Shown here one piece after another: positions 1 to 32,756 of a stretch of DNA of 32,756 nucleotides. The notes under the pieces are model-generated. The model was not told the origin of the DNA, did no database searches, and was given only the letters and a program-made list of their open reading frames with translations. The position numbers and the translations under genes are program-made. Source of the stretch: Rhodococcus maanshanensis NBRC 100610 (GTDB lineage Bacteria; Actinomycetota; Actinomycetes; Mycobacteriales; Mycobacteriaceae); NCBI RefSeq assembly GCF_001894865.1, contig NZ_BCXA01000062.1, positions 1-32,756 on the forward strand, written 5' to 3'. The stretch's first letter is position 1. The number at the start of each line of letters is the position of its first letter.

Positions 1-186
1 CTCGATCCTGCTCCGCCGTGCGCCTCGACGGCGAGCGCTGCGGCGGGAACTAGCCTGTTCCCCTTGGGTTCCGAGTCCTCCGTGCCGGTTCCCGTCCTGA
101 TCGAGTTCGACGGATGCCGCCGGGTCCTCATCGACGGCGTCGTCCCGGTCGTGGCGTCGCCCGTGTTACTCGCACTTGTCGCGTGA
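1..186 (+). CDS. Possible 3' end of an unidentified gene (cut by window start)
   Basis: Frame 1 is open from the first base to a TGA at 184-186, giving 61 codons with mostly G/C third positions. The translation has an Ala/Ser/Pro-rich first half and a hydrophobic Val/Leu-rich end. I recognise no family, and the beginning lies outside the window. It may equally be chance, because long open frames are common in DNA this GC-rich. It is followed within 20 bases by the hairpin upstream of the DUF559 gene. Confidence 0.25.
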   Translation, partial: LDPAPPCASTASAAAGTSLFPLGSESSVPVPVLIEFDGCRRVLIDGVVPVVASPVLLALVA

Positions 187-200
187 ATGCATGAGGAGCG

Positions 201-263
201 TCGCGAGCTAGTTGTTTTGATGGTGCCCAAGCCGAAAACCACGCAAGAACGACTAGTTCGCGG
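201..263. repeat. Long imperfect inverted repeat (RNA hairpin) upstream of DUF559 gene
   Basis: Arms 201-218 and 246-263 pair over 18 consecutive positions in RNA: 14 Watson-Crick pairs and 4 G-U wobbles, with a 27-base loop. Each arm carries CTAG, a rare tetranucleotide in GC-rich actinomycete DNA. The element ends 13 bases before the ATG at 277. It could be a transcription terminator for an upstream gene, a regulatory hairpin controlling the nuclease-like gene, or a recognition palindrome. There is no T-tract after it, which argues against a classical terminator. Confidence 0.55.
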
Positions 264-276
264 ATAGGTTCCGCAG

Positions 277-1158
277 ATGGGTCGCACGCCGAAACCTCCT
301 GCGGGACCGATCCGTCGCGCCACGCTGCTGCAGACCATGACGTCGTGGCAGATCGCGCGCGACTACACACCGGTGTTGAACGGGGTGTACGTGCGGTCCG
401 ACCAGCCCGTCGACTTTGCACAGCGGTCGCGGGCGCTGGGCGTCGCGTTTCCGGACGGCGTGTTGTCCGGGTGGTCGGCCGCTGCGCTGCACGGGTGCCG
501 GTATGTCCCGGCGGGGGTGGAACCTGAGCTGATCCTGCCGCGCCCGGCGAGGCGCAGGGCGGGCGTGCGATTCGGGTACGGCGCTCTGGCCGTCGACGAA
601 CACGAGGACGTCTACGGATACGAGCTGACCTCCCATCTGCGGACCGCGTACGACCTGGGTCGCCGACTGCCGTTCGACCGGGCCGTCGAAGCGGTCGACG
701 GGCTCTGCAACATCGGTCGCTTCGAACCCGATGGGCTGCACGCGCTGATCGAGCGGCATCGCGGAGACCGGGGCCTCAAACAGTTGCGTCGGGTCGTCGA
801 CCTGGCCGACGGCGGCGCGGAGTCCCCGTGGGAGACACGGACCCGGCTGCTGGTGGTGCGCGCGGGATTCGAGAAGCCCGAGACCCAGGTGCTGTTGGTC
901 GACGGGCACGGCCGACTCGTCGCGCAGGTGGACATGGCGTGGCCGGAGTACCGGGTGGTGCTCGAGTACGACGGTGACCACCACCGGGAACGGGACCGCT
1001 ATGCGCGGGACATCCGCCGCACGAACAGCATCCGGCGACTCGGGTGGGACGTCGTGGTGGCCACGAAGGAGATGGTCATGCGGCATCCGGACGAATTGCT
1101 CGAGCGGGTCGCATCGGCCCTACGGGCAGGCGGCGCGACGGCTGTCGCGGTGATGTGA
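277..1158 (+). CDS. AbiEi-like / DUF559 endonuclease-domain protein
   Basis: A 293-residue protein with two parts. Residues about 15-60 resemble the N-terminal winged-helix of AbiEi-type antitoxins (run ending in L-N-G-V-Y-V-R). The C-terminal third (about 185-285) is a DUF559/Vsr-like PD-(D/E)XK nuclease fold: a Glu in ESPWETRTR, then Q-V-D-M-A-W, then V-L-E-Y-D-G-D-H-H, with the acidic residues in the usual order. Such standalone proteins occur in many paralogous copies in mycobacteria, rhodococci and nocardiae and have no established role. No AbiEii-like toxin partner is adjacent: the next gene is convergent and encodes a siderophore-binding protein. The ATG at 277 is preferred because the N-terminal helix needs the residues just after it. 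A long hairpin precedes the gene. Confidence 0.75.
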   Translation: MGRTPKPPAGPIRRATLLQTMTSWQIARDYTPVLNGVYVRSDQPVDFAQRSRALGVAFPDGVLSGWSAAALHGCRYVPAGVEPELILPRPARRRAGVRFGYGALAVDEHEDVYGYELTSHLRTAYDLGRRLPFDRAVEAVDGLCNIGRFEPDGLHALIERHRGDRGLKQLRRVVDLADGGAESPWETRTRLLVVRAGFEKPETQVLLVDGHGRLVAQVDMAWPEYRVVLEYDGDHHRERDRYARDIRRTNSIRRLGWDVVVATKEMVMRHPDELLERVASALRAGGATAVAVM

Positions 1159-1162
1159 AACC

Positions 1163-2155
1163 TCAGCCGATCGCGGGGACTACTGTCGCCGGATCGTCAT
1201 CGGTGGCGGCCGACAGTGCGGGGGTGGCGACGTCGAGCAGATACGGCTGGCTCAGCGGGCTGGCGAAACCGATCGCCGCGGTGGCGTCGGTGCCGAACTC
1301 GCCGAGATACACGGTGCGATCCTCCTTCACGACCGCGAGTTGTGAGAACACCGGATCGGCTGCGAGCTTCTCCTTGGTCGCGCCGAGGACGATCAGCGTC
1401 GGCTGGTCCAACAGGTCCAGCCGTTCGGGGCTCACCGTGCCGGTTTCGGTGGGAGCGGTGAATCCGAGGGTGGTGAAGAACGCCGCGCGCGGATCCTCGG
1501 GTTCGAGGATGTAGAAGCCGTTGTCGAGCACCATCGCGACCGCGGCGGTCCTGCCGGCGAACTGCGAATTCGCGGCGGTGGCCGCGTCGAAGGCGGTGCG
1601 GACCCGGTCGCGCACCTTCTCGGCCTCGCCCTGCTTTCCGAGTGCCTTGCCGATGGCGTCGAGCTGGTCCTCCCACGACGCCGTTCCGCCGTCGGCGGTG
1701 CCGAGGACGTCGCCGACGGTTGGCGCGAGCCCGGAGAGGGTGTCGTAGTCGTTCTTGGTGAACACCGCGTAGGTGCCGAGAAGCACGTCGGGGTTGGCCG
1801 CCGCGACCTTTTCGACGTCCAACTCCATGCCGCCGACCTCGGGGATGTCGGTCGGGTATCCCTGTGCCCACGGCCGCTGCTTGTAGTCGTATCCGGTGAA
1901 TGCTCGGGTCGCGACGGGGGTCTCGCCGAGTGCGAGAGCGAAGTCGAGGTCGTTGAATCCGACGGTGACGACCCGGTTCGGCCGCGACTCGATCGTCGTC
2001 GACCCGAACTTGTGCTGCATGGTTACGGGGAAGACACCGTCGGAGCCGACGAACGCGCTGTCGGTGGCGTCGTCGCTGGTGCACGCGGCCAGTGACGCGA
2101 CGCCCGTGAGGGCCAAGGTGGAGGAGAGTACCGATGCCCAGCGGGGAGATCGCAC
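1163..2155 (-). CDS. Iron-siderophore ABC transporter substrate-binding lipoprotein
   Basis: A 330-residue protein starting with GTG. It has a lipoprotein signal with lipobox L22-A-A-C25, followed by an acidic Ser/Asp linker and a FepB/FecB-type periplasmic-binding fold: V-V-T-V-G-F near residue 65, A-A-N-P-D-V-L-L-G near 120, and L-D-L-L-D-Q-P-T-L-I-V-L-G near 240. It would sit on the outer face of the membrane and hand ferric siderophore to an ABC permease, which is not encoded in the window. The gene stands alone, 82 bases beyond the antiporter operon. An IdeR/DtxR-type box lies 26 bases upstream of the start, so iron repression is expected. The substrate cannot be told from sequence. Confidence 0.88.
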   Translation of the reverse strand: MRSPRWASVLSSTLALTGVASLAACTSDDATDSAFVGSDGVFPVTMQHKFGSTTIESRPNRVVTVGFNDLDFALALGETPVATRAFTGYDYKQRPWAQGYPTDIPEVGGMELDVEKVAAANPDVLLGTYAVFTKNDYDTLSGLAPTVGDVLGTADGGTASWEDQLDAIGKALGKQGEAEKVRDRVRTAFDAATAANSQFAGRTAAVAMVLDNGFYILEPEDPRAAFFTTLGFTAPTETGTVSPERLDLLDQPTLIVLGATKEKLAADPVFSQLAVVKEDRTVYLGEFGTDATAAIGFASPLSQPYLLDVATPALSAATDDDPATVVPAIG

Positions 2156-2180
2156 GATTCGGGACCTTTCGGACGGCTAG

Positions 2181-2199
2181 TTAAGTGAACCTAACCTAA
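2181..2199 (-). promoter_or_regulatory. IdeR/DtxR-type iron box
   Basis: Read on the minus strand this 19-mer matches the IdeR consensus TTAGGTTAGSCTAACCTAA at 16 of 19 positions. It lies 26 bases upstream of the GTG start of the siderophore-binding lipoprotein. IdeR/DtxR with Fe2+ would be expected to repress that gene. It also lies just downstream of mnhG (its end at 2237), so it does not serve the antiporter operon. Confidence 0.85.
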
Positions 2200-2236
2200 C
2201 AACGAACGGCGTCCCGTGGTGGCTTCGGGGACTGAG

Positions 2237-2575
2237 CTACTCGCGGCCCTCTCGGTCCAGGTCGCCGACGATGCCGAGCCCGTCGCGGCTGCGCTGTTCG
2301 CGGTAGGCCACCCGGCCGACCGTGTGCGCGATGACCGGCGCGGTCAACAGAGTGAACAACCCGACCAGCACCAGCATCCAGATGTCGACGTTGCCGCGCA
2401 GCCGGATCACCGCGCCGATCAGCACCAGCACCAGGCCGATCACCTGAGGCTTGGTCGCGGCGTGCATGCGGGAGAGGGTGTCAGGGAAGCGCACGATCCC
2501 GATGGCGGCGGTCATGGCGAGCAGCGCGCCCAGCAGGATGAGAACGGCGGCGACGACCTCGAGCACGGTGTTCAC
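2237..2575 (-). CDS. mnhG: Na+/H+ antiporter subunit MnhG/MrpG
   Basis: A 112-residue protein with three hydrophobic helices and the family signature I-G-I-V-R-F-P-D-T-L-S-R-M-H-A-A-T-K-P near residues 25-43. MnhG is a small membrane subunit of the Mrp multisubunit cation/proton antiporter. It is the last gene of the operon. Its GTG start overlaps the mnhF stop by four bases (GTGA), implying translational coupling. Length is typical, with a short charged cytoplasmic tail. An iron-regulated gene starts 82 bases further on. Confidence 0.93.
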   Translation of the reverse strand: MNTVLEVVAAVLILLGALLAMTAAIGIVRFPDTLSRMHAATKPQVIGLVLVLIGAVIRLRGNVDIWMLVLVGLFTLLTAPVIAHTVGRVAYREQRSRDGLGIVGDLDREGRE

Positions 2576-2832
2576 TGGTCGTCACGCACCCGGAACCGTG
2601 CCACGCTGACCGAGCCGACGAAGCCGACGAGGGAGAGCGCGACGATGGCGGGCACCAGCGTGGTGTCGAGGCTGTAGGCGGCCCACACCGCGAGCCCGCA
2701 GATGGCCACCGCGACCAGGGTGTCCATCGCGACCAGACGGTCAAGCGTGGACGGCCCGTCGAGCAGTCGGTACGAGGTCATCACGGCGGCCACCGAGAGC
2801 ATCACCCCGGCGATCACGAGCACTGTCGTCAC
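2572..2832 (-). CDS. mnhF: Na+/H+ antiporter subunit MnhF/MrpF
   Basis: An 86-residue protein with three membrane helices. It carries the family signature Y-R-L-L-D-G-P-S-T-L-D-R-L-V-A-M-D near residues 21-37, whose Asp residue is conserved in MrpF. The GTG at 2832 overlaps the mnhE stop (GTGA), and its own TGA overlaps the mnhG start. It is a required small subunit of the Mrp complex in the cytoplasmic membrane. The true gene is much shorter than the open frame around it, which extends upstream only as antisense-free reading of mnhE in another frame. Confidence 0.92.
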   Translation of the reverse strand: MTTVLVIAGVMLSVAAVMTSYRLLDGPSTLDRLVAMDTLVAVAICGLAVWAAYSLDTTLVPAIVALSLVGFVGSVSVARFRVRDDQ

Positions 2833-3416
2833 GGCAGATCCTTTCGGTCGATGTGCCCCGGCGCCGAGGGGTCGAAGACGGGATTGTCCACGTGCCACGG
2901 GGACGGCTTCCACTCCTCGTCGCGCTCGAACGAGGCGATGAACAGCCGTTCCAGCTGCCGCACGGTCCGGTAGAACTGGTCGACGGCCCTGTCGGTGCTC
3001 ACGTCGAGCACGTGCACGTACACCATCCGCTTGACCTGGTCGACCTCCAGCACCATGGTGCCGGGGATCAGGTTGAGCACGTCGATGCACAGGGTCAGCA
3101 CCAGATCGGACTTGATGGCCAACCGAGCACGCAGCACGCCGGTCACCGGGGGCGGACCGGGGCGCACGGCCAGCCAGGCCACCTGCGCGCTCGACTGTGC
3201 CGCATACACGATGCAGAGCCCGACCAGCTTCACGATCGACCACAGGTGGATCCGGCCCTCGACGGGGACCCGCGGCAGCGGGAGCAGCACCATGATCAGC
3301 ACACCCACGGCCAGGCCGCCGAGGATGTTCGCGACGCTGATGTTGCCCCACAACAGGATCCACACGGCGGTCAGCCACACCAGGACCCCGCCGCGCAGTA
3401 CCCGTTCCCTGTTCAT
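2829..3416 (-). CDS. mnhE: Na+/H+ antiporter subunit MnhE/MrpE
   Basis: A 195-residue protein with an N-terminal hydrophobic region (V-W-L-T-A-V-W-I-L-L-W-G-N) of two to three helices and a soluble C-terminal half, as in MrpE. The typical N-L-I-P-G-T-M sequence is present near residue 115, followed by V-Y-V-H-V-L-D-V. MrpE is needed for assembly and activity of the antiporter. The ATG at 3416 overlaps the mnhD stop by four bases. The C-terminal extension of about 30 residues beyond the core is hydrophilic and of unknown role. Confidence 0.92.
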   Translation of the reverse strand: MNRERVLRGGVLVWLTAVWILLWGNISVANILGGLAVGVLIMVLLPLPRVPVEGRIHLWSIVKLVGLCIVYAAQSSAQVAWLAVRPGPPPVTGVLRARLAIKSDLVLTLCIDVLNLIPGTMVLEVDQVKRMVYVHVLDVSTDRAVDQFYRTVRQLERLFIASFERDEEWKPSPWHVDNPVFDPSAPGHIDRKDLP

Positions 3417-5041
3417 CGCGTACCCCCCGTCGCGGCCGCCTGTTCGGCGTACCCGGGTCCGAGCACGGCGTCGATGTAGATCGAGCGGTCCCGCAGGTCC
3501 GCGGCCGCACGGTCGGTGATCGCGATGAACTGGCCGGCGAACACGGTCAGGGCCAGGCCCACCGCGACCACGCCGATCGTGGGGATCAGCATCAGGGCGG
3601 GCATCCTGCCGACGTCGGCGCGGTCGTCGAAGGCGATGTCCTCCTCGGACTCGTCGATCAGGGCGGACGGGCTGACGTCGGCGAGGTCGCCCTCGGGGGC
3701 GTCGGCGCGCGAGCGCCAGAACGCCTTCGTCCAGACCCGGGCCACCACGTACAGGGTGAGCAGGCTCGTGACGGTGCCGCCCGCGACCAGCACCCAGGAC
3801 AACGCGCTCGGGTGGGCGACGCCCGCCTGCAGCAGGGCGACCTTCCCGATGAAGCCGGAGAACGGCGGGATGCCGGCCAGGTTCAGCGCGGGCACCAGGA
3901 ACACCAGCGCCAGCACCGGGCTCGCCGCGGCGAGCCCGCCGAGCCTGCGCAGCGAGGACGAGCCGGCCTGCCGCTCGATCAGGCCGACCACCAGGAACAG
4001 CGCGGTCTGCACGATGATGTGGTGCGCGACGTAGTAGATGGCGCCGGACAGGCCCTGCTGGGTGGACAGCGCGATGCCGAACACCATGTAGCCGATGTGG
4101 CTGACCAGGGTGAACGAGAGCAGCCGCTTGATGTCGCTCTGCGCGATGGCACCGAAGATGCCGACCAGCATGGTGAGCAGGCCGCAGATCATCAGCACGT
4201 TGTCGAGCTCGCCCTGCGGGAACAGCAGGGTGTGCGCCCGGATGATCGCGTAGACGCCGACCTTGGTGAGCAGGCCCGCGAACACGGCCGTGACCGGGGC
4301 CGGCGCGGTCGGGTAGGAGTCCGGCAGCCAGGTGGAGAGCGGGAACACCGCGGCCTTGATGCCGAACGCGACCAACAGCACGCCGAAGACCGCGGTCCTG
4401 GTGCCGACCGGGATGCCGTCGAGCCGGGTGGCCATCTGGGCCAGGTTGAGGGTGCCGGTCGCGCCGTACGCGAGGGCGATGCCGACCAGGAAGATCAGCG
4501 ACGACACCATCGAGACCATCACGTAGGAGACCCCGGCGCGCACCCGGTCGGCACTGGCCCCGAGGGTCAGCAGCACGAACGACGCGGCGAGCAGCACCTC
4601 GAACCCGACGTACAGGTTGAACAGATCGCCCGCCAGGAACGCGTTGGAGATGCCCGCGGTCAGCGCCAGGTAGGTGGGCAGGAAGATCGACACCGGCTGT
4701 CGTTCGGTGCCGTCGTGGATGCCCTGCCCGACCGCGAACCCCATGACGGCGAGCAGCACGATGCTCGAGACCACCAGCATCACCGCCGACAGCTGGTCCA
4801 CCACCAGGGTGATGCCGATCGGCGAGTCCCAGCCGCCGACCTGCAGCGTGGAGATGCCGTCCCGGTCGGTGAGGTACAGCAGCAGGCAGGCGACGACCAG
4901 GCCGATCACCAGCGCGGACATGGTGACCGCGCGCTGGAACCGCGGTCTGCGGCCGCCGATGAGGGTGATCGCGGCGGCGAGCATGGGCACCAGCACCGGC
5001 AGCGGGGTCAGGGTGCGGATCAGATCAGGGGACAGGGTCAT
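3413..5041 (-). CDS. mnhD: Na+/H+ antiporter subunit MnhD/MrpD
   Basis: A 542-residue polytopic protein of the proton-conducting quinone oxidoreductase family, related to NuoL/M/N. Typical signatures are visible: G-D-L-F-N-L-Y-V-G-F-E-V near residue 120, G-I-K-A-A-V-F-P-L-S-T-W-L-P-D-S-Y near 225, and S-H-I-G-Y-M near 315. The Glu in Y-V-G-F-E and the Lys in I-K-A-A are the conserved proton-path residues of the family. A strongly acidic cytoplasmic loop interrupts the last helices near residues 450-480. The ATG overlaps the mnhC stop (ATGA). The protein forms one of the two large antiporter-like subunits. Confidence 0.95.
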   Translation of the reverse strand: MTLSPDLIRTLTPLPVLVPMLAAAITLIGGRRPRFQRAVTMSALVIGLVVACLLLYLTDRDGISTLQVGGWDSPIGITLVVDQLSAVMLVVSSIVLLAVMGFAVGQGIHDGTERQPVSIFLPTYLALTAGISNAFLAGDLFNLYVGFEVLLAASFVLLTLGASADRVRAGVSYVMVSMVSSLIFLVGIALAYGATGTLNLAQMATRLDGIPVGTRTAVFGVLLVAFGIKAAVFPLSTWLPDSYPTAPAPVTAVFAGLLTKVGVYAIIRAHTLLFPQGELDNVLMICGLLTMLVGIFGAIAQSDIKRLLSFTLVSHIGYMVFGIALSTQQGLSGAIYYVAHHIIVQTALFLVVGLIERQAGSSSLRRLGGLAAASPVLALVFLVPALNLAGIPPFSGFIGKVALLQAGVAHPSALSWVLVAGGTVTSLLTLYVVARVWTKAFWRSRADAPEGDLADVSPSALIDESEEDIAFDDRADVGRMPALMLIPTIGVVAVGLALTVFAGQFIAITDRAAADLRDRSIYIDAVLGPGYAEQAAATGGTR

Positions 5042-5622
5042 TCGCGATCACCGCCGGGAACACGGAGCGGTTCGTCGCCGTCCGGGTCGAACTCGTCGAA
5101 GTCGCCCTCGCGCAGGTCCTCGTAGCACTCGAGGTCCTCGAGGTTCTTGAGCTGTTCGAGCGGGATCGGATTGCCCTTGTCGTCGAAGGCGTCGCCGCCG
5201 AAGGTGGCGTCGCCGGTGATCGGGTCGTCGGAGCGGTCGTGGTCCGGTGCCTCGGCGGGGCCGCGGCGGCGGATGACCTTGGTGTCCTCGGGGTCGTTCT
5301 CGACGGCGTCCTTGGTGTTGATCTTGTAGGAGCGGTAGGCCAGCGCCATCACGAACGCCGCGATGCCCATCGTGATGACGATCGCGGTCAGGATCATCGC
5401 CTGCGCCAATGGGTCGGCCATGGTGTCGTACACCGCGTTCGTCCGTCCGACGATGGGGGCGCTGCCCGGCGGTCCGCCGACGGTGAGGATGAGCAGGTTG
5501 ACGCCGTTGCCGAACAGCAGCAGCCCCAGCAGCATCTTGGTGATGCTGCGCTCGAGCAACAGGTACACCCCGCAGGCGATCAGCACACCGACGATGACGA
5601 GGATGCCGAAGTTCGCGCTCAT
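5038..5622 (-). CDS. mnhC: Na+/H+ antiporter subunit MnhC/MrpC with long acidic tail
   Basis: A 194-residue protein related to NuoK. The first about 100 residues hold three helices with G-V-Y-L-L-L-E-R, F-G-N-G-V-N-L-L-I-L and the D-P-L-A-Q-A-M-I-L-T-A-I-V-I sequence diagnostic of MrpC. Classical MrpC is about 113 residues; here a hydrophilic tail of roughly 90 residues rich in Asp and Glu follows. Its function is unknown, but similar tails are familiar in actinobacterial homologues. The ATG at 5622 overlaps the mnhA stop by four bases. It must start here, because the same open frame continues upstream only as a shadow of mnhA. Confidence 0.93.
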   Translation of the reverse strand: MSANFGILVIVGVLIACGVYLLLERSITKMLLGLLLFGNGVNLLILTVGGPPGSAPIVGRTNAVYDTMADPLAQAMILTAIVITMGIAAFVMALAYRSYKINTKDAVENDPEDTKVIRRRGPAEAPDHDRSDDPITGDATFGGDAFDDKGNPIPLEQLKNLEDLECYEDLREGDFDEFDPDGDEPLRVPGGDRE

Positions 5623-8447
5623 CGGGCGTTCACCTCGACCTCCGCGTCGAGCCGAGCGCCGAGGCTGCGCAGCACGTCGAGCACCAGTCCGACGACGATG
5701 AGGTACACGCCGAGGTCGAAGAAGATCGCGGTCACCATCTTGATGTGGCCGAGCAGCGGCAGCGTGACCTCCAGGGTCGCCGAGGAGAGCGCGGGGGCGC
5801 CGAGGAACAGCGAGGCCAGCGCGGTGCCCGCGGAGAAGATCAGGCCGAGGCCGAGGATCTTGCCGGCGTCGATGGGGACCGCCTCGCCGAGCTCGTAGCG
5901 ACCGCCTGCCAGGTACCGGAGCACCAGCGCCAGGCCCGCGGTGAGCCCGCCCGCGAAGCCGCCGCCGGGGGCGTTGTGGCCGGAGAAGAAGAAGTAGACG
6001 GACAGCACCATCATGGTCGGGAAGATCATCCGGGTGGTGATCTCCAGGACCAGCGAGCGATGCCGGGGATCGATCAGGTCGCCGCCGCGCAGCCAGGTGG
6101 TCTCCGAGCTCGACGCGGCCTCCTCGGCACCCGGTGCGTCGGACACGCGCGGCGCGGTACCGAACCGGCGGGTGCGGAACACCAGCGAGGCGACGCCGGT
6201 GGCGGCGACGAGCAGCACCGAGATCTCGCCGAGGGTGTCCCAGGCACGGATGTCGACCAGCAGCACGTTCACCACGTTCTTGCCGTTGCCGAGGGTGTAG
6301 GCGGCCTCGGGCAGCTGCAGCGAGATCGGCGCGGTGTTGCGGGCGTTCATCGCGTACGCGCCGAGCGCCGTGACGGTGAGACCCACGGCGGCGCCGAGCA
6401 GGGCGCGCGGCGCCTTGAAGCCGACGGACTGCCGTTCGTCGGTCTCGGCGGGCAGCTTGCGCAGCACCAGCACGAAGATCACCAGGGTCAGCGTCTCCAC
6501 CAGGAACTGGGTCAGGGCCAGGTCCGGCGCGCCGTCGAGGGCGAAGATGACGCCGCAGCCGTAGCCGCCGACACCGACCAGGATGACGCTGGCCAGGCGG
6601 TTGCGCATCACGGTCGCGGCCAGCGCGGCGGCGATCATGATCAGCCCGACCGCGAACTGGATCGGGGATTCCCACAGCCGCAGCCGGACCCCGGTGTCGG
6701 TGTTGAGCGCCAGCAGGATCGTCGGCAGCAGCACCAGGGTGACGAGGATCGACGCCTGCGTCAGCGGCAGCGAACCGCGCTGGGTGGTGCCGGTGAGCTT
6801 GATCGAGATGGTGTCCATCGCGCGCAGCGTGGCGTCGTACACGCGGTCGGCGTTGCCGAGCGGCGGATGCTCGAAGCGCAGCCTGCTGACCCAGCGGTGC
6901 GCGACGAACAGCACCGCGCCGCAGCCGATCACCAGGACGGTCAGCCACAGCGGCAGGCCGAAACCGTGCCACAGCGCGAGGTGGTAGTCGGCGTGCCCGC
7001 CCGAGGGCAGCGTCTGCGCGTACGGGCTGAGCAGGCGGTCCATCACCGGGGCCGCCAGACCGGCGGCCAGTCCGCCGACGGCGAGCAGGGCGGGGACGAA
7101 CAGGAACAGCGGGCCCGCGGCGTGCATGCCCTGCACGGCCGGGCTCGGCCGCTTCAACTGCTTGCGGCCGAACGCGCCCCAGATGAACCGGATGCTGTAC
7201 GTCACGGTCAGGATCGAGCCGGCGACGACCGTGGCGAGCACCAGGGTCCGCACGGTCGGGCTCAACGCGTCGGTGGTGGCGATCGCCTCGAGGGCGCCCT
7301 CCTTGCCGACGAAGCCGAGGAACGGCGGCAGCCCCGCCATGCTGGCGGCGGCGAGGACCGCGATGACGCACAGCGCGGGGGCGGCCTTGCCCAGGTGGGC
7401 CAGCTTGCGGATGTCGCGGGTGCCGGTGGTGTGGTCGATGACGCCGACCACCATGAACAGGGCGGCCTTGAACATCGCGTGCGCGACCACCATGGTGATG
7501 CCCGCCAGCGCGGCGTTCCTGTCGCCGATGCCGACCAGGGTGATCAGGAAGCCGAGCTGGCTGACGGTGCCGAAGGCGAGGATCAGTTTCAGGTCGAAGG
7601 CCCGCAGCGACCGCCAGCCCGCGAGCAGCATCGACGCCAGCCCGAGCGTGATCACGGTGACCCGCCACGGCGCGGAGTCGGCGAACCCGGGCGCGAGCCG
7701 GGCGACGAGATAGATGCCCGCCTTCACCATCGCGGCCGCGTGCAGGTAGGCGCTGACCGGCGTCGGGGCGGCCATCGCGCCGGGCAGCCAGAAGTGCATC
7801 GGCACGATCGCGGACTTCGACAGCGCGCCGATGAGCACGAGCACCACGCCGACCCCGGCGAGCCAGCCGCCGGGTGGGTCGGCGAGCAGGTCTGAGATCA
7901 GGTAGCTGCCACCGACCTGGCCGAGGATGATGAAGCCGACCAGCATCGCGAGGCCGCCCGCGGTGGTGACCAGCAGCGCCTGGGTGGCGGCCCTGCGGCT
8001 CGACGCCCGCTCCGCGTAGTGCCCGACCAGCAGGAACGAGAGCACCGTGGTCAGTTCCCAGAAGGTGTAGAGGATGAGCATGTTGTCGCTGGTGACCAGG
8101 CCGAACATGGCGCCTGCGAACGCGACCATCTCGGCGGCGAAGATGCCGAGGCGGGGCTCGTCGTCGGTGAAGTAGCGCGAGCAGTAGACCAGCACGAGGC
8201 TGCCGATCCCGAGGATCAGCGCGGACATGATCGCGGCGAGGGCGTCGAAGCGCATGTCGATGTCCATCGACAGCCCTGGTGCCCACTGGATGTGCAGGCT
8301 CTGCTGTGTGCCCCAGTTCTTGATCACCCAGCCGAGGCTCGCGAGCGGCACCAGCGACAGCGGGAGGAATGCGTTGCGGCCCATCGCTCGCACCACAAGC
8401 GGCGCCAGGACGGCGGCGACAGCGTGGGCGATCAGGACAGCAAGCAA
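5619..8447 (-). CDS. mnhA: Na+/H+ antiporter subunit MnhA/MrpA with fused MnhB module
   Basis: A protein of about 942 residues. The N-terminal about 500 residues are NuoL-like: F-W-E-L-T-T near residue 125, then S-K-S-A-I-V-P-M-H-F-W-L-P-G-A-M near 210, and V-V-A-H-A-M-F-K-A-A-L-F-M near 310. The C-terminal about 140 residues (F-F-F-S-G-H-N-A-P-G-G-G-F-A-G-G-L onward) are a complete MrpB module, so A and B are fused, as usual in actinobacteria. The TTG at 8447 is chosen because GGAG lies six bases before it and the family sequence L-L-A-V-L-I-A begins there. Longer open frames upstream give a basic, non-homologous leader. It is the first gene of the operon and exchanges Na+ for H+ at the cytoplasmic membrane. 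Confidence 0.93.
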   Translation of the reverse strand: MLAVLIAHAVAAVLAPLVVRAMGRNAFLPLSLVPLASLGWVIKNWGTQQSLHIQWAPGLSMDIDMRFDALAAIMSALILGIGSLVLVYCSRYFTDDEPRLGIFAAEMVAFAGAMFGLVTSDNMLILYTFWELTTVLSFLLVGHYAERASSRRAATQALLVTTAGGLAMLVGFIILGQVGGSYLISDLLADPPGGWLAGVGVVLVLIGALSKSAIVPMHFWLPGAMAAPTPVSAYLHAAAMVKAGIYLVARLAPGFADSAPWRVTVITLGLASMLLAGWRSLRAFDLKLILAFGTVSQLGFLITLVGIGDRNAALAGITMVVAHAMFKAALFMVVGVIDHTTGTRDIRKLAHLGKAAPALCVIAVLAAASMAGLPPFLGFVGKEGALEAIATTDALSPTVRTLVLATVVAGSILTVTYSIRFIWGAFGRKQLKRPSPAVQGMHAAGPLFLFVPALLAVGGLAAGLAAPVMDRLLSPYAQTLPSGGHADYHLALWHGFGLPLWLTVLVIGCGAVLFVAHRWVSRLRFEHPPLGNADRVYDATLRAMDTISIKLTGTTQRGSLPLTQASILVTLVLLPTILLALNTDTGVRLRLWESPIQFAVGLIMIAAALAATVMRNRLASVILVGVGGYGCGVIFALDGAPDLALTQFLVETLTLVIFVLVLRKLPAETDERQSVGFKAPRALLGAAVGLTVTALGAYAMNARNTAPISLQLPEAAYTLGNGKNVVNVLLVDIRAWDTLGEISVLLVAATGVASLVFRTRRFGTAPRVSDAPGAEEAASSSETTWLRGGDLIDPRHRSLVLEITTRMIFPTMMVLSVYFFFSGHNAPGGGFAGGLTAGLALVLRYLAGGRYELGEAVPIDAGKILGLGLIFSAGTALASLFLGAPALSSATLEVTLPLLGHIKMVTAIFFDLGVYLIVVGLVLDVLRSLGARLDAEVEVNAR

Positions 8448-8551
8448 AGGGCACTCCGTCGTTTGTCGTGTGCGGCGGCGGGGTGTCGGTACGCCCGGAG
8501 GTATCCGGGGGTCTGTGTCCGAGTTTAGTGGATGCCCCGTGTCCGAACGCA

Positions 8552-8611
8552 GGCGGCTTCGCCGCCCGTGAGTCTTTTGTGTCGCCCCGCGGGCCAAAAG
8601 GACTCACGGGC
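8552..8611. repeat. Two hairpins between mnhA and the Nudix gene
   Basis: A small hairpin (8552-8557 with 8561-8566, loop TTC) sits beside a larger one. In the larger one, 8564-8574 pairs perfectly with 8601-8611 (11 bp). After a one-base bulge, TTTTG at 8575-8579 pairs with CAAAA at 8595-8599. The loop contains the palindrome CCCGCGGG. The element lies between divergent genes, 23 bases before the Nudix ATG and about 115 bases upstream of mnhA. It may be a bidirectional regulatory palindrome, a repeated intergenic element, or an untranslated-leader hairpin. Confidence 0.5.
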
Positions 8612-8633
8612 CGAAGGCGCATATCCTCAGGCA

Positions 8634-9041
8634 ATGGCCGAGATCAGGACCGTCGCCCTCGCCCACATCAGGGACCGCCGGATGCTGCAGGCCCGCTCCG
8701 CGGGCAAGTCGGCTTTCTACATGGCGGGCGGCAAGATCGACCCGGGTGAAACCCCGGAAGAGGCCCTGCACAGGGAGATTCGCGAGGAGCTCGACGCGGG
8801 CGTCGTCGAGGGCACGCTCAGCACGCTCGGCGTGTTCGAGGCGGAGGCCTTCGGGCACCCGGCCGGCACCCGGCTGCACATGACGTGTTTCCTCGCGGAC
8901 CTGACCGACGAGCCGACCGCGACGAGCGAGATCGCCGAGCTCCGGTACTTCACCGTCGACGAGTACGCGGCGATGCCGGAGACCGCGCCCGGCTCGCGGC
9001 TGGTGTTCGAGCGACTGCAGGCGCTCGGCCTGGTGGACTGA
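8634..9041 (+). CDS. Nudix hydrolase
   Basis: A 135-residue protein with a clear Nudix box at residues 33-55: G-x5-E39-x7-R47-E-I-R-E-E52-L. It would hydrolyse a nucleoside diphosphate linked to some group; no substrate-defining feature is visible. The start at 8634 is preferred because homology begins at once (A-E-I-R-T-V-A-L-A-H-I). The open frame extends further upstream but crosses the intergenic hairpins. The following gene begins three bases after its stop, so the two are probably cotranscribed and coupled. The pairing of a Nudix enzyme with an ASCH-like DNA or RNA-binding protein may be functional. Confidence 0.88.
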   Translation: MAEIRTVALAHIRDRRMLQARSAGKSAFYMAGGKIDPGETPEEALHREIREELDAGVVEGTLSTLGVFEAEAFGHPAGTRLHMTCFLADLTDEPTATSEIAELRYFTVDEYAAMPETAPGSRLVFERLQALGLVD

Positions 9042-9044
9042 CCG

Positions 9045-9635
9045 GTGATCTTCACCGCGGCGCACCTCGAGGGCATCAGGTCGGGCGCGGTGACGCTCGC
9101 GTTCCGGCGGTGGGACCGGCCGCGGGTGCGGGCCGGTTCGAGCCAGCGGACCGCGGTGGGGGTGATCGCGTTCGACGTGGTCGAGGAGATCGCGCCGAGC
9201 GAGGTGACGGACGCCGACGCCGAGGCGGCCGGGTTCCCGTCGGCCGAGAAGATGCTCGCCTTCGTGGACAAGAAGGCGCACGGTCCGATCCTGTACCGGA
9301 TCGCGCTGCGCTACGGCGGCGCCGATCCGCGGCAGGCGCTGCGGGAGAACGCCGAGCTGTCGGTGGCCGAGCTCGAGAAACTGCGGCGGCGGTTGGCGAG
9401 GATGGACGCGAACGGGGCCTGGACCGAGGCCACCCTGCGCCTGATCGGCGAACGGCCTGCGGTGGTCTCGACCGAGCTGGCGGAGGCGATGTCGATGGAG
9501 CGGCAGCCGTTCAAGATCCGGGTGCGCCGGCTCAAGGAACTCGGGCTCACCGAGAGCCTGGAGGTCGGCTACCGGCTCAGCCCGCGGGGCAGGCGGGTGC
9601 TCGAGACCCTGTTCGCCGACGGCGCGGGCGCCTGA
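9045..9635 (+). CDS. ASCH/PUA-like domain plus winged-helix protein (hypothetical)
   Basis: A 196-residue protein starting with GTG. Residues 1-90 look like an ASCH/PUA-like fold: an initial I-F-T-A-A-H-L-E-G-I-R-S-G, then T-L-A-F-R-R-W, a basic patch, then V-I-A-F-D-V-V. ASCH domains bind nucleic acids or modified nucleosides. Residues about 105-190 are helical and read as a winged helix-turn-helix (E-L-A-E-A-M-S-M-E-R-Q-P-F-K-I-R-V-R-R-L, then Y-R-L-S-P-R-G). I infer a nucleic-acid-binding regulator or modification-associated protein. Spacing of three bases to the Nudix gene suggests cooperation. The domain assignments are by eye and moderately secure. Confidence 0.6.
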   Translation: MIFTAAHLEGIRSGAVTLAFRRWDRPRVRAGSSQRTAVGVIAFDVVEEIAPSEVTDADAEAAGFPSAEKMLAFVDKKAHGPILYRIALRYGGADPRQALRENAELSVAELEKLRRRLARMDANGAWTEATLRLIGERPAVVSTELAEAMSMERQPFKIRVRRLKELGLTESLEVGYRLSPRGRRVLETLFADGAGA

Positions 9636-9679
9636 CGATTCCCCCTCCCGTCCGCGGCCGGGAGGACTAGATTCCGAAG

Positions 9680-11299
9680 ATGGACTCGCCCCGCTTGTCC
9701 CGTCGTGCCGTTCTGCGCGGTGCCGCGCTCGGCCTGGGCGCCGCGGCGTTCGGTCCGCTCGCCACCCACACCGCCGCGGCGCAGGCCGCGCCGCCGGGCG
9801 GCAAGACCGCGATCGTCGTTGGCAGCGGCTTCGGCGGCGCGGTGGCAGCCCTGCGGCTGGGCATGGCGGGCATCGAGACCACGGTCCTCGAGCGCGGCAG
9901 GCGCTGGCCGATCGATCCGGCGGGCAACACCTTCGCCACCCTGGACGCGCCGGACGGTCGCGCGTCGTGGCTGCACGACCGGCCCTACATCAACCCGCTG
10001 ACCCAGCTGCAGCCGATCCAGCGCTACGTCGGCGTCGTCGACGAGGTCAGGGGCAACGGCATCAACTCGGTCTACGGCGCAGGCGTCGGCGGCGGGTCGC
10101 TGGTGTTCGGCACCTACACCCCGCAGCCGCGGCGGCGCGACTTCGAGCAGGTCTTCCCGCGGCAGATCGACTACGGCGAACTGGACCGGGTGTACTACCC
10201 GCGGGCGCGGGCCTCGCTCGGCACCTCACCGCTGCCAGCCGACCTGCTCGCCCACCCCGCCTACAAGGGCGCGCGGGCCTGGCTCGCCGATGTCGCGGAC
10301 TACGGCGGCCAGCCGTCCTTCCACGACTTCTGCGTCGACTGGGACCTGGTGCGCGCCGAGCTGGCCGGGACACGTCGCGCGTCGGTGACCGTCGGGGAGG
10401 GCCCGTACGGCATCAATTCCGGGGCGAAGAACAGCGTCGATCACAACTACCTGCCCAGGGCCGAGGCGACAGGGAACGTCACGGTGCTGCCGCTGCACGA
10501 GGTCGTCGAGATCCGGGAGACGCAGGGGCGCAGCGGCTTCGAGGTGACCGTCAAGCGCATCGACGAGTACGGGACCGTCCTCGAGCACAAGCGCCTGGTG
10601 GCGGACTACCTCTTCATGGCGGCAGGCTCGTTCTACACCAGCGCGTTGCTGGTGACCGCGAAGGCGAAGGGCGCGCTGCCGAGGCTGAACGAGCACGTGG
10701 GCAAGGGCTTCGGCAACAACGGCGACTTCCTCATCTCGCGCACCCTGACCCACCGCGAGTACGGCGCCAAGCAGGCCGGGCCAGGCGTCGCGGCCCTCTA
10801 CGACGACGACACACCGGACGGGACCGTCGCGATGTCGTGGCAGGCGGCGCCGTTCCCGGAGATCGCAGGCGGTAACACCAGCACCAACCTGATCCAGCTG
10901 ATCACCGCCGAGCGGGGCTCCATCGACTACAACCCCGCGCTCGGGCGCGCCGAACTCAACTACCCGCACGGCGAGGCCGACAGCGATGTCGATGCCCGCG
11001 GGCGGCGGTTCGCAGGCCGGTTCCACGATCGCGCCGATGTGGCGCACGGGTACCCGGCGAACGGTATCCCGGTCTACCCGCGGCTCGCCGGATTCGGCAG
11101 CGCGGCGACCTTCCACGGCCTCGGCGGCATGGTGATGGGCCGGGCGTGCAGCTACGAGGGCCGGGTCGCCGGCTACGACAACATGTACGTCGTCGACGGC
11201 TCGCTGATCCCCGGTTCCACGGCGCTGGTGAACCCCTCACTGACGATCACCGCGGTCGCGGAGCGATGCATGGACCATTTCCTGGCCGCCAACGGGTGA
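9680..11299 (+). CDS. Secreted GMC flavoprotein, cholesterol oxidase-like
   Basis: A 539-residue protein with a Tat signal (S-R-R-A-V-L-R-G near residues 7-14, signal end near A-Q-A) and an FAD-binding V-V-G-S-G-F-G-G near residues 46-53. The C-terminus is very like class I cholesterol oxidases (choA type): G-R-V-A-G-Y-D-N-M-Y-V-V-D-G-S-L-I-P-G-S, with H479 in F-H-G-L-G-G and N518 in V-N-P matching catalytic His447 and Asn485 of the Streptomyces enzyme. The residue matching catalytic Glu361, placed by the conserved A-P-x-P, is Gln388. That Glu is the isomerase base, so this enzyme may oxidise 3-beta-hydroxysterols without isomerising them. It sits in a plus-strand run; no choE-like or steroid gene is adjacent. 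Confidence 0.85.
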   Translation: MDSPRLSRRAVLRGAALGLGAAAFGPLATHTAAAQAAPPGGKTAIVVGSGFGGAVAALRLGMAGIETTVLERGRRWPIDPAGNTFATLDAPDGRASWLHDRPYINPLTQLQPIQRYVGVVDEVRGNGINSVYGAGVGGGSLVFGTYTPQPRRRDFEQVFPRQIDYGELDRVYYPRARASLGTSPLPADLLAHPAYKGARAWLADVADYGGQPSFHDFCVDWDLVRAELAGTRRASVTVGEGPYGINSGAKNSVDHNYLPRAEATGNVTVLPLHEVVEIRETQGRSGFEVTVKRIDEYGTVLEHKRLVADYLFMAAGSFYTSALLVTAKAKGALPRLNEHVGKGFGNNGDFLISRTLTHREYGAKQAGPGVAALYDDDTPDGTVAMSWQAAPFPEIAGGNTSTNLIQLITAERGSIDYNPALGRAELNYPHGEADSDVDARGRRFAGRFHDRADVAHGYPANGIPVYPRLAGFGSAATFHGLGGMVMGRACSYEGRVAGYDNMYVVDGSLIPGSTALVNPSLTITAVAERCMDHFLAANG

Positions 11300-11369
11300 G
11301 GGCGCGCGCGGTTGCCGAGTGCCGCCGCGGGGTCGACGATTGGACGAGGGGACCGGCGAAGGGGATGCG

Positions 11370-12209
11370 ATGACGTCGAGATCGGCAGCGTTGGCGACGT
11401 TCGCCGCCGCCTTCGTCGGCGCGGCGGTCATCGCCAACCGCCTGGCAGGAAAGCCCGTGCCGTTCCTGCGGTGGTCGGTGATCCGGTTCGCGCTCGGTGC
11501 CAGGCGCCTGCTCGGCGAGGGGCAGGTCGGTGACGGGCGGGAGGAGGCGCTGGCCGCGCACGTGACGGCGACGGCCCGTCGCGGGGACATCGACGACGTG
11601 ATCCGCGTCATCGACGACTTCGCGCACACCAGGAGCTTCCTGATGAACGTCGGCGACGAGAAGGGCGAGATCCTGGACGCGGCGGTGCGGCGCGCCCGTC
11701 CCGCCCTGCTGCTCGAGCTCGGCACCTACTGCGGGTACAGCGCGTTGCGGATGGCGCGGGTGATGCCGCCGGACGCCACGGTCTGCACCGTCGAGATCAA
11801 CCCTGCGAACGCGGCGATCGCCCGGCGGATATGGGAGCACGCGGGGGTTGGCGAGCGCATCACGTCGGTCGTCGGGTCGATCGGTGACGGCGGGACGACG
11901 GTGGCACGGCTGCGGGACGAGTACGGTATCGACACCGGCACAGTCGATTTCGTGTTCATCGACCACCTCAAGAGCGCCTACCTGCCGGACCTGCTCCGCA
12001 TCGTGGACGAGGGCTGGTTGCACCCCGGCAGCCTGGTGGTCGCGGACAACGTCAGGTTCCCCGGTGCCCCCGACTACCTCGCCTACATGCGCTCGGAGGA
12101 GGGCGGGCGGTGGCGGTCGAAGGAGCACTACACCCATGTCGAGTACCAGCGGGTGCTCAGGGACCTGGTGCTCGAGTCCGAGTTCTGCGACGACCTCGCC
12201 GGCCGGTGA
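11370..12209 (+). CDS. Membrane-anchored catechol O-methyltransferase-like enzyme
   Basis: A 279-residue class I SAM-dependent methyltransferase. The start at 11370 is preferred over an earlier GTG because AAGGGG precedes it. Residues about 6-25 form one hydrophobic helix, a possible anchor. The catalytic part closely follows vertebrate COMT: M-N-V-G-D-E-K-G-E-I-L-D, L-L-E-L-G-T-Y-C-G-Y-S-A-L-R-M-A, D198-H-L-K201, and A-D226-N227-V-R-F-P-G-A-P-D-Y. The Asp/Asp/Asn that bind Mg2+ in rat COMT (D141, D169, N170) have the same 28-residue spacing, and K201 matches catalytic K144. It should methylate a catechol hydroxyl; the natural substrate is unknown. A strong hairpin terminator follows. Confidence 0.85.
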   Translation: MTSRSAALATFAAAFVGAAVIANRLAGKPVPFLRWSVIRFALGARRLLGEGQVGDGREEALAAHVTATARRGDIDDVIRVIDDFAHTRSFLMNVGDEKGEILDAAVRRARPALLLELGTYCGYSALRMARVMPPDATVCTVEINPANAAIARRIWEHAGVGERITSVVGSIGDGGTTVARLRDEYGIDTGTVDFVFIDHLKSAYLPDLLRIVDEGWLHPGSLVVADNVRFPGAPDYLAYMRSEEGGRWRSKEHYTHVEYQRVLRDLVLESEFCDDLAGR

Positions 12210-12303
12210 ACGGGGCAGACCGCTCAGCCCGGAGACGATATTGCTCCCTCGGCCGCGGCTGAGGTCAAGGCGCGGTGGCAGATTCGCGTTCGGCTCGACG
12301 CAC

Positions 12304-12337
12304 GGTGACCACGCCACGGGAGCGTGGCGTGGTCACC
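12304..12337. terminator. Bidirectional hairpin terminator between convergent genes
   Basis: A perfect 14-bp inverted repeat (12304-12317 with 12324-12337) with a six-base loop lies between the convergent COMT-like gene and the drug exporter. There is no T-run on either side, as is common for actinomycete terminators. It can serve both directions. Confidence 0.8.
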
Positions 12338-12360
12338 GGCGTCAGCGGCGGGCGTCGGGC

Positions 12361-13857
12361 TCAGTGCGCCATGGCGGGCTGACCACCCTCGGCCGGGGCC
12401 GGCAGCAGGCCGCGGGGGAGCAGGAACGCCGAGATCGCAGCGCCGACCACGAAAATCGCTGCGGCCCACCAGAAGGTCGTCGTGTAGCTGTGCACGGCGG
12501 CGAGGGCGGCATTCTGCGGCGACGGCACCCGCCCGTCCATGAAGCCCGTGGCCGCGGTCGCGGCGACGGTGCTCAGCAGGGCGGTGCCGATCGATCCGCC
12601 GACCTGCTGCATGGTGTTCACCGTCGCGGAGGCGACGCCGGCGTCGTCCGGGTCGACGCCCGTGATGGCGCCCTGCATGCCGGGCGCGAACACCATGCCC
12701 ATGCCGAGGCCGAGCAGCACCAGCCCGGGCAGGATGATCGTCGCGTAGGCGCTGTCGACGTCGATCTGCGCGAGCACCGCCAGCCCGACGGCCGCGACGA
12801 TCAGGCCGGTCGTGATCAGGACCCGCGGCCCGACCCTCGGCAGCAGCACGGCGGTGGCCGTGGTGGCGGAGGTCACCATTCCGGCGACCATCGGCAGGAA
12901 GGCCACACCGGTGACGATCGGTGTGTACTGCAGCACCGTCTGCAGGTAGAAGGTGAGGAACAGGAACACCGCGAACATGCCGGAGCCGGTGATGAACATC
13001 GCCAGGTACGACCCGCCGCGGGTGCGGTCGAGCACGATCCGGAGCGGGAGCAGCGGGTGGGCGACGCGCGTCTCGATGACCACGAACACCGCGAGCAGGA
13101 GGGCGCCCGCGACCAGCCAGGCGATCGTCATCGGGTCGGACCAGCCGTCGGATTCGGCATGTGAGAACCCGTAGACGATGCCGAAGAGGGCGGCGGAGAC
13201 CGTGATGGTGCCCGGGATGTCGAGCTTGGGCCGGTGCTCCGACCGGTGCGGGGCGATCATGAGGACCGCGCCGACCAGCGCCACCGCGGCGAACACGAGG
13301 TTGACGTACAGGCTCCAGCGCCACGACGTCCACTCGGTGAGGACCCCGCCGAGCAGCAGTCCGACCGCGCCGCCCGCACCAGCGACCGCGCCGAAGACGC
13401 CGAACGCCTTGGCCCGCTCGTCGGGCTTGGTGAATGTGGTCGCCAGCAGCGACAGCGCCGCGGGCGCGAGCAGGGCCGCGAAGACGCCCTGACCGGCGCG
13501 CGCGGCCACCAGCATCGGGAAGTTCACCGCAGCGCCGCCGAGCGCGGACATGCCCGCGAAGCCGACGAGGCCGATGACGAAGGTGTTCCTGCGTCCGAAC
13601 AGGTCGCTGAGCCGGCCGCCGAGCAGCAACAGGCTGCCGAACGCGAGCGCGTAGGACGTGACCACCCACTGCCGGTCCGCGTCGGAGAAGCCGAGATCCT
13701 GCTGCGCCGCCGGCAGCGCGATGTTCACGATGGTCGCGTCGAGCACCACCATCAGCTGGGCCAGACCGATGACGGCCAGGATCAGCCAGCGCAGTCGGTG
13801 CTCCCGTGTCGTGTCTCCTGGCCCGGTCTGCGGGCGATCGATCGTGGTCGTGGTCAT
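12361..13857 (-). CDS. MFS drug exporter, DHA2 (EmrB/QacA) family
   Basis: A 498-residue protein with about 14 membrane helices. DHA2 signatures are present: V-V-L-D-A-T-I-V-N-I-A-L-P in helix 1, loop 2-3 motif A as G-G-R-L-S-D-L-F-G-R-R, and A-G-Q-G-V-F-A-A-L-L-A-P-A-A-L-S-L-L in helix 4. It exports unknown hydrophobic or cationic compounds driven by H+. The ATG at 13857 has a good GAGGCGAGG ribosome site; longer frames run through the operators and are rejected. It is divergent from a TetR gene, with two matching operators between, so drug-inducible derepression is expected. Confidence 0.93.
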   Translation of the reverse strand: MTTTTIDRPQTGPGDTTREHRLRWLILAVIGLAQLMVVLDATIVNIALPAAQQDLGFSDADRQWVVTSYALAFGSLLLLGGRLSDLFGRRNTFVIGLVGFAGMSALGGAAVNFPMLVAARAGQGVFAALLAPAALSLLATTFTKPDERAKAFGVFGAVAGAGGAVGLLLGGVLTEWTSWRWSLYVNLVFAAVALVGAVLMIAPHRSEHRPKLDIPGTITVSAALFGIVYGFSHAESDGWSDPMTIAWLVAGALLLAVFVVIETRVAHPLLPLRIVLDRTRGGSYLAMFITGSGMFAVFLFLTFYLQTVLQYTPIVTGVAFLPMVAGMVTSATTATAVLLPRVGPRVLITTGLIVAAVGLAVLAQIDVDSAYATIILPGLVLLGLGMGMVFAPGMQGAITGVDPDDAGVASATVNTMQQVGGSIGTALLSTVAATAATGFMDGRVPSPQNAALAAVHSYTTTFWWAAAIFVVGAAISAFLLPRGLLPAPAEGGQPAMAH

Positions 13858-13891
13858 GAGCGAGCCTCGCCTCGTGGAGTGGTGGAGGTTG

Positions 13892-13914
13892 AAGTGGAGG
13901 AGTAATCTCCACTT
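13892..13914. promoter_or_regulatory. TetR operator O1
   Basis: A perfect palindrome, AAGTGGAG-N7-CTCCACTT, 35 bases upstream of the exporter ATG. A near-identical copy lies 39 bases away, about four DNA turns. It is placed to block exporter transcription. Confidence 0.8.
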
Positions 13915-13930
13915 AGGGAACGGTAGCACT

Positions 13931-13953
13931 AAGCGGAGGAGTTGTCTCCACTT
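13931..13953. promoter_or_regulatory. TetR operator O2
   Basis: The palindrome AAGCGGAG-N7-CTCCACTT has one half-site mismatch to O1 and is also closed by an outer T-A pair. It is 44 bases upstream of the TetR start, suggesting autoregulation. The spacer is GAGTTGT here and GAGTAAT in O1. Confidence 0.8.
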
Positions 13954-13996
13954 AATTTCCCGGCTACGGAAAACGCCCTGATGACGGATTTCGGGA

Positions 13997-14671
13997 ATGG
14001 CAGAATCGACGATTGTGAGTACCGCCCCAGCAGCACGACCATTGCGCGCCGACGCCGAACGCAACCGACGCAAGATCCTCGACGCCGCGATGGAGCTGTT
14101 CGCGAGCCGCGGCATCGACATCACCCTCGACGACGTCGCCCGGCACGCCAAGGTCGGCGTCGGTACCGTCTATCGGCGCTTCACCTGCAAGCAGGAGCTG
14201 GTCGACGGCGTCTTCGAGCAGAGCATGGACCAGATCGCCGAGGCGGCCGAGGAGGCGCTGCGGCGCGAGGATCCCTGGGCTGCGCTTGTCGACTTCATCG
14301 GGCTCACCAGCGAGTGGATGTCGCTGAGCAGGGGTCTCGGCGATGTCTTCTTCACCAACGACGAGGGCCGTGAGCAGGTCGCGTGCGCTCGGCAGCGGAT
14401 CACGCCCGCGATTCAGCAGCTCGTCGACCGGGCGAAGGATGCGGGCGCGCTGCGCCCCGAGATCCAGGTCAACGACCTGTTCGCGGTCAGCTGCATGCTC
14501 GACGCGGTCATCGACTTCAACCGGCCGGTCTCTCCCGAGACCTGGCGCCGCTATCTCGCGCTCGTGCTCGACGGGATGCGCGCCGACGGGGCCGAGCGGG
14601 CGCCGCTGCCGCTGGCGCCGCTCACCGACGAGCAGGTGGAGGCGGCCAAGACCGCCCGCGCCCGCGGCTGA
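13997..14671 (+). CDS. TetR-family repressor of the adjacent exporter
   Basis: A 224-residue protein. The N-terminal helix-turn-helix reads I-L-D-A-A-M-E-L-F-A-S-R-G-I-D-I-T-L-D-D-V-A-R-H-A-K-V-G-V-G-T-V-Y-R-R-F (residues about 26-62), standard for TetR. The rest is a helical ligand-binding domain including a conserved C-terminal TetR_C-like half. A short run of about 15 disordered residues precedes the DNA-binding part, so the GTG at 14015 is an alternative start. Neither start has a good ribosome site, so a leaderless mRNA is possible. Divergence from the DHA2 exporter, with two shared palindromes, points to local drug-responsive control. Confidence 0.9.
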   Translation: MAESTIVSTAPAARPLRADAERNRRKILDAAMELFASRGIDITLDDVARHAKVGVGTVYRRFTCKQELVDGVFEQSMDQIAEAAEEALRREDPWAALVDFIGLTSEWMSLSRGLGDVFFTNDEGREQVACARQRITPAIQQLVDRAKDAGALRPEIQVNDLFAVSCMLDAVIDFNRPVSPETWRRYLALVLDGMRADGAERAPLPLAPLTDEQVEAAKTARARG

Positions 14672-14754
14672 TTTTGCCATCGCATTACTCTTCGTTTACC
14701 GTGGCTGAGGCGCGGGGACGAGCCCGCGCCCTCGACGTGCGGGAGGTGGTAGGC

Positions 14755-14814
14755 GTGCCTGGTCCGAGACCCGTGGCGCACACGTCACCGATCCCGCTCG
14801 ACGCCCTGCAGTAA
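14755..14814 (+). CDS. Candidate proline-rich leader peptide
   Basis: GTG at 14755, eight bases after GGGAGG, opens a 19-codon frame ending in TAA at 14812-14814: M-P-G-P-R-P-V-A-H-T-S-P-I-P-L-D-A-L-Q. Five of 19 residues are Pro, with Pro at every second position at the start. The stop codon lies inside the left arm (14811-14817) of a 7-bp stem, so a ribosome that finishes the peptide would hold that stem open, whereas one stalled on the Pro codons would not. This is the arrangement of leader peptides such as mgtL of enterobacterial Mg2+ transport operons, but no sequence homology is claimed. Confidence 0.4.
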   Translation: MPGPRPVAHTSPIPLDALQ

Positions 14815-14894
14815 CGCGCCGGTGCCGCATGACGGCACCGCCGGATGCCCTGCGGCGTTACGAACCGGGTGCGAGGCCCGTCCTGCGGACCCAT

Positions 14895-14939
14895 GTGCCT
14901 CGCCGATCGGTTACGCGGCGCTCGCGCACTCTTTTCTCT
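14895..14939 (+). terminator. Candidate attenuator-terminator in the leader
   Basis: CGCCG (14901-14905) pairs with CGGCG (14916-14920), and GTGC (14895-14898) with GCAC (14926-14929) across an internal loop. The stem is followed at once by TCTTTTCTCT. A T-rich run of this kind is uncommon in the surrounding GC-rich DNA. It lies about 200 bases before the first mini-CorA gene. Confidence 0.4.
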
Positions 14940-15142
14940 AGACCACGCTCTCAACACAGCCATGCGGTCGTGCCTGGGCTTTTGCTCACCCTCGACCGCC
15001 GGGCCGTGCGGCCTCGACGCGTGCCGTACCGCCCGACCTCCAGCGAAAACGTTCCCATCGAGGCATGCACCGGGGGTGCCCGTGCGCCGGCCCGCCGCGC
15101 ACCGCGTAGCCCTTCGGGATGCCGCGAAAAGAAGGACTCTTT

Positions 15143-15502
15143 ATGAGCAGCACGATGCCGACCAATGACTACGCGCAGTCGACCGCCGACCCGATGGCGC
15201 CGAGCGCCGAGAACGTGGGGTTGCTGCGTGACGTCACCGCTGAGCTGCGCGGACTCAACAGAGAGATGGAAGAGATCTGCGAGATCACCCAGGACCAGCT
15301 GAAGGTCACCGAGCAGACCCGCCGGGTGACAGCGTGGACGGCGGTCGCAGTGGTACCCGGTGCCCTCGGGTCGCTGTACGGCTCGAACTTCGAGCACATG
15401 CCCGAGCTCCAGTTCTACTACGGCTGGCCGATCTTCCTCTGCGTTCTTGCCTCCAGCGCGCTGGCCACCTACCTCGGGATGCGCCGCAAGGGCTGGCTGT
15501 GA
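15143..15502 (+). CDS. Miniature CorA-like membrane protein 1
   Basis: A 119-residue protein that matches only the C-terminal end of CorA Mg2+ channels. A helix (about residues 28-58) corresponds to the end of the CorA stalk helix. It is followed by TM1 ending in L-Y-G80-S81-N82-F-E-H-M-P-E-L, the outer loop, and TM2 ending in M-R-R-K-G-W-L. The canonical pore motif Gly-Met-Asn is here Gly-Ser-Asn, while the loop M-P-E-L is kept. Full CorA has about 320 residues; the large cytoplasmic Mg2+-sensing funnel is absent and not encoded upstream. The ATG at 15143 has an AAGGA site. A paralogue follows 41 bases later. It may form a small pentameric channel, modulate a full-length CorA, or be non-transporting. 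Confidence 0.7.
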   Translation: MSSTMPTNDYAQSTADPMAPSAENVGLLRDVTAELRGLNREMEEICEITQDQLKVTEQTRRVTAWTAVAVVPGALGSLYGSNFEHMPELQFYYGWPIFLCVLASSALATYLGMRRKGWL

Positions 15503-15543
15503 GCCGGCAGGTGAGCAGAGAAAGCACAGAAGGGAGGAAGCGC

Positions 15544-15912
15544 ATGACGAATCAGCACATCCCCGCCAGTCTGCGCGGGCTGAGCACCCGCGACCTGGAA
15601 CAGTGCACGACCGAGGAACTGCGGGCCTTTCTCACTGGTGTCTGTGAGTACCGGGCGGGGCTCGCACAGCTGCACCGCAAATCGGTGGACCTGGTCAAGG
15701 AGACCAGGCGCCAGCGGGTGGTCTCCGGGTGGCTCGCGGTGGGCATCGTGCCCATCGCGCTCGGCGGGATCTACGCCTCGAACTTCAGCGACTACGGCGG
15801 CATGCCGGAAACCAAGTTGCTGTATGGATGGCCCCTCTTCGTCGGGGCACTGGCGACCCTCTGCGGCACCCTGTACCTCGTGATGCGGCGCAGGGGCTGG
15901 ATGGAGGCCTGA
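15544..15912 (+). CDS. Miniature CorA-like membrane protein 2
   Basis: A 122-residue paralogue of the preceding gene, with a strong GGGAGGAAG ribosome site. It has an N-terminal helical part, the stalk-like K-S-V-D-L-V-K-E-T-R-R-Q-R, TM1, then I-Y-A78-S79-N80-F-S-D-Y-G-G-M-P-E-T, and TM2 ending M-R-R-R-G-W-M. The Gly-Met-Asn position is Ala-Ser-Asn and the loop is three residues longer than in its partner. Both copies share Y-G-W-P at the start of TM2. Cotranscription with copy 1 and a strong terminator right after suggest a two-gene unit. I infer a hetero-oligomer; transport has not been shown for any such protein known to me. Confidence 0.68.
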   Translation: MTNQHIPASLRGLSTRDLEQCTTEELRAFLTGVCEYRAGLAQLHRKSVDLVKETRRQRVVSGWLAVGIVPIALGGIYASNFSDYGGMPETKLLYGWPLFVGALATLCGTLYLVMRRRGWMEA

Positions 15913-15940
15913 GGTTCCTCAGGCGCACAGAACTTCCCGA

Positions 15941-15982
15941 AAAGGGGCCTCGGGCGCGAATTTTCGCGCCCGAGGCTCCTTT
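15941..15982 (+). terminator. Strong terminator after the mini-CorA pair
   Basis: Arms 15941-15959 and 15964-15982 form a 19-bp stem with one G-U pair and a four-base loop (ATTT). The right arm runs out in CTCCTTT. This closes the transcript 28 bases after the second mini-CorA gene. Confidence 0.85.
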
Positions 15983-16155
15983 CGTGTTCCGGGTGACGGC
16001 CCCGACCCGCAGGTTTGGGCCGCCTCGCGATGCTGAGCCGATATTCATCCCACCAATTTTCGGTAGGCAGCGGCGGACATCGCCCCTACAGTCTCTGGCG
16101 CTGACCCGGCGCCAACGCTCGGTCGTACCGGCAACGCTCAATCCGAAAGGTCCCC

Positions 16156-18108
16156 ATGCGTAGTACCCGCGCCCGCCGTGCCGCGATGATCGGCACCGCG
16201 GCACTGCTTCTGGTCGCGCCGTGCGTGGCCCTCGCCCAGGCCGAGCCCGCCGCGCCGGCACCCGGGTTGCCCGCGGAGTTGGTGGCCGCGGTCCAGCGCG
16301 ATCTCGGACTCAGTCCCGCCCAGTACCTGGAGCAGGCAGAGGCCGGGCAGGAGCTGCTGAGGTTCGCCGAGACGCTGCGCGGCAAGTTCCCCACGGCCTT
16401 CGCCGGCGTCTGGCTCGATGCGGCCGGCGCGCCGTTGGTCGGCCTGGCCGACGGCCCGGACACGGCCGCCGCTCGCACCGCCGTGGAGGCCGCCGGCTAT
16501 CAGGTCAAGGACCAGCCGCGCAGCGAGCAGGTCCTGTCCGGCCTGCTCGGCCAGCTCAACGGCTGGGTTCAGCAGCTCCCCGCGCCGTTGTCCGGCCTGG
16601 TCAACGGCGCCGCGATCGACCCCGTCGCCAACGACATCGCGTTGGAGGTCAAGGACACCGCCGGGGGTCAGGGTCTGCAACTGCCCGACTTCCTCAACTT
16701 TGTGCGTGTGGCGAAAGTACCCGGAGGCTCGTCCGAGCTGCCGGGGTTCGGCTCGCTCGGCTCGTCCGGCCCGGCGACCACTACAGCACCGACCAAGCCC
16801 ACTGAACCGACCACCACCAAGCCGACCGAACCCACTACCACCAAGCCGACCGAACCCACTACCACCAAGCCGACCGAACCGAGCAAGATCACCCTCGACC
16901 CCATCACTGCGGCACCCGACAGCAATGAGTACACGCTGAAGGCGAAGGTCACTCCCGCAGCAGCGGGCGGCACCGTCGAATTCAAGGACGGCAACGACAT
17001 CCTCGGCACCACAAAGGTCGAGGCGGACGGCACCGCCGTCAGGATGTGGTACCCCGAAGCCGACGGCAATCACACCATCACCGCTATCTTCTCCGGACGC
17101 GACGGCGTCGCCGGATCCACCACCACCGCGCAGGTCACCGTCACAACGGTCGGCAACAATGCCACCACCTCGACCACCACCCTCGATCCGATCAAGGGAG
17201 CCGCCGTCGGCAAGGAGATCACGCTGAAGGCAAAGGTCACCCCCGCAGAAGCGGGCGGCACCGTCGCATTCGACGTAACCGAGCCCAATAGAAACATGAC
17301 TAACGAAGCACCGGTCGGCGCCGACGGCACCGCCACCCTGAAGTGGACCCCCGAGAACGCCGGCAAGGCGACCGTCGAGGCCACCTTCTCCGGCCGCGAC
17401 GGCGTCACCGGATCCACCACCACCGTGCAGGTCACCGTCGCAGAGGCCCCCAAACCCACCACTACCAAGCCCACCACGACCACGCCCAAGCCGCCGGCCC
17501 CCGACGCCATCATGGGTGGCCAGGGCTACCGGTCCGGCGAGACCGCCAGCGATCCCTGCTCGTTCGGTTTCAACGGCACCGACGGTGCTGGCAACGCGGT
17601 AAACATCACCGCCGGACACTGTGACTTCAGCCGCGGAGGCTCCCCGCGGGTGTTCGTGGGGGGAAGCTACGTCGGCGCCTTCGAGAAGGTAGCCTTCGAG
17701 GGCTTTGACTATGGGTTGATCAGGATCGACGCCCGCAACCGCTTCGAGAACAACTTTGTTTCCACCTACGGCGGGGCCCCGGTGCGGATCACCGGCACCG
17801 CAGATCCCGTGGTCGGGGCGCCGGTGTGCAAGTCCGGCGAAATCACCGGCTTCACCTGCGGCAAGATCACCGCCGTCGACGTGTCCATGAATTCCGGTCC
17901 CCGAGGCGCCAGGGTGCCCAATGCCTTTGCCGCGAAGGTATGTTCGATCCCCGGTGACAGCGGTGGAGCCATCGTGACCGGCACCAAGGCGCTGGGCATC
18001 ACGGCCGCCGGCAGCGGATGGGATTGCGACCCCTCCAAGCAGACGTACGCGCAGCCGATCAACTCGGTCCTCGCGGACAACCCCGGCCTGAAGGTCCGCA
18101 CCAACTAG
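16156..18108 (+). CDS. Secreted S1-family serine protease with two Ig-like repeats
   Basis: A 650-residue protein. A Sec signal ends near A-L-A-Q-A (about residue 29). Next comes a region resembling the prodomain of alpha-lytic-type proteases (about 35-190), a Thr/Pro linker with K-P-T-E-P-T-T-T repeats (about 212-242), and two Ig-like (Big_3-type) repeats of about 90 residues, each ending F-S-G-R-D-G-V-x-G-S-T-T-T-x-Q-V-T-V. After a second Thr/Pro linker comes a chymotrypsin-fold domain with the triad H488 (T-A-G-H-C), D518 (F-D-Y-G-L-I) and S602 (G-D-S-G-G), and Cys pairs. It likely self-processes outside the cell; the Ig units may bind wall or substrate. GAAAGG precedes the ATG. A terminator follows. 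Confidence 0.88.
   Translation: MRSTRARRAAMIGTAALLLVAPCVALAQAEPAAPAPGLPAELVAAVQRDLGLSPAQYLEQAEAGQELLRFAETLRGKFPTAFAGVWLDAAGAPLVGLADGPDTAAARTAVEAAGYQVKDQPRSEQVLSGLLGQLNGWVQQLPAPLSGLVNGAAIDPVANDIALEVKDTAGGQGLQLPDFLNFVRVAKVPGGSSELPGFGSLGSSGPATTTAPTKPTEPTTTKPTEPTTTKPTEPTTTKPTEPSKITLDPITAAPDSNEYTLKAKVTPAAAGGTVEFKDGNDILGTTKVEADGTAVRMWYPEADGNHTITAIFSGRDGVAGSTTTAQVTVTTVGNNATTSTTTLDPIKGAAVGKEITLKAKVTPAEAGGTVAFDVTEPNRNMTNEAPVGADGTATLKWTPENAGKATVEATFSGRDGVTGSTTTVQVTVAEAPKPTTTKPTTTTPKPPAPDAIMGGQGYRSGETASDPCSFGFNGTDGAGNAVNITAGHCDFSRGGSPRVFVGGSYVGAFEKVAFEGFDYGLIRIDARNRFENNFVSTYGGAPVRITGTADPVVGAPVCKSGEITGFTCGKITAVDVSMNSGPRGARVPNAFAAKVCSIPGDSGGAIVTGTKALGITAAGSGWDCDPSKQTYAQPINSVLADNPGLKVRTN
16787..16884 (+). 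repeat. 24-bp tandem repeat coding Thr/Pro linker
   Basis: A 24-base unit recurs at 16813-16836, 16837-16860 and, truncated, 16861-16880, coding T-T-K-P-T-E-P-T. It is in frame inside the protease gene, so copy-number change would alter linker length without a frameshift. Confidence 0.8.
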
Positions 18109-18128
18109 GTTGCGTCCCAAAGTGAGTT

Positions 18129-18163
18129 GATGGGGTGGCACTGCACAGCGGTGCCACCCCATC
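18129..18163. terminator. Hairpin terminator between convergent genes
   Basis: A perfect 13-bp stem (18129-18141 with 18151-18163) with a nine-base loop, 20 bases after the protease stop. The stop codon of the small minus-strand gene (18162-18164) overlaps its right arm. It probably serves both directions. Confidence 0.85.
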
Positions 18164-18275
18164 ACGATTGGACGCCGGTCTGCTCGGCCACCGGAGCGGC
18201 GAGGGCCCATCCTGCGGTCGCGGCGACCAGAGACAGCGCGACCGCGTCGAGGGCGGCGATCCATCTCCTGCTCAT
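18162..18275 (-). CDS. Small single-span membrane protein (37 residues)
   Basis: Its ATG overlaps the stop of the large membrane protein gene by four bases (ATGA), and the frame closes with TGA at 18162-18164. The 37-residue product starts M-S-R-R-W, has one hydrophobic stretch (about residues 7-28, Ala/Leu/Val with a Trp), and ends in a short polar tail. Positive residues before the helix predict an outside C-terminus, or possibly a signal peptide. Coupling to the 469-residue membrane protein suggests a small accessory subunit. No family recognised. Confidence 0.5.
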   Translation of the reverse strand: MSRRWIAALDAVALSLVAATAGWALAAPVAEQTGVQS

Positions 18276-19681
18276 GCTGCGTCCGGCTCTGCGGCGGCAG
18301 GTGGCCGGACCAGCGCCCGGACGCCGACCGCGCAGGCCAGCACCGCGATCAGCAGGGCGATGCCCGCGACCCGGTCGTCGTAGGCCGGGATGTCAAAGAC
18401 GTCGACAAAGCTGCCGCCCGTGAACGTCGGCTCGCGCCTCATCCCCAGCATGGCATCGAACGGCTCGTTCATGGGATCGCCAGTGAGGGGCACATATGCG
18501 CCGTCATACGAACCGCCGTACGCGACCGTGCCGGTGTAGACCGTTGCCGCCGAGTGAAAGACCATGGACACGAACGGGATCCCCAGCCCGACCGCGGCGA
18601 TGGCCGCAGTGCCGGGCAGCGACGACCCGAACGCCATACCCGCGCCGACGCCGAGCACGGCCAGTCGCACCAGCAGCATCGGGCCGTCCTGGCCGAGATT
18701 CGGCCAGATCGCGCCGACCATCGGGATCAGGGCCACCACGAACAGGCCGCCGATCGTCGACCGCCAGACCATCGACAGGCGCAGGCCCAGCGCGACCGCG
18801 ATCGCGCCCACCAGCACCGCCTGCCAGTGCTCTACGCCGGCGAACGGCCCACCGAGATCCACCAGCACCGGCATCGAGGCCGCCGCGACGCCCGTCGCGG
18901 CCAACAGGAAGCGGCCGTCGGCGACCTCGATCGTCCGCGCGGCGAACCAGGTGAGCGCGACGACGACCGCCATGGATAGCCCGATGACGATCCAGGAGCT
19001 GACCCGCGACGTGTAGTCCTGCCGGTCGATCCAGAACAGCAGCGTCCGGTTCGCCAGCGCGATCGATGCCGCGGTCGCGAGCGCGAGGCGGAGCTCACGT
19101 CCGGTGGCCCGCTGGATCCGTACCGAGCCGTCCGCGATCACGGCGGCCGCAAGGGCCAGTACGAGAGTCGGGCCGAGCAGCCACCAGGAGGGTTCACCGA
19201 TCGAGGACGTGGCCTGCGCCGGGAACACCTGCTCGAAGGCGCGGGCGGTGAGGAACGTGCCGAGCACTCCGAGGGTCAGCGCGAGCTGGCCGGCCCGCCG
19301 TCCCCACACCGCCGCCACCGCCGCGCCGAGGATCACACCCGCTGCCACCGTCTTGGCGTAGTGCAGGGCGATCAGCTCGTCGATGCCCCAGATTCCGGGG
19401 ACCGCCAGGCGCGCTCCGACCAGTACGAGCGCCGCGACGGCCATCGCGATCCAGGCGATCCGCCGGGATCCGTTGCGCTGCAGCAGGGCGTAGGCGAGCA
19501 CCGCGACGACGGTGCCCACCGCGATCCCGGTCGGCTGACTGGAGAGCCAGCGGCTCAGCTCCCGATCGGACGTGTAGATCGCCCAGCCGCCGCCAGGGGG
19601 ATTGGTCAGCACGAACGCGGCGAGCGCCCCGCCGAACAGGGCGGAAAGCGCCGAGAGGACTTCGCGGGGTTCGACGGGCAT
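18272..19681 (-). CDS. Polytopic membrane protein of unknown function
   Basis: A 469-residue protein with about 13-14 hydrophobic segments. I recognise no family. Polar sites that stand out are W-G-I-D-E-L-I-A-L-H-Y near residue 98, F-W-I-D-R-Q-D-Y-T-S-R near 214, and a long extracellular-looking stretch near residues 380-440 rich in Tyr, Gly, Asp and Phe (G-G-S-Y-D-G-A-Y-V, then D-V-F-D-I-P-A-Y-D-D-R) before the last helix. The start is ATG at 19681, divergent from the ICL/PEPM gene about 100 bases away. A 37-residue membrane protein is coupled at its end. Transport or cell-envelope roles are possible but unsupported. Confidence 0.7.
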   Translation of the reverse strand: MPVEPREVLSALSALFGGALAAFVLTNPPGGGWAIYTSDRELSRWLSSQPTGIAVGTVVAVLAYALLQRNGSRRIAWIAMAVAALVLVGARLAVPGIWGIDELIALHYAKTVAAGVILGAAVAAVWGRRAGQLALTLGVLGTFLTARAFEQVFPAQATSSIGEPSWWLLGPTLVLALAAAVIADGSVRIQRATGRELRLALATAASIALANRTLLFWIDRQDYTSRVSSWIVIGLSMAVVVALTWFAARTIEVADGRFLLAATGVAAASMPVLVDLGGPFAGVEHWQAVLVGAIAVALGLRLSMVWRSTIGGLFVVALIPMVGAIWPNLGQDGPMLLVRLAVLGVGAGMAFGSSLPGTAAIAAVGLGIPFVSMVFHSAATVYTGTVAYGGSYDGAYVPLTGDPMNEPFDAMLGMRREPTFTGGSFVDVFDIPAYDDRVAGIALLIAVLACAVGVRALVRPPAAAEPDAA

Positions 19682-19783
19682 TTGCCGACGCTAACCGACT
19701 GCGCCCCGCCGCGGCGGCAACCGGGCGATAGCGGGCTCCGCATGCCAGGATCTTCACGACCGACTACGACGCGAGGAGCGCGC

Positions 19784-20536
19784 ATGACTTCGATCAACGA
19801 CAAGGCGACCGCCCTGCTGCAGCTGCATCAGCCCGGCAATCCGGTGATCCTGCCGACGGTATGGGACGCCTGGTCGGCAAACCTGGCCGCGGAGGGCGGG
19901 TTTGCGGCGCTGACGGTGGGTAGCCACCCGGTGGCGGACTCGATCGGCAAGCCCGACAACGAGGGCATGAGCTTCGAGGAGTTGCTGACCCGAGTCGCGC
20001 AGATCACCGCCGCAGTCGACCTGCCGGTCTCGGTCGACATCGAATCCGGATACGGGCAGACCCCCGAACGGCTGATCGCAGGGCTGATCGAGGTGGGCGC
20101 CGTCGGCCTCAATATCGAGGACACCGTGCACAGCGAGGGCGGCAGGCTGCGCGAGGCGCAGGAGCACGCGGACTTCGTCGGCGGGCTGCGTCGGGCGGCG
20201 GATGCCGCAGGCGTGCACATCGTCGTCAACGCCCGCACCGACCTGTTCATCAAGCAGGTCGGCGACGAGTCCGATCGCGTCGAGCGTGCGATCGCCCGGA
20301 TGAAGCTGGCTGCGGAGGCTGGCGCGGACTCGCTGTACCCGGTCGGGTTCCACAGCGACGAGGTGTATCAGCGGTTGACCTCGGAGTTGCCGTTGCCGGT
20401 CAACGCCATCGCCGATCCGGTGCGCGGCGAGAAGGCCAGCTACGCCTCCCTCGGGGTCGGCCGGGTCAGCTTCGGCCCGCTGCTCCAGGCCGCGCTCGCA
20501 GTGCGCGCCAACCAGCTGCTCGCCCGCTGGGTCTGA
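19784..20536 (+). CDS. Isocitrate lyase/PEP mutase family enzyme
   Basis: A 250-residue TIM-barrel protein. The signature region reads P-V-S-V-D-I-E-S-G-Y-G (about residues 81-91), followed by V-G-A-V-G-L-N-I-E-D and V-N-A-R-T-D near residue 150, as in the ICL/PEPM superfamily. The catalytic Cys-containing K-K-C-G-H loop of true isocitrate or methylisocitrate lyases is missing, so this is one of the short PEPM-like members acting on an unidentified oxoacid, carboxyphosphonate or phosphonate-type substrate. GAGG precedes the ATG. It is monocistronic, with a hairpin terminator after it. Confidence 0.85.
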   Translation: MTSINDKATALLQLHQPGNPVILPTVWDAWSANLAAEGGFAALTVGSHPVADSIGKPDNEGMSFEELLTRVAQITAAVDLPVSVDIESGYGQTPERLIAGLIEVGAVGLNIEDTVHSEGGRLREAQEHADFVGGLRRAADAAGVHIVVNARTDLFIKQVGDESDRVERAIARMKLAAEAGADSLYPVGFHSDEVYQRLTSELPLPVNAIADPVRGEKASYASLGVGRVSFGPLLQAALAVRANQLLARWV

Positions 20537-20540
20537 TACG

Positions 20541-20602
20541 CAGCGCCACCGGGCGTCGTGTCGGGTACGTGAGTGCCCGTCCGACGCCCAGTGGGCGCGC
20601 TG
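20541..20602. terminator. Long hairpin between convergent genes
   Basis: CAGCGC and GGGCGTCG segments of 20541-20558 pair with their complements in 20582-20602. A three-base bulge and one mismatch interrupt the stem, and a CGGG/CCCG inner stem closes the loop. It lies between the ICL/PEPM gene and the DUF1801 gene, which converge, and likely terminates both. Confidence 0.6.
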
Positions 20603-20608
20603 ACGGCG

Positions 20609-20992
20609 CTAGGCCGTGTTCAGTGCCACGGCTTCGTGAATGAGCGACGTGAACGCCTCGTCGTCGATCGTGTCGCCCTCGTGGATGTCGATGGCGCGCC
20701 TGGTGTTTCCGTCGAGGCCGGTGTTGAACAGGCCTGACGGGTCGTCCAGCGAGGCGCCCTTGGCGAAGGTCACCTTGACGATCTTCTTGTATGTCTCACC
20801 GGTGCAGATCATTCCGGCGTGATACCACACCGGCACCCCTCGCCACTTCCAGTCCTCGACCACATCGGGGTCGGCCTTCTTGATGAGAGTTCGGATGTGA
20901 GCGAGCATCTCGCCCCGCCAGTCACCGAGCTCCTCGATCCTCGCATCTATCAGCTGAGACGGATTCTCCATGGTGTCAGTCGCTCTCTTCAT
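20609..20992 (-). CDS. DUF1801 (YdhG/YjbR-like) protein
   Basis: A 127-residue protein with the DUF1801 sequences D-A-R-I-E-E-L-G-D-W-R-G-E-M-L, V-E-D-W-K-W-R-G-V-P-V-W and T-Y-K-K-I-V-K-V-T-F-A-K-G-A-S-L-D-D-P, and the closing N-T-R-R-A-I-D-I-H-E-G-D. The family has no defined biochemical role. ATG at 20992 is preferred because close relatives begin with a similar Met-Lys-rich stretch; an alternative ATG at 20971 gives 120 residues. It lies 72 bases beyond the DUF3089 gene in the same direction and converges with the ICL/PEPM gene. Confidence 0.85.
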   Translation of the reverse strand: MKRATDTMENPSQLIDARIEELGDWRGEMLAHIRTLIKKADPDVVEDWKWRGVPVWYHAGMICTGETYKKIVKVTFAKGASLDDPSGLFNTGLDGNTRRAIDIHEGDTIDDEAFTSLIHEAVALNTA

Positions 20993-21063
20993 GGTTGTTG
21001 TCGCTCGCCGGTGACTCGAGTATCCACGCCGACCTTGGTGAGTGCATCGCGACGCGCAGCGCG

Positions 21064-22098
21064 TCAGCGTGCGTAGGCCGCGCTCTGGGCCCGGACGAGG
21101 TCGACCAGGTCCCGCTGCGCGAGGTTGATGTCTATTTGGTGCAGTCCCCAGTTCTCTCGCGGAATTGCGGGCAACAGGCCGGCGCCAGGGCCGTCGACCA
21201 TGAGCACATGCGGCCCGTCCCCTCCTGTGCATTGGGCTCGGAATTCGTCCACCTCCCGACCTGCGAGAATTCCGCGGATCGGGGAGTTGGTGTTGTCGCG
21301 CAGCGATCCCGGATTGGTGCACAGCACCTCGTACTCGGGGCCGGAGGGCAGGTTCGCTTGGGTGGACGTGCCGGGGGACTGGGGTGCCAGCCCGAAGGCG
21401 GTGTCGGGCGGCGGCGTCTTCGAGTACGCCGAGTATGCGATCACGCACCCGGTCTGCACCGGGCCGGTGCACGCCGGGACGAAGCTGAAGTCGCCCCCTA
21501 CCCGCTCACCCTTGCGGACCAGGACGTTCCCCCCGATCAAGAGCGCCGAAACCAGTTGTGACTGAATGGGTTTCCCGTCGATGCGATTGCGGATGAGGGC
21601 CCGCAGCATGAAGGTGCCCTGGGAGTGCCCGATGAGGACCACGCCACGCCCGTTGTTGTGGTGGGCGAGGTAGTCGTCCCAGGCGTGTTCGACGTCCTCG
21701 TATGCGAGATGGGATGCCGCACTGCGTTCCGGCCCCGTCCCGGTGAACAGTGTGCGCAGCGTGCTCTGCCGATAGACCGGAGCCCACACGTTGCAGTTCG
21801 CACCGAAGGGCGCCGCCTGCAGCCCGGCAACCGCGCGCAGTTCGGGCGAGGCGTCGAGGTTCGCATTCGAGGACTGCTGCAACGACACCGTGGGATACAC
21901 GTAGAAGCAGTCGACCGGCGCGCCGGATCGGCCGCCGCACGGGTCGTCGGCCTGACCGGGCCTGCACAGCCAGGTGGTCGACGACGCCGGGGGCGGTGCG
22001 GCCGAGACGTGCGGAGCCGCGATCGCGACGGCTCCGACGAGCACGAGCAGGGTGGTGCAGGCGCGGGCGAGCGGGCGGAACGGTCGGCGGCTCGGCAT
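21064..22098 (-). CDS. Secreted DUF3089 alpha/beta-hydrolase (lipase-like)
   Basis: A 344-residue protein with an N-terminal signal peptide (R-R-P-F-R-P-L-A-R, hydrophobic core, cleavage near V-S-A-A). The DUF3089 start sequence W-L-C-R-P-G-Q-A-D-D-P-C and V-D-C-F-Y-V-Y-P-T-V follow, then the nucleophile elbow G-H-S-Q-G. An ATG at 22098 and a GTG at 22104 are both possible; neither has a good ribosome site. Several Cys suggest disulfides outside the cell. It probably hydrolyses an ester or lipid. It begins 41 bases after the AAA ATPase gene in the same direction, so it may be the tail of the phospholipid operon. Confidence 0.85.
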   Translation of the reverse strand: MPSRRPFRPLARACTTLLVLVGAVAIAAPHVSAAPPPASSTTWLCRPGQADDPCGGRSGAPVDCFYVYPTVSLQQSSNANLDASPELRAVAGLQAAPFGANCNVWAPVYRQSTLRTLFTGTGPERSAASHLAYEDVEHAWDDYLAHHNNGRGVVLIGHSQGTFMLRALIRNRIDGKPIQSQLVSALLIGGNVLVRKGERVGGDFSFVPACTGPVQTGCVIAYSAYSKTPPPDTAFGLAPQSPGTSTQANLPSGPEYEVLCTNPGSLRDNTNSPIRGILAGREVDEFRAQCTGGDGPHVLMVDGPGAGLLPAIPRENWGLHQIDINLAQRDLVDLVRAQSAAYAR

Positions 22099-22138
22099 GC
22101 TCACGGATGCTAGTCCCGTGGCCGCCCGCCCGGTAGCC

Positions 22139-24343
22139 TCAGCGATTCTCGGCGTAGGCCGCGAGGTGCGCCACCTGCTCGGGGTCGAGCGACGGGCGGA
22201 CCGCCTTCCTCGCCGCGGCGACGTCGGCCGCCGTGACGTCCGCCGCGTCGACACTGCGGCGCATGGCGGCCAGCGCCGCCTCCCGCAGCAGCGCCGCGCA
22301 GTCCGCCGCCGAGTACCCGTCGAGATCCTCCGCCAGCGCGTCGAGGTCGACGTCCGCCTCGAGCGGGATCGACTTCCCTGCGGTCTGCAGAATCTGCTTG
22401 CGCGCCTCGGCGTCCGGCGGCGGCACGAAGACCAGCCGCTCGATCCGGCCGGGGCGCAGCAGCGCCGGGTCGATCAGATCCGGCCGGTTCGTCGCCGCGA
22501 GCACCACGACGTCGCGCAGCGGTTCGACGCCGTCGAGCTCGGTGAGCAGCGAGGCCACCACCCGGTCGGTGACCCCGGAGTCCGAGCTCTGCCCGCGGCG
22601 CGGCGCAAGGGCGTCCACCTCGTCGAGGAAGATCAGCGAGGGGGCCGAGTCCCGGGCCCGCTGGAACAGCTCGCGCACCGCCTTCTCCGACGCTCCCACC
22701 CACTTGTCCATCAGCTCGGCGCCCTTGACCGCGTGCACGCTGAGCTGGCCGGAGCTGGCGAGGGCACGGACCACAAAGGTCTTGCCGCAGCCGGGCGGGC
22801 CGTACAGCAGCACCCCGCGCGGCGGGTCCACCCCAAGGCGGGCAAAGGAATCCGGGTGCTGCAGCGGCCACAGCACCGCCTCGGTGAGGGCCTGCTTGGT
22901 CTCGACCATGTCCCCGACGTCCTCGAGGGTGACGCTGCCGATCGCCAGCTCCTCGGTCCCAGAACGCGACAGCGGGCGGATCACCTCGAGCGCGCCGACC
23001 AGGTCCTCCTGCAGCAGGTTCGGGTCCTCGCCGCTGCTGCTGGCCCGCGCCGCGGCCCGCAGCGCGGCCTCCCGGACCAGGGCGGCGAGGTCGGAGGCGA
23101 CGAAACCCGGTGCCCGCGCCGCGATCTCATCGAGCTTGAGGTCGGTGGTGGGGACCTTGCGCAGCATCAGCTCCAGCAGCGCCCTGCGGAGCCTGCCGTC
23201 GGGCAGCGCCACGGTGAGTTCGCGGTCGCACAGGTCCTGGCCGCGGACCCGGTCGTCGAGCGAATCGGGGTGTGCGGTGGTCGCGACGAACGCGACCCCA
23301 GGGGTGTCCACCGCGCGGCGCAGCTCGTCGAGGATCAGCGTGGAGACGGGTTCCGGCTCGGCGGGCAGCAGTGCGTCGATGTCGGTGATCAGCAGCACCC
23401 CACGCTCGTGCGGCTCCCCGCTCACGGCGCCGGTGAGGCGGGCCACCGCGTCCGACACCCGCTGCAGCCGGGTGGCCGAATCGAGTGCGCCGACACCCGG
23501 GCCGTCCAGCGCGACCACGGCGCGCTCGGCGAGCACCGCCCGCGCCAGGGTCGACTTGCCCACCCCGGCAGGCCCGGTGATGAGCACGCCGAGATGCGGG
23601 GAGGCCCCGAGCGTGTGCAGCAGCTCCGGCTCGTCCAACGCCAGCTTCAGCCACTCGCTGAGCTTGGCGGCCTGGGCGCCGACGCCGACCAGGTCGGCCA
23701 ACGGAACGGGTGCGGGCGCAGGCGCGGGGGCCGGTGCGGCCTGCGTCTCGACGGAGGGCGCCGCACCAACCCCGGGTGTGGCCACGCCGCTGCCCCAGGT
23801 GACCGCCGAATTGGGTTGCACGCTCACCGGTCCCGCGGGATCGACTGATGTCACGGTGAGCAGTTCCGAGGTCCAGGCGACACCGAAGGTGCGCGCCAGC
23901 GACTGCGTCGCGCCCGCGGTGCTGGTGCCGGGGCCGAGGTCGCGGGGGAGCAGTGAGACCGTGTCGCCGACGGTGAGCACCTTGCCGAGCAGGGCCTGCC
24001 GCAGCGTGGTGTCGGGGATCGACGCCGCCGCGAGCGCCGAACCGTTGACGGTGACGGACCTGGCGCCGTACACCGTCACGGGTGAGAGCACCACGCGCGC
24101 ATTCTCTTTGAGCCCGGCGTTGGAGAGGGTGACGTCGTCGAGCAGCGCGGTGCCCGTCGGCGTGGCCGTGGGTGCCAGCGCGACCACGGCTGCCGTGCGC
24201 CTGGCACCGATCACGGCGATGCCGTCCCACTCGCGCAGCCCCAGCGCGGCCAGCGCCTCGGGGTGCAGCCGCACCACGCCGCGGCGGGCGTCGGAGGCGG
24301 AGGTGTTCAACCGGGCGGTGAGCGCGAGTTCCGGAGAGTTCAC
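22139..24343 (-). CDS. CDC48/VCP-like AAA ATPase with degenerate first ATPase site
   Basis: A 734-residue protein beginning with GTG. Residues 1-170 form a CDC48-type N-domain (double-psi barrel style: L-H-P-E-A-L-A-A-L-G-L-R-E-W-D-G-I-A-V). A Pro/Ala linker with alternating P-A-P-A is at about 203-216. D1 has Walker A with K263 (G-P-A-G-V-G-K-S-T), but its Walker B is D321-I322-D323, lacking the catalytic Glu. D2 is intact: G-P-P-G-C-G-K521-T, F-L-D574-E575-V-D-A-L, and A-A-T-N-R-P-D-L-I-D-P-A-L-L-R-P-G-R. D2 should supply ATPase power for protein unfolding. The mycobacterial counterpart Rv0435c is also next to pssA and psd. Confidence 0.92.
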   Translation of the reverse strand: MNSPELALTARLNTSASDARRGVVRLHPEALAALGLREWDGIAVIGARRTAAVVALAPTATPTGTALLDDVTLSNAGLKENARVVLSPVTVYGARSVTVNGSALAAASIPDTTLRQALLGKVLTVGDTVSLLPRDLGPGTSTAGATQSLARTFGVAWTSELLTVTSVDPAGPVSVQPNSAVTWGSGVATPGVGAAPSVETQAAPAPAPAPAPVPLADLVGVGAQAAKLSEWLKLALDEPELLHTLGASPHLGVLITGPAGVGKSTLARAVLAERAVVALDGPGVGALDSATRLQRVSDAVARLTGAVSGEPHERGVLLITDIDALLPAEPEPVSTLILDELRRAVDTPGVAFVATTAHPDSLDDRVRGQDLCDRELTVALPDGRLRRALLELMLRKVPTTDLKLDEIAARAPGFVASDLAALVREAALRAAARASSSGEDPNLLQEDLVGALEVIRPLSRSGTEELAIGSVTLEDVGDMVETKQALTEAVLWPLQHPDSFARLGVDPPRGVLLYGPPGCGKTFVVRALASSGQLSVHAVKGAELMDKWVGASEKAVRELFQRARDSAPSLIFLDEVDALAPRRGQSSDSGVTDRVVASLLTELDGVEPLRDVVVLAATNRPDLIDPALLRPGRIERLVFVPPPDAEARKQILQTAGKSIPLEADVDLDALAEDLDGYSAADCAALLREAALAAMRRSVDAADVTAADVAAARKAVRPSLDPEQVAHLAAYAENR

Positions 24344-24388
24344 GTCGACCAGCCTAGTGCGAGGTGCGTCGACGACGCCGCCGCCGGA

Positions 24389-25264
24389 CTACCGGGGGCG
24401 GCGCAGTCCGAGGCGCGCGGCGGAGACCCGGCCGCGATCGCCCGTCGGTGCCCGCCGGATCGCCCGTCGCTCGGCCGGTTTGATGTCCCACACCTCGGGG
24501 CGCGCGGCGACCCAGCGCTTGGAGCGGACCGCGAACGGGATGTGCACGAGGTACGCGAAGACCAGCACGATCATCAGGACGAACGGGTAGGTGACCAGGG
24601 CGGCCGCGACCAGTGCGACGACCACCAGCAGTGCCGCGGCCATCCGCTTCGGCACGGCGAAGGTCTTCATCGCCAGGGTTGGCACCCGGCTGACGATCAA
24701 CGCGGCGGACAGAACGGTCCAGGTGGCGACCACGTAGAAGGACGACCACCAGCCGTCGCCCCACTGGATGTATGCCGCGAGCGGGGTCAACGCGATCAGC
24801 GCGCCCGCCGGGGCGGGCACACCGACGAAGAACTCGCTCGTGTACGCGGGCGCCGAGTCGTCGTCGAGCAGGGTGTTGAAGCGGGCCAGCCGCAGCACGA
24901 TGCTCACCGCGTAGACGAGCGCGATGATCCAGCCCGCGCTGCCGCCGTCGAGCAGCGTCACGTACAGCACAAGGGCAGGGGCGACGCCGAACGAGATGGC
25001 GTCGGACAGCGAGTCGAGCTCGGCGCCGATCTTGCTGGTGGCGTCGAGCAGTCGGGCGATCCGGCCGTCCAGCGAGTCGAGCACCGCGGCCGCACCGATC
25101 ATCGCGAGCGCGATGCCGAGCTTGCCGTCGAGGGCGAACTTGACCGCGGACAGGCCGCCGCACAGCGCCAGGATGGTGATGGTGCTCGGCAGCAGGAACA
25201 GCCCGGACGCCGCCGTCCTCCTGGCCGTCACCGCCGCGGCGACGGTGCGCTTCGGCGTGTTCAC
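24389..25264 (-). CDS. pssA: CDP-diacylglycerol-serine O-phosphatidyltransferase
   Basis: A 291-residue membrane enzyme that makes phosphatidylserine from CDP-diacylglycerol and serine. The CDP-alcohol phosphotransferase motif is complete: D-S-L-D-G-R-I-A-R then G-A-E-L-D-S-L-S-D (residues about 62-91), supplying the four metal-binding Asp. About eight hydrophobic helices follow, then a basic tail. The GTG start overlaps the psd stop by four bases (GTGA), coupling synthesis of both enzymes of phosphatidylethanolamine formation. The AAA ATPase gene starts 45 bases after its stop. Confidence 0.94.
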
Positions 25265-25974
25265 GGGAGCTGGGCGAGGACGGTTTCGGCGCCGATGGCG
25301 CGCTGGCCCCGCTCCACCATCAATGTGGTGCCCTGGGGGAAGTAGGTGTCCACCCTGGACCCGAATCGGATCAGTCCGTACGTGTCGCCGATCGGGAGCC
25401 GGTCGCCGACGTTGGCGTCGCACACGATGCGCCGGGCCAGCAGTCCGGCGATCTGCACCACCGCGATCTCGTGACCGGCCTCGGTGCGCAGCAGCATCGA
25501 GTTGCGCTCGTTGGCGTCGCTGGCCTCGGCGAGATCGGCGGAGAGGAACTTGCCCGGCTTGTGGACCACGGCCAGCACCTCGCCCGCGACGGGGCTGCGC
25601 TGCACGTGCACGTCCAGCACGGACAGGAAGATGCTCACCCGGGGGACGGGGGCGTCGCCCATGTTCAGCTCGGCGGGCGGGACCGCGGTGTCGACGAGGG
25701 CGACCTCGCCGTCGGCGGGGGAGACCACGACGTTCGCGCGGTTCGGCGGCACCCGGTGCGGGTGGCGGAAGAAGGCGGCGCTGGCGCCAGCCGCCGCGAG
25801 ACCGGCGCGGCGGACCCACTTGCGGTTGCGTCCGAGCAGCGCGACCGCAAGCGGCGCCGCGACGAACGGGATCCCGGCCGGATGCAGCGGCGGAACCGTG
25901 TTGCGGACCAGTTCCGCGACGTGCGCGATACCGGTGGTTTGCGGGGTGCCAATCGGGATGGGGCGGCGGGCCAC
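25261..25974 (-). CDS. psd: Phosphatidylserine decarboxylase proenzyme
   Basis: A 237-residue protein that decarboxylates phosphatidylserine to phosphatidylethanolamine. The self-cleavage site is R-F-G-S206-R-V-D: cleavage before Ser206 would create the pyruvoyl cofactor and a short alpha chain of about 32 residues. Family sequences F-F-R-H-P-H-R, S-P-A-D-G-E-V and [11 protein letters not shown] are present. GTG at 25974 has an AGGAG site eight bases upstream. It heads the psd-pssA-ATPase set and is membrane-associated through a short hydrophobic N-terminal region. Confidence 0.94.
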
Positions 25975-26129
25975 GGGCTCCTCTTACTGTTTCGTCTTGC
26001 TGTCCGGCGAAAACGTGCGCCCTGGCGGCTTCGAGGCCGGGTGCGGGCACCCACAGGCTAGCCGAGACGGGCCCGGGAGGGGGACTCGGCCGCCGCTGAG
26101 CTGGGTGAACGGGGCGGCGGCCGGATGCC

Positions 26130-26591
26130 TCACCCGGTCGGGGAGAGCCGTTCCCGCAGCCGGGCGATGCCGCCGCGGATGGTCGCGCCGTAGCCGTCGT
26201 CCGACAGCGTGGAGACGCGCGCCTCCGCGAGCTCGAGGTGGGCCCGCGCCCGGTCGTCCTCGCCCAGCTTGGCGTAGTCGGCGGCGAGGTTCAGGTGCAG
26301 CGACGGGTAGAAGCCCGCCACCTGCAGCGACGAGTGGTGGCGTTGGGCGCGCTCGTCGGTGAGGGAGTCCGCCGCGCGCAGCGCGCGCAGGTCCCAGTCG
26401 AGCTCGTCCGCCGGTTCGTCCTGGACGTCGGCCATGTAGTGGGCGAGCGTGACGGCATGCAGCGGGTCCCCGTCGGGTCCGATCCGATCCCACAACGTCG
26501 CGAACGCCGCGCGGGCTCCCGCCCGGTCGCCCCCGTTCGCCAGTTCCTGCGCCGCCATGATGCCGGTCATGATCGGGTCCGCTTCGCTCAT
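26130..26591 (-). CDS. TPR-like hypothetical protein
   Basis: A 153-residue, almost entirely helical protein, with repeats resembling tetratricopeptide units: D-R-A-G-A-R-A-A-F-A-T-L-W near residue 25, then L-N-L-A-A-D-Y-A-K-L-G-E-D-D-R-A-R-A-H-L-E-L-A-E-A near 105. There is no signal peptide or catalytic motif. The ATG at 26591 has GGAAGG seven bases upstream; the open frame beginning earlier is not preferred. It lies 58 bases after the response-regulator gene in the same direction and may share its transcript. Similar small proteins are widespread in actinobacteria without known function. Confidence 0.75.
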   Translation of the reverse strand: MSEADPIMTGIMAAQELANGGDRAGARAAFATLWDRIGPDGDPLHAVTLAHYMADVQDEPADELDWDLRALRAADSLTDERAQRHHSSLQVAGFYPSLHLNLAADYAKLGEDDRARAHLELAEARVSTLSDDGYGATIRGGIARLRERLSPTG

Positions 26592-26649
26592 CGTCTGCCT
26601 TCCGTCGGGTGGGGGATCGACCGTAGGCCGGGCCACCGACAGTGGGCCG

Positions 26650-27276
26650 TCAGCGAATTCCGTCGCGGCGCAACGCGACCGACACCGCCGCCGCCCTGGT
26701 GTCCACCCCGAGCTTGGCGTAGATGTGCGCGAGATGAGTCTTGACGGTGGCCTCGCTGATGAACAGGCGCTTGCCGAGTTCCTTGTTCGTCAGGCCCTCC
26801 GCGAGCAGCGTGAGCAGTTCGGCCTCGCGCGCGGTGAGGGCCTCGTCGGGACGCCGCATCTGCTGCAGCAAGCGCGATGCCACCGGCGGCGACAGCACGC
26901 TCTGGCCCGCGACCGCCCCTCGGATGGCGGCGAAGATCTCCTGCGGCGCCGAATCCTTGAGCAGGTAACCGATGGCGCCGGCATCGATGGCCCTGACCAC
27001 GTCGGCGTCGGTGTCGTAGGTGGTGAACACCAGGACCGGCAGCGCAGGGCAGGCCGCGCGGATCCGGCGGATCGCCTCGACACCGTCGATGCCTGCGCCG
27101 AGCGCCAGGTCCATCATCACCAGCCGCGGCGCGAGCTCCGCGGCCATGTCGACGGCCTGCTCGCCGGTGTCGGCCTCGCCGATCACCTCGATGTCGGGCT
27201 GGGAGTCCAGCAGGGCCCGCAGGCCGGCCCGCACCACCAGGTGGTCGTCGACCAGCATCACGGTCGTCGCGGTCAT
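26650..27276 (-). CDS. NarL/LuxR-type response regulator (SenR-like)
   Basis: A 208-residue protein: receiver domain (residues 1-120) with D-D-H near residues 10-12, phosphoacceptor D56 in V-M-M-D-L, T/Y switch residues and K-D-S-A; then a LuxR helix-turn-helix (L-T-A-R-E-A-E-L-L-T-L-L-A-E-G-L-T-N-K-E-L, then S-E-A-T-V-K-T-H-L-A-H-I-Y-A-K-L). The ATG overlaps the kinase stop by four bases, so the two form a cognate pair. Because the divergent neighbour encodes an HbpS-like protein, SenR of the Streptomyces heme/redox system is the closest functional model; this is inference. Confidence 0.92.
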   Translation of the reverse strand: MTATTVMLVDDHLVVRAGLRALLDSQPDIEVIGEADTGEQAVDMAAELAPRLVMMDLALGAGIDGVEAIRRIRAACPALPVLVFTTYDTDADVVRAIDAGAIGYLLKDSAPQEIFAAIRGAVAGQSVLSPPVASRLLQQMRRPDEALTAREAELLTLLAEGLTNKELGKRLFISEATVKTHLAHIYAKLGVDTRAAAVSVALRRDGIR

Positions 27277-28463
27277 CGCTCGCCTCCGTACGGGATCTGG
27301 GCGGCGATGACGGTGCCCTCGCCGGGAGCGCTCTCCACGGTGAGGGTGCCGCCGAGCGCCTGCACCCGCTGCCGCATCGCGCGCAGGCCGAACCCGCCAG
27401 CGGGGGAATGGTCGCCGACGGCGTCGGCCGCGAAGCCGCGCCCGTCGTCGAACACATCGAGAGCGACGGCACCGGGAAGGTAGGTCAGGGTCACCCCAAG
27501 AGTCTGCGCCTCCGCGTGCCTGGCCACGTTCGACACCGCGCTCTGGGTGATCCGCAGCAGCGCGTGCCCGACCTCGGCGGGCAGCGGGACCGCCGTCCCG
27601 ATCACCTGCAGCCGTGCCGCGGGGAAGTGGCCGCGCGCGGCGCTGAGCAGGGCCGCGTCCAGGCTCTGCGTCTCGAGATTGGGGGAGGCCAGGTAGTGCA
27701 CCAGGTTCCTGGTCTCGGCGAGGTTCTCGCGCAGCGACGCGGTCGCGGTCCGCACCTCCTCGCGCGCGGGTGAGTGCGGCTGGTCCCAGGCCAGGTCCGC
27801 CGCCTCGAGGTGCAGCAGGCTGCTGGTCAGGCCCTGCGTGACCGTGTCGTGGATCTCGCGGGCGAGCCGCTCGCGTTCGGACAGCACGCCCGCCGCGCGT
27901 TCGGTCTCGGCGAGCCGCGAGTTCGCCTCGGCGACCTGTTCGAGCAGCCGGAGGCGTTCCCTGCTGTCCCGTTCGATCTGGCCGTACGCGATCACCACCA
28001 GCGCGCCGGTGCAGATCGGGCCGATGAGCACGGCCCATTCGGTGCGGCCGCTGAAGTTGAAGAAGGCGAGGCTGGTGACCACGGCGAGCGCCGCGACGAT
28101 CAGGTACGCCGTCCTGTTCGAGAACGCGCGGGTGCAGAGGAAGAACATCGGGAACGCGCACCACGCGAAGCTCGGCGCCAGCCACACCAGCACCGCCCAG
28201 GTGGTCAGTACCGGCCACACCCACGGCTGCCAGGCGGCGGCCCGGCGGGACAGCAGCACGGTCACGGCGTAGAGCGCGGCCAGCGCGACGATGAGGGCGG
28301 CGACGATGACGAACCTGCCGCTGACGCCGTGGTAGGTCAGGTACCGGGCGGTCGAGGTCGCCAGCAGCACGTAGAACGAGACGTGGATCGCGACATCGAG
28401 CGGTCCGCGGGAGTCCCGGTCGGCCGGGATCTGATCGCGACGGGCGCTGACTGGACTGGACAT
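27273..28463 (-). CDS. NarL-type sensor histidine kinase (SenS-like)
   Basis: A 396-residue protein with five to six N-terminal membrane helices (residues about 25-175), a coiled-coil linker (S-R-E-R-L-R-L-L-E-Q-V-A-E-A-N), and a HisKA_3 domain with phosphoacceptor H205 in R-E-I-H-D-T-V-T-Q-G. The HATPase_c end carries N-V-A-R-H-A (N box), D-V-F-D-D-G-R-G-F (G1) and G-F-G-L-R-A-M-R-Q-R-V (G2). There is no large extracytoplasmic sensor, which fits a kinase that relies on a separate extracellular partner such as the HbpS-like lipoprotein encoded divergently. Start ATG at 28463; longer frames upstream are unlikely. Confidence 0.92.
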   Translation of the reverse strand: MSSPVSARRDQIPADRDSRGPLDVAIHVSFYVLLATSTARYLTYHGVSGRFVIVAALIVALAALYAVTVLLSRRAAAWQPWVWPVLTTWAVLVWLAPSFAWCAFPMFFLCTRAFSNRTAYLIVAALAVVTSLAFFNFSGRTEWAVLIGPICTGALVVIAYGQIERDSRERLRLLEQVAEANSRLAETERAAGVLSERERLAREIHDTVTQGLTSSLLHLEAADLAWDQPHSPAREEVRTATASLRENLAETRNLVHYLASPNLETQSLDAALLSAARGHFPAARLQVIGTAVPLPAEVGHALLRITQSAVSNVARHAEAQTLGVTLTYLPGAVALDVFDDGRGFAADAVGDHSPAGGFGLRAMRQRVQALGGTLTVESAPGEGTVIAAQIPYGGER

Positions 28464-28536
28464 CGGCTCGATCCTACGGAGGGGGCGCCGCCGCCGGATC
28501 GGCCATTCGGATGATCTCCTCGCCCCCTGACGGCTG

Positions 28537-28561
28537 ATCGGGAGGCAGACGTCGGCCCGAT
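28537..28561. promoter_or_regulatory. Inverted repeat between sensor kinase and HbpS-like gene
   Basis: ATCGGG (28537-28542) and CCCGAT (28556-28561) form a 6-bp inverted repeat with a 13-base spacer in the 162-base divergent intergenic region. It is a possible regulator site, but short enough to be chance. Confidence 0.25.
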
Positions 28562-28625
28562 GCGGGTGGGTGGGTCCGGCGGCGAGGCTGGAATCCATCA
28601 GCCCCATTACCGAAAGGCCCACCCG

Positions 28626-29225
28626 ATGAACCTCTCCCGCCGCCTGCCCAAGACCCTCGCCGTCACCGTCCCGCTGGCCGCGATCCTCGCCACCGCCGCG
28701 TGCGGCAGCGGGATCGACGACAAGGAGGCGTCGGCGACCCCGATCGCCACCACCGCAGCGGCCGCGGCCGCTGCGAAGGCCCCCGGCGACCAGGCAGCGA
28801 AGGGCACGGCGACCGCGAACCGGTTGACCGTCGGGGCCGCGGGCACGGCCGCGCAGGCCGCGCTCGCGAAGTGCCAGGCCGACGGGCTCGGCTTCGTCAC
28901 GGTGGCCGTGGTCGACCGCAACGGCAACGTGCAGGCGATGCTGCGCGGCGACAACGCGGCCCAGCACACCGTCGAGGCGGCTCGCCAGAAGGGCTACACG
29001 GCAGCGGCTTTCGGCGCCAACACCAGCGATCTGGCCGGTCGCGCCAAGGGTGACGGTGCCACCGTCGCGGACATCGACGGCACCCTGTTCCTGCCGGGCG
29101 GCGTCAGCGTGAAGGCGGGCAACGCGTCCATCGCGGGCATCGGTGTCGGCGGCGCCCCGGACGGCATGGCCGATCAGGCCTGCGCCGCGGCCGGGCTCGA
29201 GGCCATCGCCGGATCGCTGCGGTAG
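28626..29225 (+). CDS. GlcG/HbpS-like heme-binding family lipoprotein
   Basis: A 199-residue protein with a lipoprotein-like signal (C26 in A-T-A-A-C; Thr at -3 is slightly unusual), an Ala-rich linker, and a GlcG/HbpS (PF03928-type) domain from about residue 62: A-A-L-A-K-C-Q-A-D-G-L-G-F-V-T-V-A-V-V-D-R-N-G-N-V-Q-A-M-L-R-G-D, A-A-R-Q-K-G-Y-T-A-A-A-F, and L-P-G-G-V-S-V-K. HbpS of Streptomyces is an extracellular heme-binding octamer that controls the kinase SenS. Here the gene is divergent from a SenS/SenR-like pair, supporting the same role. It is coupled (two-base gap) to an ankyrin lipoprotein gene. Confidence 0.85.
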   Translation: MNLSRRLPKTLAVTVPLAAILATAACGSGIDDKEASATPIATTAAAAAAAKAPGDQAAKGTATANRLTVGAAGTAAQAALAKCQADGLGFVTVAVVDRNGNVQAMLRGDNAAQHTVEAARQKGYTAAAFGANTSDLAGRAKGDGATVADIDGTLFLPGGVSVKAGNASIAGIGVGGAPDGMADQACAAAGLEAIAGSLR

Positions 29226-29227
29226 CG

Positions 29228-29986
29228 ATGAACGCCAACGTGAGGCGCGCGTCGGCCGCCGTCGTCCTTGCCGCCGCGGTGGCCGCATGCGCCGCCTGCG
29301 GCGGCCAGGATCCGGCGGTCGACGCCGGGCCGCCCGCCGCCCAGGTCCCCGCCTCGACGACCGCGTCGCCGCCGGAGACCGTGCCCATCTCGACCCCGGA
29401 GCTGGAGCGGTCGCTGTTCGCGGCTGTCCGTGCGGACGACGCCGACGCGGTGCGCGCGGCGCTCGCCGCAGGCGCGGCTCTCGAGGCCCGCGGCGCCGGT
29501 GGCCGGACCCCGCTGGTGGCGGCGGCGAAGTCGAACTCGGTGAACGCGGCCAGGGCGCTCGTGGCGGCAGGCGCCGACGTGAACGCGAAGGACGACATCG
29601 AGGACTCGGCGTTTCTGTACGCAGGTGCGGAGGGGCTCGACGAGATCCTGGCGTTGACGCTGGCGCACGGTGCCGAGGTGGCCGCAACCAACCGGTACGG
29701 CGGCACCGCGCTGATCCCGGCGGCCGAACACGGGCACGTCTCGACGGTGCGGACGCTGATCGGGGCGGGCGTGCCGGTCAATCACGTCAACGAACCGGGC
29801 TGGACCGCGCTGCAGGAGGCGGTCGTCTACGGCGACGGATCGGCCCGGTATCTCGACGTGATCGGTCAGTTGCTCGCGGCTGGCGCCGACCCCGCGATCG
29901 AGGACTCGAACGGCCGGACCGCACTGGAGAACGCGAAACGCCGCGACCAGCAAGCGGTCGCGGCGCTTCTCGGGGGAGAACGCTGA
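29228..29986 (+). CDS. Ankyrin-repeat lipoprotein
   Basis: A 252-residue protein with lipobox V-A-A-C21, a Pro/Thr linker, then about five ankyrin repeats: L-F-A-A-V-R-A-D-D-A-D-A-V-R-A-A-L-A-A-G-A, T-P-L-V-A-A-A-K-S-N-S, G-G-T-A-L-I-P-A-A-E-H-G-H-V-S-T-V-R-T-L-I, W-T-A-L-Q-E-A-V-V and A-G-A-D-P-A-I-E-D-S-N-G-R-T-A-L. It would be tethered outside the membrane and bind protein partners. Ankyrin proteins are often paired with catalase or redox genes in bacteria. Here the gene starts two bases after the HbpS-like gene, suggesting joint function in heme/redox sensing. It converges with the SRPBCC gene, with only a three-base gap. Confidence 0.9.
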   Translation: MNANVRRASAAVVLAAAVAACAACGGQDPAVDAGPPAAQVPASTTASPPETVPISTPELERSLFAAVRADDADAVRAALAAGAALEARGAGGRTPLVAAAKSNSVNAARALVAAGADVNAKDDIEDSAFLYAGAEGLDEILALTLAHGAEVAATNRYGGTALIPAAEHGHVSTVRTLIGAGVPVNHVNEPGWTALQEAVVYGDGSARYLDVIGQLLAAGADPAIEDSNGRTALENAKRRDQQAVAALLGGER

Positions 29987-29989
29987 CGG

Positions 29990-30457
29990 TCAGGCCGGCG
30001 CGGCGGCCGTCGACTCCACGGTCGACTTGATCCGGGCGAGGGTGGTGTTCATGCCCGCGATCATGTCGACCTCGAAGTCGGCGGTGCCGCCCATCATCTT
30101 GTCGATGAGGAAGGACGAGATCTTGGTGGTGCCGGTCGGCGCCTCGCGGCGCTCGGTGAGGCGGGTGCCGGTGTCGGTGGCCTCGAGCGCATAGGTCCAG
30201 ATGGTGTGATTCTCGACGACCCGCCAGGCGATCGTCTTGTTCGGCTCGAAGCGGACCACCTTCGCGGTGGTCGGCCAGACCAGCAGGCCCTTCTTGTTCA
30301 GGTTGAACGTCTTGGTGCCGTGGGTGACCTCGCCGAAGACGTGCATCCGCCTGCACTGCGGGCTCCACTCGCCCATCCGCTTGAGGTCCGAGACCACGGC
30401 CCACACCGCGGCGGGGGGAGCGGCGATGTCGATGCTCGCTTCGAGGGTGTTCGTCAC
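29990..30457 (-). CDS. SRPBCC (START-like) family protein
   Basis: A 155-residue protein with a typical SRPBCC beginning: A-S-I-D-I-A-A-P-P-A-A-V-W-A-V-V-S-D-L-K-R-M-G-E-W-S-P-Q. The strand pattern continues through N-K-T-I-A-W-R-V-V and T-R-L-T-E-R-R-E-A-P to a long C-terminal helix. Such proteins bind hydrophobic ligands; specific function unknown. The GTG start at 30457 is preceded by GGAGAAG. It has its own upstream region of about 100 bases and converges on the ankyrin gene with no terminator between, so overlapping transcripts are likely. Confidence 0.88.
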   Translation of the reverse strand: MTNTLEASIDIAAPPAAVWAVVSDLKRMGEWSPQCRRMHVFGEVTHGTKTFNLNKKGLLVWPTTAKVVRFEPNKTIAWRVVENHTIWTYALEATDTGTRLTERREAPTGTTKISSFLIDKMMGGTADFEVDMIAGMNTTLARIKSTVESTAAAPA

Positions 30458-30558
30458 TGGGCTTCTCCGGTTCTAAGAGGATTAGTGCTACGCACGGTTA
30501 CGGATATCTTGCCGGATCGTGGGCGTTCGTCAAGGCCCGATCTTGGCACGGCTCGGGG

Positions 30559-31725
30559 TCACGGGCGCGGAGTCAGCCGGAGCACCACGTCGTCGCGGCC
30601 GTTGTCGGTGGTGACGAGCAGGGTCCCGTCCGGCTGTCCGCTCACCGTGCGGATCCGGCCGTAACGACCGTCGAGCAGCGAGGCCTGGCGCTCGACCCCG
30701 AGGCCGTCCGGGGTGAGGCCGAGCAGCAGGACCTTCTCGCCCTGCTGCGTCCCGACCGCGAGCGCGCCCGACCAGTCGCCCCAGCCGGGCCCGAGGAGAA
30801 ACGACCCGCTGGGGGTGGCGAGGGTCGGCATGCCCGAGCTCCACACCGCCTCGCGGGCGCCGGGCACCCGGTCGGGGTCGGTCATCGGCACGGCCTCGAT
30901 GTACCGGCCTGGTTCGAGGTCGGGACGCCAGCCGTAGTTGCCGCCCGGCACCAGGAGGTTCACCTCGTCGTCGCGGTGGGTCCCCTGCTCCACCGAGTAC
31001 AGCTGCCCGGTGCCGGGGCGGAAGCTGAGCCCCTGCACGTTGCGGTGGCCGAGGGTGTAGACGGGGGAGGCCGGATCGGGGTTCCCGGCCGCGGGGGATC
31101 CGTCGGTGTTGATGTGCAGCACCTTGCCGCCCAGCGAGTGCGGGTCCTGGGGAGCCGTGGGGATGGTCGCGTCGCCGGTGCCGACGAACAGGGTGCCGTC
31201 CGGTGCCGGGAGGATGCGGCAGCCCGCGTGCCGCCCGCCCGCGCTCGGCAGGCCGGAGAGCACCACGCCCGTCCTGGTCAGTGACGTCCACTCCGGGTCA
31301 ACCGTCCAGGCCACCAGTCGGACATCGGTCGGCCCGTCGCCCCGGTGTCCCTGGCAGGTGAACACGCGGCGGTTGCTCGCGAACCCCGGATCGAGCGCGA
31401 TGCCCATCAGCCCGGTCTCCCCGGAGACGTAGAGGTCGGACAGGTCCGCGGTCGGCCGGGTGACCGTGCCGTCGGGCCGCCTGGCCACGAACCCGCCGCC
31501 GCGCTGCCCGGTCAGGAGGGTGCCGTCCGGCGCGACCGCGATATCCCATGGCTTGTTCAGTCCGGTCAGGAGCTCGGTCACCTCGACCGTCGGCGGGGCG
31601 GCCGCGACGACGCTGCGCGCGGTGGAGGCGGCCTCTCCCGAGGTCTCGGGTGAGGCGGTGTCGGTGGCGCTCGCGCAGCCGGCGACGAGCAGGGCGAGCG
31701 TCAGCGCGGCGGATCGACAGCGCAC
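30559..31725 (-). CDS. PQQ-dependent sugar dehydrogenase-type lipoprotein
   Basis: A 388-residue protein with lipobox V-A-G-C17, a Ser/Thr/Ala linker, and a six-bladed beta-propeller of the GSDH (glucose/sorbosone dehydrogenase) family: L-N-K-P-W-D-I-A-V-A-P-D-G near residue 56, G-L-M-G-I-A-L-D-P near 105, G-R-H166-A-G-C-R-I-L, and G-H-R-N-V-Q-G-L-S-F-R-P. H166 matches the catalytic His of soluble PQQ glucose dehydrogenase. It would oxidise an aldose at the outer membrane face if PQQ is supplied; no pqq gene is in the window. GTG at 31725 with GGAGG seven bases upstream. Confidence 0.88.
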   Translation of the reverse strand: MRCRSAALTLALLVAGCASATDTASPETSGEAASTARSVVAAAPPTVEVTELLTGLNKPWDIAVAPDGTLLTGQRGGGFVARRPDGTVTRPTADLSDLYVSGETGLMGIALDPGFASNRRVFTCQGHRGDGPTDVRLVAWTVDPEWTSLTRTGVVLSGLPSAGGRHAGCRILPAPDGTLFVGTGDATIPTAPQDPHSLGGKVLHINTDGSPAAGNPDPASPVYTLGHRNVQGLSFRPGTGQLYSVEQGTHRDDEVNLLVPGGNYGWRPDLEPGRYIEAVPMTDPDRVPGAREAVWSSGMPTLATPSGSFLLGPGWGDWSGALAVGTQQGEKVLLLGLTPDGLGVERQASLLDGRYGRIRTVSGQPDGTLLVTTDNGRDDVVLRLTPRP

Positions 31726-31784
31726 GGGCCACCTCCGGATCTTCCGGCGCAGGAGCTGTTTACAGGGTATCGCCGCCGGGGAAC

Positions 31785-31862
31785 CGGCTGCAGGTCGTGA
31801 CCGCAGCCGAGCGCGGGCAATCGCTGCCCCTCAGGGGTGGATTTCGCTGTAATACCGGGGGG
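31785..31862 (+). promoter_or_regulatory. Hairpin-rich leader before two overlapping tiny ORFs
   Basis: CGGCTGC (31785-31791) pairs with GCAGCCG (31803-31809), and inside it GGT/ACC closes a CGTG tetraloop. A second hairpin, GGGCA/TGCCC (31815-31819/31825-31829), follows, overlapping CCCC-TCA-GGGG (31827-31837). GGGGGG at 31857-31862 abuts the next ATG. This divergent region also serves the sugar dehydrogenase gene. Function unknown. Confidence 0.4.
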
Positions 31863-31931
31863 ATGATGAACGATGAAAAATGTATCCACGCAGCATTGAA
31901 ATCAGGCAGACACCGGAGTGATCCGTCGTGA
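31863..31931 (+). CDS. Possible 22-residue leader ORF
   Basis: ATG-ATG at 31863/31866 opens a frame ending in TGA at 31929-31931, which overlaps the GTG of the next small ORF (GTGA). Product: M-M-N-D-E-K-C-I-H-A-A-L-K-S-G-R-H-R-S-D-P-S. Codon use is AT-richer than in neighbouring genes. A G-run precedes it. It may be a leader that couples translation of the next ORF. No family. Confidence 0.3.
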   Translation: MMNDEKCIHAALKSGRHRSDPS

Positions 31932-32086
31932 AGATCCCAGTCGTTCTCCAGCATGTGCGACATGACGCCGTCCCGATTCTCGAGTCGGCCCGGATGAAGG
32001 GTCGTCCCAAGTACTGGCCGGACGAAAAGCTCGAGCGGCTGCTGACCGACGGTGAGAGAGAAGACGTCGAGCGCGGCCGGTTCTGA
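31928..32086 (+). CDS. Small hypothetical protein (52 residues)
   Basis: The GTG at 31928 follows CGGAG by nine bases and runs to TGA at 32084-32086. The product is charged and soluble: M-K-I-P-V-V-L-Q-H-V-R-H-D near the start, then M-K-G-R-P-K-Y-W-P-D-E-K-L-E-R-L-L-T-D. Third positions are mostly G/C, as expected for a real gene here. The GTGA overlap with the preceding 22-codon ORF suggests coupling. No family recognised, and no nucleotide- or metal-binding motif seen. Confidence 0.45.
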   Translation: MKIPVVLQHVRHDAVPILESARMKGRPKYWPDEKLERLLTDGEREDVERGRF

Positions 32087-32169
32087 CCCACCGCTGCGGC
32101 GTCGAGTGTGCAGTTCCCGTCGCCCCCTCTCGGTGAATGCGCAGGTAAGTGCACTCTCACCTGAACAAG

Positions 32170-32195
32170 TTGTTCTATTGGAACTAGAACAATAG
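32170..32195. promoter_or_regulatory. Palindromic operator of the GntR gene
   Basis: TTGTTCTA (32170-32177) and TAGAACAA (32185-32192) form a perfect 8-bp inverted repeat with a seven-base spacer, 13-35 bases before the GTG. A second overlapping repeat, CTATTG (32175-32180) with CAATAG (32190-32195), shares bases with it. The AT-rich stretch stands out from the context. It is probably bound by the adjacent YtrA-type regulator. Confidence 0.7.
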
Positions 32196-32204
32196 AATCA
32201 AAGC

Positions 32205-32555
32205 GTGCTGATACGAATCGACCAGACCGCGGCGGAGCCGCTCTATGAGCAGGTCGCCTCGAGCGTGCGCAGGGCCATCGCTGTCGGCGAGGCGGCACCG
32301 GGCGAGCGACTCCCGGTGGCCCGTGACCTGGCGGCCTCGCTCGATCTCAACGTCCACACCGTGTTGCGTGGCTATCAACTGCTGCGCGACGAGGGCCTGA
32401 TCGAACTGCGACGCGGACGCGGGGCTGTCGTCACGGCGGACGCGAGCGGTCGCGGCCGGCTGCAGGAGGCGCTCCGCGACCTCGTCGCGGAGGCCCGTCG
32501 GATCGGCATGGGCGCAACCGAACTCACCGCACTCGTCACCAAGGAGATGCATTAA
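32205..32555 (+). CDS. GntR-family regulator, YtrA subfamily
   Basis: A 116-residue protein with an N-terminal winged helix: I-D-Q-T-A-A-E-P-L-Y-E-Q-V-A-S-S-V-R-R-A-I, then G-E-R-L-P-V-A-R-D-L-A-A-S-L-D-L-N-V-H-T-V-L-R-G-Y-Q-L-L-R-D-E-G-L-I-E-L-R-R-G-R-G. A short helical dimerisation tail follows, typical of YtrA-type regulators. These usually precede membrane or ABC transporter genes; here an IS200/IS605-type element end begins at or just after its stop, so the partner gene is displaced or missing. A strong palindrome overlaps its promoter, indicating autoregulation. The start is GTG. Confidence 0.9.
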   Translation: MLIRIDQTAAEPLYEQVASSVRRAIAVGEAAPGERLPVARDLAASLDLNVHTVLRGYQLLRDEGLIELRRGRGAVVTADASGRGRLQEALRDLVAEARRIGMGATELTALVTKEMH

Positions 32556-32756
32556 CGCTTCCCCTGCCCAAAGGCGGGAGATTTCAAGCTCAGACCGCAA
32601 CCAGGCCACCCATCCGGAGGAGGTGATCAGATTGTCTGACGTCGTCAACACTTGTGTGGCCGCGCTCTGCCACAGCCAGGATCACCCTGGCAGCGTTCCG
32701 GTCGCGACCGTCGGTGTAACCGCAGTCCACGCATCGGAAGGTTCGTTCGGCGAGTT
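32556..32756 (-). mobile_element. End of an IS200/IS605-family element (tnpB type), cut by the window
   Basis: The minus strand encodes the C-terminus of TnpB. Beyond its stop there is a hairpin (32563-32568 with 32573-32578, loop CAAA) in the arrangement typical of the right end of these elements, where the guide (omega/re) RNA also ends. The element boundary is near the GntR stop codon at about 32556. The left end lies outside the window. Confidence 0.7.
32590..32756 (-). CDS. tnpB: TnpB (RNA-guided nuclease / transposase OrfB), C-terminal fragment
   Basis: This frame enters from the window edge and stops at TGA (32590-32592), coding at least 55 residues. It shows the second half of the TnpB zinc ribbon, R-T-F-R-C-V-D-C-G-Y, followed by T-D-G-R-D-R-N-A-A-R-V-I-L-A, where the Asp of G-R-D-R-N-A-A matches the last RuvC catalytic Asp. 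TnpB is an RNA-guided DNA nuclease of IS200/IS605 elements. The end is intact, so the visible part shows no decay. A TnpA partner cannot be judged here. Confidence 0.85.
   Translation of the reverse strand, partial: LAERTFRCVDCGYTDGRDRNAARVILAVAERGHTSVDDVRQSDHLLRMGGLVAV

Follow-up and report, generated by a model that had tools for sequence, protein, structure and literature searches.

Tandem genes for small CorA-related membrane proteins with a hydrophobic stalk and no cytoplasmic domain in Rhodococcus

Introduction

The CorA Mg2+/Co2+ channels (PF01544, TIGR00383) belong to the 2-TM-GxN, or MIT, family, in which passages of PMC6972854 also count ZntB. Changes in the GMN signature are said, in passages of PMC9909464, to abolish transport or to alter selectivity, and the Gly and Asn of the motif are described as ion-coordinating in parts of PMC3629940 and PMC11919701. 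Gating of CorA is discussed, in sections of PMC8865849, largely in terms of movements of the large cytoplasmic domain. The CorA transmembrane module has been put to another use in the CRISPR-associated CorA effectors, which, in the portion of PMC10600005 that describes them, carry a large N-terminal domain of another kind and accompany type III CRISPR genes, unlike the proteins considered here.

The yeast proteins Mrs2 and Lpe10 are, like the pair described below, two related subunits, and one of them modulates the other. Both are of full size, with N-terminal domains, and they are not known to be encoded in a tandem operon. The isolated transmembrane domain of Mycobacterium tuberculosis CorA is reportedly a laboratory construct in which the module was studied without the full cytoplasmic part, and 4eeb is a coiled-coil CorA mutant, reportedly with an engineered coiled-coil stalk. 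GMN is reportedly kept in both of these constructs, and both are engineered, unlike the natural genes reported here. No description of a natural CorA pair made of transmembrane parts alone was found in searches of the open-access literature.

Here we describe two adjacent genes, mini1 and mini2, in a stretch of 32,756 nucleotides of Rhodococcus maanshanensis NBRC 100610 (contig NZ_BCXA01000062.1), hereafter the window. Their products share with CorA the end of helix 7 running into TM1, the loop with Asn and M-P-E, TM2 and the basic-GW end. They differ from it in having no cytoplasmic domain, in carrying GSN, ASN or AAN in place of GMN, in the disappearance of the T305 polar ring, in the hydrophobic interior of the stalk and in being encoded by two genes in tandem. 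As read from the sequence, they are a natural, apparently selected and very narrowly distributed CorA variant, which consists of the pore module only, with a non-GMN signature and a rebuilt stalk.

Results

Gene layout and locus

The two genes occupy the frames in which the original prediction had placed them, and each has the ribosome site that it claimed, rich in purines (Table 1). They are separated by 41 nt and followed by one hairpin 3′ of the second gene, an arrangement with which a single transcript would fit. This hairpin was not among the output of a T-run terminator scan. Upstream of mini1 there is a further in-frame ATG (15119), from which translation probably does not begin: at that place the R. 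oryzae sequence is interrupted by a stop and is out of frame.

Table 1. Features at and around the mini1-mini2 locus (positions in the window)
Feature	Position	Strand	Description
TetR-family regulator	13997..14671	+	Locus context, outside the unit; in 6/6 genomes, with or without the mini genes
Region upstream of the pair	14672..15142	+	81% identity to R. oryzae (489 columns); possible promoter or leader
Ribosome-binding-site-like motif before mini1	15130..15135	+	AGAAGG, 7 nt to ATG; read in the sequence
mini1	15143..15502	+	119 aa; low-confidence N-terminal tail 1-20; predicted stalk helix into TM1 21-82; GSN 80-82; MPE 86-88; TM2 95-116; C-terminal end RRKGWL
Ribosome-binding-site-like motif before mini2	15532..15537	+	GGGAGG, 6 nt to ATG; read in the sequence
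mini2	15544..15912	+	122 aa; predicted stalk helix into TM1 15-82; ASN 78-80; loop YGGMPE; TM2 96-116; C-terminal end RRRGWMEA
Strong GC hairpin after mini2	15944..15979	+	16-pair stem, 4-nt loop; possible terminator of the two-gene unit
Large protein gene	16156..18108		Apparently secreted; bacterial Ig-like repeats
Hydrophobic protein gene	18272..19681		469 aa

Rhodococcus oryzae NEAU-CX67 carries the pair in the same order at the same locus, with 91% identity for mini1 and 75-76% for mini2. The locus itself, defined by MFS, TetR and permease genes, was found in all six genomes of the genus, and the pair together with some 470 bp upstream in two of them (the window genome and R. oryzae); at this locus the other four showed no match to the pair or to its upstream region. 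On the earlier question of whether the pair is conserved together in Nocardia/Rhodococcus, it is thus kept together in a second species and in two of the six genomes of the genus. The upstream region is conserved with R. oryzae though indels disrupt its reading frames; it is perhaps a regulated leader or promoter. A consensus scan of the region returned no sigma-70-like promoter. An upstream riboswitch or other known RNA was rejected as a candidate, as no Rfam family reached its gathering score in the whole window and only sub-threshold matches were seen in 14600-16200.

The large protein gene downstream has the pair on one side and the permease-like gene on the other. Its product has, by eye, a trypsin-like C-terminal part (GDSGG), and no match to it was present in the R. 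oryzae stretch compared. The hydrophobic protein had no Pfam match at 1e-5, and related copies stand downstream of TetR in other genomes of the genus.

Kinship with the C-terminal part of CorA

Both proteins align with CorA in its C-terminal part only, as the original prediction held. With PF01544, mini1 scored 33.6 bits (E 3.4e-8; profile positions 230-288 of 292), above the 27-bit cut-off, and mini2 14.1 bits (E 0.029; positions 238-292 of 292), below it. TIGR00383 gave E values of 2.6e-13 and 1.8e-5 for mini1 and mini2, respectively; both alignments reach the end of the profile (320/320), that of mini1 takes in the stalk helix as well (residues 32-119), and both scores are far under the cut-off of that model for full-length proteins. 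In a search of solved structures mini1 matched CorAs at E 1.5e-6 and mini2 at E 0.63-0.81. The PADLOC CorA model matched mini1 at E 0.035 and mini2 was not among its matches, so that neither qualifies as a defence CorA.

The GMN signature is absent: mini1 has GSN, and mini2 has ASN, or AAN in R. oryzae. The wider GxN signature is found in mini1 and not in mini2. The M-P-E loop is kept in both species, as MPEL in mini1 and MPET in mini2, and the earlier reading of altered signatures beside a retained loop was therefore correct. The RRKGWL terminus that had been ascribed to both proteins belongs to mini1; mini2 ends differently, and its R. oryzae orthologue ends in RSKGWMKV. The N-terminal cytoplasmic domain with the Mg2+ sensing sites, already said to be missing, is absent from both proteins.

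For comparison we used 110 CorA relatives, collected with the pattern [YWF]G[M/S/V]N followed by MPE; they represent 110 of 111 loci, one (L003, with GQN) having been dropped, and include repeats (87 distinct stalk stretches) as well as a fragment, L071. The presence of GMN in 110/110 of them is partly by construction, because of the collecting pattern. Equivalent residues were assigned by counting from the conserved Asn (T. maritima 314) towards the N-terminus, with the pore residues taken from the parts of PMC3629940 that name them. At the N288 equivalent both minis have Thr, versus Asn in 101 of the 110 relatives; at the T305 equivalent mini1 has Gly and mini2 has Ile, versus Thr or Ser in 106. 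The G312 equivalent is Ala in mini2, and that of M313 is Ser (mini1) or Ala (mini2). The Asn314 equivalent and a basic residue at 292 are retained in both proteins and both species. The dropped locus, L003, is the third CorA of the host genome (G000:C21:117436-118335); like the minis it is non-GMN with the Asn retained. Unlike them it is full-length, and mini2 additionally lacks the Gly.

Search for relics and signs of constraint

The DNA around the pair was compared with the open frames of the 110 relatives. Of the 220 matches in the window, 219 start at least 39% of the way along the query (medians 64-83% at the two genes), the exception being a single isolated match near 14.0 kb that starts at 4%. 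The 219 matches in R. oryzae start, without exception, at 38% of the query or beyond. As a control, a decayed full-length CorA of a sister species (G002:C7; L038, match 131078-131263) gave matches from the protein start onward. Apart from the isolated match, the claim that no remnant of a CorA N-terminus lies upstream is thus upheld by a test that does reveal relics where they exist. The G002:C7 pseudogene has its pieces in different frames, with GMN and MPE still there.

The constraint tests rest on one species pair, the window genome and R. oryzae. By NG86, dN and dS were 0.041 and 0.236 for mini1 (dN/dS 0.18), 0.132 and 0.209 for mini2 (about 0.63) and 0.031 and 0.223 for the neighbouring TetR gene (0.14). 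The 28 substitutions in mini1 include 11 replacements against a neutral expectation of 20.2, a count as low being reached in 0/5000 simulations. In mini2, 30 of 50 substitutions are replacements, against 33.4 expected (P 0.15); these are much more conservative than random ones (0/5000 simulations), and residues 43-120 show 15 replacements against 21.3 expected (P 0.023). From the replacement counts relative to simulation, and from their conservativeness, mini1 is clearly under firm constraint and mini2, on weaker evidence, appears to be under a looser one.

Predicted structure

AlphaFold2 monomer models had a mean pLDDT of 72 for mini1 and 77 for mini2 (pTM 0.39 and 0.45). The predicted layout is one long helix (21-82 in mini1, 15-82 in mini2), a short loop helix and TM2; in both models there are two C-terminal transmembrane helices, with TM1 continuous with the long stalk helix. 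The top PDB matches by Foldseek were CorA chains, although weak (best E 0.04 and 0.48). Hydropathy peaks exceeded the cut of 1.4 for both helices of mini2 and for TM2 alone in mini1.

A hydrophobic zipper in the stalk

When the pore-lining heptad register is prolonged into the stalk (positions 260, 263, 267, 270, 274, 277, 281 and 284), mini1 reads L-V-L-L-M-I-T-Q, with a mean hydropathy of 2.2, and mini2 L-F-V-Y-L-L-S-L, with a mean of 2.5; the same register averages -1.5 in the 110 relatives (range -3.0 to -0.2). Among the seven possible phases it ranks first in hydropathy in mini1 and in mini2, but in none of the 110 relatives. The zipper occupies an identical, ungapped register in the two stalks. 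This register was spotted in the sequences first and tested afterwards; shuffling within each protein gave P values of 0.0015-0.0057, uncorrected for seven registers, and the comparison with the relatives is independent of them. Judged by eye over a 30-residue stalk stretch, mini2 has six replacements relative to R. oryzae, none on the eight register positions, and mini1 also has six, one of them on the register (Val to Ile). Aligned in register, mini1 and mini2 share 4 of 34 residues in the stalk and 14 of 27 in TM1.

The hydrophobic zipper stalk is a new observation, drawn from the residue pattern and overlooked in the original prediction. Since the heptads in phase with the pore are hydrophobic, in contrast to those of the 110 relatives, a description of the minis as CorA minus its domain would be too simple. 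They look as though they had a coiled-coil-like core in place of the hydrated axial vestibule of CorA.

Distribution and origin

The wider searches each covered a drawn sample, with the best matches listed. In the family sample (401 genomes), 372 genomes matched mini1 at E 1e-3 and three matched mini2 at 1e-13; mini2 matched 10 of 348 genomes of the order sample at 1e-12 and one of 396 of the phylum sample at 1e-14, and mini1 matched 50 of 394 of the class sample at 1e-16. R. oryzae was absent from the matches of the class (mini1) and phylum (mini2) samples. Among the matches listed, no mini gene occurred beyond the window genome and R. oryzae, and the remaining frames were at least 326 aa long, save three truncated by contig ends. 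A frame of 111 aa in one genome (G856) and two of 103 aa in another (G277) were rejected as minis, being cut by contig ends. A scan of genome contigs, which required one of two short peptide patterns, confirmed 54 loci: that of R. oryzae, 52 GMN CorAs of at least 298 aa, and a 162-aa GMN frame, which is the fragment L071 of Methylocucumis oryzae and carries WGMN. As these were samples with the best matches listed, a distant or independently arisen gene for a CorA C-terminus may exist elsewhere.

A viral or plasmid origin was considered and rejected. Scans of viral contigs with mini1 and with a four-sequence alignment confirmed no relative. mini1 matched 731 plasmid records (best E 2e-9) and six phage records (best E 1e-5), in the manner of generic CorA C-termini (for plasmids, among the best 20 of 731); the best plasmid match was an unannotated 338-aa open frame with GMN. 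A PHROGs search gave nothing convincing.

A tree was built from 109 C-terminal stretches, four of them from minis and 105 from relatives, over 116 columns, with midpoint rooting and with SH-aLRT as its only branch support. In it the four mini proteins formed one clade on a long stem, with a support of 98. They grouped with neither of the two host-genome CorAs included, the third (L003) being left out. A single clade is to be expected if one truncation preceded a tandem duplication; because of the long branches, such an origin is only tentative.

Discussion

Taking the gene layout, kinship, constraint, synteny and zipper pattern shown above together with the predicted helix layout, we favour, at an even balance between right and wrong, a self-assembling and probably mixed oligomer of mini1 and mini2, built of CorA-derived pore modules without a sensor. 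An ancestral CorA fragment, comprising the end of helix 7 and the TM1-loop-TM2 hairpin, would have lost the cytoplasmic Mg2+-sensing domain and undergone tandem duplication, its stalk being remade into a zipper of hydrophobic heptad positions that keeps the phase of the pore-lining face. The two proteins would be produced together and, held by the zipper and TM1, build an oligomer that stands by itself, in which a fixed plug may take the place of the sensor-controlled vestibule of CorA. Self-assembly is favoured because hydrophobic side chains turned towards the water-filled funnel of full-length CorA would presumably be unfavourable, and for the same reason, the zipper, mixing with full-length CorA is unlikely. 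The shared register and the operon-like layout make a mixed oligomer plausible.

Conduction by such an oligomer is doubtful, because the T305 ring is replaced by Gly and Ile, mini2 has Ala for Gly, and the zipper would leave no open exit along the axis. Both the Gly and the Asn of GMN are present in mini1, and the Asn alone in mini2; this, along with the published reports on GMN, makes assembly likelier than Mg2+ conduction. Speculatively, if there is any flux, divalent ions might leak past the Asn ring and the acidic ring of M-P-E independently of a sensor and escape laterally by way of the polar stretch just below the membrane (mini1 T49, Q52, T56, T59 and T63), with a selectivity other than that of GMN channels. 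The fullest form of the proposal, a natural two-subunit, sensor-less CorA whose mixed ring with a coiled-coil stalk passes a cation other than Mg2+ through a sideways exit, appears unlikely.

The loss of the polar pore-lining residues and of the Met of GMN (in mini2 of the Gly too), the hydrophobic zipper in the expected ion path and the very long branches in the tree would also suit repurposed membrane proteins that transport nothing, the hairpin serving only as anchor and oligomer core and the zipper stalk binding or organising something else. We consider this somewhat improbable, since both proteins, in both species, have kept the counterpart of Asn314, the M-P-E motif and a basic residue at 292, which is beyond the needs of an anchor.

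The minis might otherwise enter full-length CorA pentamers as accessory or dominant-negative subunits and tune Mg2+ uptake, as Lpe10 is reported to do for Mrs2. The genome has three full-length PF01544 genes besides the minis, the TM1 and loop of the minis resemble those of full-length CorA, and the family has a known example of a partner that modulates another member, in yeast (title of a paper cited in PMC9276622). However, the zipper residues would point into the polar vestibule of full-length partners and the tree places the minis with neither host CorA included, so that a role of this kind seems decidedly unlikely. Finally, decaying CorA fragments still open by chance, which the many mini2 replacements, the narrow distribution and the presence of a genuine CorA pseudogene in the genus (G002:C7) might suggest, are very improbable, as the original prediction had argued, given that there is no N-terminal relic, that each gene has its own ribosome site and signs of constraint, and that both are intact in two species and have the zipper.

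A natural CorA reduced to a pore and a rebuilt stalk would offer a direct test of whether the transmembrane module can assemble and conduct alone, and of the parts played by the Gly and Met of GMN. Should it be true that both genes form one mixed ring, as the self-assembling oligomer proposed here would have it, the CorA family would have in them a minimal heteromeric member.
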